This document shows positions 1 through 64,000 of a stretch of 64,000 bases of DNA, in pieces; position 1 is the first letter of the stretch; each line of letters opens with the position of its first letter. The translations under genes and the position numbers were made by a program. The notes below the pieces were generated by a model. It ran no database searches, was not told the DNA's origin, and saw only the letters and a program-made list of their open reading frames with translations. Origin of the DNA: Dysgonomonas sp. PF1-14 (lineage in GTDB: Bacteria; Bacteroidota; Bacteroidia; Bacteroidales; Dysgonomonadaceae); contig NZ_JARXWN010000006.1 in the NCBI RefSeq assembly GCF_029892965.1, positions 124,001 to 188,000 of the forward strand, in the 5' to 3' direction.

Positions 1-598
1 CTTCCGATTTACCCATCTTTCCGCTTCCGTCCAGTCCCGGTATTTTTATCAGTTCATGTCCAAAGTTATAAGCAACAGGTTCTTTAAAATATTCCACTCC
101 GTACAGATTGTTGAAGCGGCGTGCAAACTTACGTGTCATTTCCAGATGCTGTTCCTGATCTTTACCCACAGGCACTTTGTCGGCATTGTGCATCAGTATG
201 TCGGCAGCCATTAGTGTAGGGTAGGTGAGCAGTCCTGCATTTACGTTATCCTGATGTTTGCGGGCTTTTTCTTTGAATGATACAGTTTTGGATAGTTCGC
301 CCAGATAAGCGTGCATATTCAGTAGGAGGTATAATTCACATACTTCCGGAACATCACTTTGGATATATATTGTCGAAATTTCGGGATCGATTCCTGCTGC
401 CAGATATTCGGTCAGAACACCTTTCACATTTCCATGCAATAGTTTTGGGTCGGGATGCGTGGTCAGAGAGTGATAGTCGGCAATAAAGAAAAAACACTTA
501 TTTTCATATTGCATTCTGGTAAAGTTTCTCAATGCACCGTAGTAATTTCCCAGATGTAGATTTCCTGTAGAGCGGATACCGCTTAAAACTGTTTCCAT
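1..598 (-). CDS. trpS: Tryptophan-tRNA ligase (partial, N-terminal part)
   Basis: Charges tRNA-Trp with tryptophan in the cytoplasm. The reverse strand from the ATG at 598 reads METVLSGIRSTGNLHLGNYY, with the class I HIGH-type motif GNLHLGNY, and the window edge falls just after the second signature motif KMGKSE (a KMSKS variant), so about 199 residues of some 330 are present. The Gly-Asp-Gln context near the middle (PVGKDQEQHLEMTRKFARR) is typical of bacterial TrpRS. It diverges from the esterase gene at 737. A TATCTTTG -7 box lies 30 bases upstream of the start. The family call is firm; the C-terminus lies outside the window. Confidence 0.95.
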   Translation of the reverse strand, partial: METVLSGIRSTGNLHLGNYYGALRNFTRMQYENKCFFFIADYHSLTTHPDPKLLHGNVKGVLTEYLAAGIDPEISTIYIQSDVPEVCELYLLLNMHAYLGELSKTVSFKEKARKHQDNVNAGLLTYPTLMAADILMHNADKVPVGKDQEQHLEMTRKFARRFNNLYGVEYFKEPVAYNFGHELIKIPGLDGSGKMGKSE

Positions 599-627
599 AT
601 TTTGGTCTAAATTCTTTTTTCGGAAAG

Positions 628-635
628 CAAAGATA
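628..635 (-). promoter_or_regulatory. -7 box of the trpS promoter
   Basis: The minus strand carries TATCTTTG, which matches the Bacteroidetes -7 consensus TAnnTTTG, 30 bases before the trpS ATG. A clear -33 TTTG is not present at the usual distance, so only the -7 element is called. Confidence 0.5.
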
Positions 636-679
636 GTCAAAATTCTGCAAAGCGATAACTATATCTTTCTTATTGTAGC

Positions 680-710
680 TTTGAATTAAATCCTAAAATT
701 TCTATCTTTG
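680..710 (+). promoter_or_regulatory. Bacteroidetes-type promoter of the esterase gene
   Basis: TTTG at 680-683 and TATCTTTG at 703-710 are separated by 19 bases, an exact match to the TTTG-N19-TAnnTTTG primary sigma factor promoter of Bacteroidetes. The start codon at 737 lies 26 bases further on. Confidence 0.75.
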
Positions 711-736
711 GGGAATGCCTTTAAATAATAGAAAAG

Positions 737-1573
737 ATGTTTAAACCTGAAAGAATACTGACAGTATGTATGATACTGCTCTTGTCAATATCTGTAAATT
801 TGTCTGCACAGAAAGTAGTAAAACTTTGGGATGGTAATCCTCCGACAGACAATGGACTGGAAAACCAAAGTCCTGAACTGACGATCTATTCACCGGAACA
901 ATCAAAAAATACGGGAATGGCTGTCGTTATTTGTCCGGGAGGAGGTTATGCAGGGTTAGCAATGGATCATGAAGGTAAGCAGGTCGCCGAATGGCTGGTT
1001 GGGCAGGGAATTACAGGTATCGTGCTGAAATATCGTTTGCCCAACAAACACAAGAATGTTCCGTTGGAAGATGCTCATCAGGCTATGCGCTATGTACGCG
1101 AACACGCGAGAGAACTGGGTGTAAAAGAGAATAAGATTGGTATTGCAGGATTTTCGGCCGGAGGACATCTGGCGTCTACTGTTTCTACGCATTATGCAGT
1201 TTTGGGAACGAGCACTCGCCCTGATTTTTCGATACTGTTCTATCCTGTGATTACAATGGAGATTGCTACGCATGGCGGATCTAAATTGAATCTGCTGGGC
1301 GATAAACCATCTGCAACAGATGTTTATACATTTTCTAATGAGAAGCAGGTGAATTCTAATACACCTCCTGCAATACTCCTGCTGAGTGACGACGACAAAT
1401 CGGTATTACCAGTGAACAGCACTCTGTACTATGATGCGCTTAAAAGAAATAATATTGATGCAACAATGTATGTATTTCCGGAAGGAGGACATGGCTGGGG
1501 AATGAGAGACAGTTTTAAATACCACAAACAAATGCTCGACCTGTTGGGTATATGGTTAAAAGATGTTAAGTAG
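737..1573 (+). CDS. Secreted alpha/beta hydrolase (acetylxylan-esterase-like)
   Basis: A 278-residue exported esterase. Residues 1-24 form a signal peptide ending LSAQ. The oxyanion-hole region PGGGY lies at 67-71, the nucleophile elbow GFSAGG puts Ser140 in the GxSxG position, and the acid and base are probably in SDDDKS (218-222) and His252 of GGHGWG. This layout matches small carbohydrate or xylan esterases of the BD-FAE/Axe type that remove acetyl or feruloyl groups from plant polysaccharides; the substrate cannot be read from the sequence. It stands alone behind its own promoter and diverges from trpS. Dienelactone-hydrolase-like peptidases share the fold, so the esterase role is inferred. 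Confidence 0.8.
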   Translation: MFKPERILTVCMILLLSISVNLSAQKVVKLWDGNPPTDNGLENQSPELTIYSPEQSKNTGMAVVICPGGGYAGLAMDHEGKQVAEWLVGQGITGIVLKYRLPNKHKNVPLEDAHQAMRYVREHARELGVKENKIGIAGFSAGGHLASTVSTHYAVLGTSTRPDFSILFYPVITMEIATHGGSKLNLLGDKPSATDVYTFSNEKQVNSNTPPAILLLSDDDKSVLPVNSTLYYDALKRNNIDATMYVFPEGGHGWGMRDSFKYHKQMLDLLGIWLKDVK

Positions 1574-1590
1574 TGTACTAGATCGTAGAG

Positions 1591-1606
1591 TTCTAGTATA
1601 CTAGAA
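1591..1606. repeat. Perfect 16-bp palindrome TTCTAGTATACTAGAA
   Basis: The segment 1591-1606 is a perfect palindrome in the 100-bp gap between the esterase and icd. Related half-sites (TAGTGTACTAG at 1571-1581, TAGTATACTATA, ACTAGTAGACTA) surround it. It could be an operator or simple low-complexity drift; there is no loop, so it is not a terminator. Confidence 0.4.
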
Positions 1607-1674
1607 AGAAGAGGAATATTAAAAACGAACAAGTAGTATACTATAAACTAGTAGACTAAAAAAACTAAAAAAAT

Positions 1675-2898
1675 ATGCAAAAAATAAAAGTAGTAAATCC
1701 CGTTGTAGAAATGGATGGGGACGAAATGACCCGTATCATCTGGCAGTATATAAAAGATAAACTGATACTTCCTTATGTGGATGTAGACCTAAAATATTAC
1801 GACCTGAGTATCGAAAACCGCGATGCTACGGAGGATCAGGTAACGATAGACAGTGCAGAAGCCACACTCAAATACAAGGTTGCTGTGAAGTGTGCCACCA
1901 TCACTCCCGATGAAGCTCGCGTGGAAGAATTTGGATTGAAAAAAATGTGGAAGTCACCGAACGGTACTATCCGTAATATTATCGGTGGAACAGTTTTTCG
2001 CGAGCCTATCATAATCAGTAATATTCCGCGATTGGTGAATACATGGACTCAGCCCATTATAATAGGGCGTCATGCCAATGCCGACCAATATAAAGCTACC
2101 GATTTCGTTACCAAAGGAAAAGGTACACTTACGCTTACTTTCACACCTGAGAATGGTGAGCCTCAATCATACACTGTATATAATTACAGTGGTGACGGTG
2201 TAGCAATGGGTATGTACAATACGGACGAATCCATCTACGGCTTTGCACACTCTTGTTTCCGTCTGGCATTGCAGAAGAAGTATCCGCTGTATCTGTCTAC
2301 AAAAAATACGATACTGAAAGCTTATGACGGACGCTTCAAAGATATATTTCAGGAAGTGTACGAAAACGAATACAGAGCCGAATACCAGAAGGCAGGTATT
2401 ACTTACGAACATCGCCTGATAGACGATATGGTAGCTGCCGCCCTGAAATGGAACGGAGGATTTGTATGGGCATGTAAAAACTACGATGGTGATGTGCAAT
2501 CTGACACTGTTGCACAGGGATTCGGTTCGCTTGGACTGATGACCTCTGTTTTACTTACGCCCGATGGGCAGGTAATGGAAGCCGAAGCAGCCCATGGCAC
2601 AGTAACCCGCCACTATCGTCAGCATCAACAAGGAAAAGAGACTTCTACCAATCCGATCGCTTCTATTTTTGCATGGACAAGAGGACTTGCACATCGTGGA
2701 AAACTGGATGGTAACCAGCCGTTGATAGACTTTGCCGATAAACTGGAAAAAACATGTGTAGAAACTGTGGAACAGGGTAAAATGACTAAAGACCTCGCAC
2801 TGCTTGTACATGGCGACAAGATGCAGCGCACAGATTTCTTAAATACGGAAGACTTTCTGGATGCAATAGCTGAAGGATTGAAAGCGAAGTTAATGTAA
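1675..2898 (+). CDS. icd: NADP-dependent isocitrate dehydrogenase
   Basis: Oxidatively decarboxylates isocitrate to 2-oxoglutarate in the cytoplasm, making NADPH. At 407 residues it belongs to the homodimeric eukaryote-like subfamily II. Recognisable segments are the N-terminal [11 protein letters not shown], the substrate-binding KSPNGTIRN followed by GGTVFREP, the metal-ligand region LIDDMVA, and [11 protein letters not shown] near the NADP site. The gene is monocistronic; the next gene, dnaN, has its own promoter. The start ATG follows an A-rich leader without a Shine-Dalgarno sequence, usual in this phylum. Confidence 0.95.
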
Positions 2899-2938
2899 TA
2901 CGGATAGAAATATTATAAATATAGGCGGTATAAAATCG

Positions 2939-2968
2939 TTTGATCTAACTGAAAAATTCCTATATTTG
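2939..2968 (+). promoter_or_regulatory. dnaN promoter
   Basis: TTTG at 2939-2942 and TATATTTG at 2961-2968 with an 18-base spacer match the Bacteroidetes promoter. The dnaN ATG is at 3015. Confidence 0.7.
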
Positions 2969-3014
2969 CTCTATTGTTATCACGAAAAATAAAATTAATA
3001 AACATACAGAAAAT

Positions 3015-4139
3015 ATGAAATTTGTCGTTTCCAGCACTGCATTGTTAAGCCACCTGCAAGCAATAAGCAAGGTGATTAACTCGAAAAACACGTTACCTAT
3101 CCTCGATTGTTTCCTTCTGGAACTGGAGGGCTCTACTCTGAAACTGACAGCAGCCGATTCCGAAACTCGTCTGGTAACTTCACTCGAAGTGAACGAAGCC
3201 GATGGTAGCGGAAAATTTGCGGTAAATGCAAAGAACTTGCTTGATCCATTGAAGGAGCTTCCTGAGCAACCACTTACATTTGAGATAAATAACGAAAATC
3301 TGGAAACATTTATATATTTCCATAATGGTAAATATAATTTTGTCGGACAGAACGGAGATGACTATCCACAGCCTAAAGAGCTGAAAGATACTGCTGTGAG
3401 CCTGACTATAGACCCTCAGGTACTGTTTTCGGGAATCAACCGCACACTGTTTGCCAGTGCCGACGATGAGCTTCGTCCGGTGATGAATGGTGTATTCTTC
3501 GATATCACTACCGATGATCTTACTTTTGTAGCGTCGGACGGCCACAAACTTGTGCGCTGTAAGACAATGTCTGCAAAAGGAGCGGAGAGAGCTTCGTTCA
3601 TCTTGCCGAAAAAACCTGCCAATCTGTTGAAGGCTATTCTTCCGAAAGAAGCGGAAACTGTGGAAATCCAGTTCGATGAAAACAATGCTTACATCAAAAT
3701 GTCGAGCTATACAATGACTTGCCGTTTTATAGAGGGACGTTATCCAAATTACAATTCCGTAATTCCTCAGAACAATACAAACAAGGTGATCCTCGATCGT
3801 CAGGCTTTCCTTAATGCGCTGAAACGTGTTTCGGTATTCTCCAATCAGGCGAGCAACCTTATCAGGCTACAGTTGTCGGACAAGAATATTGTAGTTTCGG
3901 CTCAGGATATAGATTTCTCTACTGCTGCAGAAGAAACTATTCCATGCGACTATAGCGGTACAGCAATGAATATCGGATTCAAGTCGAGCTTCCTGATAGA
4001 GATTTTGACAAACATTCCGTCTACCGATATATCATTGGAACTCTCAGATCCGTCTCGTGCCGGCCTTATTATTCCTACCGAGAATGAAGAGAATGAAGAT
4101 CTGTTGATGTTGCTGATGCCGATGATGCTGAACGACTAA
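3015..4139 (+). CDS. dnaN: DNA polymerase III beta sliding clamp
   Basis: Ring-forming processivity clamp that tethers DNA polymerases to the template. The 374-residue protein begins MKFVVSSTALLSHLQAISKV and shows three consecutive clamp domains of about 120 residues: the N-terminal NTLPILDCFLLE, the central DELRPVMNGVFFD, and a C-terminal domain after FIEGRYPNYNSVIP. The extreme C-terminus is acidic and ends LLMLLMPMMLND, matching the usual hydrophobic LxLMPMR-type tail, here with N in place of R. It is followed by a strong hairpin and then by a proofreading-type exonuclease, an arrangement often seen in Bacteroidales. Confidence 0.97.
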   Translation: MKFVVSSTALLSHLQAISKVINSKNTLPILDCFLLELEGSTLKLTAADSETRLVTSLEVNEADGSGKFAVNAKNLLDPLKELPEQPLTFEINNENLETFIYFHNGKYNFVGQNGDDYPQPKELKDTAVSLTIDPQVLFSGINRTLFASADDELRPVMNGVFFDITTDDLTFVASDGHKLVRCKTMSAKGAERASFILPKKPANLLKAILPKEAETVEIQFDENNAYIKMSSYTMTCRFIEGRYPNYNSVIPQNNTNKVILDRQAFLNALKRVSVFSNQASNLIRLQLSDKNIVVSAQDIDFSTAAEETIPCDYSGTAMNIGFKSSFLIEILTNIPSTDISLELSDPSRAGLIIPTENEENEDLLMLLMPMMLND

Positions 4140-4172
4140 GAACGCGATTATTAGAAACACGATAAAATAGAC

Positions 4173-4217
4173 AGACTTTATCACTCTCGTTCAGGTTACA
4201 GGGTGATAAAGTCTTTT
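4173..4217 (+). terminator. Intrinsic terminator after dnaN
   Basis: A perfect 12-bp stem AGACTTTATCAC / GTGATAAAGTCT (4173-4184 with 4203-4214) is followed directly by a T run. The exonuclease gene begins 19 bases later, so the hairpin may also act as an attenuator between the two genes. Confidence 0.8.
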
Positions 4218-4235
4218 AATTAATAGCTTAAGCTT

Positions 4236-5006
4236 ATGGAACTTAATTTAAAGAATCCCCTTATATTCTTCGACCTCGAAACCACAGGAACAGATACGGT
4301 AAAAGACCGTATAGTAGAGATATCTTATCTGAAAGTATATCCTAACGGAAAGGAAGAGATAAAAACCAAGAGGCTGAATCCTGAGATGCCTATTCCGGCT
4401 TCGGCTTCGGCGGTGCATGGGATATATGACGAAGATGTGAAGGATTGCCCTACATTCAAGCAAATAGCAAAGTCGCTTGCCGACCAGATGGAAGGGGCAG
4501 ACTTGGCGGGGTTTAATTCGAGCCGTTTCGATATTCCTTTGCTTGCCGAAGAGTTTTTGCGTGCGGGGGTGGATATTGATTTCAGCAAGCGAAAGATGAT
4601 AGATGTGCAGATTATCTTCCATAAGAAGGAGCAGCGTACATTGGAAGCAGCATATAAGTTCTATTGCGAAAAAGACCTGACGGATGCTCACTCGGCAGAA
4701 GCTGATACAAAAGCTACATATGAAGTCTTGAAAGCTCAGCTGGATAAATACCCTGACTTGGAAAACGATATAGAGAAACTGGCTTCGGAGTTCTCATTCT
4801 TCAACGACAATGTCGACTTGGCAGGGCGTATTATCCGAGATGAGAATGGGGTAGAAGTATTTAATTTCGGGAAACACAAAGGAAAATCAGTAGTAGAAGT
4901 TCTGAAAAAAGAACCTAGTTTCTATGCCTGGATGATGGATGCCGATTTTCCATTGAATACGAAGCAGGTATTGACTAAGATTAAGCTGAGGGAAATGCAG
5001 CGCTAA
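4236..5006 (+). CDS. DnaQ-family 3'-5' exonuclease
   Basis: A 256-residue DEDDh exonuclease resembling DNA polymerase III epsilon. ExoI motif FFDLETTGTD (residues 11-20) supplies the first Asp and Glu; ExoII GFNSSRFDIPLL and ExoIII DAHSAEADTKAT (HxxxxD) complete the active site. After the nuclease domain a C-terminal piece EVFNFGKHKGKSVVEV resembles the small GKHKG motif module found behind exonuclease domains in Bacteroidetes. It follows dnaN, which suggests a role in proofreading or repair beside the clamp, though a dedicated epsilon role is not proven. Confidence 0.85.
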   Translation: MELNLKNPLIFFDLETTGTDTVKDRIVEISYLKVYPNGKEEIKTKRLNPEMPIPASASAVHGIYDEDVKDCPTFKQIAKSLADQMEGADLAGFNSSRFDIPLLAEEFLRAGVDIDFSKRKMIDVQIIFHKKEQRTLEAAYKFYCEKDLTDAHSAEADTKATYEVLKAQLDKYPDLENDIEKLASEFSFFNDNVDLAGRIIRDENGVEVFNFGKHKGKSVVEVLKKEPSFYAWMMDADFPLNTKQVLTKIKLREMQR

Positions 5007-5014
5007 GCGAAGAT

Positions 5015-5129
5015 GTTCAAAAAGCACTCATCTGCTTCATTGGCATCTTCATCAGTCGTAGGTCACATACCTTAGTATGCTCCCGTCCTACTGAGAATCG
5101 GCGGCTTTGCATCTAAGCACTTTTAGAAC
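5015..5129. repeat. Long imperfect inverted repeat in intergenic DNA
   Basis: The segment starting GTTCAAAAAGCACTCATCTGC pairs imperfectly with GCATCTAAGCACTTTTAGAAC at its far end, and the middle CACATACCTTAGTATGC can also pair. The arms match at about two thirds of positions over the outermost 21 bases. It lies between the ends of two convergent genes. It may be a dispersed structured repeat or a decayed element; no open frame is convincing. Confidence 0.4.
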
Positions 5130-5195
5130 ACTTCTTAAAGTATAAATTAAAGCATAAATAGGCTCTTAAAAATAAATGAGACAGCCTGTTTTCTT

Positions 5196-6500
<1,305 letters not shown>

Positions 6501-6520
6501 TTAGTAAATTTAACGAATTA

Positions 6521-6572
6521 AGAGTAATTAGCTTACAGGCTAATTACTCTGTTTGGATAAGGATAACCAAAC
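6521..6572 (-). promoter_or_regulatory. Two hairpins between cysK and metY
   Basis: AGAGTAATTAGC / GCTAATTACTCT (6521-6532 with 6539-6550) is a perfect 12-bp stem with a 6-base loop, and GTTTGG / CCAAAC (6551-6556 with 6567-6572) forms a second. Read with cysK transcription they could end or attenuate the message before metY; on the plus strand the second hairpin is followed by CTTTTT. A regulatory role is inferred. Confidence 0.5.
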
Positions 6573-6599
6573 CTTTTTCAACTATTAACTATATAATGA

Positions 6600-7547
6600 T
6601 TAAAGCGGATATTCTTCAAAAGCGTACAGCACAGTAGATAGGTAACGCTCGCCTGTATCAGGGAGTATTACAACTATATTTTTCCCTTTGTTCTCAGGCT
6701 TTTTGGCCAACTGTGCGGCAGCGAAGGCAGCAGCTCCGGAAGATATTCCTACGAGCAGACCTTCTTCGCGTGCCAGTTCGCGGCTGGTACGGATAGAATC
6801 GTCGTTGCTCACTTGAATGATTTCGTCTACTACAGATGCGTCGTAGGTTTTAGGAATAAATCCTGCCCCGATACCTTGTATTTTGTGTGGTCCCGGTTTT
6901 CCTCCCGATAATACCGGAGAATCGGCAGGCTCTACAGCTACGATCTTTACCTTAGGGTTATATTTTTTCAGCACTTCGCCTACACCACTTACTGTACCTC
7001 CGGTACCCACACCGGAAACAAAGATATCAACTTTACCATCAGTATCGCGCCATATCTCTTCGGCTGTTGTTTTGCGATGTACAGCAGGGTTGGCAGGGTT
7101 GGCAAATTGTTGTAGTATTACTGCTTTCGAATTCGATTTTTGCAGTTCTTCAGCTTTTGCTATTGCTCCTTTCATGCCATCAGGACCCGGAGTCAATACG
7201 ATGTTTGCCCCTAAAGCTTTGAGTAGATTGCGTCGCTCTATACTCATCGTTTCGGGCATTGTCAGTGTTAGTTTATATCCTTTTGCTGCTGCAACGAATG
7301 CCAACCCGATGCCTGTATTACCGCTTGTGGGTTCTATCAATTCACTATCGGGTTTTAGTATGCCTGCTGCTTCGGCGTCTTCTATCATCGCATTTGCTAT
7401 ACGGTCTTTTACACTGGATGCAGGGTTGAAATATTCCAATTTTCCTATTACATGAGCATTAAGTCCATGCTTCTTGTTGAAGTTAGATAACTCAAGTAGA
7501 GGAGTATTTCCTATCAGGTCTGTGAGTTTTTTTGCTATTTTTCCCAT
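6600..7547 (-). CDS. cysK: Cysteine synthase (O-acetylserine sulfhydrylase)
   Basis: PLP enzyme joining O-acetylserine and sulfide to give L-cysteine. The 315-residue protein shows the catalytic lysine Lys47 in NPASSVKDR, the substrate loop [11 protein letters not shown], the phosphate-binding [11 protein letters not shown] and the C-terminal [14 protein letters not shown]. It starts at the ATG at 7547 and is followed by metY. Upstream lies a TATCTTTG -7 box and a pair of overlapping palindromes that may be the binding site of a sulfur regulator. Confidence 0.96.
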
Positions 7548-7583
7548 AAGATTTATTTTTTATGTTTTAATTTATCTATAGTA

Positions 7584-7591
7584 CAAAGATA
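7584..7591 (-). promoter_or_regulatory. -7 box of the cysK promoter
   Basis: TATCTTTG on the minus strand, 36 bases upstream of the cysK start, fits TAnnTTTG. The -33 element is weak. Confidence 0.5.
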
Positions 7592-7626
7592 CGTGCTATT
7601 CACGGGTTGAGAAATCGCAAGAGTAA

Positions 7627-7653
7627 GGTATTTTTATACCATGTTTATGGTAT
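7627..7653. promoter_or_regulatory. Overlapping palindromes upstream of cysK (candidate operator)
   Basis: GGTAT-TTTT-ATACC (7627-7640) and ATACCA-TGTTTA-TGGTAT (7636-7653) share the half-site ATACC, giving three GGTAT/ATACC half-sites in 27 bases. They sit about 36 bases upstream of the cysK -7 box, in the gap shared with murF. An operator for a dimeric regulator is possible but unproven. The rest of the 276-bp gap shows nothing further. Confidence 0.4.
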
Positions 7654-7823
7654 ATTTTGGGGATGGATATAATAAAAGTAAAAAACGTTAAGTGGGGGGT
7701 GATATATGGATTATTAGCATTATATTCGTAATGCCTTAAATAAAACCTAATAGAACTTCCTGATAATAAACAATAGTACATTGATAAACGTTTTAGAATA
7801 AACACTTTTTTTGTTAAACGTAC

Positions 7824-9110
7824 ATGGAGATATCCGAGCTATATAAGATTTATAAACAACATCCAGAAGTTTCAACCGATACCAGAAATGCCCCCAAAGG
7901 CTCTATCTTTTTTGCATTGAAAGGTGCGAATTTTAATGGTAACGAATACGCCGAAAAGGCGATTGATTCGGGATGTAGTTATGCGGTGGTGGACGAGGCT
8001 AAATATGTTACCCGTCCCAATATAATATTAGTAGATAATGCGCTCGAAACGTTACAGGAACTGGCTCGCCATCATCGTAAGCAGTTTAAGACTCCTGTGA
8101 TTGGTATAACAGGAACGAATGGAAAGACAACAACAAAGGAGCTGATAACTTCCGTCCTTTCGCAGGAATATAATGTGTTGTCTACACAAGGCAATCTGAA
8201 TAACCATATCGGAGTTCCATTGACTATATTGCGTATAAAGAAAGAGCACGAGATTGCTATTATAGAGATGGGTGCAAGCCATGTGGAAGAGATTAAATTC
8301 TTGTCGGAAATAGCACAACCGAATTACGGACTGATAACTAATATCGGTCACGCACATATCGAAGGCTTCGGCTCGTATGAGAATGTAATAAAAGCGAAAG
8401 GCGAACTGTACGAATATATAAGGAGTACACGTGACGGAAAGATATTTATTGACTTCGACAACAGTTTATTACGTGAAATGGCAGAAGGTATTACTTCTAT
8501 TTATTACGGGTTTGAGGAAGATCTCTTTGTGTCGGGGCGGGTGATATCTATACGTCCTTATCTTGAATTTGAATGGAAGTTCGGGACGACGCGCAATAAG
8601 GTAAAAACAAAACTGATAGGTGAATATAATCTTCCGAATATATTAGCTGCCATTACTGTCGGCAAATATCTGGGAGTGAAAGCCTCTCTGATATGTAAGG
8701 CGATAGAAAGCTATGAGCCTACAAATAATAGGTCGCAGCTGAAAGAGACAAATAAGAATATGCTGATCATAGATGCATACAATGCCAACCCTACAAGTAT
8801 GCACGCTGCTTTGGAAAACTTCGACCATATGGATGTAAACCATAAGGTACTCATTCTGGGAGATATGAAAGAATTGGGGGCTGATACGGATGTGGAGCAT
8901 CAGAAGGTGGCAGACTATATATCTCATCACAATTTTGAAAAGGTGCTGTTTGTCGGAGATAATTTTAGCCGTATCAATACTGATTATCCGCGATTTAAAG
9001 ATATGGATAGTCTGAAAGATTATCTCATATCCAATCCTATAGAGGATAGCTACATTTTATTGAAAGGATCGCGGGGTATCCAACTAGAACGATGTATAGA
9101 TATGCTATGA
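7824..9110 (+). CDS. murF: UDP-N-acetylmuramoyl-tripeptide-D-alanyl-D-alanine ligase
   Basis: Cytoplasmic Mur ligase that adds D-Ala-D-Ala to UDP-MurNAc-tripeptide, the last step of the soluble peptidoglycan precursor. In 428 residues it has the N-terminal UDP-binding domain (STDTRNAPKGSIFFALKG), the ATP loop GITGTNGKTTT at 94-104, IIEMGASHVEEI, the Mur-ligase NIGHAHIEGFGS segment and the C-terminal domain with ILGDMKELG and LLKGSRGIQLE. The stop codon lies inside a long perfect hairpin shared with the convergent ompH gene. Confidence 0.95.
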   Translation: MEISELYKIYKQHPEVSTDTRNAPKGSIFFALKGANFNGNEYAEKAIDSGCSYAVVDEAKYVTRPNIILVDNALETLQELARHHRKQFKTPVIGITGTNGKTTTKELITSVLSQEYNVLSTQGNLNNHIGVPLTILRIKKEHEIAIIEMGASHVEEIKFLSEIAQPNYGLITNIGHAHIEGFGSYENVIKAKGELYEYIRSTRDGKIFIDFDNSLLREMAEGITSIYYGFEEDLFVSGRVISIRPYLEFEWKFGTTRNKVKTKLIGEYNLPNILAAITVGKYLGVKASLICKAIESYEPTNNRSQLKETNKNMLIIDAYNANPTSMHAALENFDHMDVNHKVLILGDMKELGADTDVEHQKVADYISHHNFEKVLFVGDNFSRINTDYPRFKDMDSLKDYLISNPIEDSYILLKGSRGIQLERCIDML

Positions 9111-9159
9111 TAAAAGAAAAGGATTTGCTTCGATAGCAAATCCTTTTCTTTTATCATAG
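9105..9159. terminator. Bidirectional terminator between murF and ompH
   Basis: A perfect 25-bp stem (9105-9129 with 9135-9159) encloses the 5-base loop TCGAT. The stem contains A and T runs, so it can terminate the two convergent genes in both directions. It overlaps the murF stop codon. Confidence 0.9.
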
Positions 9160-9169
9160 TGGCGTGTAA

Positions 9170-9673
9170 TTAGTCTGTAATACCTAATTTAGCTTTTACC
9201 AATTTGCTGGCATCTATGGCATTTGCTCCTACATGCAATAACGCACCTGCATCAAGGATATATGTATAATTATTTTCGGTACCAACAGTTTGTATTGCCT
9301 GTCTCATTTTTTGCTGAACCGGAGCAAGTAATGTTTCTTGTTCTTTTCCATATTCAGCCTGACTTGTCTGCATGAAATCCTGATATCTTTTTTGCAGGCT
9401 CTCAAGTTGGTTTTGTCTGTCTAGGATGATGCTCTCAGTTAAGTTGCTTGTAGAGTCTTTCCCGAACTTTTCAACCAAATCATTATATTCTTTTTCGATT
9501 GCAGCAGCATTCTTCGTAATAGTTTCTCTTTTGGTAGCAAGCTTAGATTCAACATCTTTCAACTCCGGCATCTTAGAGAATATCTCGTTAGAGTTTATAA
9601 ATGCAATTTTATCTTGTGCAAAAATTGTCATTGGGGCTATCACAATCAGTAATAAGATCAGTTTCTTCAACAT
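9170..9673 (-). CDS. OmpH/Skp-family periplasmic chaperone (first of two)
   Basis: A 167-residue exported protein of the OmpH/Skp family, which binds unfolded outer membrane proteins in the periplasm. The start was set at the ATG at 9673 because residues 1-19 (MLKKLILLLIVIAPMTIFAQ) then form a clean signal peptide; a longer frame upstream adds no such feature. The mature part starts KIAFINSNEIFSKMPE, typical of the family, followed by a long charged coiled coil (residues 40-120). It is the last gene of the uppS-bamA-ompH-ompH unit, 58 bases after its paralogue. Confidence 0.88.
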   Translation of the reverse strand: MLKKLILLLIVIAPMTIFAQDKIAFINSNEIFSKMPELKDVESKLATKRETITKNAAAIEKEYNDLVEKFGKDSTSNLTESIILDRQNQLESLQKRYQDFMQTSQAEYGKEQETLLAPVQQKMRQAIQTVGTENNYTYILDAGALLHVGANAIDASKLVKAKLGITD

Positions 9674-9731
9674 AGTTATAAGTTCTTTATTAATGGTTAA
9701 TTCTATATTATGCGGGAACAAATATAAATAA

Positions 9732-10247
9732 TTATTTTGAATATCCGAGTTTTGCGAGGACTTCATTACTTATGTCTATTCTCGGAGATGCAAAAATAAC
9801 GCTTTCGGCTGAGGCTCTGTCCAGTATAAGTTGATAACCTTTAACCTCCGATATTTCTTTTACGGCATTATATATATCATCTTGTATCGGTTTCACCAAA
9901 GCTTCCCGTTTCTTAAACAATTCTCCTTCGGGGCCGAAATATTTACGATTCAGTTCCTGAAGGGCTTTTTCTTTCTCAACTATTTCATTCTCACGTTTTG
10001 TTTTCTGTTCTGCCGACAAGAAAACCAAATCGGACTGATATTTCTTATACATATTTTTTACATCCTGTTGAGCTTTCTCAACTTCTCCCTGCCACTTTTT
10101 AGACATGACCTCGAGTTGTTCCTGTGCTGTTTCGTAGCTGCTTATATTCTTAAGGATATAATCCATATCTATCAGTGCAAATTTCTGAGCATAGCTACCG
10201 GTCGCTACTCCTATAAATAATGCAAATAGTAAAATTATCTTTTTCAT
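9732..10247 (-). CDS. OmpH/Skp-family periplasmic chaperone (second of two)
   Basis: A 171-residue paralogue of the neighbouring chaperone gene. It has a signal peptide (MKKIILLFALFIGVATGSYAQ), the family start KFALIDMDYILKNISSYE, a central coiled coil rich in K, E and Q (residues 45-120), and a closing beta segment GYQLILDRASAESVIFASP. It lies directly downstream of bamA, in keeping with a role in delivering barrel proteins to the BAM complex. The tandem pair of unequal copies is common in Bacteroidetes. Confidence 0.9.
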   Translation of the reverse strand: MKKIILLFALFIGVATGSYAQKFALIDMDYILKNISSYETAQEQLEVMSKKWQGEVEKAQQDVKNMYKKYQSDLVFLSAEQKTKRENEIVEKEKALQELNRKYFGPEGELFKKREALVKPIQDDIYNAVKEISEVKGYQLILDRASAESVIFASPRIDISNEVLAKLGYSK

Positions 10248-10339
10248 ATAGTTAAAATATTGATCATATATATTAGACGCTCGGTTCTTCCAATTGTTTA
10301 TTCCGTCTTATATAAATAATGTTAATATAATTGATGTTG

Positions 10340-13027
10340 TTAAAATTCTTGTCCGATTACGAAGTGGAACTGGCTGCCACTTCTGTCGCGGCTACCATTA
10401 ATAGGATCGAAACCGTATGCCCAGTCGATACCCATTAGCCCGATCATCGGAAGCATGATGCGTGCACCAACTCCGGCAGAACGTTTCAGGTCGAATGGAT
10501 TGAATTTCTTCAGGTCATTCCATGCATTACCGGCCTCTACGAATGTAAGCAAATAAATTGTAGAAGATGGTTCCAATATGAGAGGATATCTCAATTCGAG
10601 AGCAAGGCGTGTATATGCACTGGCCTGAGAGCCTAATGACCCGTTTTCGTATCCGCGAAGACCAATGGTTTCAGTAGCATATGTACTTGAATAACCAGAC
10701 ATTCCGTCTCCCCCTACATAGAACGTTTCGAATGGAGATTTTTTATGTTTGTTATAATATCCAACAAAGCCATATTCAGCACGCGTCATCAATACCGGAG
10801 TCTTTTTGGTTTCGGCACCGGCCAAAGCTGTAAATGTCTTGGCTTTTAGTTTCCATTTATGATACTCTACCCATCTGTATTTTTCTCCCGGTTCGTACCA
10901 GCTGCCTTCTTCCGGTTTCATCGAAGCATAATCTTTTCCGTCCCATAGCGAGAATGGAGGGGTTAGCTGTACACTCAATGATATATCTGTACCTGTACGT
11001 GTGTACACAGGGTTGTCTATAGAACGTCTGTTTAATGAAAGGTTGAGGCTCAGATTGTTTGCTGTACCATCTTTTACGATGAAATATGCCCAATCCTTCA
11101 TCTTGTACAATTGGTAAGATAGCTCGGCTTGCACGTAGAAATAATCATCCGGCCAGCTCAAACGTTTTCCGTATCCGACAGAAACACCTATCATCTGTAT
11201 GGACTTGTTAGGGTCGGCTCCGACGCTGTAGTCATAATTGCCTCCATAACCTCCATAGCCTCCGTATCCCCCATAACCTCCGTAGGATGAGTAAGGATTA
11301 TAATATCCGTAACTGTTGTTCAGATAATTACTGTTAATATCAGTTTGTTTTGAATAGTAAGCACCTACAGAGAGTGAGTTAGGGCGTTTGCCTCCAAACC
11401 AAGGGTCCATGAACGAGACGGAATAAGACTGGTAGTATTTCGCATTCGTTTGTGCACTCAATACCAGTGTCTGTCCTTCTCCCTGAGGAATAATTCCTTT
11501 GTAAGACTTCGGGTTCAACATGTTTTTGAGAGAGAAGTTTGTGAACTTCAGACTCAGCTTTCCAATAATACCCGTTTGTCCCCAACCGGCAGAGAACTCT
11601 ACCTGGTCGTTAGCTTTAGATACCAGTGGCAGGTTGATGTCTACCGTTCCTGCGTCAGGATCAGGTATAGGCTGAGGATTCATGCTTTCCGGATCGAAGT
11701 GTCCGGTTTGCGCTATCTCACGTACCGATTTGATAATATCGTCACGGCTGTACAGTGCACCTGGCTTGATTCGTAGTTCACGGCGGACAATATCTTCATA
11801 TACACGGTCATTACCGGATATGTTCACCTTACGTATTATAGCTTTTGGCCCTTCAATAATACGAATTTCAAGGTCGATAGAATCGTTGTCTATATTGACT
11901 TCTACGGGGTCTGCCTGAGAGAATATATAACCATTATTTTGGTAGAAGACATTCATTACCGCATCTTCTTCCATATTCAGACGGTCGATCAGCTTTTTCT
12001 GGTTGTACACATCACCTGGTTTCATGTTCAACTGGGTTTGTAGTTGCCATGTCTGATACTGGGTATTTCCTACCCATTTTATATCTTTCAGGAAGTACTG
12101 CTTTCCTTCCTCTACTTTTATGTCGATATCTACTTTGTCCGTTTTTATTGGGTCGTTATATATAGTGTCCCATAGGATAGTAGCATCGCGGTAACCCAAT
12201 TCATTATATTTTGCTATCAGGTTGTCTTTGTCCTCTTCGTAGCTTTCTGGAACAAACTTAGTCGAGCGCAGGAAGTTCCTCAACCATGCTTTGAAGTTAC
12301 TCTTATGGCGTGTTTTCTTCATCGCTTTCTCGAGTGCACTCGCACTAACTTCCTCATTTCCTTCTATTGTTATTTTATTTACTTTGGTCTTATTCTTTTT
12401 AACAACGTCTATATTAAGTATAACATGATTCTCTTTCGATAAATCCGGTTTCTCGGTAAGGGATATTTCGGCTTTATTAAAGCCTTTTTCGTCAAAATAT
12501 TTCCTTATGATGGTTCTGGCTCTGTCCATCTGGTTGGGGGTTATCTGGAGATTTTTCACCATACCTATTTTGGCTTCTATATCCTGACGTTCCCCTTTCT
12601 TCATTCCTGTATATAGAATATCGGATATTCTCGGACGTTCTTTCAGTTTTATCTCTATCCAGATTTTGTCTCCTTGTATTTTTGTCGCCAGAATCTTGGC
12701 ATCGGAAAACAATCCCTGTTTCCAGAAACGCCTTACTGCATTTGTTATTTCCGGTCCCGGTATTTCTATTTTGTCTCCTACCTGTAGTTGAGCAAACCCC
12801 AGAATAGTGTAATCTTCATACATCGGGTTCTGAATGCCTGTAACCTTGAGGTCAGCTATTTCGTATTTTTTGCTTGTGTTGTATGATATCACAGGCAAAC
12901 TGTCGACGTTCATCTGGAGTGCTTTGTTGACATTACTGATCTCAGTGCTGTCCGCTATTTGGGCTTCCAATACCGATGAAGTTGAACATAAAATGATAAA
13001 TGAAATAAATAAACCTTTTCTGAACAT
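10340..13027 (-). CDS. bamA: Outer membrane protein assembly factor BamA
   Basis: Central subunit of the BAM complex, which inserts beta-barrel proteins into the outer membrane. The 895-residue precursor has a signal peptide (residues 1-22), a tandem of POTRA domains from about 50 to 470 (for example YEIADLKVTGIQNPMYED, VNKITIEGNEEVSAS, FLKDIKWVGNTQYQTWQ, IRKVNISGNDRVYED), and a C-terminal 16-strand barrel ending in the beta-signal HFVIGQEF. A low-complexity insert made of GGY repeats lies near residue 587 in a predicted outer loop. It sits between uppS and two Skp-like chaperones, the standard Bacteroidales order. Confidence 0.95.
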   Translation of the reverse strand: MFRKGLFISFIILCSTSSVLEAQIADSTEISNVNKALQMNVDSLPVISYNTSKKYEIADLKVTGIQNPMYEDYTILGFAQLQVGDKIEIPGPEITNAVRRFWKQGLFSDAKILATKIQGDKIWIEIKLKERPRISDILYTGMKKGERQDIEAKIGMVKNLQITPNQMDRARTIIRKYFDEKGFNKAEISLTEKPDLSKENHVILNIDVVKKNKTKVNKITIEGNEEVSASALEKAMKKTRHKSNFKAWLRNFLRSTKFVPESYEEDKDNLIAKYNELGYRDATILWDTIYNDPIKTDKVDIDIKVEEGKQYFLKDIKWVGNTQYQTWQLQTQLNMKPGDVYNQKKLIDRLNMEEDAVMNVFYQNNGYIFSQADPVEVNIDNDSIDLEIRIIEGPKAIIRKVNISGNDRVYEDIVRRELRIKPGALYSRDDIIKSVREIAQTGHFDPESMNPQPIPDPDAGTVDINLPLVSKANDQVEFSAGWGQTGIIGKLSLKFTNFSLKNMLNPKSYKGIIPQGEGQTLVLSAQTNAKYYQSYSVSFMDPWFGGKRPNSLSVGAYYSKQTDINSNYLNNSYGYYNPYSSYGGYGGYGGYGGYGGNYDYSVGADPNKSIQMIGVSVGYGKRLSWPDDYFYVQAELSYQLYKMKDWAYFIVKDGTANNLSLNLSLNRRSIDNPVYTRTGTDISLSVQLTPPFSLWDGKDYASMKPEEGSWYEPGEKYRWVEYHKWKLKAKTFTALAGAETKKTPVLMTRAEYGFVGYYNKHKKSPFETFYVGGDGMSGYSSTYATETIGLRGYENGSLGSQASAYTRLALELRYPLILEPSSTIYLLTFVEAGNAWNDLKKFNPFDLKRSAGVGARIMLPMIGLMGIDWAYGFDPINGSRDRSGSQFHFVIGQEF

Positions 13028-13107
13028 ATAGTATGGTAATTACTTTCTGAATAAACTGCTATCTATATTAACTGCTAATGGTCTCTGAAATCTTTTCTAT
13101 TGAAAAC

Positions 13108-13860
13108 TTATTTGCTGCCTTTCGAGATTTGCTCACTTGTTTTCCCGAACCGTCTCTCCCTGCTTTGAAAATCTACAATCGATTTGTACAACGATTCTTC
13201 ATTGAAGTCAGGCCACAACTCATCGGTGAAATAAAGTTCCGAATAAGCTATCTGCCACAACAGGAAGTTACTTATGCGTAGTTCTCCACCGGTGCGAACC
13301 AGTATATCGGGATCGGGGAAGTCTTTAGTCATAAGGTGTGACTTCACCATATCTTCGTCGATATTATCAATCTCGATTGTCCCTGCTTTTACGCCGGAGG
13401 CTATCTCTTTCATCGCTTTAGTCAATTCCCATTTCGAAGAATAGCTCAATGCCAGTATAACTGTTGTTCCTGTACAAACCGAAGTTGTTTGCAGACAGAA
13501 GTCGAGTGCTTTCTGGGTATCTTCGGGTAAGCGGCCTATATCTCCGATAACCTTTACCCTCACATTGTTTTTTACAAGTTCGGGAGTCTCATTTGCCACA
13601 GCCTGTATCATCAGAGCCATCAAGGCTTTCACTTCTTCCTGCGGCCTTTTCCAGTTTTCTGTAGAGAATGTGTAAAGGGTAAGATAGGCTATCCCGGCTC
13701 TTGATGCTCCCTCTATGGCTCTGCGCACAGCAGAGATACCTTCCTTGTGCCCGAAGGTACGATCGAGGTTTCTTTGCTTAGCCCATCTTCCGTTGCCATC
13801 CATTATGACGGCAATATGTTTGGGTATGCGCTCTTTATCTATCTGATCAAGAAATGACAT
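13108..13860 (-). CDS. uppS: Isoprenyl transferase (undecaprenyl diphosphate synthase)
   Basis: Cis-prenyltransferase that builds the C55 lipid carrier for peptidoglycan and surface glycans. At 250 residues it has the family's usual length. AVIMDGNGRWAKQR (17-30) holds the catalytic Asp21; LTLYTFSTENWKRP and the C-terminal LVRTGGELRISNFLLWQIAYSE segment carry the other conserved blocks, with the Glu and Arg pairs that bind the second substrate. It is followed at 80 bases by bamA and preceded by a DUF6089 barrel protein. Confidence 0.95.
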   Translation of the reverse strand: MSFLDQIDKERIPKHIAVIMDGNGRWAKQRNLDRTFGHKEGISAVRRAIEGASRAGIAYLTLYTFSTENWKRPQEEVKALMALMIQAVANETPELVKNNVRVKVIGDIGRLPEDTQKALDFCLQTTSVCTGTTVILALSYSSKWELTKAMKEIASGVKAGTIEIDNIDEDMVKSHLMTKDFPDPDILVRTGGELRISNFLLWQIAYSELYFTDELWPDFNEESLYKSIVDFQSRERRFGKTSEQISKGSK

Positions 13861-13882
13861 CTAATCTATATTTGTTTTATTA

Positions 13883-14590
13883 TTAGTCTATATTTAAGCA
13901 TGGGCAAACTCTGGCTCCAAAGTCCCATGTAATACTTATCATTGTCAAAGAGTACCAATCATTGTTTTTGAAAAGGTTCCCCTTTATTTCATACGGTTCA
14001 TTCAGGTCAAATTCATTCCCTTTCTTGGGAGAATCGAACGAGTCACTGAACAGTTTCCTGAAGGAAAACTCGAAACCCAGATTGAGCCGGTCTCTAAGCT
14101 TATATTTAACTCCTATTCCCAAAGGAATATTAGCATCCAAAAATTTCTTCTCTCCCGAACCGAATGTGATTCCAATCCCTGTAAAAATGTAAGGAGAAAA
14201 GCGCTTTGCTCCAAGATAACCGAACTTGTCGCTGTAATTGAAGAAGTTAAATTCGATTTGGCTTCCCAGTTCATAAAACATACGGCTGAAAGACGCCTGC
14301 TGATCAAACGGGAACTTGTTTCCGGAATTCCGGGTATCGCCCGACACTTTCCCTATTACAAGGTTATTCTTTATCGACCATCTCAGATCCGGATTGTACC
14401 GGAATATTACTCCAGCCGATAATCCGGGATTCTGGTATAACTTGCTTTTATTGGCATCACCCATATAAAAAGACGTACCTATCATCCCTCCTACCTCATA
14501 CTTATAGTCGTCCTGCGCTTTGAGTTCGATGAAAGAGAGCAGAGAATAGATTATAAGCAGAAAAGTAAATATATTCTTTCTTTTACTCAT
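13883..14590 (-). CDS. DUF6089-type outer membrane beta-barrel protein
   Basis: A 235-residue exported protein. Residues 1-25 are a signal peptide ending ELKAQ; the rest alternates polar and aromatic residues in the way of an 8- to 10-strand barrel, with YEVGGMIGTSFYMGDANKS at the start of the mature part, which marks the DUF6089 family. It is located upstream of uppS, its conserved place in many Bacteroidetes, so a role in envelope assembly is plausible. The function is unknown. The C-terminus GARVCPCLNID is short of the usual terminal aromatic residue. Confidence 0.8.
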   Translation of the reverse strand: MSKRKNIFTFLLIIYSLLSFIELKAQDDYKYEVGGMIGTSFYMGDANKSKLYQNPGLSAGVIFRYNPDLRWSIKNNLVIGKVSGDTRNSGNKFPFDQQASFSRMFYELGSQIEFNFFNYSDKFGYLGAKRFSPYIFTGIGITFGSGEKKFLDANIPLGIGVKYKLRDRLNLGFEFSFRKLFSDSFDSPKKGNEFDLNEPYEIKGNLFKNNDWYSLTMISITWDFGARVCPCLNID

Positions 14591-14672
14591 TATCGATCTA
14601 ATACTGTTTCTATACTATCTAACGCAAAAAGTAAAACTAAAAGTATATAGCGGTCTGACTTTAATCCCATCA

Positions 14673-16034
14673 TTACTGACTGAGCTTATTCAGTCTTCCT
14701 TTCCAGATGTCTCGTACTTGAGCGTTTGAGCTAGATACTCCGCCGAATATCCATATATAATTTTCATTATCTACTATAATAGATTGAGCTGAAGCACTTG
14801 GTATCTTCGAATCTAGTTTTTCCTTTTGGGGAGCAGCTTTCCAGATATCCCCAAAACTCGATTTATATAACTTGTTACCTGTCAGTGCGTACAAATATCC
14901 GTCATACAGGAAACTTACTATTCCGGCTTTTGGCGCGAATGTGTTGTGTGCCTGATTAGAGATAATACGGAAACTACTGTCACTGTCTCTCTGCATAGAC
15001 CAGGTAAGATTTCTGAATACACCATTGATGTCTTTACCTCCGGTAACCGACAGTATATTCTGGTTCAGATTGCTTCTGTTGATATTGCTTACAGATGAGA
15101 AGTCCGAAATTGGGAAGCTGGCTTTCTCTACCGAATTGAATGCTCTTATCTCGGTCAGTGCAACCATATCGGTTGTAGAAGAGAAATGAGGCGCGTTTAT
15201 ATCGCCTGATACCACCAGTAAGACATCTTTGTCTGCTTTATCTGCCGGCAGTACACCAACTATCGCCAATATATTATCAGCTTTTGCTTCCCATGCAACG
15301 CCGTCTTCAGAATAATATCCTTTATTGGTATTGTCTATAGCATAGAATCCGCCATTGTATAATGTTATGCTTTCCAGCACAATATCTGCGCCAGTAAGTC
15401 CCGAAGCAGCCTGCGGGCTGTCATACACCATAGAGGACTTCTTGGCTGTATGAAGATAGAACTGGTTGTTGTCTATAGAGAATGTATAAAATTTATCGTC
15501 GTAAAACAGCGTTTTCTGTTTCGATACCGATGTCGGAATCTGCATTGTTGTCTTAGTCCACACCAATGTGTCCGGATCCACTTTGCGTATAAGGATGTTT
15601 ACCCTATATTCATATGCATTTTTACCATCTGCAGCTGTTACCTTAATTTTCGGGTATAAAGAATAGTCGATAGAGTCGGCATTGTCCCATGCTATCACAG
15701 AATCGGCATATAATATCTCTACCTTGCTCGGAGTTGCCAGAGATGAGTAACCAAGCGCTGTCGCAAACTTCTTCAGTCTTGTCCGGTAAGGTAAGGAGTC
15801 AGGATTGTAAATCAATAAGTCGGATTGGCTAATAGCAAATTTTGTAGTAGCTAGTGCCGGATAAGTAGCAGAGTCTAAGGCGTTATAGGAATTTGCCGCC
15901 AGCTTGAAAGAATATATCTGTGCATCAGCTGCCGGATTGATCTGGGTTGTCTGCGTCGAATCGTCATTACATGAGCTGATCGTAAAGACGAAAAATATAG
16001 CGAATAGTAGCTTAGTAATTTGCTTCAATTTCAT
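14673..16034 (-). CDS. DUF6242-type lipoprotein
   Basis: A 453-residue predicted lipoprotein with the lipobox ISSC at Cys22. An N-terminal immunoglobulin-like part (about 30-150) with repeated DSxxYPxI motifs is followed by a likely beta-propeller: repeated units of the kind WKAAPQKEKL and IWIFGGVSSSNAQVRDIWKG near the end read like kelch or Asp-box blades. This matches DUF6242 proteins of Bacteroidales. The function is unknown; cell-surface or periplasmic display is inferred. A TATTTTTG -7 box at 16068-16075 on the minus strand precedes it. Confidence 0.75.
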   Translation of the reverse strand: MKLKQITKLLFAIFFVFTISSCNDDSTQTTQINPAADAQIYSFKLAANSYNALDSATYPALATTKFAISQSDLLIYNPDSLPYRTRLKKFATALGYSSLATPSKVEILYADSVIAWDNADSIDYSLYPKIKVTAADGKNAYEYRVNILIRKVDPDTLVWTKTTMQIPTSVSKQKTLFYDDKFYTFSIDNNQFYLHTAKKSSMVYDSPQAASGLTGADIVLESITLYNGGFYAIDNTNKGYYSEDGVAWEAKADNILAIVGVLPADKADKDVLLVVSGDINAPHFSSTTDMVALTEIRAFNSVEKASFPISDFSSVSNINRSNLNQNILSVTGGKDINGVFRNLTWSMQRDSDSSFRIISNQAHNTFAPKAGIVSFLYDGYLYALTGNKLYKSSFGDIWKAAPQKEKLDSKIPSASAQSIIVDNENYIWIFGGVSSSNAQVRDIWKGRLNKLSQ

Positions 16035-16112
16035 TGGTTTAAACAGATTTATTCAAATATCAATTTGCAAAAATAGAAAGAATTTCGGCTTATGCCTCAA
16101 TAAATCTAATAT

Positions 16113-17180
16113 TTATAAAATTTTATAGTTATCAAAAAGCTTTAGATGCACCTGTCGGGAAGTGCCCCAATCGAGTTCCTCAAGGACAAAACCATCTATG
16201 ACCGGAGCCTTTACCCCTTTGCCAAAAGTGATACAGGACGTTTCTATATATGCCTCGTCCCACAATTGCCTGTCAATTAGGCTTTGCAACAGTTCACGCC
16301 CACCTTCTACCAATACCGAGTCTATACGTTTTGAATTTAGGATATTAAATATATTTTGTAAAAGATTATCATCGTATTGTATCTCTATCTCGGTAACGTT
16401 CTCACCTTTGGCTATAGAAGAAGCCTGCTCTGTGAAGACAATGGTTTCTACCTTGTTGTCGAAGATGGTGTAATCGCGGGGTACACGTCCTTGCCTGTCC
16501 AGCACGATTCTGATCGGATTTTTGCCATGCCAGTATCTGGTAGTCAGCGACGGATTGTCTTTTACTGCCGTATTTGTTCCTATCATAATGGCGGCTACCT
16601 CAGCCCTTTTTTTGTGAACGAGTATGCGGGAGAATTCGTTCGAGATAGGAGTCGGTTTCGGATCTTCGTTTTCGCAACGTTCTTTATCTATAAAGCCGTC
16701 TTTTGTTTGTGCCCATTTCAGGTATATGTAGGGGCGGCCTTTAGTTTGAGCCGTAAAGAATTCTTTGTTGAGCTCCCACGCTTCTTTTTCGAGCACACCG
16801 GTTTTTACCTCTATGCCTGCATCGCGGAGCATTTTGATCCCTCTGCCCGAAACGGAAGGGTAAGGATCTAAGCAAGCAACCACTACGTGTGGTATCTGAT
16901 GGTCGATGATCAGTTGAGCGCAAGGCGGCGTTTTCCCGTGATGGGAGCATGGCTCGAGTGATACATATATCGTAGATTCTTTCAGCAGCGATTTGTCTCT
17001 CACGCTGTCTATTGCATTCACTTCTGCATGAGCCTTTCCATATCGACGATGGTAGCCTTCTCCGATAATCTTTCCGTTGTGAACTACAACAGCTCCTACC
17101 ATCGGATTGGGACTTACAAACCCTTTTCCGTTGAGAGCCAGTTGAAGGCATCGGTACATATATTTTTCGTCAATATTCAT
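16113..17180 (-). CDS. ribD: Bifunctional riboflavin biosynthesis deaminase/reductase
   Basis: Performs two successive steps of riboflavin synthesis, deamination of the pyrimidine and NADPH-dependent reduction of the ribose side chain. The N-terminal cytidine-deaminase-like domain has the zinc site HAEVN (His51, Glu53) with PCSHHGKTPPC (Cys78, Cys87). The C-terminal reductase domain runs from about 150 to 355 and includes KWAQTKDGFID, SNEFSRILVHKKRAE and VLVEGGRELLQSLI. The length of 355 is normal. It appears monocistronic. Confidence 0.94.
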   Translation of the reverse strand: MNIDEKYMYRCLQLALNGKGFVSPNPMVGAVVVHNGKIIGEGYHRRYGKAHAEVNAIDSVRDKSLLKESTIYVSLEPCSHHGKTPPCAQLIIDHQIPHVVVACLDPYPSVSGRGIKMLRDAGIEVKTGVLEKEAWELNKEFFTAQTKGRPYIYLKWAQTKDGFIDKERCENEDPKPTPISNEFSRILVHKKRAEVAAIMIGTNTAVKDNPSLTTRYWHGKNPIRIVLDRQGRVPRDYTIFDNKVETIVFTEQASSIAKGENVTEIEIQYDDNLLQNIFNILNSKRIDSVLVEGGRELLQSLIDRQLWDEAYIETSCITFGKGVKAPVIDGFVLEELDWGTSRQVHLKLFDNYKIL

Positions 17181-17246
17181 TCTCTGTTGTTTCTACAAAA
17201 TGAGAAACGCAAATTATCAAAGGTTATTTTACTATATGTATAAATA

Positions 17247-17281
17247 TTTCGGCACTTTCATGGATAATGCAAGTGCCGAAA
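17247..17281 (-). terminator. Terminator after the DUF3298 lipoprotein gene
   Basis: TTTCGGCACTT pairs perfectly with AAGTGCCGAAA (11 bp, 13-base loop), 41 bases past the stop of the gene at 17323. The minus strand continues with an AT-rich tract. Confidence 0.6.
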
Positions 17282-17322
17282 CCTATTTTGTCACGTTTTT
17301 ACGTGTTACTTTATACCTGCTG

Positions 17323-18162
17323 TTAAAGCTCCTGTTTAAGGTTATCTATGACTTGCAGATACTGATCGTTAACCAACGGAGTAATCTGTTCGTGAGGGAT
17401 TGTAATTTCCACTATGCCTTGCGAATAAGGTGAGATTTCATATATATTGTAGGCATAGGTCACGCCATCCTTAGTGAAATAGAAATTCCCGTTAGGTTTC
17501 ACATCTTTCACATCCTCCAAGAGCGGAATAGCCTCAACCTCATTCTTAGATTCGGCATTATTTCTTCTCTCTATTTCATTTTGTATCAGTATTGCCAACT
17601 TGTCGGCATAGCCCGGTTTGAATAATTGGTCTTCTTTTATCAAGGTTCCCGATCTCTTGTCTATATTTCGATAGCTGGTTCCATGCATACCATGTGCCCC
17701 GCCTGTATAGCTATAATCAGATACGGCAACTGTAATTACATCCTTCGCATCCATACTAATCTCACTGGATCTCATAAGCTCGAAGTTTGAGAAATGGGTA
17801 TATTCTAAGTCTTCATTTCCCATATCTTTTGCCAGTTCTTCGGCATCAGCAGTAGACTTGGTCAGTGCCTGATCAAAGGCTTCCTGAGGTGTTCCCTGAA
17901 AGTCATTCTTTCCGGTAATAATGCAGGCAAAGATATTTTGCACCTCTTTCAGGTTCAGACTTTCGGGTACTGATGTCGGATATACAAAATTGAATTTGAT
18001 CAGCATTCCGTCTTTTGTCACATCATTGTTGATATGTACTCTTTTGTCTACAGTAAGGGAATCGAATTTCCATGTGTCTCCCGAACTACTCTCTGTCTTC
18101 TTGCTATTACAGGATGTAGCAAGAAAAACCGTTGCTAGAAACAATATAAATGTACTTTTCAT
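17323..18162 (-). CDS. RsiV-like (DUF3298/DUF4163) lipoprotein
   Basis: A 279-residue predicted lipoprotein with the lipobox ATSC at Cys18. The central part (about 35-150) matches the DUF4163 region and the C-terminal part holds the DUF3298 signature YTGGAHGMHGTSYRNID, followed by LIKEDQLFKPGYADKL and YEISPYSQGIVEITIPHEQI. In RsiV-type proteins this domain senses lysozyme or cell-wall material; many Bacteroidetes copies stand alone and their role is unknown. No sigma factor gene lies beside it. Confidence 0.8.
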   Translation of the reverse strand: MKSTFILFLATVFLATSCNSKKTESSSGDTWKFDSLTVDKRVHINNDVTKDGMLIKFNFVYPTSVPESLNLKEVQNIFACIITGKNDFQGTPQEAFDQALTKSTADAEELAKDMGNEDLEYTHFSNFELMRSSEISMDAKDVITVAVSDYSYTGGAHGMHGTSYRNIDKRSGTLIKEDQLFKPGYADKLAILIQNEIERRNNAESKNEVEAIPLLEDVKDVKPNGNFYFTKDGVTYAYNIYEISPYSQGIVEITIPHEQITPLVNDQYLQVIDNLKQEL

Positions 18163-18219
18163 GTACGGTTTGTTTTTGAGGGTTTATATAATGAATTATT
18201 GTATAGTCATTCTATTGTA

Positions 18220-18597
18220 TTAGCGTACTGCTATAACTTCTATTTCCACCATCGCGGCTTTTGGTAAGTCTTTTACTGCAAAGGCCGATCGCGCAGGGTA
18301 TGTTCCCGAGAACTGCGCGGCATATACTTCATTCATACCGGCAAAGTGAGCGATGTCGGATAATAGTACGGTCGTTTTCACCACATTGTCTATCATTAGT
18401 CCGGCTTCTGCCAGAATTGCCCTGATATTCTTGAAGCATTGTTCAGTCTGTTCTTTAATCCCTCCTTCTACAAAATCACCGGTAGCCGGATCTATCGGAA
18501 TTTGTCCCGAAAGGTATAGTACTCCGTTTATTTCTATTGCCTGACTATACGGGCCTATCGCCGCAGGGGCATTACTGGTTGCGATTATTTTTTTCAT
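18220..18597 (-). CDS. ridA: RidA family enamine/imine deaminase
   Basis: A 125-residue trimeric enzyme that hydrolyses reactive 2-aminoacrylate and related imines released by PLP enzymes. It has the family hallmarks NAPAAIGPYSQAIEINGVLYLSGQ at its start, TTVLLSDIAHFAGMNEVY in the middle and the substrate Arg in PARSAFAVKDLPK. It is preceded by rlmB with 27 bases between them, so the two may be cotranscribed. Confidence 0.93.
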   Translation of the reverse strand: MKKIIATSNAPAAIGPYSQAIEINGVLYLSGQIPIDPATGDFVEGGIKEQTEQCFKNIRAILAEAGLMIDNVVKTTVLLSDIAHFAGMNEVYAAQFSGTYPARSAFAVKDLPKAAMVEIEVIAVR

Positions 18598-18624
18598 TTC
18601 GATTATATATTTAGGTTATACATC

Positions 18625-19362
18625 TTACAGTCCTCTTTGGCGGATAGCTTCATATATAAGTACTCCGGCGGCGACAGATACATTCAGTGACCCGATGGTG
18701 CCGAATTGTGGTATTTTTACCAGATTATCCGCTATGCGCAGATTGTCGTTCGATACACCGGTGTCTTCTGCGCCCATGATAAAGGCAATAGGGCCTTTGT
18801 AGTCTACATCTGTATAATTGTCGGCTCCACGCTCGCTGGCAGCCACAACCTTGATACCACTATTCTTCAGAAACTGAATGGCACTGGTCAAACTCTGTTC
18901 CTTACACACAGATATTTTCAGCAAGGCTCCGGCAGATGTTTTTACTGCGTCTGCATTTACGGTTACACTTCCTTTGGCGGGTATAACAATGGCATCGACC
19001 CCTGCAACTTCACAGGTGCGGGCTATGGCTCCGAAGTTGCGAACATCGGTAATTCCGTCGAGTACAAGGATAAACGGATCTTTTCCACTCTCATACAAGA
19101 AAGGGATGATGTCTTCTATATGTTCGTATGCAATGGCAGAAAGGAAAGCAATGACACCCTGATGGTTTTTGCGAGTAAATCTGTCGAGACGCTCCATTGG
19201 TACACGTTGTACGGGTATATCCCGAGATTTCAACAGGGTGAACAGCTCTTTTGACAGGTCTCCTTGAAGTTCGCGTCTGATGATCACTTTATCTATTTCT
19301 TTTCCGGCTTCTATGGCTTCTATTACAGCGCGGATGCCGAAAATCATTTCTTTCTCTTTCAT
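18625..19362 (-). CDS. rlmB: 23S rRNA 2'-O-methyltransferase (SpoU family, RlmB)
   Basis: A SPOUT-class enzyme that methylates the 2'-OH of a guanosine in 23S rRNA (G2251 in E. coli). The 245-residue protein has the N-terminal RNA-binding domain (FGIRAVIEAIEAGKEID) and the knotted catalytic domain with LDGITDVRNFGAIART, FIMGAEDTGVSN and the motif 3 IGSLNVSVAAGVLIYEA. It starts 6 bases after the permease gene ends, so the two are probably cotranscribed. Confidence 0.92.
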   Translation of the reverse strand: MKEKEMIFGIRAVIEAIEAGKEIDKVIIRRELQGDLSKELFTLLKSRDIPVQRVPMERLDRFTRKNHQGVIAFLSAIAYEHIEDIIPFLYESGKDPFILVLDGITDVRNFGAIARTCEVAGVDAIVIPAKGSVTVNADAVKTSAGALLKISVCKEQSLTSAIQFLKNSGIKVVAASERGADNYTDVDYKGPIAFIMGAEDTGVSNDNLRIADNLVKIPQFGTIGSLNVSVAAGVLIYEAIRQRGL

Positions 19363-19368
19363 TCTGTT

Positions 19369-21045
19369 CTATTTATGGTCTTGCCCCGATTGCTGTAGCG
19401 AGGCTAATTTACTTTTCCTGTACCCGTATCCCAGATATATGGTCATTCCGATGCCTAACCATATAAGGAACATTACCCAGTTTGACCAACCCAGTTCGGT
19501 CATCAGATACAGGTTGGTAAGGATTCCCATCACAGGAAGCAGTGAAAATTTGTATCTGAATGCAGCGACAGCCAGTCCCAGCCATACAGTCCAAAACACA
19601 ATTAGCAATGGCTTGCGGCTGATAACCTCTGCGGAGTCAGTCTTACTGATAAACAAAGATACGCCAACTAAAAATAATATGAAAATGATATACTGTCCAT
19701 TTATGTATGGGACTTTAAATTTGGCCTTTTTGCTCTCTCCTTTATGATCGAGGAACAATATACCGGAGCATACCAGAATAAACGCAAAGAATGTACCCAC
19801 ACTGGTGAGGTCTACGACAAACTGCATATCGAGGAACAAAGATGGTATGCAGACAAGTATTCCCGCGATAATAGTTGAAAAAGACGGTGTCTTATACTTA
19901 GGATGTATCTTGCTGAATTTAGGCCATAGCAGACCGTCGCGGCTCATGGTCATCCAGATGCGTGGCTGTCCGATCTGGAATACCAGAATGGCACTGGTAA
20001 TGGCTATAACGGCCGTAGCTGATATTACTCCGGCAATGAAGTCCATATTCACCACCTGGAATACATACGCCAGCGGATCGTCTACACCCAGCTCTTTGTA
20101 GTTGACCATCCCTGTGAGTACAAGAGCAATGGCTACATATAGTATAGTGCATATCCCCAGACAGTAGAGCATGGCACGCGGCATATCACGCTGCGGATTC
20201 TTGGACTCTTCGGCTGTAGTAGATATGGAGTCGAATCCGATGAAGGCAAAGAAAACGGCTGCTACTCCGCCGAGTACGCCCTGTAATCCATTAGGTGCAA
20301 AAGGTGACCAGTTTTCCGGTTTCACGAAGAAAGCTCCGGCAAGTATTACCCCGAGTATAATCCCTATCTTGAGATATACCAGCAGGTTGTTGATCGTTTT
20401 CGATTCCTTTATACCGATAAACACAAGGTAGGTGAGTGCTGTGACCACCAGTCCGGCAGGCAGGTTGATGAGTACCTTCATCCCGAATAGTTCGGGTGCA
20501 TTCCGATACGTCTCTGCTGCTTTTACTATATGCGCAGGAAGATCGGCAGCTCCGGAGGAAACTGTATCGTATGCCTTATGTGCAGTGGAATAGCCTATGG
20601 CAAGCCAGTCGGGCCATGTGATGCCGAATCCATGTAGCAGGGTAGTGAAATACTCTGACCACGAAATAGCAATAACCATATTGGATACGGCATATTCGAG
20701 TATCAGCGCCCAGCCTATTCCCCAAGCGAAAATTTCACCCAGCGACACGTATGTGTATGTATAGGCGCTCCCGCTGACCGAGATCATAGAGGCAAATTGT
20801 GCATAGCACAATGCAGTGAAGATGCACGCAATGGCTACAAAAACAAAAAGGAGCGACACCGCAGGCCCTCCATGAAAAGCAGCTCGCCCGATGGTGCTGA
20901 AAATACCTGCACCAATGATGGCTGCGATACCGAACAGTGTAAGGTCTTTGACACCCAACACTCTTCTCATTCCCGAGCCGGCAGCATCTCCATCGCCGGA
21001 GATACTGCTGATACTCTTCTTACGAATAAAGGAGTTTATATTCAT
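19369..21045 (-). CDS. APC superfamily amino acid permease (CAT-like)
   Basis: A 558-residue inner membrane transporter with 12 or more hydrophobic segments. The first, GIAAIIGAGIFSTIGRAA, carries the substrate-binding GxG unwound motif of the APC fold; FFAFIGFDSISTTAEESKNP is the cationic amino acid transporter signature in TM6. An N-terminal tail of about 30 residues faces the cytoplasm. The family usually moves cationic or neutral amino acids, but the substrate cannot be fixed. Its start codon overlaps the first copy of a 21-bp intergenic repeat. Confidence 0.88.
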   Translation of the reverse strand: MNINSFIRKKSISSISGDGDAAGSGMRRVLGVKDLTLFGIAAIIGAGIFSTIGRAAFHGGPAVSLLFVFVAIACIFTALCYAQFASMISVSGSAYTYTYVSLGEIFAWGIGWALILEYAVSNMVIAISWSEYFTTLLHGFGITWPDWLAIGYSTAHKAYDTVSSGAADLPAHIVKAAETYRNAPELFGMKVLINLPAGLVVTALTYLVFIGIKESKTINNLLVYLKIGIILGVILAGAFFVKPENWSPFAPNGLQGVLGGVAAVFFAFIGFDSISTTAEESKNPQRDMPRAMLYCLGICTILYVAIALVLTGMVNYKELGVDDPLAYVFQVVNMDFIAGVISATAVIAITSAILVFQIGQPRIWMTMSRDGLLWPKFSKIHPKYKTPSFSTIIAGILVCIPSLFLDMQFVVDLTSVGTFFAFILVCSGILFLDHKGESKKAKFKVPYINGQYIIFILFLVGVSLFISKTDSAEVISRKPLLIVFWTVWLGLAVAAFRYKFSLLPVMGILTNLYLMTELGWSNWVMFLIWLGIGMTIYLGYGYRKSKLASLQQSGQDHK

Positions 21046-21314
21046 TTTAACTAAAACCTAACAAGTTTATTAGTTCATAGTTTACTAGCCTGCTAGCTCA
21101 ATCGCTTTTTGTAGGGACAGACCCGCGTGTCTGTCCGTTTGTCTGATTATCGGGCGAACACATGGGTTCGCCCCTACTGTTTCTCGAGAATTTTAACTAA
21201 AACCTTACAAACCTAACGCTAGTTACAAGTTACTTCGCCCTACGGGCAGTTACGAGTTACAAGTATTCTTCTTTGCGCCTTTGCGTGAGAATCATTTTAA
21301 CTAAAACCTAACAA
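21044..21314. repeat. Three copies of a 21-bp motif upstream of the permease
   Basis: ATTTTAACTAAAACCTAACAA occurs at 21044-21064 and 21294-21314, and with one mismatch at 21190-21210. All are in the same orientation, and the first reaches into the permease start codon. The pattern suggests that flanking intergenic material was duplicated, separating leader copies. The stretch 21046-21473 has no supported gene. Confidence 0.6.
21111..21177. repeat. Palindromic MITE-like intergenic unit
   Basis: GTAG at 21111-21114 pairs with CTAC at 21174-21177 and encloses two perfect hairpins, GACAGAC / GTCTGTC (21116-21122 with 21129-21135) and GGGCGAAC / GTTCGCCC (21152-21159 with 21166-21173). This makes a GC-rich three-way junction in AT-rich DNA. 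Similar units starting GTAGGG and ending CCCTAC are recalled as dispersed repeats in several phyla, so it is called a small repeat element. Confidence 0.6.
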
Positions 21315-21473
21315 AAATAACTCTTAGCAGTTGATCTAAAAATGCAAAAGGTAACAAAGGTAACACATTTACATCATTTTTTTACTTGTCACTTTTCTAC
21401 AACATGTTCGCTATATATCCGGTCGCTACCGACTGCCTGTTTGTACATTATAGATAAATCTGTGAAGAAGAAA

Positions 21474-22409
21474 TCACAGATCTATTGTATAAATGTCATA
21501 AACAGTAGCCCTTGCTCCAAATCCCTCTTTCTGATAAATGAGGCTTTCGTTGAGGTAAAGCCCTCCGTTTTCAGTAGATGTGCCGTAATCGAAGTATGTC
21601 TTATAAGGATATACCGTATTTATTATATGATCTATAACAAAATCTACCGCACCCTTGTTCTTGCCCTCTTCGGTAGCAGCAGTATATTGCGCATGTGCTA
21701 CTTTCTCCGTTTCAAAAATGAGGCATCCGCCTATCATATTTTCTGCATTGTCCGTTACAGAGAAGAATCTTATTTCATTGGGGAATTTTTCTTTCAGATA
21801 GGATATTTCTTCCAGTGAATGTACCGGTAACCTGTTGTAGCGTTCTTTAAGATTATCTGATAATATTTTCCAGAAACTGTTCAGATCCTCCGATTCACTA
21901 ACATTCAGCTTATTTTTCTTTGCCTTCTTCAATCCGTTCTTGCGCGAATCCGAATATTTTACTTTTTCAGATAATAGGATAGTAGAAGATATATTCCTTT
22001 CGGTCAATACAGCCTTATGTCTGAACAGGGCATAAAGGTCTTCTTCTGCCGGTAATCTGTGATAGATATGCGGAACAGCCTTGTAAACAATCTTTTTTAT
22101 TCCCTGATGCCGGAATGTTACTGTCAGGTGTTCCATTAGTTCGAGCACGTTCGCAGCCGTAGTATGATTTGCCATTATCAGTCCGCCATACGTCAGTCCG
22201 CCATGTGAATAGTATATTTTGTCGGCAATATATCCGGGCATAATGGCGGTGAGTATATCATCACAATAAAACAGCAATGAATAGTCACCGAACCTGTCGC
22301 CATGATATTCAATGAAATCGCGGTAGAAAAGGAATGTTCCGTTTTTAGAATTGCGGACAAATTCGTCCCATTCGCTCTTATGCTCGGGTGTATATGGTTT
22401 AATCTTCAC
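21474..22409 (-). CDS. FemAB/GNAT-like acyltransferase
   Basis: A 311-residue protein with a double GNAT (FemABX-like) layout: KIKPYTPEHKSEWDEFV at the start, FRHQGIKKIVYKAVPHIYHR in the middle and a second acetyltransferase-like half with GGCLIFETEKVAHAQYTA and the ending LNESLIYQKEGFGAR. Such proteins transfer amino acids or acyl groups to peptidoglycan or surface glycans. I chose the GTG at 22409 since homologues usually start at KIKPYT; ATGs at 22436 and 22484 would overlap the upstream gene more deeply. It overlaps the double-cupin gene by 11 bases, implying coupled translation and a shared pathway. Confidence 0.65.
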   Translation of the reverse strand: MKIKPYTPEHKSEWDEFVRNSKNGTFLFYRDFIEYHGDRFGDYSLLFYCDDILTAIMPGYIADKIYYSHGGLTYGGLIMANHTTAANVLELMEHLTVTFRHQGIKKIVYKAVPHIYHRLPAEEDLYALFRHKAVLTERNISSTILLSEKVKYSDSRKNGLKKAKKNKLNVSESEDLNSFWKILSDNLKERYNRLPVHSLEEISYLKEKFPNEIRFFSVTDNAENMIGGCLIFETEKVAHAQYTAATEEGKNKGAVDFVIDHIINTVYPYKTYFDYGTSTENGGLYLNESLIYQKEGFGARATVYDIYTIDL

Positions 22410-23271
22410 TTTGCCGGTATTTTTTGAAGTCCGCATAAGTATTGATATAGTCCTCCGAATCGTAAATATCGGAAGCCAGAGCAAGGCAGATCACCCCTGA
22501 GGAATATTCTTTTTCGGTAGCCCACACTCCCGGAGGGATGTGCAGTCCGTATCCCGGATGATTGAGCAATACAGTTCTTTTGTTGTTGCCATCGTCGAGT
22601 TCCACCTCGAAGCTGCCGCTGGCAGCGACCAGAATTTCGTGGCAATGTTTATGTGCGTGCATTCCCCGCTTCGCTCCCGAAGGAATGTCGTAGATGTAAA
22701 ACACTCGTTCTATATCGAACGGTATGTCGTTCATCCCATGTATGGGTGTAATGTTTCCCGCTCTGTTTCTGACCACCGGAAACTCAATGAGTGAACAGTC
22801 GTAAACGGTATTATACTCGGGATGTATGTCTTTCGGTGATCTTGTTATATCATCTGCATATATATCTACCTTAGGATAATCTGTTTTCCTGAAAGTCTGA
22901 TAGTTTCTTATATAATCGTCCTCGTCGTAGGGTTCCGAAGTTATGACAAGGCATAGGGCATTTGTCGAAAAATTTTCAAGGCTCCGCCACATCATATTCG
23001 GTATATATAGCGCATTGTATGAGCGGTTGAGCGTATAACTCCGCTTTTCTTTTCCGTCATCGAGCAATACATCAAAGCTTCCGGCAAGTGCAATGATAAC
23101 CTCATGCTGCGATTTGAAAGCATGGCTTCCGCGTCTTTGTCCGCCCGGTATATCGTATATCCAGTAAACACGCGCTATGGGGAAGGGTATATGCTGTCCG
23201 GCCTCTATAAAAGAGAGGTTGCCCCTCCGGTCTATAGCCTTTGGTAATTCGATGATTCGTTCTCTATTCAT
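22399..23271 (-). CDS. WxcM/FdtA-like double-cupin protein (sugar 3,4-ketoisomerase type)
   Basis: Two tandem copies of a cupin of about 130 residues. Each has the same plan: IELPKAIDRRGNLSFIE and IEFPVVRNRAGNITPIH, then RVYWIYDIPGGQRRGSHAF and RVFYIYDIPSGAKRGMHAH, then an HEV/HEI strand and GSF.V.LDDG. Single-domain relatives (FdtA) convert dTDP-4-keto-6-deoxyglucose to the 3-keto sugar; WxcM proteins fuse this to other steps. The first copy has SHAFKSQHE where the second keeps MHAHKHCHE, so its metal ligands look reduced. The start ATG at 23271 was preferred over an upstream TTG. It acts probably in surface sugar synthesis with the next gene. Confidence 0.72.
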   Translation of the reverse strand: MNRERIIELPKAIDRRGNLSFIEAGQHIPFPIARVYWIYDIPGGQRRGSHAFKSQHEVIIALAGSFDVLLDDGKEKRSYTLNRSYNALYIPNMMWRSLENFSTNALCLVITSEPYDEDDYIRNYQTFRKTDYPKVDIYADDITRSPKDIHPEYNTVYDCSLIEFPVVRNRAGNITPIHGMNDIPFDIERVFYIYDIPSGAKRGMHAHKHCHEILVAASGSFEVELDDGNNKRTVLLNHPGYGLHIPPGVWATEKEYSSGVICLALASDIYDSEDYINTYADFKKYRQSED

Positions 23272-23282
23272 ACCGGAATGTG

Positions 23283-24563
23283 TTATCGCAACCAAGGTTC
23301 GGGATTTAACTTATTTGTCCCTTGCCAAAGTTGGAAGTGAATTTGCGAAAAGCCTGTGTCGGGATCGGTGAAAACTTTTCCCAACGATTGTCCGGTTTTC
23401 ACTTTATCACCTTGTTTTATATATATGTTTTGTATGTTACCATAGAATGTATAGTAATTGCCATGCCGGATGATGATGCAGGTATTGTATCCCGGTATGG
23501 CAGCTACATAGGTTACCTCTCCGTTGAATACTGCTTTGGCTTCGGCTCCGGCCTGTGAGCGTATGTCGATACCACTGCTCGATGTAGTAACAAACTTGCT
23601 GTGCTGATGAGTTCCGAATCGGGTGGTTATCGTATAGTTACCTGTAATAGGGTAGGGTAGTTTTCCTCTGTTGGATGCAAAATTGTTAGACAACACTACA
23701 TTTTCCGATGTCATTTTTTGGCTAGGCAGTGTTATAGAAGGTTTCGAGCGTGTCTTACTACTGCCTTTTGCGGCTTTTTCCTTAGCGGCTTCTGCGCGTG
23801 CTTTCTCTTCGGCAATGCGTTTTGCCTCACGTTCCTGTCGCGCTACCTCTTCGGCTATCAGTTTTGCTATTTGTCTGTCCAGCGCTTCGGCTTGTTGCCT
23901 TTTCTCGGTGAGTATTTTTTGCAAGTCTTTCTGCTTTTGCTGTGCTTCGGTAACTTCCTGTTGATAGTTTCCTTCTTCTTTTTTCAGGTTCTCCTGTTCG
24001 GTGGAGCGCAATCCGAGAAGGGCGGTTTTTTCTGTTCTGGCTTTAGCCAGAGCTTCTTTCCGTTCTTTTAGCTGTGCGCTTTTGTCTTTTATTTCTACGG
24101 TTTGTTTGTTCCTCCATTCCGAATAATCGCGCAGATAACGCAGCCTGCGATACGATTCGGTAAGCGATTTTCCCGAAAGGACAAAGAGTACACGATTTTC
24201 GCTCTGACGGTTGGCAAGCATGCCATCAATGGCTTTTGCGTAGTTTTTTTGTTTGTCTTTCAGCTCGGCTTCCAGAATCAATATTTCGGATTCTATACGT
24301 TTCTGCTCGCTGTCGAGTCCGCTGATTTCCTGCTCCAGCAGGCTAAGAACTTTTTGGCGTGAAAATATCTGATTGGATATCAGTTTTATTCTGTCCAGCA
24401 GGGTAGTGGTACTCTTTTTGGTTTCGCTGAGTAGTTTATTCGTATTGGATATTTCACGCAGGGCATCTTTCCTCTGCTTTTCCAACTCCTTTATTTTAGG
24501 AGTGCTTTGGGCAAAAGAAGGAATACTGAGTGTGAGAGCCAATAGAAAAACTATAAATCTCAT
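23283..24563 (-). CDS. EnvC-like murein hydrolase activator (degenerate M23 domain)
   Basis: A 426-residue exported protein. A signal peptide (1-18) is followed by long coiled coils (20-260) with an Ala/Glu/Lys-rich stretch, and by a LytM/peptidase M23 domain from about 300. The zinc-site residues are incomplete: Ser replaces the His of HxxxD near 329 (SSGIDI, with Asp333 kept) and Gln replaces the first His of HxH (SQIHFQL). This is the pattern of EnvC, which activates amidases for daughter cell separation and does not cut peptidoglycan itself. It overlaps the start of its neighbour DUF4292 by 4 bases. Confidence 0.85.
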   Translation of the reverse strand: MRFIVFLLALTLSIPSFAQSTPKIKELEKQRKDALREISNTNKLLSETKKSTTTLLDRIKLISNQIFSRQKVLSLLEQEISGLDSEQKRIESEILILEAELKDKQKNYAKAIDGMLANRQSENRVLFVLSGKSLTESYRRLRYLRDYSEWRNKQTVEIKDKSAQLKERKEALAKARTEKTALLGLRSTEQENLKKEEGNYQQEVTEAQQKQKDLQKILTEKRQQAEALDRQIAKLIAEEVARQEREAKRIAEEKARAEAAKEKAAKGSSKTRSKPSITLPSQKMTSENVVLSNNFASNRGKLPYPITGNYTITTRFGTHQHSKFVTTSSSGIDIRSQAGAEAKAVFNGEVTYVAAIPGYNTCIIIRHGNYYTFYGNIQNIYIKQGDKVKTGQSLGKVFTDPDTGFSQIHFQLWQGTNKLNPEPWLR

Positions 24564-25405
24564 TTAGACCTGATGTATCTGCTTATCAGTTCCGAAAAAT
24601 CTACTTTCGTATATTTGTCAGGAACAGTACTGTTTATATTTAATGTTTTATCAATATCCAGTTTGTTATAGGATATACCCACATCGAGACGCTTCTTTGA
24701 GATATCTATTTTAGCCTCCATATTGGTAGGGTATATCCGGTTGTTGTCATTTATGAAGTCACTGTATGTCCATTGCAATGTAACATTTTTTTTGTCGTTA
24801 TATATCAATGTTGACACAATTCTGTCGGATGCATCTACGGCAAAATTGTAAAGAAGGTTTCCTTTGTCCTTTGTTTGCAGCATATACACATCCTGCGTAG
24901 CCGAAACATTGAACTTGCTGTAGTCGCCTTTTTGTACTTCTTGTCTTCCGGGAACAAATAGTTTATTTGTGAGTAATGCCTGTAGGTTATAGAAATTAAA
25001 GTCGAAGTTTGCCATCAGCTTCGAGTTTTTAATACTTTCGCTCAGATATTGTTTCTGCAGGCGGTCAAGTATAATCACACTATCGGGAGTAAATGTAATA
25101 CGGAAAGCTTCCATGCCCAGTAGCGGACGGATGGAAACCTGCATAATCTGATCTTTGATAATGCTGTAAACAGCTGTCGATTTTTTGGGAGAAGAGCCCA
25201 TCTTGATTTCGATGCTGCCTTTTGTGGTCAGCGTATTATATTTAAATTCCGAGCTCAGCGCATCTTCTACAATCTGTGTTTGCGATTTGCTTTCCAGCGT
25301 TCCGCTTGTGGTTATTGTCTTTTTCGATTTACAACTGCTGATAAGCAGCAATGCTGAAAAGATAAATATGAATATTGATATGTTTCTTGTGTTGTATTTT
25401 TTCAT
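24560..25405 (-). CDS. DUF4292 lipoprotein
   Basis: A 281-residue predicted lipoprotein with lipobox ISSC at Cys25. The body is beta-rich and resembles the LolA/LolB-type half-barrel (STAVYSIIKDQIMQVSIRPLLGMEAFRITFTPD region), as expected for DUF4292. Members lie next to TPR and EnvC genes in Bacteroidetes, so a role in outer membrane lipid or lipoprotein handling is inferred, not shown. The gene shares one base with the TPR gene and 4 bases with envC, so all are likely one transcript. Confidence 0.8.
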   Translation of the reverse strand: MKKYNTRNISIFIFIFSALLLISSCKSKKTITTSGTLESKSQTQIVEDALSSEFKYNTLTTKGSIEIKMGSSPKKSTAVYSIIKDQIMQVSIRPLLGMEAFRITFTPDSVIILDRLQKQYLSESIKNSKLMANFDFNFYNLQALLTNKLFVPGRQEVQKGDYSKFNVSATQDVYMLQTKDKGNLLYNFAVDASDRIVSTLIYNDKKNVTLQWTYSDFINDNNRIYPTNMEAKIDISKKRLDVGISYNKLDIDKTLNINSTVPDKYTKVDFSELISRYIRSK

Positions 25406-27144
25406 TATTCGCTGATATATGTTTTAGTGTCTATTTTTTTGTCAAGTGTCTTGGATTTGCTATCGCCTTTCTCTTTTGCTTTTATCCAGTATTCGAGTGC
25501 TTTTTCGGTTTCATCAGTTTTGTATAGCACATCTCCGTAATGTTCATATACTTCGGCACTGATATCTTCTTTTTTTTCTTCGCTATATTTTATAGCATTT
25601 TCGATATATATTTTTGCTATTGTATATGCTCCTTGTTCAAATAGTACCCATCCGTAGGTATCAAGATAAGTAGGATTCGAAGGTTCTGCCTTTACAGTCA
25701 TGCTACTCATTTTCTCGGCTTTGTTGAGGTCTTTTTTTGCTAGCGACAGGAAATAGCTGTAATTGTTGAGGACACCCATATTAGCCGGATTGTAAGATAG
25801 TGCCTTTTCGTATATGACGAATGCACTGTCTTGTTTCTCTAGATGATAGTACAGGTCGCCGATCTGTCCGTAAAAGTCGGAGAGGAGCGGCTTATTACTC
25901 TCGTCTACATACACTACCCCTTTTTGCAAGGCATCTAGTGCATTTTGGTAGTCTTCTTTCATATATTCGGACACACCCAGGTAGAAGTAAAACTGTGGTT
26001 GGTCTGTAATATAGGTCAATGCTTCGTTGCAAATCTGTATGGTCAGATCAAGACTATCGGGAAAAGCTGTAGACAGCATCTGTTCCCATCCTGTGGGATT
26101 TGTGGGATTTGCCTCTGCAAACAGCTGGTATTGGAATCGTGCATCGTCTTTTTTGTCCTGTATCATCAGCAGGTTACCGTACATCAGGTTTAGCTTTGGC
26201 TCCTGTGGGTGTTGTATCATCAATGTGTCGAAGAGAGCATTGGCTGTCTTGGTATCCTTCTGGGTTTGCTGTAGTGTGCCCACATATTGTGCCAGAATGG
26301 CCAGCTTGGTATCAATATCCATTTTCGGGCTAACCAATGCGGTATGCAGCTCGTTTTCGGCAGCCGCTTTGTTGTTTGTCTGCTCATAGTATTGAGCCAT
26401 TGACGATATCAGGTAAGGATCTTCAGGGTCTAAAGCTTTTGCTTTGGTGTATATTGCATACGCGTCCTCTTTTTTTCCGGCTTGCAGGTACAGGTCACCG
26501 AGTAGTATCTGATATTTTACTTCGGTAGGATATTTGTCTATGTATTTCTGTATTTCGGCATAGCCTTTCTTTTCTTGCTTCATCAGCGCATACAACTGAT
26601 ATTTTTGTATGCTTATTTTTTCATTTAGTCCTACTATTTGCTCCAGCTTGTCGAGTACCGCTACGGCATTTGGCAGGTCACCATCCATGCGGTACGATTC
26701 GGATAGGTATATGTATAGCTCCGAATTATCGGGATCTTCTTTTACCAGCCGTTCAAATTGTTCTATAGCATCGCTATATTGTTTAAATTCGAGGCACATC
26801 ATGGCATAAGCCATGTTGTATGTGTAATTGTTTTCATCGTAGCTTACAGCTTTGCGAAAATAGTTGATGGCTGTGTTTTTGCTATCCAATGAGTTGAAGT
26901 AGTTCCCTATTTCGTACAATACATTAGCATTGGTAGAGTCAATTGCCAGGCAATATTTGAGATAGTCATATGCATCATCAAATTTATTCATTGACTTTGC
27001 ATTCATTGCTTCATAGAAGTAGTAATCGAATTTGCGGCGGTTGTCGGATAATAACTCATCCGTATTTTTGTTTTGGGCACAGACAGGTAGTCCGGTTGCA
27101 AAAACCGTTGCTATAAGAAGGGCTACACGTATTTTTTTATACAT
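25405..27144 (-). CDS. Tetratricopeptide repeat protein, exported
   Basis: A 579-residue protein with a signal peptide (1-23, ending PVCAQ) and about twelve TPR units covering nearly the whole mature chain, for example YEIGNYFNSLDSKNTAINYF, LYIYLSESYRMDGDLPNAVA and LYYHLEKQDSAFVIYEKALS. TPR arrays hold protein partners together. It lies between dut and the DUF4292 lipoprotein, so a periplasmic scaffold for the envelope cluster is a reasonable guess. Confidence 0.85.
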   Translation of the reverse strand: MYKKIRVALLIATVFATGLPVCAQNKNTDELLSDNRRKFDYYFYEAMNAKSMNKFDDAYDYLKYCLAIDSTNANVLYEIGNYFNSLDSKNTAINYFRKAVSYDENNYTYNMAYAMMCLEFKQYSDAIEQFERLVKEDPDNSELYIYLSESYRMDGDLPNAVAVLDKLEQIVGLNEKISIQKYQLYALMKQEKKGYAEIQKYIDKYPTEVKYQILLGDLYLQAGKKEDAYAIYTKAKALDPEDPYLISSMAQYYEQTNNKAAAENELHTALVSPKMDIDTKLAILAQYVGTLQQTQKDTKTANALFDTLMIQHPQEPKLNLMYGNLLMIQDKKDDARFQYQLFAEANPTNPTGWEQMLSTAFPDSLDLTIQICNEALTYITDQPQFYFYLGVSEYMKEDYQNALDALQKGVVYVDESNKPLLSDFYGQIGDLYYHLEKQDSAFVIYEKALSYNPANMGVLNNYSYFLSLAKKDLNKAEKMSSMTVKAEPSNPTYLDTYGWVLFEQGAYTIAKIYIENAIKYSEEKKEDISAEVYEHYGDVLYKTDETEKALEYWIKAKEKGDSKSKTLDKKIDTKTYISE

Positions 27145-27169
27145 ATTAAAAATAACGTTTCAAATTTTT

Positions 27170-27604
27170 TTATTGTTTTCCTGTATGCCCGAATCCTCCG
27201 GCGCCGCGTTCGGTTTCGTTGATGGCTTCAACTTTTTCCCAGCTAACCTGAGCATGTTGAGCTATTACCATCTGGCAAATACGCTCACCGTCATTTATAA
27301 CAAAGTCATCGTTGGATAAGTTGACCAGGATAACACGAATCTCTCCTCTATAGTCGGCATCAATAGTTCCGGGTGAGTTCAAAACTGTCAGTCCGTTTTT
27401 GAATGCCAGACCGCTACGAGGACGTATTTGCGCTTCGTAGCCTTGTGGCAATTCTATATATAAACCAGTAGGAACCAATGTCCGCTCTAAAGGTTTTAAT
27501 GTTATTGGTTCTGATATATAGGCTCTCAAGTCTACTCCGGCAGAATATGGTGTGGCATATTCGGGTAGTGGGTGGTGTGATTTATTTATAATTTTTACTT
27601 TCAT
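27170..27604 (-). CDS. dut: dUTP diphosphatase
   Basis: Homotrimeric dUTPase that hydrolyses dUTP to dUMP, keeping uracil out of DNA. The ATG at 27604 ([19 protein letters not shown]) was chosen since it starts at the conserved first strand; a start six codons earlier adds nothing. All five dUTPase motifs are visible, including [28 protein letters not shown], the uracil-pocket DADYRGEI and the P-loop-like C-terminal arm [13 protein letters not shown]. The length of 144 is normal. It is the first gene of the dut-TPR-DUF4292-envC unit. Confidence 0.95.
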
Positions 27605-27743
27605 TGTTTTTATAGGATACATTATAGTCTGCGAAATTAGTTAATTCTTTGATATCTATCCTGTATATTGATAAAAATTAAGAATTTAAAATCCTAATAA
27701 CGATTCCGTTGCAGAAGATTTTGAAAAAATATGTGATAATTTT

Positions 27744-27773
27744 TTTGTAGAAAGAAAAAAATATATACCTTTG
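27744..27773 (+). promoter_or_regulatory. tRNA-Val promoter
   Basis: TTTG at 27744-27747 and TACCTTTG at 27766-27773 with an 18-base spacer fit the Bacteroidetes promoter. The tRNA begins 34 bases later. Confidence 0.75.
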
Positions 27774-27806
27774 CCACGCATTTGAGAGAAAATGCAACCC
27801 TAACAA

Positions 27807-27881
27807 GGGCGTTTAGCTCAGCTGGTTCAGAGCATCTGCCTTACAAGCAGAGGGTCGGCGGTTCGAATCCGTCAACGCCCA
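27807..27881 (+). tRNA. tRNA-Val (anticodon UAC)
   Basis: A 75-nt cloverleaf: acceptor GGGCGTT / AACGCCC, D-arm GCTC-AGCTGGTTCA-GAGC, anticodon stem TCTGC / GCAGA with loop CTTACAA (anticodon UAC), variable loop GGGTC, T-arm GGCGG-TTCGAAT-CCGTC, discriminator A. CCA is not encoded. Its 3' half is the integration site of the element that follows. Confidence 0.98.
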
Positions 27882-27882
27882 C
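27837..27882. repeat. attL: 46-bp tRNA-Val 3' sequence
   Basis: Bases 27837-27882, from the anticodon stem to one base past the discriminator, recur exactly at 43248-43293. The gene remains intact on this side since the element brings an identical 3' end. Confidence 0.95.
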
Positions 27883-27891
27883 TTGAAAATC

Positions 27892-27925
27892 AAAGACTTA
27901 CGAGAAATCGCAAGTCTTTTTTCTT
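27892..27925 (+). terminator. Terminator downstream of tRNA-Val
   Basis: AAAGACTT / AAGTCTTT (27892-27899 with 27912-27919) followed by TTTTCTTTTT. It belongs to the integrated element by position yet serves the tRNA gene. Confidence 0.8.
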
Positions 27926-27933
27926 TTTACGCT

Positions 27934-27951
27934 CATGCAATTTGCATGCAA
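27934..27951. promoter_or_regulatory. Candidate integrase arm site, left end
   Basis: CATGCAATTTGCATGCAA, 51 bases inside the left repeat, is identical over 18 bases to a site near the right end (43107-43124). It is itself partly palindromic (TTGCATGCAA). Location at both ends suggests an arm-type site for integrase or excisionase. Confidence 0.6.
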
Positions 27952-27994
27952 CGAAAATACGGGTCAAGCTGAAAAATCGGTTGGTAGTGTTATT

Positions 27995-28927
27995 TTAAGC
28001 AAAAAGTTTAGTTAGTCTAAAGATGAAAAACGGGATATCTCTAACTCCCCTAAACTGCGCCCTGAAAGCTTTAACTTTTGCATTGAAAGATTCTGCCGAA
28101 GCATTAGTGGAACGATTATCAAAGTAATTACATATAATCCCATAGTTGTTTTGCATCGTATCAATCACACTCTTAAAGAACTTCAAGTTTAATCGCTCTA
28201 CTTTATCATACCATCGTGCTAATCGTGTGAGTCCTATGTTTTTGTCGTTGGTTGTGTTGTATATTCGTGTTAGCTCCATAGATACCTGATAAGCTTCTTC
28301 AATAGCTGGATATTCACGAAACAATATTTCAGCTCGCTCTTGTTGACTGTGTGTCCATTTAGAAAAGTGCTTCATCACAATATGTCTGCTTCTGGCTAAT
28401 AACTGCCTGCGGGTATCTCCATTTTCAAAGACATAGGGAATATATTTACGCTTCTCCTGTTTTGCTAATGCCATTTCATTATTATCCAGATCAATAGCCT
28501 GCCAACGATAATCTACCCGAAGATCACTAACAGCGTCATTCATTAATCGTTGCACATGAAATCGGTCTGCTACCAATGTGGCTCTGGGAAAGGCTTTCTT
28601 GGCAATCAGGCGCATAGTGGGCGATAAGTCGAGGGTTATTTCTTTTACTTTCAATCGTAATGATCGGGGTAATTTTTCTAATGCATCGATTACCTCTTCT
28701 GATTTAGTACCCCGAATCATAGCAACTAAAGTGCCTTGCTTACCATGACCAGCTTTGTTGGTTACGATGGTGTAGAGTTCACCTTGCGAAAGAGAGGTCT
28801 CATCAATGCTTAGATTGGCTCCTAAATTCTTCTTGTATAAAACATAAGGGGCATAATGAAGCTTTTCCCAATAACGGAAATCACTGATATATTCTTTATA
28901 TTGATAGCGCAAGTTTGTCCCATCCAC
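27995..28927 (-). CDS. Transposase, DDE catalytic part (ISL3/ISAon1 type)
   Basis: A 310-residue reading frame (GTG at 28927) carrying the catalytic domain: SIDETSLSQGELYTIV with the first Asp, ITLDLSPTMRLIAKKAFP with the second Asp followed by VADRFHVQRLMNDAV, and NASAESFNAKVKAFRAQFRG with the final Glu. These three blocks are typical of ISL3 family transposases. The open frame continues upstream of the GTG to a TAA next to a TTTTTTAAAAG run, overlapping the end of the N-terminal frame, so the natural product may be a fusion made by frameshift or transcript slippage. Otherwise it is translated alone. Confidence 0.85.
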   Translation of the reverse strand: MDGTNLRYQYKEYISDFRYWEKLHYAPYVLYKKNLGANLSIDETSLSQGELYTIVTNKAGHGKQGTLVAMIRGTKSEEVIDALEKLPRSLRLKVKEITLDLSPTMRLIAKKAFPRATLVADRFHVQRLMNDAVSDLRVDYRWQAIDLDNNEMALAKQEKRKYIPYVFENGDTRRQLLARSRHIVMKHFSKWTHSQQERAEILFREYPAIEEAYQVSMELTRIYNTTNDKNIGLTRLARWYDKVERLNLKFFKSVIDTMQNNYGIICNYFDNRSTNASAESFNAKVKAFRAQFRGVRDIPFFIFRLTKLFA

Positions 28928-28970
28928 ATTGTAATAAGAAGCAATTGATTTTATGCTTACAGCACTACTT

Positions 28971-29315
28971 TCAATTTGATTCTTTTAAAAAAGCAACGAA
29001 CTCCTTCGTTAATCGGGTGCCTTCGTAGTGGATGTCAAACTTCTGACTTAGAATCTCTGCTGTATCCTTATTCAACCATTTACGTCGCCGAAGATGCAGG
29101 TAAACAGCTTTCCCTTTTACCGGGAAGTCCTGGACAATGCTATAGTCAGTAAAACCATGTGAAATCAAAGCATCAGAGCTGTCTTGCGGCATAACTTTCT
29201 TTTCACTTAGATAGACATCTATACGAAATGAATCCTGAGTGAACTTCTCTAACTCAAAGAAGTCAAAAAGCCAGGAGGGAAGAAATAATCGGAGAATATC
29301 TTCGGAACTTATCAT
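28971..29315 (-). CDS. Transposase N-terminal part (ISAon1 type)
   Basis: A 114-residue frame (MISSEDILRLFLPSWLFDFF) with a pattern typical of the N-terminal part of ISL3-like transposases: an acidic first helix, then YLHLRRRKWLNKDTAEILSQ with a helix-turn-helix-like basic segment, ending EFVAFLKESN. It is followed by the catalytic frame in the +1 phase. The end overlaps the T6A4 run where slippage could join the two. Confidence 0.75.
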   Translation of the reverse strand: MISSEDILRLFLPSWLFDFFELEKFTQDSFRIDVYLSEKKVMPQDSSDALISHGFTDYSIVQDFPVKGKAVYLHLRRRKWLNKDTAEILSQKFDIHYEGTRLTKEFVAFLKESN

Positions 29316-29374
29316 TGCTTTTTTTAGACAAAGATAATTCTACCAACCGATTTTTCAGCTTGACCCGAAAATAC

Positions 29375-29421
29375 GGCTCAACGTAAAAACTTGAGGGGTA
29401 AAAGTGGCTCAACGTAAAAAC
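29375..29421. repeat. Two direct copies of a 16-bp motif
   Basis: GGCTCAACGTAAAAAC occurs at 29375-29390 and again at 29406-29421, a 31-base period, immediately inside the insertion sequence. A partial inverted copy AACGTTGAG follows at 29431-29439. Before the IS landed these would have lain some 100 bases from the left end of the element, a position usual for integrase or excisionase sites. Confidence 0.5.
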
Positions 29422-29451
29422 GAGCATCCTAACGTTGAGAGTCAAAACATT

Positions 29452-30141
29452 CTAAAGACTTATGGCTATAAACTGCTTAATATTCTTATTTGAACCATAA
29501 ATTACCAGTATATCATCTTTTTCCAGTACAGTATCCGGTTTAGGTATATCCTGTACGTCCGCAACGATCCTTGTTTTTCCTATAATACTCTGTTCTTCTA
29601 CATTTTTTACTATCGTCAGTACCAGAATATTATACTCTTTCCTGAATCCTACTTCTTCAATACTTCTTCCGATGAACATATCAGGTACGATAACCTCCAC
29701 AATACTGTAATTTTTGTTCAGTTCAAAAGAATCGACCATTCCCCGAAGAGTCAGTTTCTTTGCCCACCTCTCCGCCGTTTCTTCTTCGGGGTGGACGATT
29801 TCGTTTACGCCGATTGCCTGCAATACATTTTCATGCAAAGGATTCAATGATCTTCCGATAAGCCGTTTTACATTCATATTCTTAAACATGGCCGTAGCCA
29901 TAATATTGGCTCCCTGATCTTCACCTATACAGACAATTACCACATCAGTATTTTTCAGGGGTAGGGTTTCTACTGCTAAAGCATCTTTTACATCCAGACA
30001 AACCACATGGGTTATTTTATCCTTTAGTTCATTAACACGCTGCATCTTGGAATCTACCCCTATAACTTCATTGCCCTGTGCCACCAGTTTTTCGGCTAGC
30101 GATGAACCGAAAACTCCCAGTCCTACAATTATATATTTCAT
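29452..30141 (-). CDS. ktrA: KtrA/TrkA-type regulatory subunit of K+ uptake
   Basis: A 229-residue cytoplasmic RCK protein that gates a Ktr/Trk potassium channel in response to nucleotides. The N-terminal Rossmann fold shows GLGVFGSSLAEKL and the acidic end of strand 2 in VIGVDSK; AMFKNMNVKRLIGRS and HPEEETAERWAKKL finish the RCK-N domain. The RCK-C domain covers about 140-229. It lies 13 bases after ktrB, so both make one K+ uptake system. It is the last gene of the cargo block on the mobilizable element. Confidence 0.92.
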   Translation of the reverse strand: MKYIIVGLGVFGSSLAEKLVAQGNEVIGVDSKMQRVNELKDKITHVVCLDVKDALAVETLPLKNTDVVIVCIGEDQGANIMATAMFKNMNVKRLIGRSLNPLHENVLQAIGVNEIVHPEEETAERWAKKLTLRGMVDSFELNKNYSIVEVIVPDMFIGRSIEEVGFRKEYNILVLTIVKNVEEQSIIGKTRIVADVQDIPKPDTVLEKDDILVIYGSNKNIKQFIAISL

Positions 30142-30154
30142 ATCTACTTACTTT

Positions 30155-31549
30155 TTAATTAATTAATATTTCCTCGGAAGGATAAACATAACCGGCAGTC
30201 CTGACCTGTTTGAAGAATGCGATCAGTAATGTCAGAGTGGTGATACGGCCTATAAACATAAGCACAATCAACACCAATTTGCTTGCTGTACTTAAGCCGG
30301 ATGTTATGCCTAGGCTCAGTCCCACAGTGCTATAGGCCGAAACAGATTCAAATATTATATCCAGCATCCTCAGGCTTTCATCAAAAAATGAAATTAGTAA
30401 CGAACCTATTCCCAGTACTATAAATGATAGGGTTATTACAGCAAAAGCCCGTCTGACGGAAATATCCGCTATTTCGCGGCTGTACACTTCTATGTTTTTC
30501 CGTCCTTTGGCCAGATTTATACAATTAAGTATAGCTATGGCGAAAGTACTGGTTTTAATACCACCTCCGGTTGATGCAGGTGACGCGCCTATCCACATAA
30601 GTATGATAATGATAACCACAGAAGACATATGCAGCTGGCTGAAATCGACGGAATTAAATCCGGCTGTCCGAGGGGTAGTCGCCGTAAATAATGCCGTAAT
30701 AGCTTTTCCCGGTCCCTGATGAGATGCCAGTATATTGTCGTATTCGTTTACGAAAATGAGGACAGTCCCGATTATGATTAAAGAAAATGTAGTCACTAAA
30801 TTGATCTTGCTTCCCAGTTTCATAACCCACGGCTTATGAACATCTTTTTTATGATTAAATATCTGCCGGAAAATTCTGCGGACAAGATGTTTCAGATACT
30901 TAAGAATGTTTATAACAATAGGAAATCCCAATCCTCCCAGAACAAATAAAAAAATAAGGCTTAACTGGAAACTGTAATTATCGACGTATCTGCTTTCCAT
31001 AATGCCATGCGGCAGTGTTGAAAAACCCGCATTGCAGAATGCAGAGATGGAATGGAATACTGAAAAATAAATCCGTTCTCCAAAAGAAGGTATCAAAGCC
31101 GGGCTCAGGCAGGTAAAAATAAAAAGAGCGCCTACTGCTTCAATGCCAAGCGTAATTATCAGTATGCGCTTCAACGTCTTAAATATATCGTCTGTTTTAT
31201 CTATGTTGGAAATATCACCCATGGCCAGTTGGTCTTCGAAGGAAGAACCTCCTTTAAAGAAATAACTGAAGTAACTGGCAAAAGTCAGTATTCCCAATCC
31301 CCCGCATTGTATGAGTAACATGATAATTGTCTGCCCAAACACAGTAAAGTCTTTGCTGGTATCCAACACAATCAGTCCGGTTACGCACACGGCGCTCGTT
31401 GTTGTAAACAGCGCATCGGTAAAGCTGATGCTGTGAGTTGTAGATACGGGTAGAAGTAAAAGGATGGTACCAATGATAATCAGTCCTAAAAAACTGAGAA
31501 TAAACAGACGGGCGGGATTTATACCTATATACTTTATCCGGGAAAACAT
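30155..31549 (-). CDS. ktrB: KtrB/TrkH-type K+ translocating subunit
   Basis: A 464-residue membrane protein with four M1-P-M2 repeats. The four selectivity-filter glycines can be read in SAVCVTGLI, FCNAGFSTLP, PRTAGFNSVDF and YSTVGLSLGIT, which with GASPASTGGGIKTST (the gating loop region in M2C) define the KtrB/TrkH group. It drives uptake of K+, commonly coupled to Na+ in Ktr. It precedes ktrA with a 13-base gap; a 176-base gap separates it from the DUF389 gene, enough for a separate promoter. Confidence 0.93.
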   Translation of the reverse strand: MFSRIKYIGINPARLFILSFLGLIIIGTILLLLPVSTTHSISFTDALFTTTSAVCVTGLIVLDTSKDFTVFGQTIIMLLIQCGGLGILTFASYFSYFFKGGSSFEDQLAMGDISNIDKTDDIFKTLKRILIITLGIEAVGALFIFTCLSPALIPSFGERIYFSVFHSISAFCNAGFSTLPHGIMESRYVDNYSFQLSLIFLFVLGGLGFPIVINILKYLKHLVRRIFRQIFNHKKDVHKPWVMKLGSKINLVTTFSLIIIGTVLIFVNEYDNILASHQGPGKAITALFTATTPRTAGFNSVDFSQLHMSSVVIIIILMWIGASPASTGGGIKTSTFAIAILNCINLAKGRKNIEVYSREIADISVRRAFAVITLSFIVLGIGSLLISFFDESLRMLDIIFESVSAYSTVGLSLGITSGLSTASKLVLIVLMFIGRITTLTLLIAFFKQVRTAGYVYPSEEILIN

Positions 31550-31725
31550 TGTTTAAATTTAAAGGCTCTTTAAAATTAGCATACTCAAATATGGGGTAAA
31601 ATTTTCAGAAGAAAAAATATTTAAGGTCCCAGACCTATATGTCGTCCAACTAAGCATAACACTCATAGTGAGTTATCGCTTTTAAAGGAGACATAAAATA
31701 CTTATATGTAATTATATATATTTCT

Positions 31726-33054
31726 TTAATTTATTTTCTCAAAATACACTTTTGCCTCAGCCGTTTTTAACCGTTCATCTATCCATTCCCTGACTTTTTT
31801 CTGGTCGATAGTATTCAAGTAACGCTCATAGGAAAAAATAACAATCTCGGCTTTTTCAGGTTTGATACTATCCTTGCGGTATATGTAGGTATCGGAATAC
31901 GAACAAGAAGTGATCTGAGGATATAGAACTTTTACCTCCGACAACAGTTGATTGCCTATCATTGGACGGTTTTGTATACTGTCCGATTGACGCTGGCTTT
32001 CGGTTATTAAACTGTTCAGGCGGCTTATTTCCTGTTTCAGTGAAGCCTCTTTGGCTAGCGACTTATCCTGATTAGGTATATTTGTATTTATCGCCAATCC
32101 CTGCTCTACAGATATTTTCGCATCTTTCAGATAAAAATCGGAGGCCTTACTAACAATCGTATCTTTATCGCCATCTGTCAGATAAGATCCACCATAGGTC
32201 AGCATAATTTCCCTTTTAGATGCATTTATCTCACTCCTAAGTAAATAATTCCCCCTGTATATGCTGACATCTTGTGTATATAGCTGGGCGTTTGCTTTAA
32301 ATTTTTCATCTTGGGCAAGACTATAGCCGAGGTATATACTCGGGAGAATGGTAATAATTATTATTGCAGAAATAATCTGATTTATCCTTTTCTTACGGAT
32401 ATCGCTAATCCGGCTGTTTCGAATCGGGAATTTAAGGAATTGAGATATTATAGCCGATGCAAATGCAATACAAACAGAATTAATAGTAAACAGATAAAAA
32501 GCCCCGTAAAAGAAAGAAAATTGCCCCGTAGCCAGGCCATAGCCTGCTGTACATAAAGGAGGCATCAATGCTGTGGCAATGGCCACGCCGGGTATCACAT
32601 TCCCTTTTTGCTTACTGCTTATGGCAATAATGCCTGCCACCCCTCCGAATAACGCTATTAATACATCATAAATAGTAGGGCTGGTTCGTGCAAGTATTTC
32701 CGAGTAAGCAGTCGTTACCGGAGTAATGGCAAAATACAATGTAGAAGTAATCAGACTAGCTAAAACAGCAAATCCGAAATTTTTTAATGACTGCCTGAAA
32801 AGCAGAGAATCATACACTGCAATACTATAACCCATTCCGGTAATTGGCTCCATAAGGGGAGATATAAGCATAGCTCCGATAATAACTGCCGTAGAGTTTA
32901 TATTCAGCCCTACTGAGGCTATTATTATCGCACAGACCAATATCCAAAGCTTTGTACCTTCAAACACCACCCCTTGCTTAATGGATTCATGTATCTCGTT
33001 ATAATCCTCTATCTGTCCTTGATGTCTTATTTTTTTTAAAAGTTTCTGAAGCAT
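31726..33054 (-). CDS. DUF389 membrane protein
   Basis: A 442-residue inner membrane protein. The DUF389 block (about 30-240) has the segments NSTAVIIGAMLISPLMEPITGMGYS and GVAIATALMPPLCTAGYGLA with six or more transmembrane helices; the C-terminal 200 residues are soluble and likely face outward, with a short coiled coil. DUF389 proteins have no assigned transport reaction; some are linked to copper or inositol metabolism. The position between nhaA and ktrB, with 14 bases to nhaA, suggests an ion-related role here. Confidence 0.85.
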   Translation of the reverse strand: MLQKLLKKIRHQGQIEDYNEIHESIKQGVVFEGTKLWILVCAIIIASVGLNINSTAVIIGAMLISPLMEPITGMGYSIAVYDSLLFRQSLKNFGFAVLASLITSTLYFAITPVTTAYSEILARTSPTIYDVLIALFGGVAGIIAISSKQKGNVIPGVAIATALMPPLCTAGYGLATGQFSFFYGAFYLFTINSVCIAFASAIISQFLKFPIRNSRISDIRKKRINQIISAIIIITILPSIYLGYSLAQDEKFKANAQLYTQDVSIYRGNYLLRSEINASKREIMLTYGGSYLTDGDKDTIVSKASDFYLKDAKISVEQGLAINTNIPNQDKSLAKEASLKQEISRLNSLITESQRQSDSIQNRPMIGNQLLSEVKVLYPQITSCSYSDTYIYRKDSIKPEKAEIVIFSYERYLNTIDQKKVREWIDERLKTAEAKVYFEKIN

Positions 33055-33068
33055 GGTAATTTAAAGTC

Positions 33069-34385
33069 TTATTTTTGGTTTAAAACAATATAACCTGTTA
33101 CTCCACCGATAATGGATGCTGCAAATATACCAATCTTAGCTTGAACAAGGTGTATCTCATCGTTAAAAGCTAACGAAGTAATAAACAAAGACATGGTAAA
33201 ACCAATGGAAGCCAATAATCCGACACCAAACAAATTCCTGTAATTCATACCCTCGGGTAGCGAAGTAACCTTTAATTTTACGAGTAATGATGTGAAACCA
33301 ACCACGCCGGTAATCTTGCCCAATAATAAGCCTAAAGCTACTCCAATTGCTATATTTGTACTGAACAGGGACTCAATTTCGATATCGACCAAACATACTC
33401 CCGCATTAGCCAAAGCAAATAGAGGTATGACTATAAAAGTCACAAATGGATGCATACTGTATTCCAATCGCTGTAAAGGAGGTATTGCTGCATCCGTATC
33501 TTCTTTTATATGCTGGAGGATATGTAATTGCTCGTCTGTCAGTGTCGGAATATTATTGGGATCGATGTCTTTGAAACGTTTTAGCTTCTGTTGTATTTTA
33601 CCGATATACGAATCTTCCTGTAACACTACATCTGCCGGAATCATGAATGCTGCCAAAACAGCAGCTATCGTTGCATGTACACCGGACAGCAGAAAAGCAG
33701 TCCAGACACCACCTATCCCCAAAATAGCGTAGAAAACAATATTTCTTACTCCGAGCTTATTTGCCAGAAACATGGCCAACACAAATCCTAAGCCTATAGC
33801 CAGGCTTGTAAAAGAAATGTCGGAGGTATAGAAAAAGGCGATAACCAGTACCGCTCCTAAATCATCGACTATAGCCAATGCTGTAAGAAATACTTTTAGG
33901 GATAAGGGAATCCTGTCTCCCAGTAGGTATAATATCCCCAGAGCGAATGCAATGTCTGTTGCCATGGGTATACCCCATCCCTGGTGTACAATCCCGGACG
34001 GATTAAATAACAGATAAATGAGCGCCGGGACCAGCATTCCTCCAATAGCAGCGACAATAGGTAGAATTGCATTCCGGGGATTAGATAATTCCCCTCCTAT
34101 AATTTCCCTTTTTAATTCGAGTCCTACTACAAAGAAGAACATGGCCATCAGTCCGTCGTTTATCCAGTGGTGGATGCTGAATTCCAAATACTTTTCTCCA
34201 TTGAATATAAAACCTAACTTTTGTTCGAAGAAATGTAAATAGGGTTCTGACCATGGCGAATTTGCCAGTATAAGTGCTATCAAAACGCTTATCCCTAGCA
34301 CAATACCTCCTGATTTTTGTTGATGTGTAAACCTCTGTACGGGGATGATCAGTTTGTCAATAGGTGTTTGATTATTTTCTTTCAT
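33069..34385 (-). CDS. nhaA: Na+/H+ antiporter NhaA
   Basis: Expels Na+ in exchange for two H+ and so controls internal pH and sodium. The 438-residue protein has the 12-helix NhaA pattern; the ion-binding double Asp lies in LTALAIVDDLGAVLVIAFF, and MATDIAFALGILYLLGDR, WINDGLMAMFFFVVGLELKRE and LANAGVCL are standard blocks. The length is somewhat above the E. coli protein (388) because of a hydrophilic insert (QQKLKRFKDIDPNN region). It starts 23 bases after mscS and ends 14 bases before DUF389. Confidence 0.95.
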   Translation of the reverse strand: MKENNQTPIDKLIIPVQRFTHQQKSGGIVLGISVLIALILANSPWSEPYLHFFEQKLGFIFNGEKYLEFSIHHWINDGLMAMFFFVVGLELKREIIGGELSNPRNAILPIVAAIGGMLVPALIYLLFNPSGIVHQGWGIPMATDIAFALGILYLLGDRIPLSLKVFLTALAIVDDLGAVLVIAFFYTSDISFTSLAIGLGFVLAMFLANKLGVRNIVFYAILGIGGVWTAFLLSGVHATIAAVLAAFMIPADVVLQEDSYIGKIQQKLKRFKDIDPNNIPTLTDEQLHILQHIKEDTDAAIPPLQRLEYSMHPFVTFIVIPLFALANAGVCLVDIEIESLFSTNIAIGVALGLLLGKITGVVGFTSLLVKLKVTSLPEGMNYRNLFGVGLLASIGFTMSLFITSLAFNDEIHLVQAKIGIFAASIIGGVTGYIVLNQK

Positions 34386-34408
34386 TCACTCGTTTCATTA
34401 AGTTATTT

Positions 34409-35242
34409 TTACCCTATTTTATCAAAATGTACATCCATTTGAGGAAATGGAAAATTTAGTCCATTTTTAGGGAATTCATTATATACTTTTTCGGTCAGGT
34501 CATATCGTAGATCATAATAGAAATCAAAATCTGTCCAGAATTTGACAATTATATCCACTGAGCTGTCCGACAGGTTGTCCAGATATACTGCCGGTGCAGG
34601 ACTTTTGTGTACTCTTTTGTCATTTGCCAGTATTTCTATCAGTAATTCACGAGCTTTTGCTACATCGTCACCGTAAGACACACCAAATACCGCGTCGATA
34701 CGTCTTCGCCCTTCTTTTGTATGGTTGGTAAGCGCTCCATTGACTAAACTCCCATTTGGCAAATATATAATTCTGTTATCAAAGGTTCTGATACGTGTAG
34801 TAAAAATCATAATTCCTTTTACAAATCCGAGATGTCCGCTGTCTGTCTCTATCAAATCTCCTATCTCAAAAGGTTTGATAGTAAGTATAACAACGCCTCC
34901 GGCAAAATTTTGCAAAGTCCCCGACAAAGCCATACCAATAGCTAAGGAAGCGGCTCCTAAAATAGCAACAATAGAGGTCATTTCTATGCCCACCGTGGCG
35001 AATACAATTACTAAAACCAATATTTTCAGCAAGATGTTCATTGTCGAAGTCAAAAATGTTTTTAATGAAGGATCTATATGCTTTGCCTCCATCATTTTTT
35101 TCATCGATTTCATAATTCTTTTCACAACCCAGAATCCAAGAATAAGTATACCTATAGCTATTAACAATTTTATCCCAAAATAAATTGCCGAGTTCCCAAA
35201 TGTTTCTAATTGTTCTAAATTGATTTTATCCATAATAATCAT
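34409..35242 (-). CDS. mscS: Small-conductance mechanosensitive channel (MscS)
   Basis: A 277-residue channel that opens on membrane tension to release solutes in osmotic downshock. It has three N-terminal helices; the pore helix AASLAIGMALSGTLQNFAGGVVI shows the Gly/Ala pattern, followed by the beta domain signature IKPFEIGDLIE and IYLPNGSLVNGALTNHTKEG. The length matches MscS of E. coli (286). It is the first gene of the five-gene cargo block and pairs naturally with K+ uptake and Na+/H+ exchange. Confidence 0.93.
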   Translation of the reverse strand: MIIMDKINLEQLETFGNSAIYFGIKLLIAIGILILGFWVVKRIMKSMKKMMEAKHIDPSLKTFLTSTMNILLKILVLVIVFATVGIEMTSIVAILGAASLAIGMALSGTLQNFAGGVVILTIKPFEIGDLIETDSGHLGFVKGIMIFTTRIRTFDNRIIYLPNGSLVNGALTNHTKEGRRRIDAVFGVSYGDDVAKARELLIEILANDKRVHKSPAPAVYLDNLSDSSVDIIVKFWTDFDFYYDLRYDLTEKVYNEFPKNGLNFPFPQMDVHFDKIG

Positions 35243-35316
35243 GTTAATTATAATTTTGAATAATTCTAAAAATAAAAATTTATTTATCTACTACTAATTC
35301 GTTTTATCATCAGATA

Positions 35317-35617
35317 TCAGGCTAATAAAGCGCTCATATTCGCTGAGGATATTTGCAATGATCTCATTTTAGTCATATATTGGATATTATTGCCACTACG
35401 ACCGTCATAGAAATATGTTATAGATATTCCGGCTCCAATATCAGGAGTATTCTCTTCTTGAATATAAGAGTCTGACAACGTTTGAGGTTCGGCGATAGCA
35501 CCATTGCGGGAGTTCCTTATTTTGTCGTGCCGTATAAAATTTATCTTTTCTTGAGCGTTTACTATGGATGATGATATGGTAAAAATAGAATAATAAATTA
35601 TTTAACATATATTTCAT
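35317..35617 (-). pseudogene. Frameshifted small exported protein
   Basis: From an ATG at 35617 the minus strand reads MKYMLNNLLFYF, and after a one-base phase change continues TISSSIVNAQEKINFIRHDK and GAGISITYFYDGRSGNNIQY down to a stop at 35317. Joined, this makes a signal peptide with cleavage after NAQ and a mature domain of some 75 residues. A single indel in the signal peptide breaks it. I do not recognise the family. The remaining DNA to 36016 holds an inverted repeat and no supported gene. Confidence 0.4.
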
Positions 35618-35760
35618 GCTTTACAACAGCATACCCTATTCGTTGTATACGGGTAAAGCTTAGTACAATAATGCAGGGTAGTTGGAAGCAAATCCGATAT
35701 TGGAGAAGCCAATATTAATGGTTTCTATCCCTCTTGAATTGTGATGGTTTAAAAATGAGA

Positions 35761-35808
35761 ATTCAGATTATCAAATATGTGAAAAAATGACAGAAACCTA
35801 ATCTGAAT
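35761..35808. repeat. 10-bp inverted repeat between mscS and the relaxase gene
   Basis: ATTCAGATTA at 35761-35770 pairs exactly with TAATCTGAAT at 35799-35808, with 28 bases between. It lies downstream of the relaxase gene, about 200 bases past its stop; it may be a termination or protein-binding site. Confidence 0.4.
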
Positions 35809-36016
35809 CAACGTGGATTCTCCACAGACAATTACAAATATACGGAGAATTACTCGAAATATATGTCATATATTCGACATTTTTTCACTTTTGTGCTATT
35901 TTTCAAGATAGGTAAAGTGTGTTTTACTTAGCCGATAATTAGCATATATTTTAAATCATAAAGCAAAGAATTTCTACAGTAATAAATAATCCGCTCAAAT
36001 AGTAGATATCTCACTA

Positions 36017-37222
36017 TTACATTCTCATGCCGCCTTTCTTTTGTATGTTCGGTCTTATTATCTGTTTAGTTTCCTGATACTTCTGTTTGAACCAATCCAA
36101 TATATTTTGTTCGTTCAGGTTTAACCGTAGTTTATCGGGATTATCCGGTTCTTTTTCTACTTTCAGCTTAACATCCACTGCCTTGAATTTCCGGTTATGT
36201 TCCGGTGAAAAGAAAGAATAGGATTTTGCAATGAGACTTCTGCCCTCAAATAACACCTTGATGTATTCGATGCCCAGACCAATGGCTTTACACAGGTCGG
36301 CAATGCGAAGCTGCTCTTTCACTATCGGGAGCAGTTCGTGTATCCGGTTCAGTTCGTCCTGTGCTTTGTAGGGCTCATAATCTTGTTTAAGCTGTTCGAG
36401 TTTTGATTCCAATAGGGCTTTATCCCTTTCTTTCAGCCGTATCTGTTCATCTATCGAGAGAAACTCGTCCTTTGCCCTGTCCCGATGCTCGTACATATCG
36501 TATACTTTCTTGTGGGCATCCTCGATGCGATATTCTAAAGATTCCACATTCTCCTGTAAGTCTATATTCTTCTGATAAATATCCTTATAAAACTCGATGG
36601 TAGACACATGCCTTGCATCCGATCCCCTGATACCTCTTTCCAATCCGTACTTACTCATCTTCTCGGCATAAGTATCCTGAAAACGCTCCAGATTTGTCCT
36701 TGTCATGACATCATCGGCACAAAGGCGGAGGGTATCTTTCGCTTTTTTTCTGTATTTCTTCTTACCGTTATCCTGTTCCTCTTTCGCTTTTCTTCGCTCG
36801 CCTTGCACTATGGGAACAACCGTCGCATGAATATGGGGAGTTGTTTCGTCCATGTGTAATACGGCTGAAACCACATTGTCTTTTCCGAACTCGTCCTGCA
36901 CCCATTCGACAGAATCTTTGCACCATTGGTCTAACTTCCCTTCTGTCTGTATGCGTTTCATATCTTCGGGACTGCCCGATAACAGGACTTGAAGCGCCCG
37001 TATCTGATTCTTTCCTATTTTTCGTTTTATCCCTGCCGTTTCTATACGGTGCTGAATAGCTTGTGTACGACCGCTTACCCCTTCGGGGAATGTTATCAGC
37101 TCTTTATTCAGATGGCTGCGTGCAGGATCGGCATTGCCCGGCATGACTGTTCTTTCGATATGCGCCGTTGTACGGGCATCGTTTCCTTTCGGTTTTTTGA
37201 TATTTAAAACAACTTTTCCCAT
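36017..37222 (-). CDS. MobV (Pre/Mob) family relaxase
   Basis: Nicks the transfer origin of the element so that a conjugative helper can move it. The 401-residue protein has the Pre/Mob N-terminal nuclease domain: the early motif ARSHLNKELI, and the metal-binding HMDETTPHIHATVVPI (about 122-137) that defines MobV. A basic stretch (QGERRKAKEEQDNGKKKYRK) and a long coiled coil (225-310) follow. It lies downstream of the primase and helicase genes and upstream of cargo. A hairpin-rich segment directly before it is the best transfer-origin candidate. Confidence 0.9.
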   Translation of the reverse strand: MGKVVLNIKKPKGNDARTTAHIERTVMPGNADPARSHLNKELITFPEGVSGRTQAIQHRIETAGIKRKIGKNQIRALQVLLSGSPEDMKRIQTEGKLDQWCKDSVEWVQDEFGKDNVVSAVLHMDETTPHIHATVVPIVQGERRKAKEEQDNGKKKYRKKAKDTLRLCADDVMTRTNLERFQDTYAEKMSKYGLERGIRGSDARHVSTIEFYKDIYQKNIDLQENVESLEYRIEDAHKKVYDMYEHRDRAKDEFLSIDEQIRLKERDKALLESKLEQLKQDYEPYKAQDELNRIHELLPIVKEQLRIADLCKAIGLGIEYIKVLFEGRSLIAKSYSFFSPEHNRKFKAVDVKLKVEKEPDNPDKLRLNLNEQNILDWFKQKYQETKQIIRPNIQKKGGMRM

Positions 37223-37283
37223 TGTGTTTTACTTTAAAATAGTTGATGATTTCCTAAACGCGAATACTTCATTCGCCTGTAAA

Positions 37284-37406
37284 AGCCGCCCGAAGCGGCT
37301 GCGGTCGGAAGGCCGCTCAGGAGGATTCCAAAGGGGGAAAACCTTTGGCTTATTGGGTATTTTTAGTGCCGATTTATCGAAGCGTTAAGAAAATACCCTA
37401 ATAAGC
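37284..37406. other. Candidate transfer origin (oriT) of the mobilizable element
   Basis: Just upstream of the relaxase start lie AGCCGC-CCGAA-GCGGCT (37284-37300), then the imperfect GC hairpin GCGGTC / GGCCGC, then a long inverted repeat GCTTATTGGGTATTTT (37348-37364) with AAAATACCCTAATAAGC (37390-37406) differing by one inserted base. The region is GC-rich compared with its surroundings and has no gene. Position before a MobV gene fits oriT; the nick site is not identified. Confidence 0.5.
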
Positions 37407-37449
37407 TACGGCTTTTCCTGACAAAAGCCCGTTGGCTAGCATCGAGAGT

Positions 37450-38376
37450 CTACATCCTGAAACCTCGCGAAGGTTTTCGTTGTATGGGCTGCTGCCGTAT
37501 TTCCTGCTTCTGCTGTTGTGCATTTTTTATCGAAACCAAATACTCGTTCAGGTCTTTACAAGGGATATAGTTTGCAGACCGGTCATATACGGTTTCGCAT
37601 AGCTTTTTTATTTCTTCGGTGGCTTTTCTTCCCGAATCGTCATTATCCAAATAAGTGTAAATAGCCGGATGTTGTTTTATAAATTCGACGGTTTTGGGCA
37701 TATTAATCACGGAGTTGAGAATGACTACATCCTGCTTTGCGCTCTGGATGTTTTTCAAGGTCAGATAAGACAGATAGTCCATGAAGCCCTCGAATACTAA
37801 ACAGGCTTGGTTATCCGGATCGTTTCGTAATGTCCGAATATCCATAGAGGTGCATCCTTTGAAGGGTTCGCTTCTGAGTACCCATCCTGCCGAGTCATTC
37901 CGGAAGCCGATCGCGAAATAAGGTTTGTAGTTTACCGAATAATGGACCTCTTTACAATGCTCTTTAGCGATATCGATACTTATACATCGCTTCTTCAGAT
38001 AGTCTAATAGAGATAGATTGGACAAAGAACTGACACTTAAAACACTGATCCCTTGAAAAGAAAAAGAGTTTTGCTGTTGTACTGTTGTGCTGTTATGCTG
38101 ATTTACTGACGTACTGTTATATCGCTTCAATTCATCAATGGCTTGTCTCAATGAACAGTTATTTATCCGCATCACTAAGTCTATCATCGTTCCGCCCTCA
38201 TTGGAGCCGAAATCTATCCAAAGATTTTTGTTATAGTCCACTTTCATACTGGCGTTACGATCTTCCCTGAACAGGGAATGATACATGCCGTAATAGCCTC
38301 TGTCTTTTACAGGATGGATGCCTCTGTTTGCCAAATAGCTTTTTATTGAAATTCTGTTTAAGTCTTTAATATCCAT
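37450..38376 (-). CDS. Plasmid-type DNA primase (zinc-finger-like plus TOPRIM)
   Basis: A 308-residue protein that likely primes replication of the excised element. The ATG at 38376 (MDIKDLNRISIKSYLANRGI) was chosen because the preceding 14 codons are lysine-rich and atypical. The CHC2-like domain (YHSLFREDRNASMKVDYN, DFGSNEGGTMIDLVMR) has lost the zinc cysteines; the TOPRIM domain has VFEGFMDYLSY with the catalytic Glu and TYLDNDDSGRKAT with the DxD motif. The C-terminal tail is Gln-rich and basic. It is followed by the relaxase and preceded by an iteron-like array. Confidence 0.82.
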   Translation of the reverse strand: MDIKDLNRISIKSYLANRGIHPVKDRGYYGMYHSLFREDRNASMKVDYNKNLWIDFGSNEGGTMIDLVMRINNCSLRQAIDELKRYNSTSVNQHNSTTVQQQNSFSFQGISVLSVSSLSNLSLLDYLKKRCISIDIAKEHCKEVHYSVNYKPYFAIGFRNDSAGWVLRSEPFKGCTSMDIRTLRNDPDNQACLVFEGFMDYLSYLTLKNIQSAKQDVVILNSVINMPKTVEFIKQHPAIYTYLDNDDSGRKATEEIKKLCETVYDRSANYIPCKDLNEYLVSIKNAQQQKQEIRQQPIQRKPSRGFRM

Positions 38377-38447
38377 GATGATAGTTTTTTTAGATTGTTT
38401 TTTTCTTTCACGGTACATACCGGAGAAAGGCTTGTTATTTTGTCAGA

Positions 38448-38614
38448 TTGTAAGAAAACGAGGCTAAGAGCAATTGATTCAATCGCTTACAGCTATTACA
38501 TTTTTCTTACAGGATTTGAGATTTGTAAGAACTGTTGGTTTGTTAGGTATTTGTAAGTATTTTGTAAGAAATATAAAGTATTGGTTGTTTAATACTTTGA
38601 TACTGTTTCTTACA
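38448..38614. repeat. Iteron-like array TTGTAAGAA (candidate replication origin)
   Basis: TTGTAAGAA at 38448-38456, 38523-38531 and 38562-38570, the variant TTGTAAGTA at 38551-38559, and the inverted TTCTTACA at 38504-38511 and 38607-38614: six copies in 167 bases, in the gap between the helicase and primase genes. Clustered short repeats beside replication genes are typical of a theta-type origin. Confidence 0.6.
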
Positions 38615-38616
38615 TT

Positions 38617-39819
38617 CTAACATTCCGACGTCAATCGTCCTGACAGTTCCTTGCTTATGGTATATATCCTCGATGTCTTTTTCTTTTCAAGGATTTCATC
38701 TTCGTATGTGCTATAATAGGCTATGTAGTAGGTCGGCTCTTCGGGTTTCAGCTTCCACTTGTTTTGCAGTATCTTCTTGACTTGGCTCCTTGCCGCCCTG
38801 ACTTGCCTAAGTTGGAGCATATTCATCATATCCCCGATGTCGAACCGGAAGGTATCAAGCCCTTTTATCTGCATTATGTCCGATATGATGCTCAGCATCT
38901 CGATCTCCACTTTGCTGCGGTTGTACTGTATAATCTGCCGCAGGGCATCGGTAACCAACAGCTCGTACCTGAACCACATCCGGGATTCACTCTTGGTAGA
39001 TAGTTTCCTGTGTTGTAAATGATACAGGAATTGGGGAATCTCCGATTTGAGCAGCTTGAGTATCTGGTTATTCTCTTTTTCCAAAGGGCATACCTTGCGC
39101 ACCCAATAGCGGGTTTCTCCCTGATCGATCAGGATGGGGTTGTTCTCATTATTGGAACAAAGGATAAACTTGGCGAAGAACTCCACTTCGTTGCGGTCTT
39201 TTCCTTTGGCTTCCGCTTTGTAAGAGATGGCCGTACTCAGGTTCTTTATCCGCTCGGAATCTTCCCTGCGGTCTAACAGCACTTCATCGACTGCGACAAT
39301 CAGTTTATTCGCCCAATCGGAATTGAACTGACTGCGGAAATCTTCGTTGGTATTGAAAGTCATATTGCCGGCAAAGATAGCTTTCAGGAAGTTCAGGAAA
39401 GTAGTCTTTCCCGTATTGCGTTCCCTCGATACCAATAGCAGGATCGGAAGCCTTGTCAATGGTTTCAGATAGAGCAATTGCAGGTAGTCCAATCCCAATT
39501 CGATCTGTTCCCCGAAGATATGGCTAAGGAAACTCAAGATAACCGGACATTCTCCGGATTGGGGAGAATAATGAACCGGATCGTATTGGTTCAGAAACTT
39601 ACCGATACTTCGCCGGTAATTGACATGGTCGGGAACGGAGCAAAAGCCATCGAATTTTTCTATTTGTGAGATAAAGTCTTTGGAATGGTCTTGCCGGAGT
39701 GTTTCGTAATTCCACGGACGGCGTTCTTCTATAAAGTCGCCACTCATCAAAGGGCGCAGGACTATCTTATAGAGGCTTGTGCCGACACGAAGGTATTTTT
39801 CTTCTTGTTTTTCTTTCAT
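38617..39819 (-). CDS. SF3-like replicative helicase (primase-helicase family)
   Basis: A 400-residue ATPase of the phage/plasmid D5-like group. The Walker A is SRERNTGKTTFLNFLK (about 146-161) and Walker B LIVAVDEVLLDRRE (about 189-202), followed by sensor-like FILCSNNENNPI and an Arg-rich ETRYWVRKV. An extended C-terminal winged-helix part follows. With the TOPRIM primase next to it, it should drive replication of the circular form. A 198-base gap with an iteron-like array separates the two. Confidence 0.82.
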   Translation of the reverse strand: MKEKQEEKYLRVGTSLYKIVLRPLMSGDFIEERRPWNYETLRQDHSKDFISQIEKFDGFCSVPDHVNYRRSIGKFLNQYDPVHYSPQSGECPVILSFLSHIFGEQIELGLDYLQLLYLKPLTRLPILLLVSRERNTGKTTFLNFLKAIFAGNMTFNTNEDFRSQFNSDWANKLIVAVDEVLLDRREDSERIKNLSTAISYKAEAKGKDRNEVEFFAKFILCSNNENNPILIDQGETRYWVRKVCPLEKENNQILKLLKSEIPQFLYHLQHRKLSTKSESRMWFRYELLVTDALRQIIQYNRSKVEIEMLSIISDIMQIKGLDTFRFDIGDMMNMLQLRQVRAARSQVKKILQNKWKLKPEEPTYYIAYYSTYEDEILEKKKTSRIYTISKELSGRLTSEC

Positions 39820-39831
39820 GGTAATCCTCCT

Positions 39832-40170
39832 TTACTTTTTACGCCTTGCGCTACGGGCAAGTGTTAAAACTATTTCGGCACTGTTGTCTTTGGGTTTGGT
39901 TTGGCTTTCAGCCCACGAAAGAATATCCTTTCGGGAGAAGACTAACTTCTGTCCGAATTTACGGCAGGGGATATTGCCCGATGAAGTCAGTTTGTAAAGC
40001 TTGGCTTTAGACATGGGATAGCCGTATTCGCTGAGCAAGGCCAAAGCCTTTGTTAAAGTGAGGGTGTCTATTTCCGGTTTAACATCCTGTTTCGTGGAAA
40101 GCAATTTAGAAACTTCTTCCTGTACAATGCTGCGAAGTTTATCTTCTTCGGCTACGATAATATTTGCCAT
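39832..40170 (-). CDS. Excisionase-type helix-turn-helix protein
   Basis: A 112-residue DNA-binding protein. The C-terminal half (LTLTKALALLSEYGYPMSKA, LYKLTSSGNIPCRKFGQKLV, FSRKDILSW) is the winged helix of the HTH_17/excisionase family, which commonly controls excision or copy number in Bacteroidetes elements. The N-terminal 40 residues are a short coiled coil. It lies 12 bases upstream of the helicase gene and has a TATCTTTG box before it. Confidence 0.8.
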   Translation of the reverse strand: MANIIVAEEDKLRSIVQEEVSKLLSTKQDVKPEIDTLTLTKALALLSEYGYPMSKAKLYKLTSSGNIPCRKFGQKLVFSRKDILSWAESQTKPKDNSAEIVLTLARSARRKK

Positions 40171-40234
40171 AATTTGGGGGTTTTTTAATGAAACAATCAG
40201 GCTATCGTCATAGCCGGAACTTGTTCGAACGCTA

Positions 40235-40242
40235 CAAAGATA
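40235..40242 (-). promoter_or_regulatory. -7 box upstream of the excisionase-like gene
   Basis: TATCTTTG on the minus strand, 65 bases before the start at 40170. A clear -33 TTTG is absent. The rest of the 278-bp gap (40171-40448) holds no supported gene; GACAAA / GACAAG repeats appear at 40291-40395. Confidence 0.45.
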
Positions 40243-40448
40243 TAAACAGGAATATCTATTTATAAAACGCTTAATTGCTTAACATTAGGTGGACAAAAGG
40301 CGACATTTCGGGACAAATCGCACCGCCCCGAAGACAGGCTGAGGGCAAGGGAATGACAATAGCTAGACAAACGGAGACAATTGGTAGACAAGTCTCTGCC
40401 ATTGCCCGGTTGTGTTAAGTAATTAATTTTGAGTTGTATTTTTTATAT

Positions 40449-40865
40449 TTATTTTCCTGAACGGCTGTTTTTGTGTTCCTGAAGTTCCTTTAATACGGCA
40501 TCGGTACTGAAGGTTTCGGTATTTGACAGGTATGTGGATTGCAGGGGAGTGATAAAGCCTTTGTTTATCCATTGGGTCAGGGTTTGACGGGAGATGCCGA
40601 GCATCTTGGCTAATTGTATCCGGCTGATGAATTGTTCGTCCTTGAATGTTTTGATAAAGTTCTTATTGGCGGCAAGGTATCTTTTGAGGTGGCTAATGGC
40701 TCTGTCCACATCTTTGATGCCTGCTTCGAAGCTGTCGTAAACAGTAAGGTTCAGGGAAGAAAGGTCTTTGTCGGCATAGTCGGGATGTTCTTGCAGTTCT
40801 TTGAGTAAGAGCGGATAAGTATTGAGTTTCGTTATATCGATTGTGTTCTTCTTCCGGCGTGCCAT
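40449..40865 (-). CDS. Helix-turn-helix DNA-binding protein
   Basis: A 138-residue protein with a helix-turn-helix in the C-terminal half, ISRIQLAKMLGISRQTLTQW followed by INKGFITPLQ, resembling MerR/excisionase wings. The first 75 residues are helical (ITHL-type) and may dimerise. It sits between the toxin-antitoxin genes and the excisionase-like gene, suggesting a regulator of the replication and mobilization operon; the exact family is not recognised. Confidence 0.65.
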   Translation of the reverse strand: MARRKKNTIDITKLNTYPLLLKELQEHPDYADKDLSSLNLTVYDSFEAGIKDVDRAISHLKRYLAANKNFIKTFKDEQFISRIQLAKMLGISRQTLTQWINKGFITPLQSTYLSNTETFSTDAVLKELQEHKNSRSGK

Positions 40866-40906
40866 AGGATGGGGGTATATATGGGAAAAGCCTGCGGACA
40901 GGCTTT

Positions 40907-41149
40907 CTATTTGAGTTTATAATTTGATGGAGTTGTATGCTTACTTCTTATTTCGTCCTGAGTTTTATATACTCCGGCTTTAGCAGCTTCCCGACCTTTA
41001 CGAAGGCGATCTTTCAATTCACCGACCGAGTATTGGCAGGGCATAGCCTTCAATTTATGGTAATAGGCCTGTACTTTTTCTAATATAGAGCTGTTTCGTT
41101 CATTCTCAATATCTTTTTGAAGTTGAACTTTTAATTCTAATGCAGTCAT
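40907..41149 (-). CDS. Second antitoxin-like protein (orphan paralogue)
   Basis: An 80-residue protein from the ATG at 41149 (MTALELKVQL). It has the same length and plan as the antitoxin at 41493: MTALEL at the start, CQYSVGEL against CQFSMEEL in the middle, and KAGVYKTQDEI against KAGNVYTQEEM near the end. It lies 44 bases downstream of the toxin, so the order is antitoxin-toxin-antitoxin-like. It may be a decoy, a second regulator, or the remnant of a second pair that lost its toxin. Confidence 0.6.
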   Translation of the reverse strand: MTALELKVQLQKDIENERNSSILEKVQAYYHKLKAMPCQYSVGELKDRLRKGREAAKAGVYKTQDEIRSKHTTPSNYKLK

Positions 41150-41193
41150 ATCCAGTGTTTTCTTTATTATGACACAACACAAACATCTACTTT

Positions 41194-41502
41194 TTATTTG
41201 ACTTTACTTTTATTAGTCTTAGGGTTTTGGCGACAATCTAAAACGGCAACAATATAAATCTTATTTCTATTTGTGTAATAAACTATCTTGAATGTTTTTT
41301 TAACGACTAAAGCCCGGTATTCTTTTTGAAAAAACTTTAGAGCAGGCTCTATTTGTGCCATTTGTGGAAAATCTTTCAATGGCTCAACAGAATCAATCAA
41401 ATCATTATAAAGACGATTCGCCGCACTCGGATTCTTCTCTTCGTAGAATTTGTGAATATCCTCCAAATGCATGACAGCCCGTTTCGTCCAAATTATTTCC
41501 AT
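41194..41502 (-). CDS. RelE/ParE-family toxin
   Basis: A 102-residue toxin of the ParE/RelE superfamily: MEIIWTKRAVMHLEDIHKFY, NPSAANRLYNDLIDSVEPLK, REYRALVVKKTFKIVYY (YRALVV and FKIVYY strands) and IYIVAVLDCRQNPK (the R-Q-NP ending of ParE). It overlaps the antitoxin stop by 10 bases, so the pair is translationally coupled. It likely stabilises the element in the host. Whether it cuts mRNA on ribosomes or blocks gyrase cannot be told. Confidence 0.85.
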   Translation of the reverse strand: MEIIWTKRAVMHLEDIHKFYEEKNPSAANRLYNDLIDSVEPLKDFPQMAQIEPALKFFQKEYRALVVKKTFKIVYYTNRNKIYIVAVLDCRQNPKTNKSKVK

Positions 41503-41735
41503 TCAGGATGTAATTTTTTCATTTCTTCCTGAGTATATACATTCCCTGCCTTTATATCTTGCTCTGACAATTGAAGTTCATTCTCCAATTCTTCCATAGA
41601 GAACTGACATTTTATATTTTTGAGTTCTCTCTTTTTTCTTTTCACATATTTCAAGGCCGACTCCAGTAAATTAGCATCATTATTAATTTCCCGAATCAGT
41701 TCTTTTTCTTTCTGCCGCAATTCTAATGCTGTCAT
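41493..41735 (-). CDS. Antitoxin partner of the ParE-like toxin
   Basis: An 80-residue acidic and helical protein (MTALELRQKEKELIREINND), followed by CQFSMEELENELQLSEQDIK and VYTQEEMKKLHPEW. The length, acidity and 10-base overlap with the toxin gene fit a RelB-type antitoxin. A TATCTTTG box lies 30 bases upstream. It shares its plan with the orphan copy downstream. Confidence 0.75.
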   Translation of the reverse strand: MTALELRQKEKELIREINNDANLLESALKYVKRKKRELKNIKCQFSMEELENELQLSEQDIKAGNVYTQEEMKKLHPEWK

Positions 41736-41764
41736 ATTCAGCTCCCTTCTTTTTGTTAATACTA

Positions 41765-41772
41765 CAAAGATA
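41765..41772 (-). promoter_or_regulatory. -7 box of the antitoxin-toxin promoter
   Basis: TATCTTTG on the minus strand lies 30 bases before the antitoxin ATG. The -33 element is not obvious. A transcript here would be the target for autoregulation by the pair. Confidence 0.5.
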
Positions 41773-41834
41773 ATATATTTATAATAGCTTATATGTTAAA
41801 CATTTCTCAAAATTAATAGTTTTAATGGCCGATT

Positions 41835-43070
41835 TTATCCATTATCAAAATTTGTCAGCAATTTAGCATTTTTCTCACGTTCTTCCCTTTCAAAGGATGC
41901 TAAATAGTTTTCTGTCGTCTTCAAATCACTATGTCCTAAACTCTCCGAGATATAAGCAATATTTGCACCACTCCGTTTTAACACACTTGCAAACGAGTGG
42001 CGGGCTGTGTATGTACTTATCCCCGATATATTCAAATTGTCCCCTATTTTTTTTAGATGCTTATTTATTCTTCGGGTTACATCCTGAGTCCGTTTCTTTT
42101 GTTCAATGGGTGTTGTGTAGCCGTCAAGAAAAGGAAAAATATAGTTATTCGGATTCTTATCCGGATTCCCCCATTTATCTATAATCTGCTTCATTTCAGG
42201 TGTAACCAAAGCCTCTATTTCTTTTTTCTCTTTTGATGTATGAATTGTTTTAGATCGATAAAAATGAAGTTCGTCTCCATCAATATTCGAATATTTCAAT
42301 TTTAGCAAATCATTGATATTTATGCCATTACATAAGTATGAGAAAAACCATAAATCACGATAATGTTCAGTCGCTTCACTTCCATCCGTATAAGTAATGA
42401 TTTGTTTTATCTGTTGTAGGTTTAAAGCCATTTTCCGACCCTTTCCTATTGGTATCTCATATTTCCCTTTTCCAAAAGGATATTGTGCTTCCTTTACTAT
42501 CCCTACGGATTTAGCTTCGTTAAATATTGCTCTCATACATCGTAAATACATGGAAATAGTGGTATAACTTTTCCCCTCTGAAAGCATTGTTTTTTCATAT
42601 TTTTTCAGCCAGTCTGTTGTTATTGCACCAAAAGTTATTTTTTCTCCGGCATATTTTTCCAAATGTCTAAAGGCACAAGAATATGTCGAAGCATTTCCGA
42701 TTGCTCCGGCCTCGTTTAGAATGGTTATTCTGTTCTGAAAAGCAGCATTCAGAGTGTCATTCACGCATTTTCCTAAACGATTATTGAGGATTTCAAATGA
42801 AAAACTGCCTTCTTCTACGAGTGTACGCACAATGCTTTCTACTTTCTCAAAAGAGTTTTTTATATCCGACCTGATGTCCATCAGCTTGGGACTTTTCGTT
42901 GTAGGCAGAGCAGACCAATCTTCTTCGGACAGTTCTTTTCCTGTGTTATAATAACGTTGAATCCGGTTAAAAACGACCTGAATTTTAACAGGATATAGCC
43001 CTGACTGCTTTTTTCGACGTGCATCTTGAGTTGTTAATATAGATACGCCATCCTTAGAATACTTATACAT
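41835..43070 (-). CDS. Tyrosine-type integrase of the mobilizable element
   Basis: A 411-residue recombinase, reading away from the right repeat. The N-terminal arm-binding region (AKKQSGLYPVKIQVVF) and core domain (110-200) are of the Bacteroidetes integrase type. The catalytic domain has ARHSFAS (Arg357), LGHSD (His380) and the nucleophile Tyr389 in TENYLAS. Two expected residues are replaced: Asn251 in NGININDLL stands where Arg I is usual and Tyr354 where HxxR has His. Such variants are known in CTnDOT-like enzymes. It should mediate insertion into tRNA-Val. Confidence 0.9.
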   Translation of the reverse strand: MYKYSKDGVSILTTQDARRKKQSGLYPVKIQVVFNRIQRYYNTGKELSEEDWSALPTTKSPKLMDIRSDIKNSFEKVESIVRTLVEEGSFSFEILNNRLGKCVNDTLNAAFQNRITILNEAGAIGNASTYSCAFRHLEKYAGEKITFGAITTDWLKKYEKTMLSEGKSYTTISMYLRCMRAIFNEAKSVGIVKEAQYPFGKGKYEIPIGKGRKMALNLQQIKQIITYTDGSEATEHYRDLWFFSYLCNGININDLLKLKYSNIDGDELHFYRSKTIHTSKEKKEIEALVTPEMKQIIDKWGNPDKNPNNYIFPFLDGYTTPIEQKKRTQDVTRRINKHLKKIGDNLNISGISTYTARHSFASVLKRSGANIAYISESLGHSDLKTTENYLASFEREEREKNAKLLTNFDNG

Positions 43071-43106
43071 AGCTATTTATATCATTCTGCATGCAAATTT
43101 AGTGTA

Positions 43107-43124
43107 CATGCAATTTGCATGCAA
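43107..43124. promoter_or_regulatory. Candidate integrase arm site, right end
   Basis: CATGCAATTTGCATGCAA is identical to the site at 27934-27951 and has a partial neighbour GCATGCAAATTT at 43089-43100. It lies 123 bases inside the right repeat, upstream of the integrase gene, where it could also act in autoregulation. Confidence 0.6.
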
Positions 43125-43247
43125 ATATAGCGATTCTATCAAAATAAACAAATATTGAAAGAAAAATAATTTCAATTAATTTATTGAATATTAAATATTT
43201 ATCTAATAAATACAAATGAAAGAAAACAGAAGAAAATGGGGTAAAAA

Positions 43248-43293
43248 TGCCTTACAAGCAGAGGGTCGGCGGTTCGAATCCGTCAACGCCCAC
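43248..43293. repeat. attR: 46-bp copy of the tRNA-Val 3' end
   Basis: Exact copy of 27837-27882 without the 5' half of the tRNA. It ends the mobilizable element and may also be the left junction of the next element, whose integrase begins 281 bases on. Confidence 0.93.
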
Positions 43294-43341
43294 GGAAAGG
43301 AAAGACAAAGCAAAGTCAAAATCCTGACAAAAAACAGAAAG

Positions 43342-43378
43342 GTCTTCTAAATCATTGATTTGGGAGACTTTTTTCTTT
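43342..43378 (+). terminator. Hairpin terminator right of the 46-bp repeat
   Basis: GTCTTCTAAATCA pairs with TGATTTGGGAGAC with G-U pairs, followed by a T run (43369-43375). It would stop transcripts coming from the tRNA side, as the original downstream end of the tRNA-Val unit. Confidence 0.6.
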
Positions 43379-43439
43379 TTCTGAGAGTCTAGTGGGAACC
43401 GGATAAAAGTCAATAAATAACCCTAAGTCGTAACTAAAT

Positions 43440-43474
43440 CGTAACCTATTCTATTTTCTAAAAATTAGGTTACG
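43440..43474. repeat. Inverted repeat CGTAACCTA / TAGGTTACG before the ICE integrase
   Basis: CGTAACCTA (43440-43448) and TAGGTTACG (43466-43474) form a perfect 9-bp inverted repeat, and TCGTAACT (43428-43435) adds a direct half-site. They lie about 100 bases before the integrase start, suitable for integrase arm binding or self-regulation. Confidence 0.5.
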
Positions 43475-43574
43475 AATTGGATAATAAATATCTCATATTC
43501 CACATGTTGTCATAATTGTGTCTCAGCTTTTCAATAACGAGTTCAATAATTTTGTAATCAAAAAAGAAAAGCTT

Positions 43575-44813
43575 ATGAAACGAAGTACATTCAGAGTTCT
43601 ATTTTATTTAAAAAGTAATTTAAAGAAGAATGGCAATGGTGTCATTATGGGGCGTATTACTGTTGATGGAGAACAAGTGCAATTCAGTACTAAACTGGAG
43701 ATATTGCCTGAGCAATGGAATAAAGCACAGGGAAAAGCTAACGGAACAGGTTTGCGTATTGCCGAGATTAACAGACAATTGGATTTGATAAAGTCAAATA
43801 TAACTGTTTATTACAATCAGCAAATGGCCAGTGTAGGGTATATTACAGCTCATAAACTAAAGAATGTTATTTTAGGTATTGACCATAAGGAGCATACAAT
43901 TATTTCTTATTTTGAGAAATTCAATGCCCAATATAAACTAAAAGTAGGTATAAATACTACATGGACTACTTATACTAAATATGAGTTAACAAAGAATCGT
44001 TTAATAGAATTTCTAAACAAAAAATATAATACAAAAGATATACTCCTTCGTGAATTTACAACTGCTTTATTACAGGAATTCTATCTATTCCTTCGCACAG
44101 AACATGGTTCGGGTAATAATAATGCGATGAAAAACCTCCAGCGCTTGAGAGCTATATTCAAATACATCGCAACAACCGGATATGATGAATTTCGGGATCC
44201 GTATTTAGGATTTAAAATGTCTTTCGAAAAACATTCAAGAGAATATTTAGAAAAAGGGGAGATTGATATCATTTATCACAAAAAATTTCAATCTAAAAGT
44301 TTAGAACGAGTAAGGGATATATTCGTGTTTAGCTGCTATACAGGGCTTTCATACAGCGATATTGTTGATCTCAAAACCGATAATATACGAACTGCTTTTG
44401 ATAACAATTTGTGGATTATGGGGCAGAGACAAAAGACAGGAGTTAAGTTTAATGTCCGGTTGTTGGATATTCCTAAGCAAATTATAGAAAAATATTCAAA
44501 AAATCGGAGTGGAGCTAATCTGCTTCCGTGTATTACTAATCAGAAGATGAATGAATATTTGAAGGAGATAGCCAAGTTATGTAATATCAGTAAAAATATT
44601 ACATTCCATGTTGCTAGACACTCGTTTGCAACCCTCTGTCTTACAGAAGGAGTACCTATCGAAAGCGTATCTAAGATGTTAGGGCACACAGATATCCGAA
44701 CTACACAAATTTATGCCCGAATCATTGACCAAAAACTCAGTAATGATATGGAAGACCTTGCCTTGAAACTGAATAAAAAGGGACAAAATAATCTAAAGGA
44801 AAAGGTTTCGTAA
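43575..44813 (+). CDS. Tyrosine-type integrase of the conjugative element
   Basis: A 412-residue recombinase; the start ATG at 43575 (MKRSTFRVLFYLKSN) follows the form of Bacteroidetes integrases and was preferred over a start 19 codons upstream. Catalytic residues: HVARHSFAT has the HxxR pair, LGHTD the second His and TQIYARI the Tyr nucleophile. Arg I is replaced: TGLSYSDIVDL has Ser where Arg is usual, as in IntDOT of CTnDOT. It reads inward from the left end of the element and is closed by a terminator. Confidence 0.9.
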   Translation: MKRSTFRVLFYLKSNLKKNGNGVIMGRITVDGEQVQFSTKLEILPEQWNKAQGKANGTGLRIAEINRQLDLIKSNITVYYNQQMASVGYITAHKLKNVILGIDHKEHTIISYFEKFNAQYKLKVGINTTWTTYTKYELTKNRLIEFLNKKYNTKDILLREFTTALLQEFYLFLRTEHGSGNNNAMKNLQRLRAIFKYIATTGYDEFRDPYLGFKMSFEKHSREYLEKGEIDIIYHKKFQSKSLERVRDIFVFSCYTGLSYSDIVDLKTDNIRTAFDNNLWIMGQRQKTGVKFNVRLLDIPKQIIEKYSKNRSGANLLPCITNQKMNEYLKEIAKLCNISKNITFHVARHSFATLCLTEGVPIESVSKMLGHTDIRTTQIYARIIDQKLSNDMEDLALKLNKKGQNNLKEKVS

Positions 44814-44824
44814 GAAACCTTTTC
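44802..44824 (+). terminator. Terminator overlapping the stop of the ICE integrase
   Basis: AAGGTTTC-GTAA-GAAACCTT (44802-44821), a perfect 8-bp stem with the stop codon in its loop, then TTTC. The opposite strand serves the convergent small gene. Confidence 0.7.
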
Positions 44825-45001
44825 TCATTTCTTTCCTTCTTCAATTGACACTTTTCTGAATTCCTTTAATACCTTCTCGATTGCCAAAGACGTTTTACGG
44901 GCACGGGTTCCTGCCGCTTTGTTTCCATTTTCTACTTGTGAAGCTGCATCCTTTGCGAAGTCCGCAAACAGTTGATTCAAATTCTCTACTAAATTTTTCA
45001 T
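44825..45001 (-). CDS. Histone-H1-like (Hc1) small basic protein
   Basis: A 58-residue protein missed by longer-ORF criteria. It starts MKNLVENLNQLFADFAKDAA, continues QVENGNKAAGTRARKTSLAI and ends FRKVSIEEGKK. This matches the short Hc1-like histone proteins of Bacteroidetes, in which the GNKAAGTRARK motif is conserved. Being Lys/Arg-rich it may bind DNA, and its place beside the integrase might mean a role in element compaction or recombination. It converges with the integrase gene. Confidence 0.75.
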   Translation of the reverse strand: MKNLVENLNQLFADFAKDAASQVENGNKAAGTRARKTSLAIEKVLKEFRKVSIEEGKK

Positions 45002-45066
45002 ATTGTTTTTCGTTTATTTTAAAATTCAGGCAAAGATAAAATCATTTTATGTATTGCAAATATACC

Positions 45067-46317
45067 CTATGCTTTTATTTCAATTATCTCATTCAGATTA
45101 GTGGTAAATCGCCGGGATAAATGCTCCTGCCGGATGTTTGCCTTGTAACCGTTTCCCTGAACAGCGACTTTCACGGCTTCCCTGCCGTTCTTTTTGGCTA
45201 TCTCGTCCAATGCCTCATTCAGCCGCTTTTGTTTTTCCCTGTCAATAGGGTCGAACAAATCTGCCGTTGAATATTCCTCCGGTATTATATCTGCTAATAC
45301 TACCCCTGTCCGTTTATATTCCATGTCCGGCATATAGATAGAATCTAAGGCTTTGCGACAATAGCCGATTATTTCCGCTATATCAGCTGTGTAAAATGAT
45401 AAGGGGATAATCTTGGATGGTTTATACACTTCATCCTTGAAACGGTTGGTTTGCAGGAATATATAAACTCCTTTTGTTACAGATTTTTGTTTCCTCAGCT
45501 TACTGACGCATAAGGACGCCAAAGAGGCTATCGCTTCCAACAGATTGTTGTATTCGGTTATAGGTTGTCCGAAACTACGGGAAGTGCATATTTGCTGTTT
45601 ATCCGTTTCAAGGTCATCCTTTCCTATACAGGGTATTCCCTGTAACTCCATCCAGGTGCGCTCCCCGATGACAGACATTTTATGCCTTACCCACGAACGG
45701 CTTTTTTGAGTAAAGTCGTAGGCGGTTTTTATACTGTGGTATTCCAATGTGCGTGCATAATTGCGTCCGATACCCCATACTTCGCCTATTGCTGTTTTTT
45801 GCAGGGCTTTTATCCGTTTTTCTTCCGTGTCGATAATACAAAGCTGTTTGTAACCTTTGTATTTCTTGGCAAAGTGATTGGCAATCTTAGCTAATGTCTT
45901 AGTCGGGGCAACTCCGAGAGATACGGGAATACCCGTGCATTTGGTTGTTGTATCTATGATATGCCTGCTATAAGCATCCAAATCGCTGATGCCCGACAGG
46001 TTCAGGAATGCTTCGTCCACGGAATACTGTTCAAGTTCAGGGACAAGCCCCGATAGGACTGCCATTACCCTTGCCGACATATCGCCGTACAAGGTGAAGT
46101 TGGTGGAATAGACGGCTATATCGTGTTTCTTTACCAAATCCCTAATTTGGAAAAAAGGCACAGCCATTTTTATATCCAATGCTTTGGCTTCGTTGCTGCG
46201 GGCAATAACACATCCGTCATTGTTGCTGAGCACAACGACAGGACGATTGTTCAGCGAGGGATTGAAAACCCGCTCGCAGGAAACAAAAAAGTTATTGCAG
46301 TCGCATAGGGCGTACAT
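45067..46317 (-). CDS. umuC: Y-family DNA polymerase (UmuC-like)
   Basis: A translesion polymerase subunit of 416 residues. The palm motifs are complete: MYALCDCNNFFVSCERVF with Asp6 and the second acidic site SVDEAFL (Asp101-Glu102). YSTNFTLYGDMS and GIPVSLGVAPTKTLAKIANH (helix-hairpin region) follow the UmuC pattern. The C-terminal little finger (TSRSFGQPITEYN) runs to the end. Together with the UmuD-like protease gene it forms a mutagenic repair pair, but a third gene lies between them. Such pairs are frequent cargo of conjugative elements. Confidence 0.92.
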   Translation of the reverse strand: MYALCDCNNFFVSCERVFNPSLNNRPVVVLSNNDGCVIARSNEAKALDIKMAVPFFQIRDLVKKHDIAVYSTNFTLYGDMSARVMAVLSGLVPELEQYSVDEAFLNLSGISDLDAYSRHIIDTTTKCTGIPVSLGVAPTKTLAKIANHFAKKYKGYKQLCIIDTEEKRIKALQKTAIGEVWGIGRNYARTLEYHSIKTAYDFTQKSRSWVRHKMSVIGERTWMELQGIPCIGKDDLETDKQQICTSRSFGQPITEYNNLLEAIASLASLCVSKLRKQKSVTKGVYIFLQTNRFKDEVYKPSKIIPLSFYTADIAEIIGYCRKALDSIYMPDMEYKRTGVVLADIIPEEYSTADLFDPIDREKQKRLNEALDEIAKKNGREAVKVAVQGNGYKANIRQEHLSRRFTTNLNEIIEIKA

Positions 46318-46326
46318 TTTGATTAT

Positions 46327-46998
46327 TTAATAGTTTACAACTTTACCGACATGTATTACACCTGCACTATATGCTGTAGACAAAGAGACAGGTGCACCAT
46401 CCAGATAAAAGGTATTATCCTCATATGTAATATTCCCTCCTGCTATTAATGTATAACGTTCACGGTCGTATAGTATATCTGTATTTTCTTCTGATAGCTC
46501 TACCAATTCTATATATTCAATAATATCCTTATTCTGCATTTCTTTTATAGGAATAGGCGTATTTTGATCTCCGAATCCCATCTTCAATCCACCTCCGGGC
46601 ATGCCGAACCAAGGCATTGCCGTTCCTTGAAAAATACGGACTTCATGTGTAATCCTAAATATCCGTTTATCCATCAATTCGAAAGATGGAGGCAGGGATT
46701 TATTAGGAAAGGGCTCTTCTATTCTCCAAAAGAACATACCTTGATTCTGCCATTCAGGATTATTCAAATCCTCTAAAGTATTTTTATTCCAATAATGCAT
46801 ATATAACTGTCCTATCCAAAGCGGAATTGTCGATGATTCCAGTTTTTGAGATAAATTATCAGATATATCCCTAACAACTTTATATAAGCTATTACTCTTT
46901 TTTTGAACCAGGATATTTTCTCCTTTATTGATGGTATATTTATCTGTTGATGCAGGCTCTTCTTTATTTTTCTTTTTTCCAAACCAGTTTTTAAACAT
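46327..46998 (-). CDS. TNT-domain-like protein between umuD and umuC
   Basis: A 223-residue protein with a basic, Lys-rich N-terminus (MFKNWFGKKKNKEE) and no signal peptide. The central part resembles the tuberculosis necrotizing toxin (TNT) fold: FPNKSLPPSFELMDKRIFRI, THEVRIFQGTAMPWFGMPGGG (117-137) and IPIKEMQNKDIIEYIEL. TNT proteins split NAD. The usual Gln of the GQPGGG motif is Met here, so activity is uncertain; an inactive or altered enzyme is possible. It lies 21 bases after umuD and 9 bases before umuC, hence in the same operon. The TNT assignment is by motif only. Confidence 0.55.
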   Translation of the reverse strand: MFKNWFGKKKNKEEPASTDKYTINKGENILVQKKSNSLYKVVRDISDNLSQKLESSTIPLWIGQLYMHYWNKNTLEDLNNPEWQNQGMFFWRIEEPFPNKSLPPSFELMDKRIFRITHEVRIFQGTAMPWFGMPGGGLKMGFGDQNTPIPIKEMQNKDIIEYIELVELSEENTDILYDRERYTLIAGGNITYEDNTFYLDGAPVSLSTAYSAGVIHVGKVVNY

Positions 46999-47019
46999 TG
47001 AAATACTAAATTAAGGTTT

Positions 47020-47457
47020 TTATCTTTGCTTTTTTATCGAATAAGTTACGATTCCCCAAATGAGGAAATCATTATCTTCGGTAACCTTTATCGGCTGGTA
47101 TTGCTCATTAGCGGGAATCAGCCAAATGACATCTTTCTCTATTTTGATATGCTTGATGGTAAATTCTCCGTCGATATAGCAGACTGCCATATCTCCGTCA
47201 CGGGGATCGAGCGATTTGTCGATAATCAGGATATCTCCGTCATAAATACCGGCATCGATCATGCTGTCGCCTTTTACCCGGCCATAAAATGTAGCGGCGG
47301 GATGTTTTACTAACTCTTTATTCAGGTCGATAGCCAAATCCATGAAGTCCTGAGCGGGAGACGGGAATCCTGCCTTAATGCCTTCGTCCGCTATCGGCAA
47401 TGCCAATTCTATATTGGTTTCGGCCTTGAATATTTCTATGGTAACCGATTTATCCAT
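47020..47457 (-). CDS. umuD: UmuD/LexA-like S24 self-cleaving peptidase
   Basis: A 145-residue partner of UmuC. It has the Ala29-Gly30 cleavage site (KAGFPSPAQD), the catalytic Ser65 in KGDSM and Lys102 in TIKHI, plus the beta segment YGRVKGDSMIDAGIYDGD. There is no HTH, so it is a UmuD-type accessory, not a LexA repressor. A TATTTTTG box at 47463-47470 lies only 6 bases upstream, which would give a very short or leaderless message. Confidence 0.9.
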   Translation of the reverse strand: MDKSVTIEIFKAETNIELALPIADEGIKAGFPSPAQDFMDLAIDLNKELVKHPAATFYGRVKGDSMIDAGIYDGDILIIDKSLDPRDGDMAVCYIDGEFTIKHIKIEKDVIWLIPANEQYQPIKVTEDNDFLIWGIVTYSIKKQR

Positions 47458-47979
47458 ACTTACAAAAATAGGAAATGAATCGGTTAAGAGGGAAACTATT
47501 TTCTTAAATCTTTCGGGTATTATTAAATCCTACGACCCTTTCCTCTACATTCCGTTTTACGTCATTTCGAGAAACAGTCTCGGATAGTGAGCCAAGAGTA
47601 GCTTCTTTCAGGCTACACTTGAGTATTTAACTTTCTACTACTGCTATTGATATGCTGCGATAGCATATATTTCTACTACCCCATTTTCTAACGATGTCTT
47701 TTTCGTTTTTCTCTATAATCATTCCACAACAGGCTGCTGTCAATCCGGTGCTTTGGTCGTTTGTTCATCAGAGCAAAGGTATGATAGTGTTTCACAACGG
47801 CATATCCTGTTGTCCCTCCGGGTTTTCCTAAAAATCTCCACACCTCGCTCATACTTCGCTCAGGTAGTATTTGTTCCGAAAAATATGCCTTATAGTGAAG
47901 CCACAATACCTCGTGTTGCTCTTACGAAACAAAAACGACCGATACCGATGGATGACGCATGAAAAAAAATGTCATAATT
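47458..47979. other. Gene-poor gap between umuD and the membrane protein gene
   Basis: This 520-base stretch has no clearly supported gene. It holds a hairpin ATATGCT-GCGAT-AGCATAT (47650-47668) and the -7 box of umuD at 47463-47470. A minus-strand frame of 72 codons (47688-47906, ending KRKRHR) has no recognisable family and is left uncalled. It is the switch point between the leftward umuDC unit and the rightward PcfJ unit. Confidence 0.5.
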
Positions 47980-48240
47980 ATGAAAAACGAAAAAAACATA
48001 TTGAAACAAAACTCCCTCGCCTCCGGACTCATCATAAAATTAGTTTGGAGAGTAGCGGTTGCAGCAGGGTGTCTGTGGCTTGTTTCGCAGGTCAGTATCA
48101 GTGCATCGGCGGTTGCAGGACTTATCCTGTGTTATTGGAGTATATGTCTTGTATTCCGATTGGTAGGCTTTATCATTCGGCTTATCCTGTCCCTGCTGTC
48201 TATCGTCATTATCACATCATTAATCCTTTTACTTATTTAA
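47980..48240 (+). CDS. Small membrane protein of unknown function
   Basis: An 86-residue protein (ATG at 47980; a start 21 bases earlier is possible) with three hydrophobic segments: LIIKLVWRVAVAAGCLWLV, AVAGLILCYWSICLVFRLVG and FIIRLILSLLSIVIITSLI. The N-terminal 14 residues are polar. I do not recognise the family. It opens a rightward unit of five genes (to 50890) on the conjugative element, closely spaced. Confidence 0.6.
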   Translation: MKNEKNILKQNSLASGLIIKLVWRVAVAAGCLWLVSQVSISASAVAGLILCYWSICLVFRLVGFIIRLILSLLSIVIITSLILLLI

Positions 48241-48251
48241 TCATTAGAGCC

Positions 48252-48458
48252 ATGACAAAGTTATATTTCGAGATAGTGGATTATTCCGAGAAAGCCATCG
48301 CTCTGTTCGGAGATACCAAAGCAATCAAAGATTTGCTCAAAGCTATGGGAGGGAAATTCAATCCCCGATTGACATACAACAACGAAAAGCAGGCAGGCTG
48401 GATTTTTTCAAAAACGAAGAGGGAAGAATTAGAGAATGTATTGAGCCTAAACAACTAA
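48252..48458 (+). CDS. Small conserved accessory protein (68 residues)
   Basis: A 68-residue protein from the ATG at 48252 (MTKLYFEIVDYSEKAIALFG). The C-terminal half LLKAMGGKFNPRLTYNN and GWIFSKTKREELENVL carries a motif, GGKFNPRL followed by GWxFxKxK, that recurs in Bacteroidetes element proteins and at the ends of larger SF-type proteins. Its role is unknown. It lies 14 bases upstream of the PcfK-like gene. Confidence 0.65.
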   Translation: MTKLYFEIVDYSEKAIALFGDTKAIKDLLKAMGGKFNPRLTYNNEKQAGWIFSKTKREELENVLSLNN

Positions 48459-48471
48459 AAAAAACAAGAAC

Positions 48472-48885
48472 ATGAAAGCAACCTATATTTTCACAAGAAC
48501 CATACTGAGCTATTTAGAGCAACGAGCCGAAACGGATGCTCTGTTTGCCGAATCATTCGCTAAACCCGACAAGAATATTGACGATTGTATTACATATATT
48601 CTCAACACCGTTCAAAAAAGTGGTTGCATGGGATTTACCGACCTCGAAGTCTATTCATTGGCTGTACACTATTACGATGAAGATACTATCGAAATAGGCA
48701 AACCGAAGAACAGTAGCCACATCGTAGTCAATCATGTTGTAGAGCTGACCGAAGATGAAAAAGAACAGGCACGGAAAGAAGCTATCCAAAAGGCTCAGAA
48801 CGATGCCTATAACCGAATGATGCAACCCAAAAAGAAAGCCAAACGAGTAGAAATAACTAACCAACCAAGTCTATTTGACTTCTAA
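48472..48885 (+). CDS. PcfK-like protein
   Basis: A 137-residue protein (MKATYIFTRTILSYLEQRAE) with a helical N-terminal domain; the C-terminal 40 residues are charged, with RKEAIQKAQNDAYNRMMQPK and a closing QPSLFDF. It corresponds to the PcfK family that accompanies PcfJ on Gram-positive and Bacteroidetes conjugative elements. The function is unknown. It precedes pcfJ by 11 bases. The QPSLFDF tail resembles a sliding clamp binding motif (QxxLFxF). Confidence 0.75.
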   Translation: MKATYIFTRTILSYLEQRAETDALFAESFAKPDKNIDDCITYILNTVQKSGCMGFTDLEVYSLAVHYYDEDTIEIGKPKNSSHIVVNHVVELTEDEKEQARKEAIQKAQNDAYNRMMQPKKKAKRVEITNQPSLFDF

Positions 48886-48896
48886 ATAGTACAGCC

Positions 48897-50165
48897 ATGA
48901 AACCAAGAACAAAATTTCAAAAACAAATAGTAGCAGCAAGTAGAAAATTACCTAAAATAACCGATGCGCAAATACAATGGGCATACAAGAACTGTATCGA
49001 GCATATCGGACAGAAGACATCAAAAGGTCTTATCACTTGTTTGGAATGTAACCACCAATGGACGGATACAAAAGAAAAGGAACATTGTACTTGCTCGAAC
49101 TGCAAAACCAAACTAAGGGTAATAGAAACACGTAAACGTACATTCTTAGATTACGAATACTTGTGCATCGTTACCGCCTGTGAGGGCTTTCAAGTTTTAC
49201 GCTTCGTGTACATAGAGTGCAAAATGAAGAAAGGCGAAGCACCCCGATATTTCAATATGGAAGTCGTACAACGTTGGATTGCTCCCAACGGTAAATATGC
49301 AACTATGGCAAAACTCCGTCCGATGGGATTCTGTCGGCAGGATTGGAATTGGTGGAGCAACCTTGAAATCCGTCCCGAAAGGTCATTGTATAATATAACC
49401 CCGACAGAAGTTTATCCCCGTCAGAAACTTATTCCCGAAGTACAAAGAAGCGGATATAACAAGCAGTTCTTTGACCTTACTCCCTTTGATATGTTTAGCT
49501 TTCTGATAGGCAACAGCAAAGCCGAAACCCTGCTCAAAACAGGACAAGCAGAACTCTTCCGATACTTCGCCTATAATACCCGAAAAGATATAAACGACTA
49601 TTGGGCATCTATCCGTATTTGCCTTAGAAACGGCTATGCCATTAGCGATGTATCTATCTGGACTGACTATATAGATTTGCTCCGATTCTTTGGTAAAGAC
49701 TTGCATAATGCCAAATATATCTGCCCGAAGAACCTAAAGAAAGAACATGATAAATATGTGGATAAAAAACGTGAATTATATGACAGGCAACGCAAGGAAG
49801 AACAACGCAGGAAGGCATTGGAAAACGAAAAGTTATTCCAAGAACTGAAATCCCGATTCTTCGGCGTTGAATTTACAGATGGTTTTATCCACATTCGGGT
49901 ATTGGAGAGTGTAGACGAGATTATGCAAGAAGGAGATATGCTGCATCATTGCGTATTTACCAATAACTACCATCTGAAACCCGACAGTCTTATCCTTTCT
50001 GCCTATACCGAAGACAAACGGCTCGAAACCATCGAATTGTCCTTGTCTGAACTCAAAGTGCTGCAATGTAGAGGGCTATGCAATGAAAATACAGAATACC
50101 ATGACAGGATATTGAACCTTGTCAATAAATACATTCCACTTATTCAAAAACGGTTAGCAGCATAA
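48897..50165 (+). CDS. PcfJ-like protein
   Basis: A 422-residue protein. A four-Cys zinc-ribbon-like element near residues 48-67 (CLECNHQW, then CTCSNCKTK) is followed by the PcfJ body: FQVLRFVYIECKMKKGEAP, FDMFSFLIGNSKAETLLKTG, YWASIRICLRNGYAISDVSI and a C-terminal domain with MQEGDMLHHCVFTNNYH and ETIELSLSELKVLQCRG. This PcfJ/PcfK pair is common in conjugative elements and is thought to belong to the cargo near the transfer region; the biochemical role is unknown. Confidence 0.82.
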   Translation: MKPRTKFQKQIVAASRKLPKITDAQIQWAYKNCIEHIGQKTSKGLITCLECNHQWTDTKEKEHCTCSNCKTKLRVIETRKRTFLDYEYLCIVTACEGFQVLRFVYIECKMKKGEAPRYFNMEVVQRWIAPNGKYATMAKLRPMGFCRQDWNWWSNLEIRPERSLYNITPTEVYPRQKLIPEVQRSGYNKQFFDLTPFDMFSFLIGNSKAETLLKTGQAELFRYFAYNTRKDINDYWASIRICLRNGYAISDVSIWTDYIDLLRFFGKDLHNAKYICPKNLKKEHDKYVDKKRELYDRQRKEEQRRKALENEKLFQELKSRFFGVEFTDGFIHIRVLESVDEIMQEGDMLHHCVFTNNYHLKPDSLILSAYTEDKRLETIELSLSELKVLQCRGLCNENTEYHDRILNLVNKYIPLIQKRLAA

Positions 50166-50194
50166 AGCAGTAGTAACAATTAATCTATATTAAT

Positions 50195-50890
50195 ATGGCA
50201 CAGGAAATACCGGACGATTGGATGCAATATGCCAAAGATTTGGCAAAAGCTGAACGGGAACTAAAAATAGAACATTGGGTATATATCACTTTTGAGATAC
50301 GACACCAAGACGGACACAGGGAGATATTACACAAGATAGACCTCCCTCGTGAGATAGTAGACCGCTGGCGGTGGGTAATTGAATGGCGCAGAGCAAAACT
50401 TGTCTGCAAGTACCCACGCAAGAAAATAGAGGTATATCACTGTGCATACGATAAGCGTACAGGCTTACAAACAGGATTCAACTTCCTATTATCGAAAGTC
50501 GCATCGGCAAAAGCACAGATAACCAAAGTCGAAAGGAAAATAGCAGAATATATTGATTATATGACGCACAACGATTTGTTTTTCAATATAGAAACAGACG
50601 AACAATTACTCAAAGCCAATGCCAAATTAGAAAAGAAAAGGAAGAATTATAACGATGCCTATGCTATTTTACAGGCGGAAGTAATCAAACACAAAAATAA
50701 CAAGGATATGTATAAACTATTTGTGGGATTTAAGAAATTAGGAGAGTTCAAGAGTATATCTGAAGCCAAGCTGTTTGCCGACAGGTGTGGAGAAACGGGA
50801 GTTTTTAATCTGATAGGTCATTTGTATAAGGACAGTTGGTATGTTTTTGATTCTCAGAAACAAGACAACAGCGAAGACGATGCGGACTGA
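50195..50890 (+). CDS. Coiled-coil protein of unknown function
   Basis: A 231-residue cytoplasmic protein (MAQEIPDDWMQYAKDLAKAE). The first half is basic with WRWVIEWRRAKLVCKYPRKK; a coiled coil runs from about 110 to 180 (KVERKIAEYIDYM, AKLEKKRKNYND). The end is acidic. It follows pcfJ by 29 bases and closes the rightward unit with a strong terminator. I do not recognise the family. Confidence 0.7.
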   Translation: MAQEIPDDWMQYAKDLAKAERELKIEHWVYITFEIRHQDGHREILHKIDLPREIVDRWRWVIEWRRAKLVCKYPRKKIEVYHCAYDKRTGLQTGFNFLLSKVASAKAQITKVERKIAEYIDYMTHNDLFFNIETDEQLLKANAKLEKKRKNYNDAYAILQAEVIKHKNNKDMYKLFVGFKKLGEFKSISEAKLFADRCGETGVFNLIGHLYKDSWYVFDSQKQDNSEDDAD

Positions 50891-50912
50891 TTTTTCAGTC
50901 CGTTTCTTTTTT
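50883..50912 (+). terminator. Terminator of the PcfJ unit
   Basis: CGGACTGA-TTTT-TCAGTCCG (50883-50902), a perfect 8-bp stem, followed by TTTCTTTTTT. It overlaps the stop codon of the preceding gene. Confidence 0.9.
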
Positions 50913-51003
50913 CAGTGAGCCTGACGCGGATAAAAAAGAAACAAAAAACCGACAGTGAAATTTTCAAATCTCTATTTTTGGGGGACTATGAAAATTGAAT
51001 TAA

Positions 51004-51381
51004 TTAATCAGAAGTACTTAAACATACTTTATATATTATACGAAATGGAGGGATTCTCATATTAACTCTACCTTCACTTTTACTCCTTATAAAATAGTTC
51101 AAATCATTGTATATCTCCCTTAAAATGGTCGCACATAATAAACTTCTCTCTGAATGTTCTAAATTGGGAATATATGAAATTTCATATACAGCTGTAGTCC
51201 TTATTATCTCTTTTCCATTATGAAGAGAAAGTATTGTTATGGATATCTTTATCTTATCATCCACATCATAGGTAAATTTTCTTTCAACGTTATGGTTTAG
51301 CTCAACTTTATCAATTATAGGATTTAGTAATTCGTGCTTGACTGGCTCTATAACAGTATATTTGATAGGACTAGCTTCCAT
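51004..51381 (-). CDS. SecB-like chaperone-fold protein
   Basis: A 125-residue protein (MEASPIKYTVIEPVKHELLN) with alternating beta-strands NVERKFTYDVDDKIKISITI and RTTAVYEISYIPNLEHSE, then a helix and the ending ILREIYNDLNYFIRSKSEGR plus VNMRIPPFRI. The last part matches the SecB pattern AREIxxxLTxR...LPPINF. SecB-like proteins act as chaperones, in some cases for toxin-antitoxin systems, but no toxin is adjacent. The assignment rests on fold-like pattern, and no gene name is given. Confidence 0.5.
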   Translation of the reverse strand: MEASPIKYTVIEPVKHELLNPIIDKVELNHNVERKFTYDVDDKIKISITILSLHNGKEIIRTTAVYEISYIPNLEHSERSLLCATILREIYNDLNYFIRSKSEGRVNMRIPPFRIIYKVCLSTSD

Positions 51382-51554
51382 GATTTATATATGAAATATT
51401 AAAATACAAATATAGAAAACAAATAATAAGTAAAAGGTTGCTATACTAAACAATCCGTAGCGGATGTAACTTTGTCTGATAGTCAGTTCTATCATGGTTT
51501 CTTTGTTCATATATCACAAATATAATTACATTTTCCAGTAATAACAGAAATAGC

Positions 51555-51573
51555 CTCCGATATCACATCGGAG
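51555..51573 (-). terminator. Hairpin downstream of the tra operon
   Basis: CTCCGAT-ATCAC-ATCGGAG (51555-51573), a perfect 7-bp stem, lies 56 bases beyond the last small gene of the operon. The minus strand continues with CTATTTCTGTT. It probably ends the tra transcript, but the T run is weak. Otherwise 51382-51628 holds no gene I can support. Confidence 0.4.
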
Positions 51574-51628
51574 ACTTCTCAAATTTTTAGAAAACTTCAA
51601 AGAAAGTTGGCTGTACAAACTTTAAAAA

Positions 51629-51730
51629 TTACAGATAATCAGAAGATTCTTCTTCATCCGGGGCAATCAGCCATGAATAAATAATATTTATCCATGTAAC
51701 TATATACGAAATTACCATCATCGTTGTCAT
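51629..51730 (-). CDS. 33-residue membrane peptide coupled to traQ
   Basis: A short frame, below usual limits: MTTMMVISYIVTWINIIYSW then LIAPDEEESSDYL. Its ATG overlaps the traQ stop by 4 bases (ATGA), a sign of translational coupling. A single hydrophobic segment (residues 3-22) with an acidic tail fits a small inner membrane subunit. I do not recognise a family. It is the last frame of the tra operon. Confidence 0.55.
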   Translation of the reverse strand: MTTMMVISYIVTWINIIYSWLIAPDEEESSDYL

Positions 51731-52158
51731 AGCTCTTCTTCCTTGCTTGAATCAGCATTAAACTGGAATGATAATGGGTATTTATTTCCGAATGAATCGA
51801 AAAAAATCAAGTCGATAACCGCCTGTTCTTCCGATTCGGAAGTGTAATACAGGCGGAATGTGTCATTGGGTAATTTATAAGTATCATTAGGGAGGAAAGG
51901 TTCATTATTGCCTATCCGTAAAGAGCCTGCCCCTTCACTTTGGAAGAAACGGAGGTAATATTCAGCCTCTTCATAGTAACCCGAACGCAGCAATTGACAC
52001 CTGATCTCGGCTACCTCCCCGACTCTCAGTTTTTTCGGCACAGGCAGGTAAGTAACCTCGAATTCATAACTTTGGCGAATATCAAAACGATCGCTACAGG
52101 CACACGCTATTGCGGCCAGCAATAGCGTAAAGATGATGTAAGATACACATTTTTTCAT
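51727..52158 (-). CDS. traQ: TraQ (DUF3872) conjugative transposon lipoprotein
   Basis: A 143-residue predicted lipoprotein (MKKCVSYIIFTLLLAAIACA, then CSDRF, lipidation at Cys21). The mature part is an Ig-like beta domain with YEFEVTYLPVPKKLRVGEVA and GYYEEAEYYLRFFQSEGAGS. This matches DUF3872 (TraQ) of Bacteroides conjugative transposons. It likely stabilises the outer part of the transfer channel. It follows traO by 28 bases. Confidence 0.85.
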   Translation of the reverse strand: MKKCVSYIIFTLLLAAIACACSDRFDIRQSYEFEVTYLPVPKKLRVGEVAEIRCQLLRSGYYEEAEYYLRFFQSEGAGSLRIGNNEPFLPNDTYKLPNDTFRLYYTSESEEQAVIDLIFFDSFGNKYPLSFQFNADSSKEEEL

Positions 52159-52186
52159 GTTAAATCTGATTTTTAGTTTTTAACTT

Positions 52187-52762
52187 TTAGTTTATAATTA
52201 TCTTGATTCCAAATCCCATCTGTGTATGAAACTTATTAACTTCCGAGCCGAAGAGTATACGCTCCCTGGCATTGATGAGCAGGGCGAACCTGTCGGACAG
52301 GAATGTTTCAATCTCGAAAGACACCGCTCCGCCATACAGGAAGTTATCCTCTGATGTAATCGTTGCCCCATCGAACAATAACTCCTTGCCCCAATTAATC
52401 GTTTCGTAGCCTCCGACAGCTGATAATCCGACCGAGAAGAATAAGGTTTTACTCCTGTCCGACAAGAAGTTCAGATAGTAACCGCCTTCGGCTGTTATCT
52501 GGGACAGAGGAATAAACTTATCCTTGTAGGCATAATTCTTTTGCAGGTATTCCCCTCCGAATACCCAACGGTTGCTATTTTTGGTATAGGCAGATAAGGC
52601 GATACCGCCGTAAAATGCCTGTCCGTCCTTCTTTTCCACTGTAAAGCCATCTACAAAGCCGCCTGTCAGCTGAATACCTTTTTGGCCGGGTAGGTAACGT
52701 TGAGCATGAGCCTGCCCGATTAGGGCAAGGCTCAGAATTATAAGTAATGTGATACGCTTCAT
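52187..52762 (-). CDS. traO: TraO conjugative transposon protein
   Basis: A 191-residue exported protein (signal peptide MKRITLLIILSLALIGQAHA) with a predicted outer membrane barrel: GIQLTGGFVDGFTVEKKDGQ, ALSAYTKNSNRWVFGGEYLQ, VSFEIETFLSDRFALLINAR and an ending MGFGIKIIIN. This matches TraO of CTnDOT-like elements, which is thought to be in the outer membrane near the TraN ring. The next gene upstream, traN, ends 1 base before it begins. Confidence 0.87.
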   Translation of the reverse strand: MKRITLLIILSLALIGQAHAQRYLPGQKGIQLTGGFVDGFTVEKKDGQAFYGGIALSAYTKNSNRWVFGGEYLQKNYAYKDKFIPLSQITAEGGYYLNFLSDRSKTLFFSVGLSAVGGYETINWGKELLFDGATITSEDNFLYGGAVSFEIETFLSDRFALLINARERILFGSEVNKFHTQMGFGIKIIIN

Positions 52763-52763
52763 C

Positions 52764-53747
52764 TTATTTCACTTTTAGTTCGTTAATTTCTTCGGCTCTC
52801 AATAAATCCTCATTCTCAATTACAAAAGATTGGTTTCGGCCTCCGTTTTTCTCAAAAAGTTCGACTACCAACTGCTTGTCGTTGGGTATGGTAATTTTAT
52901 CGATTGTGAACACGGTGCGTTCACTTTTATTACCCCCGACAGACGAAACTAAATTATAAGCCCGAAGCGGATAGATCACCGTTTCCTGAATAGCTGTTTG
53001 CTTCATTACTTTCTTGTCTACTATTTTCATACGCACAAAGTCTACATCGAAAGGCACATTAGATGCGTTTTTGATGGAAGTATGCAGGTAGAGCAAGTTG
53101 TTATGCGAATAGATGCCTTTTAATAGGTATTGTATTCCAAAACGTTTGGAACCGACATGCTTAACTATCCGCTTATCAGTATTGTAGACAGCACGGTTTA
53201 TCAGGTAGACGATGCGGGGCGATTCGCTGCCCAACTCCTTCAGGTAGATGTCCATACTGTTATTGGGCTTATTGACAGAAACACCGTCGTGCATAAAATC
53301 TTTCATCTCGATATTGAGCTTTTCCGGTTCATCGGCGAATTTTACATTGAAAGTGTAATAGCTGCCTTCTTCGGTGATAACCGCCATATTGGTTTCCGTT
53401 TCAAAACTCCGGATAGCAGCCTTTACCCGCAGGATATTCTCCGATGTACCTGCTTTTCCTGCGATGATATTATTCGAACCTAAATCGACATAACGGATAG
53501 CTGCCGGAAAGATGATATGCACGGTCTTCTCGAAAGTAACCTCCAACCCGTATGGCGGAATCATGCGGTCGAATGTGATTTTCTTGGTCAGCCCCTCGTA
53601 ATAGTCTCCATAGGTCGGTTTGAGTACATGTTGCAAGTCTTTCTGCATTTCCTCCGGTGTCTGATTGATAACCGGAATAGTATCCGTCTGGGCATTGGCT
53701 GCGACAGTTATTGCCGCCAGTATTATTAATACAATATATTTTCTCAT
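52764..53747 (-). CDS. traN: TraN (VirB9-like) conjugative transposon protein
   Basis: A 327-residue exported protein. The ATG at 53747 gives a signal peptide (MRKYIVLIILAAITVAANAQ), while the start 8 codons earlier does not. The mature protein has two beta-rich domains, LEVTFEKTVHIIFPAAIRYV being the first strand block typical of VirB9/TraO-type ring proteins; KHVGSKRFGIQYLLKGIYSH and VDFVRMKIVDKKVMKQTAIQ belong to the C-terminal domain. It would form the outer membrane ring with TraM. Confidence 0.88.
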   Translation of the reverse strand: MRKYIVLIILAAITVAANAQTDTIPVINQTPEEMQKDLQHVLKPTYGDYYEGLTKKITFDRMIPPYGLEVTFEKTVHIIFPAAIRYVDLGSNNIIAGKAGTSENILRVKAAIRSFETETNMAVITEEGSYYTFNVKFADEPEKLNIEMKDFMHDGVSVNKPNNSMDIYLKELGSESPRIVYLINRAVYNTDKRIVKHVGSKRFGIQYLLKGIYSHNNLLYLHTSIKNASNVPFDVDFVRMKIVDKKVMKQTAIQETVIYPLRAYNLVSSVGGNKSERTVFTIDKITIPNDKQLVVELFEKNGGRNQSFVIENEDLLRAEEINELKVK

Positions 53748-53819
53748 CGTTTTTTGTTTTAAATTGTTCATTCTTAGCTTTTCATTTTACTTGTTTACTC
53801 GTCTACTTGTAACTCGTAA

Positions 53820-55112
53820 CTATTTAGGCATCAGCATTACCCTATATCCCGATTTGAGCGTTACCTTTACATGCCTTATCTTTTTCTGCATATAAGCCGA
53901 TAAACCCTGTATCGCCCCTTTGGTCAGGTCGGAGGTCAGTTGAGCACCCGTGCTTTCGGTCATGGTAAAGCTCGTGCCGACACTGCTTCCCATATTGGCC
54001 ATGATTTCTTTGGCAGCATTCATTTCCAACGAATCGGGAATATAGATTCCACGCTGCCCGTCTGAGTCGTACACCACCATTTCCACAGGGATAATTGTCC
54101 CCTCGTACTTGATAGAGGAAATCTGAATCTCCATTCGTTCTCCCTGCACTTTTGCAAGGCCTGTTACAATGGTGTTTTCGGGGATAAGAGTAGTTCCTGC
54201 CATGAGTGGCTCGGTCAGGCGCAGACGGGTGGTTTGTCCGTCTACCACAGTCTGGTCATCATGAACGATTGCGGCAATCGTATTTTTCTCCGATACCCCG
54301 ACTGTCCCACCCTCCGTATTAAAGCTGATGTTTCTCGGCTGATCATACATTTGGTAATACTCATCGCCACCTATGGACTGTGCTAATGCAGATACCGTCT
54401 GGTTTTGTATCTGCCGGATAGGAGTAATTTTAGTCTTGTTGTTACTATTGCTGCTACTACTTTTCAACGAACCGTTGGAAATGCGCTTGCTCAGACTTTC
54501 GTTACTGTTGTCCTGCTGGGTTTGTGGCATATACTTAGCAGCCATCTGGTAGGACTTTTCCATCAGCTCCAACTGCTCATCCATCGCCGATTGCTTGCTG
54601 TCCTTTTCGTTCATTTTGGCTTCCAGTTCCTCCAGCCGTTTCTTCATCTCTTCCTTTTCGGGATCGGATTTCGGCTGTTCATAGAAAGTACCCAGTGTGC
54701 GATTGATGTCCCGATAGGCGGAAACTGAACTGCCGATAGGCTCTTTCTCCTTTTCAGGAATTTCCACGTCTGTCGCGGGATCATCGGGGATAACAATGTT
54801 TACTTTGTCTGTACCGGATTCGTTTTCCAGCATACTTATATATCCCTGAAGGGATTGCATTCTGTCCTTTTGCTTATTCTGCATCTGTTCCTTTTCATAG
54901 GCGTCTTTCTTGTCGCCGATAATCTCGTCTTTGCCCGGATCGGGTATGTCGGCATTGAAGCCGATACCCTCCTGTAGCTTTATTTTGTCTGCATCCGATG
55001 GCTTAAATATCAGCCATATGCACCCCACACAGATAATTGCCATCAGGGCAAAAACAGCATATTTTTTAAGCTTTTGCTTTTGCTCCGAAGATATTTTCAG
55101 TCGTTCGTTCAT
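53820..55112 (-). CDS. traM: TraM (VirB10-like) conjugative transposon protein
   Basis: A 430-residue inner membrane protein that spans the periplasm. The N-terminal cytoplasmic piece is followed by a transmembrane helix (about 18-37), a Lys/Glu-rich periplasmic region with a coiled coil (165-190), an Asn/Ser-rich linker (NGSLKSSSSNSNNKTK), and the C-terminal VirB10-like beta domain (LRLTEPLMAGTTLIPENTIV to the end). TraM overlaps traL by 47 bases, an unusually long overlap. Confidence 0.88.
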   Translation of the reverse strand: MNERLKISSEQKQKLKKYAVFALMAIICVGCIWLIFKPSDADKIKLQEGIGFNADIPDPGKDEIIGDKKDAYEKEQMQNKQKDRMQSLQGYISMLENESGTDKVNIVIPDDPATDVEIPEKEKEPIGSSVSAYRDINRTLGTFYEQPKSDPEKEEMKKRLEELEAKMNEKDSKQSAMDEQLELMEKSYQMAAKYMPQTQQDNSNESLSKRISNGSLKSSSSNSNNKTKITPIRQIQNQTVSALAQSIGGDEYYQMYDQPRNISFNTEGGTVGVSEKNTIAAIVHDDQTVVDGQTTRLRLTEPLMAGTTLIPENTIVTGLAKVQGERMEIQISSIKYEGTIIPVEMVVYDSDGQRGIYIPDSLEMNAAKEIMANMGSSVGTSFTMTESTGAQLTSDLTKGAIQGLSAYMQKKIRHVKVTLKSGYRVMLMPK

Positions 55113-55422
55113 ATTCTTTGAATTTTTGTTGATTAATTCTTATACTGTCGATAGAATCCCTTCGGGTTTCTTGTTGATACAGGTCGAAGAGTTCCTTGTC
55201 AACAGGAGAATCCATCATTTGCTCTATCTCCAATACTTTCTTCTTTTCGCTTTGCTTTCCCCAATTATAAATTGTGGAAAAGGTAAAGTAGAGGTTTCCG
55301 ATGGTCAGTATCAGGAGCATTATCACTATCGCCGTTATCCGTTTGTCGGGTGTCAGTTCTCCGCACAGGTCTTTGATCTTACCTTCCAACCAATAGCCTA
55401 ATTCTTTTAATCGTTCTTTCAT
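55066..55422 (-). CDS. traL: TraL (DUF3989) conjugative transposon protein
   Basis: A 118-residue inner membrane protein with one helix (ITAIVIMLLILTIGNLYFTF, about 29-48) and a charged coiled-coil tail. It matches DUF3989, the TraL family that sits between TraK and TraM. The end of the frame reaches 47 bases into traM. It follows traK by 5 bases. Confidence 0.83.
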   Translation of the reverse strand: MKERLKELGYWLEGKIKDLCGELTPDKRITAIVIMLLILTIGNLYFTFSTIYNWGKQSEKKKVLEIEQMMDSPVDKELFDLYQQETRRDSIDSIRINQQKFKEYERTTENIFGAKAKA

Positions 55423-55427
55423 AATCC

Positions 55428-56051
55428 TTAGCGTGCTAATACCCTGACATCCTTATTCTCCCTGACTTCGAATCCTTCGATAATAAAGCCGTGCGGATTA
55501 CTTTCCGAGCGAACGGAGTTCAGCAGGCGACAATAGGTTACCAAAGAGCGTTCGGTAATATTGCTTTCCCGGATAATCATCTGCCGGGCATAAGTCGCTG
55601 CTTCGTAAGGATAGCTATTCATATTGCATACGACACTGTCTATCCGGATGGTCTGATTGATATTTCCGGAGATGATGCGGTTGTAAAAACCCTTCTCCGA
55701 CAAGTCTTTATAATAATTGAAAGCCGACTTATCGGACAGGAGTAATGCCCTGCCGGTATTACTTTCAATGGCACTCTTGTCAGGCGACAGTGTGAAGAAG
55801 AGTTCATGAAAACGCCTGACGTGTTCTCTCGCTTCTACAGGGCGGTTTTGCGACAAATCCTGCGAGAGAGCCAGCATCAGCGATTTCCCGTTGTCTAACA
55901 CATATATTTTTTGACGTTGCTTTTCCGCAAAGTCATACGCACTGTATAGGGAGTAGCCTGTAACGACGGCGCACATACATAGAAACACAATGCCGAAAAT
56001 GCGGAGTTGTTTAAAACTCGTTTCGATATTTTTTAATGATTTAAATTCCAT
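55428..56051 (-). CDS. traK: TraK (VirB8-like) conjugative transposon protein
   Basis: A 207-residue inner membrane protein. One transmembrane helix (LRIFGIVFLCMCAVVTGYSL, about 16-35) is followed by a periplasmic domain of the NTF2-like fold: EAREHVRRFHELFFTLSPDK, YLSEKG-type FYNRIISGNINQTIRIDSVV, and TYCRLLNSVRSESNPHGFII. This matches TraK of Bacteroides conjugative transposons, similar to VirB8 of type IV secretion. It is required for assembly of the channel. Confidence 0.9.
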   Translation of the reverse strand: MEFKSLKNIETSFKQLRIFGIVFLCMCAVVTGYSLYSAYDFAEKQRQKIYVLDNGKSLMLALSQDLSQNRPVEAREHVRRFHELFFTLSPDKSAIESNTGRALLLSDKSAFNYYKDLSEKGFYNRIISGNINQTIRIDSVVCNMNSYPYEAATYARQMIIRESNITERSLVTYCRLLNSVRSESNPHGFIIEGFEVRENKDVRVLAR

Positions 56052-56078
56052 AAATTCAATTTGAAAATTTGATAATTA

Positions 56079-57182
56079 TTAAGGAGTCTTACTTGAAGAG
56101 CCGGATTGTCCACCATCTCCTGTGGCGTAATTCCTTCCTTGTGGCTGACTGCCGCCGCCGGCAGAACTACTACTGCTACTACCGGGATTACCGCCTCCTT
56201 TCAATCGTCCTGTAATATTTCCTGCTGCAGCTCCGGCAGCTCCTCCGGCGATTGCACTGCCTTTGGTTGCCGTCTGGTTTACATTCTTACCGAAGTTACC
56301 TATACCCCCGGCCGAGATTATCCAGCCTGCAACTGTCGGAATAGTGAAGTAGCCTACAATGCCGATGATCATAAACAGGATATAGATTACATCCGAGTTA
56401 TCTAAAGAAAAATTCGGGTCAATCTCCATGCGCTCGATATCAGCTTGCAGCATCAGGGATTGAAGCCGCGCCAGTATCGTACTGAATAAATCCGATACGG
56501 GTAGCCACAGGTAAACAGAAATATAGCGGGTTATCCATTGGGTAAGGGTAGATGAAAAACCGTCCCAGACGGATATGCCGAAAGCGATAGGTCCCAGTAT
56601 AGCCAATACTATCAGAAAGAAAGTACGAATCACATCGATAACCAACGCCGCAGCTTTGAAGATTATCTCCAGCAGTTCACGGAAAGTATTGCGTATCCAT
56701 TTCTTGACATCATACAGTTCCCGTTCCAGATATAGCCCTACCTTTGTTCCCACATCGGTGATACCCAGCTCTTCCATCTTGGCATCGAATATCTCGTTAT
56801 CCACCAGATAAGCCGTTTCTGGATTCCGCCGCATAGCTTCATATTCCAGCTTATCTTTCTGTTCCGCATATTTCTGCATATCGAATGTTTCGGATTGCAG
56901 CATCCCGTGTGTTCCCTTTACAACCGGGCTCATCACGCTGTTAATCGTACCGATTACAATGGACGGAAAAAACATGATACATAGCCCGATGGCAAAAGGA
57001 CGGAGCAGGGGGTAAACATCAATCGGCTCTGCCCTTGAAAGGGATTGCCAAACCCGATGGGCGACATAAAACAATGCTCCCAGTCCGGCTATTCCTTTGG
57101 CTACGCCAACCATATTGCCGCATAAGGGCATCATCTGTTCGTAGAGTGTCCGCAGTGTTTCGTGAAATTGATTAAAATCCAT
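56079..57182 (-). CDS. traJ: TraJ (VirB6-like) conjugative transposon protein
   Basis: A 367-residue inner membrane protein with five or six transmembrane helices (for example GIAGLGALFYVAHRVW, AIGLCIMFFPSIVIGTINSV, LILEIIFKAAALVIDVIRTF-type segments), of the VirB6/TrbL kind. The last 80 residues are Gly/Ser-rich (GGGNPGSSSSSSAGGGSQPQ), probably disordered and exposed. It lies between traI and traK and would form part of the inner membrane pore. Confidence 0.88.
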   Translation of the reverse strand: MDFNQFHETLRTLYEQMMPLCGNMVGVAKGIAGLGALFYVAHRVWQSLSRAEPIDVYPLLRPFAIGLCIMFFPSIVIGTINSVMSPVVKGTHGMLQSETFDMQKYAEQKDKLEYEAMRRNPETAYLVDNEIFDAKMEELGITDVGTKVGLYLERELYDVKKWIRNTFRELLEIIFKAAALVIDVIRTFFLIVLAILGPIAFGISVWDGFSSTLTQWITRYISVYLWLPVSDLFSTILARLQSLMLQADIERMEIDPNFSLDNSDVIYILFMIIGIVGYFTIPTVAGWIISAGGIGNFGKNVNQTATKGSAIAGGAAGAAAGNITGRLKGGGNPGSSSSSSAGGGSQPQGRNYATGDGGQSGSSSKTP

Positions 57183-57287
57183 AAATTCAATTTTTTAATG
57201 TGAGAATATGCCGATGTGCCAATGAGGTTCGCTTCGTGTTAATTTCCGAATTTGCTAATTGACACATTAGCACATTAGCACATTGAT

Positions 57288-57917
57288 TTACCAATAACGA
57301 GCATCCGGATTACCATACAAGGTATTGACACGGGATGTCTCCCCTTTTTTCTTGGCTCTGAGATAAGAAATACTGATATTCTTGTTGGTATAGTATTTCA
57401 CCAGATTACGGTAGCTTACCATTTCGTCATAGCAATGATTGACCACATCCATACGATCTTTGTCGCTTAATGATAAGGTGCTGATATTTACTACTCCTTT
57501 CAATTCATTCAGTACATCACCTGATTGTTCCAACAGTTTAGTATACCCGTGAGCAATGGCATTGAGTTCGTCTATCGAGAAGTTGGGATCGGACAGCATT
57601 TTTTGAAAATTAGTAACATAGATTTCCGACACTTCTCCAACCATCAGGATGGTCTTTTGAACTTTTTTCGCGTCTTTTACTAAATTATTGACCGCTTTGA
57701 GCGCATCGTAATACTCTTTCCCTTGATTATAAACCTTTTGAACTTCTTTGAAATTACTGATCATGGTTTGGGCAGTACTCGAAGTTTGTACAATCTGCTT
57801 GCTGGTATTGACAATGCTCTGTGTGAAATTACTTGGGTCCCAGACCGTCCATTGGGCACTCATATTGGTTGTGAAAAGCATAAGGCTTATGCACAACATG
57901 AAAAATTTTGCTTTCAT
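57288..57917 (-). CDS. traI: TraI (DUF4141) conjugative transposon protein
   Basis: A 209-residue exported protein with a signal peptide (MKAKFFMLCISLMLFTTNMSA) and a helical mature part with WTVWDPSNFTQSIVNTSKQI and ALKAVNNLVKDAKKVQKTIL. It matches DUF4141, also compared with VirB5 minor pilus proteins. It is separated from traJ by about 105 bases containing repeats of CACATTAG (57265-57283) and no gene, and from traG by 45 bases. Confidence 0.85.
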   Translation of the reverse strand: MKAKFFMLCISLMLFTTNMSAQWTVWDPSNFTQSIVNTSKQIVQTSSTAQTMISNFKEVQKVYNQGKEYYDALKAVNNLVKDAKKVQKTILMVGEVSEIYVTNFQKMLSDPNFSIDELNAIAHGYTKLLEQSGDVLNELKGVVNISTLSLSDKDRMDVVNHCYDEMVSYRNLVKYYTNKNISISYLRAKKKGETSRVNTLYGNPDARYW

Positions 57918-57962
57918 ATTGAAATTGTTTTTAAATGAATACTTGTATGATTTTTAAGAGAT

Positions 57963-60458
57963 TTATCTCTTGTCCGCTAATTGCTTAATCGCTAATTCTA
58001 TATCGCCGTCCAATTTTTCAGCTAAACGGAAGACTTCTAGCTTTTCGGTTTCTTCGGTTGTATAACTCAGGTATTCCGCTTTGCTCACTTCGGTGGCATA
58101 TACCGCCGATTGCATACCGCCCAATCCTATCCAGACTTCCTTATAAATCCGTTGCGGATTATTCGACATATTGATGGAGAGTATCTGCGAGCGTTCCTTA
58201 TCGGTCAGTCCCAGCAAGGACTGTATCGCGTCGAACTTATTCATGTACTTGCGCTGGTCAAGCAGTATCTTGCAGTCGGAGTTGTTGATAATGGCTTCCT
58301 TGACAATCGGAGACGAGATAATATCATCCACTTCCTGCGTAACGACAATGGCTTCCCCGAAATACTTCCGGACCGTTTTATACATATATTTCAGATAATC
58401 AGCCATATTGGGGGAAGATAGAGCCTTCCAGGCTTCTTCCACAATCAGTTGTTTACGAATGCCTTTCAGATGCCGGAGCTTGTTGATGAATGCCTCCATG
58501 ATGATGATGGTTACCACCGGAAAAAGTTCTTTATTCTCCTTTATCTGGTCAATTTCGAATACAATGAAGCGTTTATTCAGCAAGTCCAATTCCTTGTCCG
58601 AGTTCAGCAGGAAGTCGAAGCGGCCGCCCTTGTAATACTGGCGGAGGGTGGTCAGCAGATTGTCGATATTAAAATCTTCCTTATCCACCTTAATATCCCG
58701 TCGGGTTAATTCCGCTTTATATTCATCCCGCATAAATTCATAGAAGGAGTTGAAGCCGGGAACAATACTCCTGTCGGTTTGTATTCGTTTGATATATTCA
58801 TCGACAGCACTGCCTAACTCGCCCGATTCGGTCTTGCTGATCTTGTCATCCTCACTTTTCCAAAGAGTCAGTAAGAGGGTTTTCAGGCTGTCCTTTTTCT
58901 CCACATCAAACTGCCCGTTGTCCGTATAGAAAGGATTGAATGAAATGGGATTTTCTTCCGTATAGGTGAAATAGATTCCGTCCTCTCCTTTGGTCTTGCG
59001 GTTTATCAGCTCACACAATCCCTGATAGGAATTACCCGTATCGACTAACAGTACGTGTGTTCCCTGTTCGTAGTATTGGCGCACAAGGTGATTCATAAAG
59101 AAGGATTTTCCAGAACCGCTCGGCCCCAATACAAACTTGTTGCGGTTGGTAATAATCCCTTTTTTCATGGGCAGGTCGGAAATATCCAGATGCAAGGGTT
59201 TTCCCGTCAGGCGGTCTACCATCTTGATACCGAAAGGCGAAGGCGAACTCCGGTAGTTGGTTTCGGCGATAAAGAAGCACAGAGCCTGCTCGATGAAGGT
59301 GTAGAAACTTTCTTCCGCCGGAAAGTCTCCCGCGTTGCCCGGGATGCCTGCCCAAAAGAGTGTCGGGGTATCCACCGTATTGTGCCGGGGTTTACATTCC
59401 ATCAGAGCCAGCTGACTGCCCACATCGTTCTTGATGCGGGAAAGCTCCTCCTTGTCTTCCGACCAAGCCATTACATTGACATGACAGCGTACCGAGGTCA
59501 GCCCGTAGCTATGCGCTTCGTTCAGGTAGTCTTCGATCCACTCTTTGTTTATTTGATTGGAACGGCTGTACCGAGATAACGAGTGCATATTTCTAGCTTG
59601 CTTTTCAAAACGTTTGAGGTTTTCCGTGTGGTCGTCAATGAAAATGTACTGGTTCACGATGTGGTTGCAGGACAAGAGAACACCTATCGGCGCGGCAAAA
59701 GACAGGCGGCAATCGCTTCTGTCGGTAGACAAGCGTTCGTATCGGCTGTCGGTCTGTACCTTTCCCGGCAGGTCTTCGGTATCGGAAAGGGTATGCAGGC
59801 AGAGGCATTTATCGCCTATCTTCATTTGCCCTGCCCCAAGTGTTATATCCTGCAAGCAGGTAGTGTCTTCCTGCGACAGGGAGAAATACTTTTCCACAAT
59901 ACCGGCTTCGGATTCCGTGCCTACAATCTCGTCGGTAGTAATGCGAGTTAGTTTTACAAATCCCGAATCATTCAAAATCCGCTCGAATTGTCCGACTGCT
60001 TCTAAGAACTTTTGGATAGTTTCTTTGTCCTGCATTTTCTTCGGGATGATAAATCCCCGTGTCAGTGCGTTGAAGTTGCTCTGTTGGCGTGCCCTGTCTT
60101 TCGTTGTTTTGGTCAGGAACAGATAACTGCTATGGTTCAAATACGGACGTTCATTGAAATGACGCTCGAAACTGCGGGATAAAAAACTGATGTCTTCCTT
60201 GTCTACCTCCGGCTCATACTTTTCCTCGACAAACCAGTCCTGACGATGGACAATAGTGTAATCGGGAAGTACCTTGACCGCTTTGAGCCAGGCAGCGTGC
60301 ATCGCTTCATATTCTGCGGAAGTAACGGTAAAGAGTTCGGGCAGCTCTACCCGATAGGCTACCGACAAGTCAGCGTCTTTGCTCAGGATGCAGTCGTGTT
60401 CGACAGTCAGCAGTGGAAATTTACTTTCCAATGTGGCTGCTTTGGCTGTATTTCTCAT
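57963..60458 (-). CDS. traG: TraG (VirB4-like) conjugative transposon ATPase
   Basis: The main ATPase of the type IV-like transfer machine, 831 residues, cytoplasmic at the inner membrane. An N-terminal domain (1-430) is followed by the RecA-like domain with Walker A GPSGSGKS (445-452) and Walker B LIVEEAWK (671-678), plus DCKILLDQRKYMNKFDAI and QEVDDIISSPIVKEAIINNS. It shares a 4-base overlap with traF. Length and motifs agree with TraG/VirB4 proteins of CTnDOT. Confidence 0.95.
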   Translation of the reverse strand: MRNTAKAATLESKFPLLTVEHDCILSKDADLSVAYRVELPELFTVTSAEYEAMHAAWLKAVKVLPDYTIVHRQDWFVEEKYEPEVDKEDISFLSRSFERHFNERPYLNHSSYLFLTKTTKDRARQQSNFNALTRGFIIPKKMQDKETIQKFLEAVGQFERILNDSGFVKLTRITTDEIVGTESEAGIVEKYFSLSQEDTTCLQDITLGAGQMKIGDKCLCLHTLSDTEDLPGKVQTDSRYERLSTDRSDCRLSFAAPIGVLLSCNHIVNQYIFIDDHTENLKRFEKQARNMHSLSRYSRSNQINKEWIEDYLNEAHSYGLTSVRCHVNVMAWSEDKEELSRIKNDVGSQLALMECKPRHNTVDTPTLFWAGIPGNAGDFPAEESFYTFIEQALCFFIAETNYRSSPSPFGIKMVDRLTGKPLHLDISDLPMKKGIITNRNKFVLGPSGSGKSFFMNHLVRQYYEQGTHVLLVDTGNSYQGLCELINRKTKGEDGIYFTYTEENPISFNPFYTDNGQFDVEKKDSLKTLLLTLWKSEDDKISKTESGELGSAVDEYIKRIQTDRSIVPGFNSFYEFMRDEYKAELTRRDIKVDKEDFNIDNLLTTLRQYYKGGRFDFLLNSDKELDLLNKRFIVFEIDQIKENKELFPVVTIIIMEAFINKLRHLKGIRKQLIVEEAWKALSSPNMADYLKYMYKTVRKYFGEAIVVTQEVDDIISSPIVKEAIINNSDCKILLDQRKYMNKFDAIQSLLGLTDKERSQILSINMSNNPQRIYKEVWIGLGGMQSAVYATEVSKAEYLSYTTEETEKLEVFRLAEKLDGDIELAIKQLADKR

Positions 60459-60784
60459 CGGCCGGCTCCTTCCTTTTTTCTTCGGAAAAGCCGTTCGATG
60501 CGCAGCCTGTTGATGATATATCGGGGGTGGTTGCGGGCAGCCTGCATCTTCATCAGTCCGAATTCCCCGTACTTATCATTCAGGTGGAAGGTAAGCCAAA
60601 CCAACGTGGAAGCCGTAACAACTCCGAAGCCGATACAGATAGTCTGGCTGATACCTATCATATACATGATTACGAAAATCACGAATACGGACAGCAGTCC
60701 TCCGGCGAAGATGAACAGGTATTGGGATTTGAGGCCCTTGAACTCGGCGGGCTTGCCGATTCCTTTATTAATCGAGTATTCCAT
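60455..60784 (-). CDS. traF: TraF (DUF4133) conjugative transposon protein
   Basis: A 109-residue protein; the ATG at 60784 (MEYSINKGIGKPAEFKGLKS) was chosen because the frame upstream of it reads as DNA that lacks protein-like composition. It has two hydrophobic helices (YLFIFAGGLLSVFVIFVIMY and QTICIGFGVVTASTLVWLTF) and a positively charged C-terminus (RIERLFRRKKEGAGR). It is a VirB3-type subunit, and the 4-base overlap with traG matches the VirB3-VirB4 pairing. Confidence 0.87.
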   Translation of the reverse strand: MEYSINKGIGKPAEFKGLKSQYLFIFAGGLLSVFVIFVIMYMIGISQTICIGFGVVTASTLVWLTFHLNDKYGEFGLMKMQAARNHPRYIINRLRIERLFRRKKEGAGR

Positions 60785-60863
60785 TCTTCTTGTGTTTAAA
60801 AATTTATTTAACTCATGTAGATTCCTTATTTCCCCCTTTCGGGGGAAGTGAGGGTCTGTGGGT

Positions 60864-61163
60864 TTACAAGAAGAAAGAACGCAGGATGGTTGCCGCCACA
60901 ATCAGGAAGATACAGGCTCCGAACCACGATGCGGCGGTTTTACTGGTATCGGGATCGCCCGAACTGAACTTCCCGTACACTTTCACACCCCCGATCAGTC
61001 CGACAACGGCTCCGATGGCATAGATGAGTTTTGTGCCGGGCTCGAAATACGATGTTACCATATTGGTGGCTTCGGTAATACCGCCGATACCGTTTCCCTG
61101 AGCAAAAAGGCTTGATGCTATGGCTAAAATCATAGCCATAGAAAGAAGAAGTTTCTTTCTCAT
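60864..61163 (-). CDS. traE: TraE (DUF4134) conjugative transposon protein
   Basis: A 99-residue VirB2/pilin-like subunit. Signal-like MRKKLLLSMAMILAIASSLF and two hydrophobic segments (KLIYAIGAVVGLIGGVKVYG and TAASWFGACIFLIVAATILR) match DUF4134. It lies 79 bases upstream of traF and 133 bases after traD, with a hairpin between, which would allow a higher level of this abundant subunit. Confidence 0.87.
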   Translation of the reverse strand: MRKKLLLSMAMILAIASSLFAQGNGIGGITEATNMVTSYFEPGTKLIYAIGAVVGLIGGVKVYGKFSSGDPDTSKTAASWFGACIFLIVAATILRSFFL

Positions 61164-61184
61164 AAAAATTGATTTGTTTTAATT

Positions 61185-61211
61185 GCCGTGGGGGTGGATA
61201 GTCCCCACGGC
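61185..61211 (-). terminator. GC-rich hairpin between traD and traE
   Basis: GCCGTGGGG (61185-61193) pairs with CCCCACGGC (61203-61211), a perfect 9-bp stem with a 9-base loop, followed on the minus strand by AATTAAAACAAA. It may act as a partial terminator or as a stabiliser of the downstream message. A second short GGCC hairpin is at 61251-61262. Confidence 0.5.
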
Positions 61212-61296
61212 GGGTTAGACTTGGATAATTAAAATGGATAATTAGTGAGGCCGCAGGCCGTCTTGTAGACTTGTTTACTATTTTTTACATAAGCTT

Positions 61297-61977
61297 TTAT
61301 TTAGGGTTTAAAAATTTTGCAACATCAAAATTTCCCAGATCGTCGGATTCGGGAATATTATCTAAATCGTCGGAATTTTCACTTTCTTTCTTCTGAAGAG
61401 CTATATGCAGGTCTATTAGTTCGGATATTATACTTGCCGTTTTTCCGGAAGAAAGTTGCTCCACGATCTCGGTTTCTTTGTTCTCGTATAATATTTTGCC
61501 TGCTTTCTGCTGTTCAATTTGTGATACTTCCGTAGATTCAACAACGTATTTTATTTTATACAGATCGTTGATTTCCAGCCCAGAAGCATAATATACATCT
61601 TTCCCAAACATTTCCTTCAATTCGATAACCTCTTGCTCCTCGTCAATTTCATCATTTGGTTCTCTATCCAGTGAATAGTCAATATCTAATGGAGCCGGAT
61701 CACTTTCTTCTGCAAAGTTATGGTCATCCTCTGCTATTTCCGGTTCTTTCGCAAGAGGGGTGGTAGAGGTTGGCAGTGGTTGGCACAGGCTAAAGTTACT
61801 TTTACCTACTATCGAGACTTCCGTTTCGCTGCTTTTCGGTTTATCTGTTTCGCCTTTTTGCTCTTTTTCCAACTGCGCCTTTCCCAAGCGAAAAATATAA
61901 TATGCTTTTTTTATTATCGGGTAAAGTAAAATCCAGAGCAGAAGGATTGCGGACAAAACTGTTATTGTCAGTATCAT
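61297..61977 (-). CDS. TraD-like conjugative transposon membrane protein
   Basis: A 226-residue protein with one N-terminal transmembrane helix (MILTITVLSAILLLWILLYP) and an acidic cytoplasmic domain (EEESDPAPLDIDYSLDREPN). It fits the TraD protein of Bacteroides conjugative transposons by position between DUF3408 and TraE; sequence similarity was not tested. A 31-bp segment of the gene (61759-61789) is repeated upstream of traA. Repeated Pro and Ser stretches make the middle region likely disordered. Confidence 0.65.
   Translation of the reverse strand: MILTITVLSAILLLWILLYPIIKKAYYIFRLGKAQLEKEQKGETDKPKSSETEVSIVGKSNFSLCQPLPTSTTPLAKEPEIAEDDHNFAEESDPAPLDIDYSLDREPNDEIDEEQEVIELKEMFGKDVYYASGLEINDLYKIKYVVESTEVSQIEQQKAGKILYENKETEIVEQLSSGKTASIISELIDLHIALQKKESENSDDLDNIPESDDLGNFDVAKFLNPK
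61759..61789 (+). repeat. 31-bp repeat, copy inside the traD-like gene
   Basis: The plus-strand segment starting GGTGGTAGAGGTTGGCAGTG recurs at 63599-63629 with one mismatch (A to C) and in the same direction. It contains two spaced GGTTGGCA units. Here it encodes the residues around CQPLPTSTTP on the minus strand. Confidence 0.6.
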
Positions 61978-61982
61978 GGCGT

Positions 61983-62399
61983 TTATAATTGGTTGTTTTT
62001 TCGCAGCAACTCGTTTATCTCATCTTCATACACATTGAAGTGATTTTCCAGTATATTATCTATATAGCCGAAGTACGACAGTTCGTTATCTGCAATTACG
62101 CTGAGAACTTTCCTTATTTTATTATGGAATTCTTGGCGTATATTGATATTCTTTCCTTTGCGTGAAGAAGTCCTGTTCTCTTTCAGAAAAGTTGAAACAA
62201 AATCAGGAGCTTTGGCTTTCCGCTTTTTGGGTTCTTCTTTTACAGCAACAGGCTCATCTCCTCCGTCTTTTTCTTTCTCAATAGTGGCAGAGTTGCTTTC
62301 CTGAACTTTTCCCTCCAATTCGGGCCTGCTGCCTTTCATCAAAGCCCCCAATATCAGGTCTTCGTCCGATTCTTCATGTGTTATAATCTTCTTTGCCAT
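61983..62399 (-). CDS. DUF3408 (TraB-like) conjugative transposon protein
   Basis: A 138-residue protein with a charged N-terminal tail (SNSATIEKEKDGGDEPVAVK) and a C-terminal ribbon-helix-helix-like domain: NIRQEFHNKIRKVLSVIADN, ELSYFGYIDNILENHFNVYE. This is the DUF3408 family that follows TraA (ParA) in Bacteroides conjugative transposons and may act as its DNA-binding partner, a ParB-like role. It starts 3 bases after traA ends. Confidence 0.82.
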   Translation of the reverse strand: MAKKIITHEESDEDLILGALMKGSRPELEGKVQESNSATIEKEKDGGDEPVAVKEEPKKRKAKAPDFVSTFLKENRTSSRKGKNINIRQEFHNKIRKVLSVIADNELSYFGYIDNILENHFNVYEDEINELLRKNNQL

Positions 62400-62402
62400 A
62401 AA

Positions 62403-63164
62403 TTAAATTTTCATTAGGGATTGCATTTCCTCTGCAAACTGATCTAGCGCAGCCAATTTGATTTGAATTTTATCGGCAGGGAAGAGTGTAGAACGAAAGA
62501 TGCTTTTTTGAGAGGCTCCCAAATCTTTGCGAAAACGTTTGGCATCGGGCACAGATGTCTTCATTAATTGAAGCCCCAGTTCGCCGATCACGCTTTCGTA
62601 CACATCATACAAATTAGTCCTTTCCCTGCCGTCCACCATATTCCAGAAAAGGAATAATCCTTTCACATTCCCTTTTCCCAAAGAGATATAACTCTCGTTC
62701 ATCGTGATGGCAAATTGCAGGGTACTTTCCACTACTAAGCGATCTGCTATCATCGGGGAAAAAATATAATCCATATTAGCGACAAGGGTAAGCACACCTT
62801 TAGTATTCAATGTGCCGGGCAAGTCGAAGAAAATAATATCGAACTGACTTTCGGTAGTTTCGATCAATCTTTGGGCTGTTTGAAGAGCATCAATCACATT
62901 GCCGGCAATGACCGGATAAACACCTCTTTTATCTAACGAAAACTGCTTGTGGGCAAGCTGCTTGTAAAACGGATCATTGGTAACGAGTCTGCCTTCCCGC
63001 TCTCGTTCGTCCTTAATACTGTGTTGCGGGCTGTCGCAGTCGATGATGGCTACATTTTTTTTCAATACATAGTTAAAGTAACTGGCCATTAATACGGTAA
63101 AGGCACTTTTTCCGACTCCTCCTTTTTGGGTACTGAATGATACGAATAAGGGTTCTCTTCTCAT
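62403..63164 (-). CDS. traA: TraA, ParA/MinD-type ATPase
   Basis: A 253-residue ATPase. The deviant Walker A KGGVGKSAFTV (14-24) marks the ParA/MinD group, followed by AIIDCDSPQHS (signature lysine partner region) and IIFFDLPGTLN (Walker B). It is the first gene of the tra operon. In Bacteroides elements it is called TraA; it may position or segregate the circular form. The upstream 400 bases carry dense repeats that could be its partner's binding site. Confidence 0.92.
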   Translation of the reverse strand: MRREPLFVSFSTQKGGVGKSAFTVLMASYFNYVLKKNVAIIDCDSPQHSIKDEREREGRLVTNDPFYKQLAHKQFSLDKRGVYPVIAGNVIDALQTAQRLIETTESQFDIIFFDLPGTLNTKGVLTLVANMDYIFSPMIADRLVVESTLQFAITMNESYISLGKGNVKGLFLFWNMVDGRERTNLYDVYESVIGELGLQLMKTSVPDAKRFRKDLGASQKSIFRSTLFPADKIQIKLAALDQFAEEMQSLMKI

Positions 63165-63179
63165 GTCAATAATTTTAAG

Positions 63180-63560
63180 TTGAATAAATCTATATTTCTG
63201 TCGATAGAGCTATTTGTCGTTCTATTATTCTGAATATTTATAGTTCGTTATATCGTTTGATCTTTCTATAAATCAGCCGATAGATAGATTTAATGAGCGA
63301 TATAGCTGTCTATATATTTAAAGGTATATGGTTTTATCGTTCTTTTTACCGATAGGACTATCGACCTGTTTTTTGTTCGATTTATCGATATATCTAAAAA
63401 TCGAATGTCAGATTGTTAGAATGTTCTATCAGTAGATTATTCGATAATTCTATCCATCGAAAGAATCTTATATCTAAGAATCGAACCATGCATCGTTATG
63501 GAGATAGAGCGATATATGAATACATTTTTTGTTCTATCTATCGTTCTATAGTACAAAATT
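63180..63560. repeat. AT-rich region with many CGAT/TTCTATC motifs
   Basis: About 380 noncoding bases upstream of traA. The CGATA or GATAG core occurs at least nine times (for example TCGATAG at 63201-63207, CCGATAGGACTATCG at 63350-63364, TCGATATATC, TCGATAATTC) and GTTCTATC-like units at least five. Several are palindromic. It may bind a ParB-like partner of TraA or act as a control region; no gene is present. Confidence 0.6.
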
Positions 63561-63598
63561 AAGGGAGCATTAATCAAAAATGGTTCATTTTCATGAGA

Positions 63599-63629
63599 GG
63601 TGGTAGCGGTTGGCAGTGGTTGGCACAGG
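63599..63629 (+). repeat. 31-bp repeat, intergenic copy upstream of traA
   Basis: Same as 61759-61789 with one mismatch. It lies in noncoding DNA between the AT-rich repeat region and the hairpin cluster, 435 bases upstream of the traA start. Confidence 0.6.
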
Positions 63630-63823
63630 TCAAGGATTATTTTAACCTAATAGAAGCCTCTAACTTTGCATAATCGGAGTATAAAGATGCTCTAATCTTG
63701 AAATTGCTTATTGAAAAGAAGCTGGCTTTTTAAGGATAATAGATGTGCATAACAATGGTAATATTCGGGATAGTTATTCTCATTCTCCATTTGATAGCAT
63801 CAGTCATTTTCGAAGCTAACGTT

Positions 63824-63971
63824 AATCCACCCTTTCAAGGTGGATTTTTATTGTCGTCAGACAATAGCAAGGTATGTTTTGAGTACACTCAAAACCGTTT
63901 TAAGTGCCTTAAAACACCTTGCCCACTCCTTTGAAAGTCGGGGGATAATCTTACTCCGAAGTCGTAAGATT
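63824..63971. other. Hairpin cluster, candidate transfer origin (oriT) of the conjugative element
   Basis: Four structures in 148 bases: AATCCACC / GGTGGATT with T run (63824-63846), TTGTC-GTCA-GACAA (63851-63864), a three-way palindrome at 63867-63922 with outer stem GCAAGGT / ACCTTGC enclosing GTTTTGAGT-AC-ACTCAAAAC and GTTTTAAG-TGC-CTTAAAAC, and AATCTTAC / GTAAGATT (63947-63971). It lies upstream of traA, where relaxase genes are expected to begin to the right. No gene is supported here. Confidence 0.55.
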
Positions 63972-64000
63972 TTGAAGAAACAGTATTAATAAATGGTCGT

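What the first reader, a model, noticed from the sequence alone, without database searches (positions are those of the whole stretch)
46327..46998. TNT-fold protein placed between umuD and umuC
A protein with the segment HEVRIFQGTAMPWFGMPGGG resembles the NAD-splitting TNT domain and is encoded between the two mutagenesis genes with gaps of 21 and 9 bases. The key Gln of GQPGGG is Met. A link between damage-induced expression and an NAD-related or regulatory protein would be new. It may instead be an inactive or immunity-like derivative.
Basis: partly seen in the sequence, partly recalled or inferred. Interest (0 to 1): 0.7.

Follow-up and report, generated by a model that had tools for sequence, protein, structure and literature searches.

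The report
Toxin-shaped cargo gene inside umuDC
A mobile DNA element carries, between its two mutagenic-repair genes, a small protein shaped like an NAD-destroying toxin but with the known catalytic residues replaced, in a spot where related elements carry quite different genes.

Summary
A 223-aa ORF at 46327-46998(-) lies between umuD and umuC with gaps of 21 and 9 bases. It is a TNT-fold protein: PF14021 at 40.3 bits (cut-off 27), and TNT/Tne2/Tse6 NADases top the fold search. The family (16 relatives in one other genus, one on a Persicobacter plasmid) is stand-alone, under purifying selection where tested, and not otherwise beside umuDC. I read it as a retired or repurposed NADase fold, not a toxin. 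The placement recurs: three ICE loci in two genomes carry it, and related elements carry three other genes in the same slot (membrane-like ORF, DUF559-like nuclease, ABC-F-like ATPase). The TNT-like gene differs at 2-6 of 672 bases between copies whose umuD and umuC differ by 5-8%, so it moved or was exchanged recently. No LexA DNA-binding domain was found in the host genome, so LexA-type damage induction is unsupported. Function is inferred only.

The parts
46327..46998 (-). TNT-fold stand-alone protein, 223 aa; residues 1-37 of low confidence in the model, TNT core about 60-165, extra C-terminal piece about 168-223
   Evidence: PF14021 40.3 bits; AF2 pLDDT 80, pTM 0.72; fold matches to TNT, Tne2 and Tse6
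47020..47457 (-). umuD-like S24 autoprotease, first gene of the presumed operon
   Evidence: NF007621 162 bits, cut-off 110; PF00717
45067..46317 (-). umuC-like Y-family polymerase, third gene of the presumed operon
   Evidence: PF00817, PF11799, PF13438
46289..47058 (-). block of low divergence between the window and the second copy in the same genome: the insert plus 39 bases of umuD tail and 29 bases of umuC head; possible unit of exchange
   Evidence: list of differences and sliding comparison
47463..47470 (-). TATTTTTG, a TAnnTTTG element that begins 13 bases before the umuD start; the motif is present in 8 of 8 ICE-type umuDC loci and was not found in the 142 bases before the TNT-like gene or the 103 bases before umuC
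   Evidence: its role as the Bacteroidota -7 promoter element is recalled
43518..44813 (+). tyrosine recombinase next to the umuDC module, presumed ICE integrase
   Evidence: XerD/XerC-type matches, all below their cut-offs
52764..55112 (-). conjugative transposon genes TraN (52764-53771) and TraM (53820-55112): the element is a Bacteroidota conjugative transposon (ICE)
   Evidence: TIGR03780 362 bits and TIGR03779 465 bits, both above cut-off

Best explanation
The gene encodes a cytosolic, stand-alone TNT-fold protein whose NAD glycohydrolase active site has been replaced as a set. It is one of several interchangeable single-gene cargoes carried in a slot between umuD and umuC of a Dysgonomonas ICE lineage, and is probably translated from one umuD-TNT-umuC message. 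The likely work of the protein is binding (an NAD/ADP-ribose-like ligand or a protein partner) rather than NAD destruction. The likely way it moves is homologous recombination through the umuD tail and umuC head. Shown: fold, residue replacement, the slot, the lower divergence of the insert. Inferred: co-transcription, loss of NADase activity, the binding role, the recombination route.
Confidence: 0.6

Rival explanations
1. Immunity or decoy protein: a dead copy of the toxin fold that protects the cell or the arriving element from NADase or ADP-ribosylating effectors by occupying their partner or substrate.
For: Catalytic residues lost with fold kept; small and stand-alone; the five relatives of one clade sit in differing neighbourhoods.
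Against: The only PF14021 matches in the own genome are the two copies themselves, so no resident TNT toxin to pair with was found; 11 of 11 members of the other clade sit at one chromosomal place beside a Gate-domain protein and a lipoprotein-like ORF, not beside recognised toxins. No immunity family match.
Confidence: 0.2
2. An active enzyme with a changed chemistry: His68, Lys100 and Lys139 form a new NAD-dependent active site, for example a transferase acting during repair.
For: Not decay: H68, Y69, W83, F90, W91, K100, S101 and K139 are 20 of 20. PMC7955114 (passages) notes that one ART class uses an H-Y-E motif, so a His at the Arg position has a parallel.
Against: Mutation of AfNADase Q194, with Q194K among the mutants assayed, is reported to inactivate it; the aromatic-PP motif before the core (its Phe727 is essential in TNT) is absent in the family alignment.
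Confidence: 0.13
3. A repair accessory: the protein works with Y-family polymerases or other DNA repair enzymes, UmuD/UmuC in the ICE.
For: Sits between umuD and umuC. In one clade of relatives the chromosomal neighbourhood holds an AlkZ-like glycosylase and a PolB-type exonuclease (11 of 11), a DinB-type polymerase (10 of 11 shown) and an O6-methylguanine methyltransferase (9 of 11 shown) (by sequence start; Pfam on one locus).
Against: Related umuDC copies do without it and carry unrelated genes. The chromosomal neighbourhood is found without the gene: in 15 of 15 loci with the Gate gene, from 20 genomes lacking the TNT-like gene, no TNT-like match was found nearby. The DinB gene is three genes away on the other strand.
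Confidence: 0.1
4. A neutral passenger: the junction merely tolerates inserts and the gene does nothing for the element.
For: Only 2-6 differences among three copies, 2-4 amino-acid changes, so selection in this lineage is untested; the gene is optional at its chromosomal place in relatives too.
Against: ORF intact at 3 of 3 loci; relatives under purifying selection.
Confidence: 0.15

Closest known systems
TNT domain NAD(P) glycohydrolases, PF14021 (Mtb CpnT TNT, fungal AfNADase; Tse6 and Tne2 as more distant fold relatives)
   Same: Same fold over about residues 60-165; PWFGxPGGG loop and (K/R)SLP segment shared
   Different: Catalytic R-F-Q set reads H68-F/Y-K139 (one H at the F position), second Arg is K100, aromatic-PP motif missing; stand-alone protein with an extra C-terminal piece; no delivery domain, no linked immunity gene recognised
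umuDC islands of ICEPan and umuC as an integration hotspot (PMC4458695, PMC10654056; passages read)
   Same: Variable cargo at umuDC of ICEs, recent horizontal exchange, suggested stress-linked expression
   Different: There, 11-14 kb islands or tmexCD-toprJ units with recombinases are integrated into umuC; here single genes sit between intact umuD and umuC, with no recombinase in the insert
Anti-defence islands bounded by umuCD in plasmid leading regions (PMC11541004; passages read)
   Same: umuDC of conjugative elements lies with variable accessory genes
   Different: Here the accessory gene is between umuD and umuC; the window protein has no PADLOC match

Membership tests
TNT NADase family PF14021 | Profile score above Pfam cut-off | tested here: met
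   40.3 bits against 27; 20 of 20 members match at E <= 0.01, though some may fall under the cut-off, e.g. G125 at 25.1 bits
TNT NADase family PF14021 | TNT fold | tested here: met
TNT NADase family PF14021 | Catalytic residues Arg (R129/R757), Arg (R148/R780), Gln (Q194/Q822) | tested here: not met
   H68, K100, K139 in 20 of 20
TNT NADase family PF14021 | Aromatic at the F137 position | tested here: met
   F 8, Y 11, H 1 of 20
TNT NADase family PF14021 | NAD(P)+ hydrolysis | not testable with these tools
   needs an assay
Secreted or injected TNT toxin | Delivery or trafficking domain N-terminal to TNT | tested here: not met
   the TNT core is preceded by about 60 residues, of which 1-37 have pLDDT under 50; no second Pfam domain above cut-off
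Secreted or injected TNT toxin | Adjacent immunity gene | tested here: inconclusive
   neighbours are umuD and umuC at 3 of 3 loci; an immunity gene elsewhere is not excluded
umuDC island as in ICEPan | Island is integrated into umuC and carries recombinases | tested here: not met
   umuC and umuD intact, insert is one ORF
umuDC island as in ICEPan | Insert exchanged more recently than its flanks | tested here: met
LexA-controlled SOS operon | LexA repressor in the host genome | tested here: not met
   PF01726: 0 matches in the own genome, 2 of 25 in the genus, 10 of 14 control genomes (9 over cut-off); other damage regulators not tested

The most novel reading that the evidence does not exclude
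A TNT fold recast as a binder of NAD or ADP-ribose-type signals, carried by an ICE with its repair genes so that polymerase V and protection from the recipient's NAD-based defences are made together on entry; the umuD-umuC junction is a plug-in slot for such helpers.
Probability: 0.1. Interest if true: 0.85.

Novelty: new variant of a known kind. Interest (0 to 1): 0.5.

Why it matters
At least one public record labels a protein of this family a toxin (a Persicobacter homologue is annotated 'glycohydrolase toxin TNT-related protein'), but the catalytic residues are replaced in all 20 members aligned, so the label is probably wrong. The umuD-umuC slot gives a simple, testable example of single-gene cargo exchange inside a gene pair of a mobile element, and links a mutagenic polymerase to accessory genes that vary from element to element.

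Tried and rejected
Chance match to TNT: rejected. Gene unique to the window: rejected. Virus-borne relatives: a single-sequence scan and an alignment scan of viral contigs and a tblastn of phage records gave none; the viral fold library gave no match with E under 0.4. Families: no PADLOC, PHROG or NCBIfam match for the window protein; one relative had a weak PADLOC match, PDC-M04B, E 0.013. An operator palindrome upstream of umuD: only one imperfect 12-nt and one 6-nt inverted repeat, not convincing. Paper searches: TNT with Bacteroidetes and immunity, umuDC with ICEs and Bacteroides, umuD/umuC insertions, leading regions, TNT-related or DUF4237, Dysgonomonas with ICEs. None of the listed titles, abstract starts or passages I saw described this family or a clean umuD-umuC slot; only open-licence PMC papers are held and most hits were not opened. 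Rows dropped: of the 17 genomes, G573 (long, divergent, lacks the PWFG loop) and G499 (stops inside) were left out of the alignment; G258 is a canonical TNT domain in a long ORF. Of 8 comparison TNT domains printed, 6 were aligned (L162 and L009 left out); read by eye, the Gln is present in 8 of 8, the Asp-Arg pair in 7 of 8, the Arg of RAL in 7 of 8, the aromatic-PP motif in 6 of 8; two of the 8 (L009, L164) score under the Pfam cut-off. In the junction survey 70 loci were examined, not all places listed; 10 of 70 had no umuD found upstream. Of 7 plasmid records, 3 were opened.

Full report
What is there. The ORF at 46327-46998 on the minus strand is 223 aa long and lies between an S24-type umuD (47020-47457) and a Y-family umuC (45067-46317), all in one direction, with gaps of 21 and 9 bases. 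The module sits beside a tyrosine recombinase (43518-44813) and close to TraN and TraM of a Bacteroidota conjugative transposon, so I take it as part of an ICE. The own genome holds a second copy of the same three-gene order on another contig, on an element that is 91-93% identical over two long stretches. Among 101 genomes of the family, 2 have the gene.

The active site is replaced as a set. In the phmmer alignment to AfNADase, whose numbering agrees with the residues named in PMC7955114, F137 faces F89, R148 faces K100, Q188 faces M133 and Q194 faces K139. [quoted passage not shown] PMC6398120 (passages read) reports for Mtb TNT that the Phe727 mutant lost activity, while Gln822 and Tyr765 are important but not essential. 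Profile alignment with six Bacteroidota TNT domains places the Arg of R129 against H68, and the ends of the structure alignments agree with that. In 20 aligned members H68, K100 and K139 are 20 of 20 and M133 is 19 of 20. All 8 comparison TNT domains printed keep the Gln. The aromatic-PP motif before the core, seen in 6 of those 8, is absent from the family alignment. Canonical NADase activity is therefore unlikely, but the strict conservation argues for a function rather than decay.

The family. A search with the alignment found matches in 17 of 299 genomes of one other genus, of which 15 have an open full-length frame, plus one further genome of that genus, plus a Persicobacter plasmid protein annotated as 'glycohydrolase toxin TNT-related protein'. 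These 17 are stand-alone and none is beside umuDC. Eleven of 11 members of one clade sit at the same chromosomal place, after a 479-aa membrane protein and before a lipoprotein-like ORF of about 245 aa (Pfam on one locus: Gate domain, and no match for the second). Around it lie repair genes: an AlkZ-like glycosylase and a PolB-type exonuclease (11 of 11), a DinB-type polymerase (10 of 11 shown) and an O6-methylguanine methyltransferase (9 of 11 shown), by sequence start and by Pfam on one locus. As a control, 20 genomes of that genus without the gene were searched with the membrane protein: 15 have it, and none of the 15 loci shows a TNT-like match nearby; in one the two flanking genes are 22 bases apart. 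So the gene is optional there, and parts of the repair neighbourhood exist without it. The five members of the other clade have differing neighbours, among them Sir2 and Fic genes once each. Pairs with usable divergence give dN/dS of 0.04-0.25 (29 of 65 pairs). No viral or phage relative was found.

The slot. In a survey of 70 umuC loci, 60 had an upstream umuD: 46 with a gap under 100 bases, 4 with a longer gap and no ORF, 10 with an ORF in the gap. The 8 loci of the Dysgonomonas ICE type (umuC 70% identical or more; all 8 such places listed) are among the 10. Their cargo is the TNT-like gene (3), a 110-aa ORF that looks like a membrane protein by eye and has no Pfam match (1), a 245-aa protein matching DUF559 above cut-off and the MTES_1575 nuclease model below cut-off (3; Pfam run on one), and an ATPase with two ABC domains that I label ABC-F (1). 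The other two of 52 have a NUDIX-like and a VanZ-like ORF, judged by eye from the sequence only. The inserts run in the operon direction, and some overlap the umuD stop or umuC start by a few bases. A third umuDC in the own genome has no insert, nor do three Bacteroidota plasmid records opened.

Recent exchange. Between the window and the second copy the TNT-like gene differs at 6 of 672 bases, umuD at 24 of 438 and umuC at 75 of 1251; against the other genome 4 of 672, 35 of 438 and 66 of 1251. The low-divergence block between the first two runs from 46289 to 47058, the insert plus short pieces of umuD and umuC. In a sliding comparison over about 13.7 kb of shared ICE it holds the lowest values (0.7%, median 7.1%), with other segments at 56-57 kb near 1.5%. 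The umuC of the copy with the 110-aa cargo is as close to the window's umuC (94.6%) as are those with the same cargo (94.0 and 94.7%), but its umuD is further away (90.2% against 94.5 and 92.0%), and the umuD tree sets it apart from the three TNT carriers with support 0.98. The insert is thus younger than its flanks; exchange through flanking homology is the simplest route, but is inferred, and umuD may partly have travelled with it.

Expression. A TAnnTTTG element begins 13-14 bases before umuD in 8 of 8 ICE-type loci and was not found in the 142 bases before the TNT-like gene or the 103 bases before umuC in the window, which fits one transcript; that the motif is the Bacteroidota promoter element is recalled. 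No LexA DNA-binding domain was found in the own genome, against 10 of 14 control genomes and 2 of 25 in the genus. Damage induction is thus open, and LexA-type induction unsupported.

Comparison with print. Islands integrated into umuC in ICEPan elements, with a suggested stress link and recent exchange, are described in PMC4458695 (passages). umuC as a hotspot for tmexCD-toprJ units is described in PMC10654056 (passages), and umuCD as the border of anti-defence islands in PMC11541004 (passages). The present case differs by single-gene inserts between intact genes. I found no description of this protein family in the searches named under Tried and rejected.

Verdict. A real and recurrent feature: a TNT-fold protein with a replaced active site, carried as interchangeable cargo between umuD and umuC of an ICE lineage. 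It is a new variant of known kinds. Its biochemical role is not shown.

Noticed in passing
window 41835-43070 (-) with 36017-39819 (-): A second tyrosine recombinase with relaxase-like and primase/helicase-like ORFs lies back to back with the ICE, as if two mobile elements share one insertion region; the last three roles are judged from the translations.
   Followed up: partly
window 43248-43293: A 46-base stretch matches 8 plasmid records of six genera; it looks like part of a tRNA and may be the attachment site, though ARAGORN reports no tRNA there.
   Followed up: no
window 41194-41735 (-): Two small overlapping ORFs look like a RelE/ParE-type toxin-antitoxin pair by eye; not searched.
   Followed up: no
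L146:1856-3445: An ABC-F-like ATPase occupies the umuD-umuC slot of another genome of the genus.
   Followed up: partly
L047:7648-9039: A long divergent family member with an N-terminal hydrophobic region and a further C-terminal region, lacking the PWFG loop.
   Followed up: no
L030:838-10217: In one clade of relatives the TNT-like gene is an optional gene in a chromosomal neighbourhood rich in DNA repair genes (AlkZ-like, exonuclease, O6-methylguanine methyltransferase, DinB).
   Followed up: partly
window 46327-46503 (-): The C-terminal 55 or so residues of the TNT-like protein look like a repeat of the strand-helix-strand unit at the end of the TNT core in the predicted secondary structure.
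   Followed up: no
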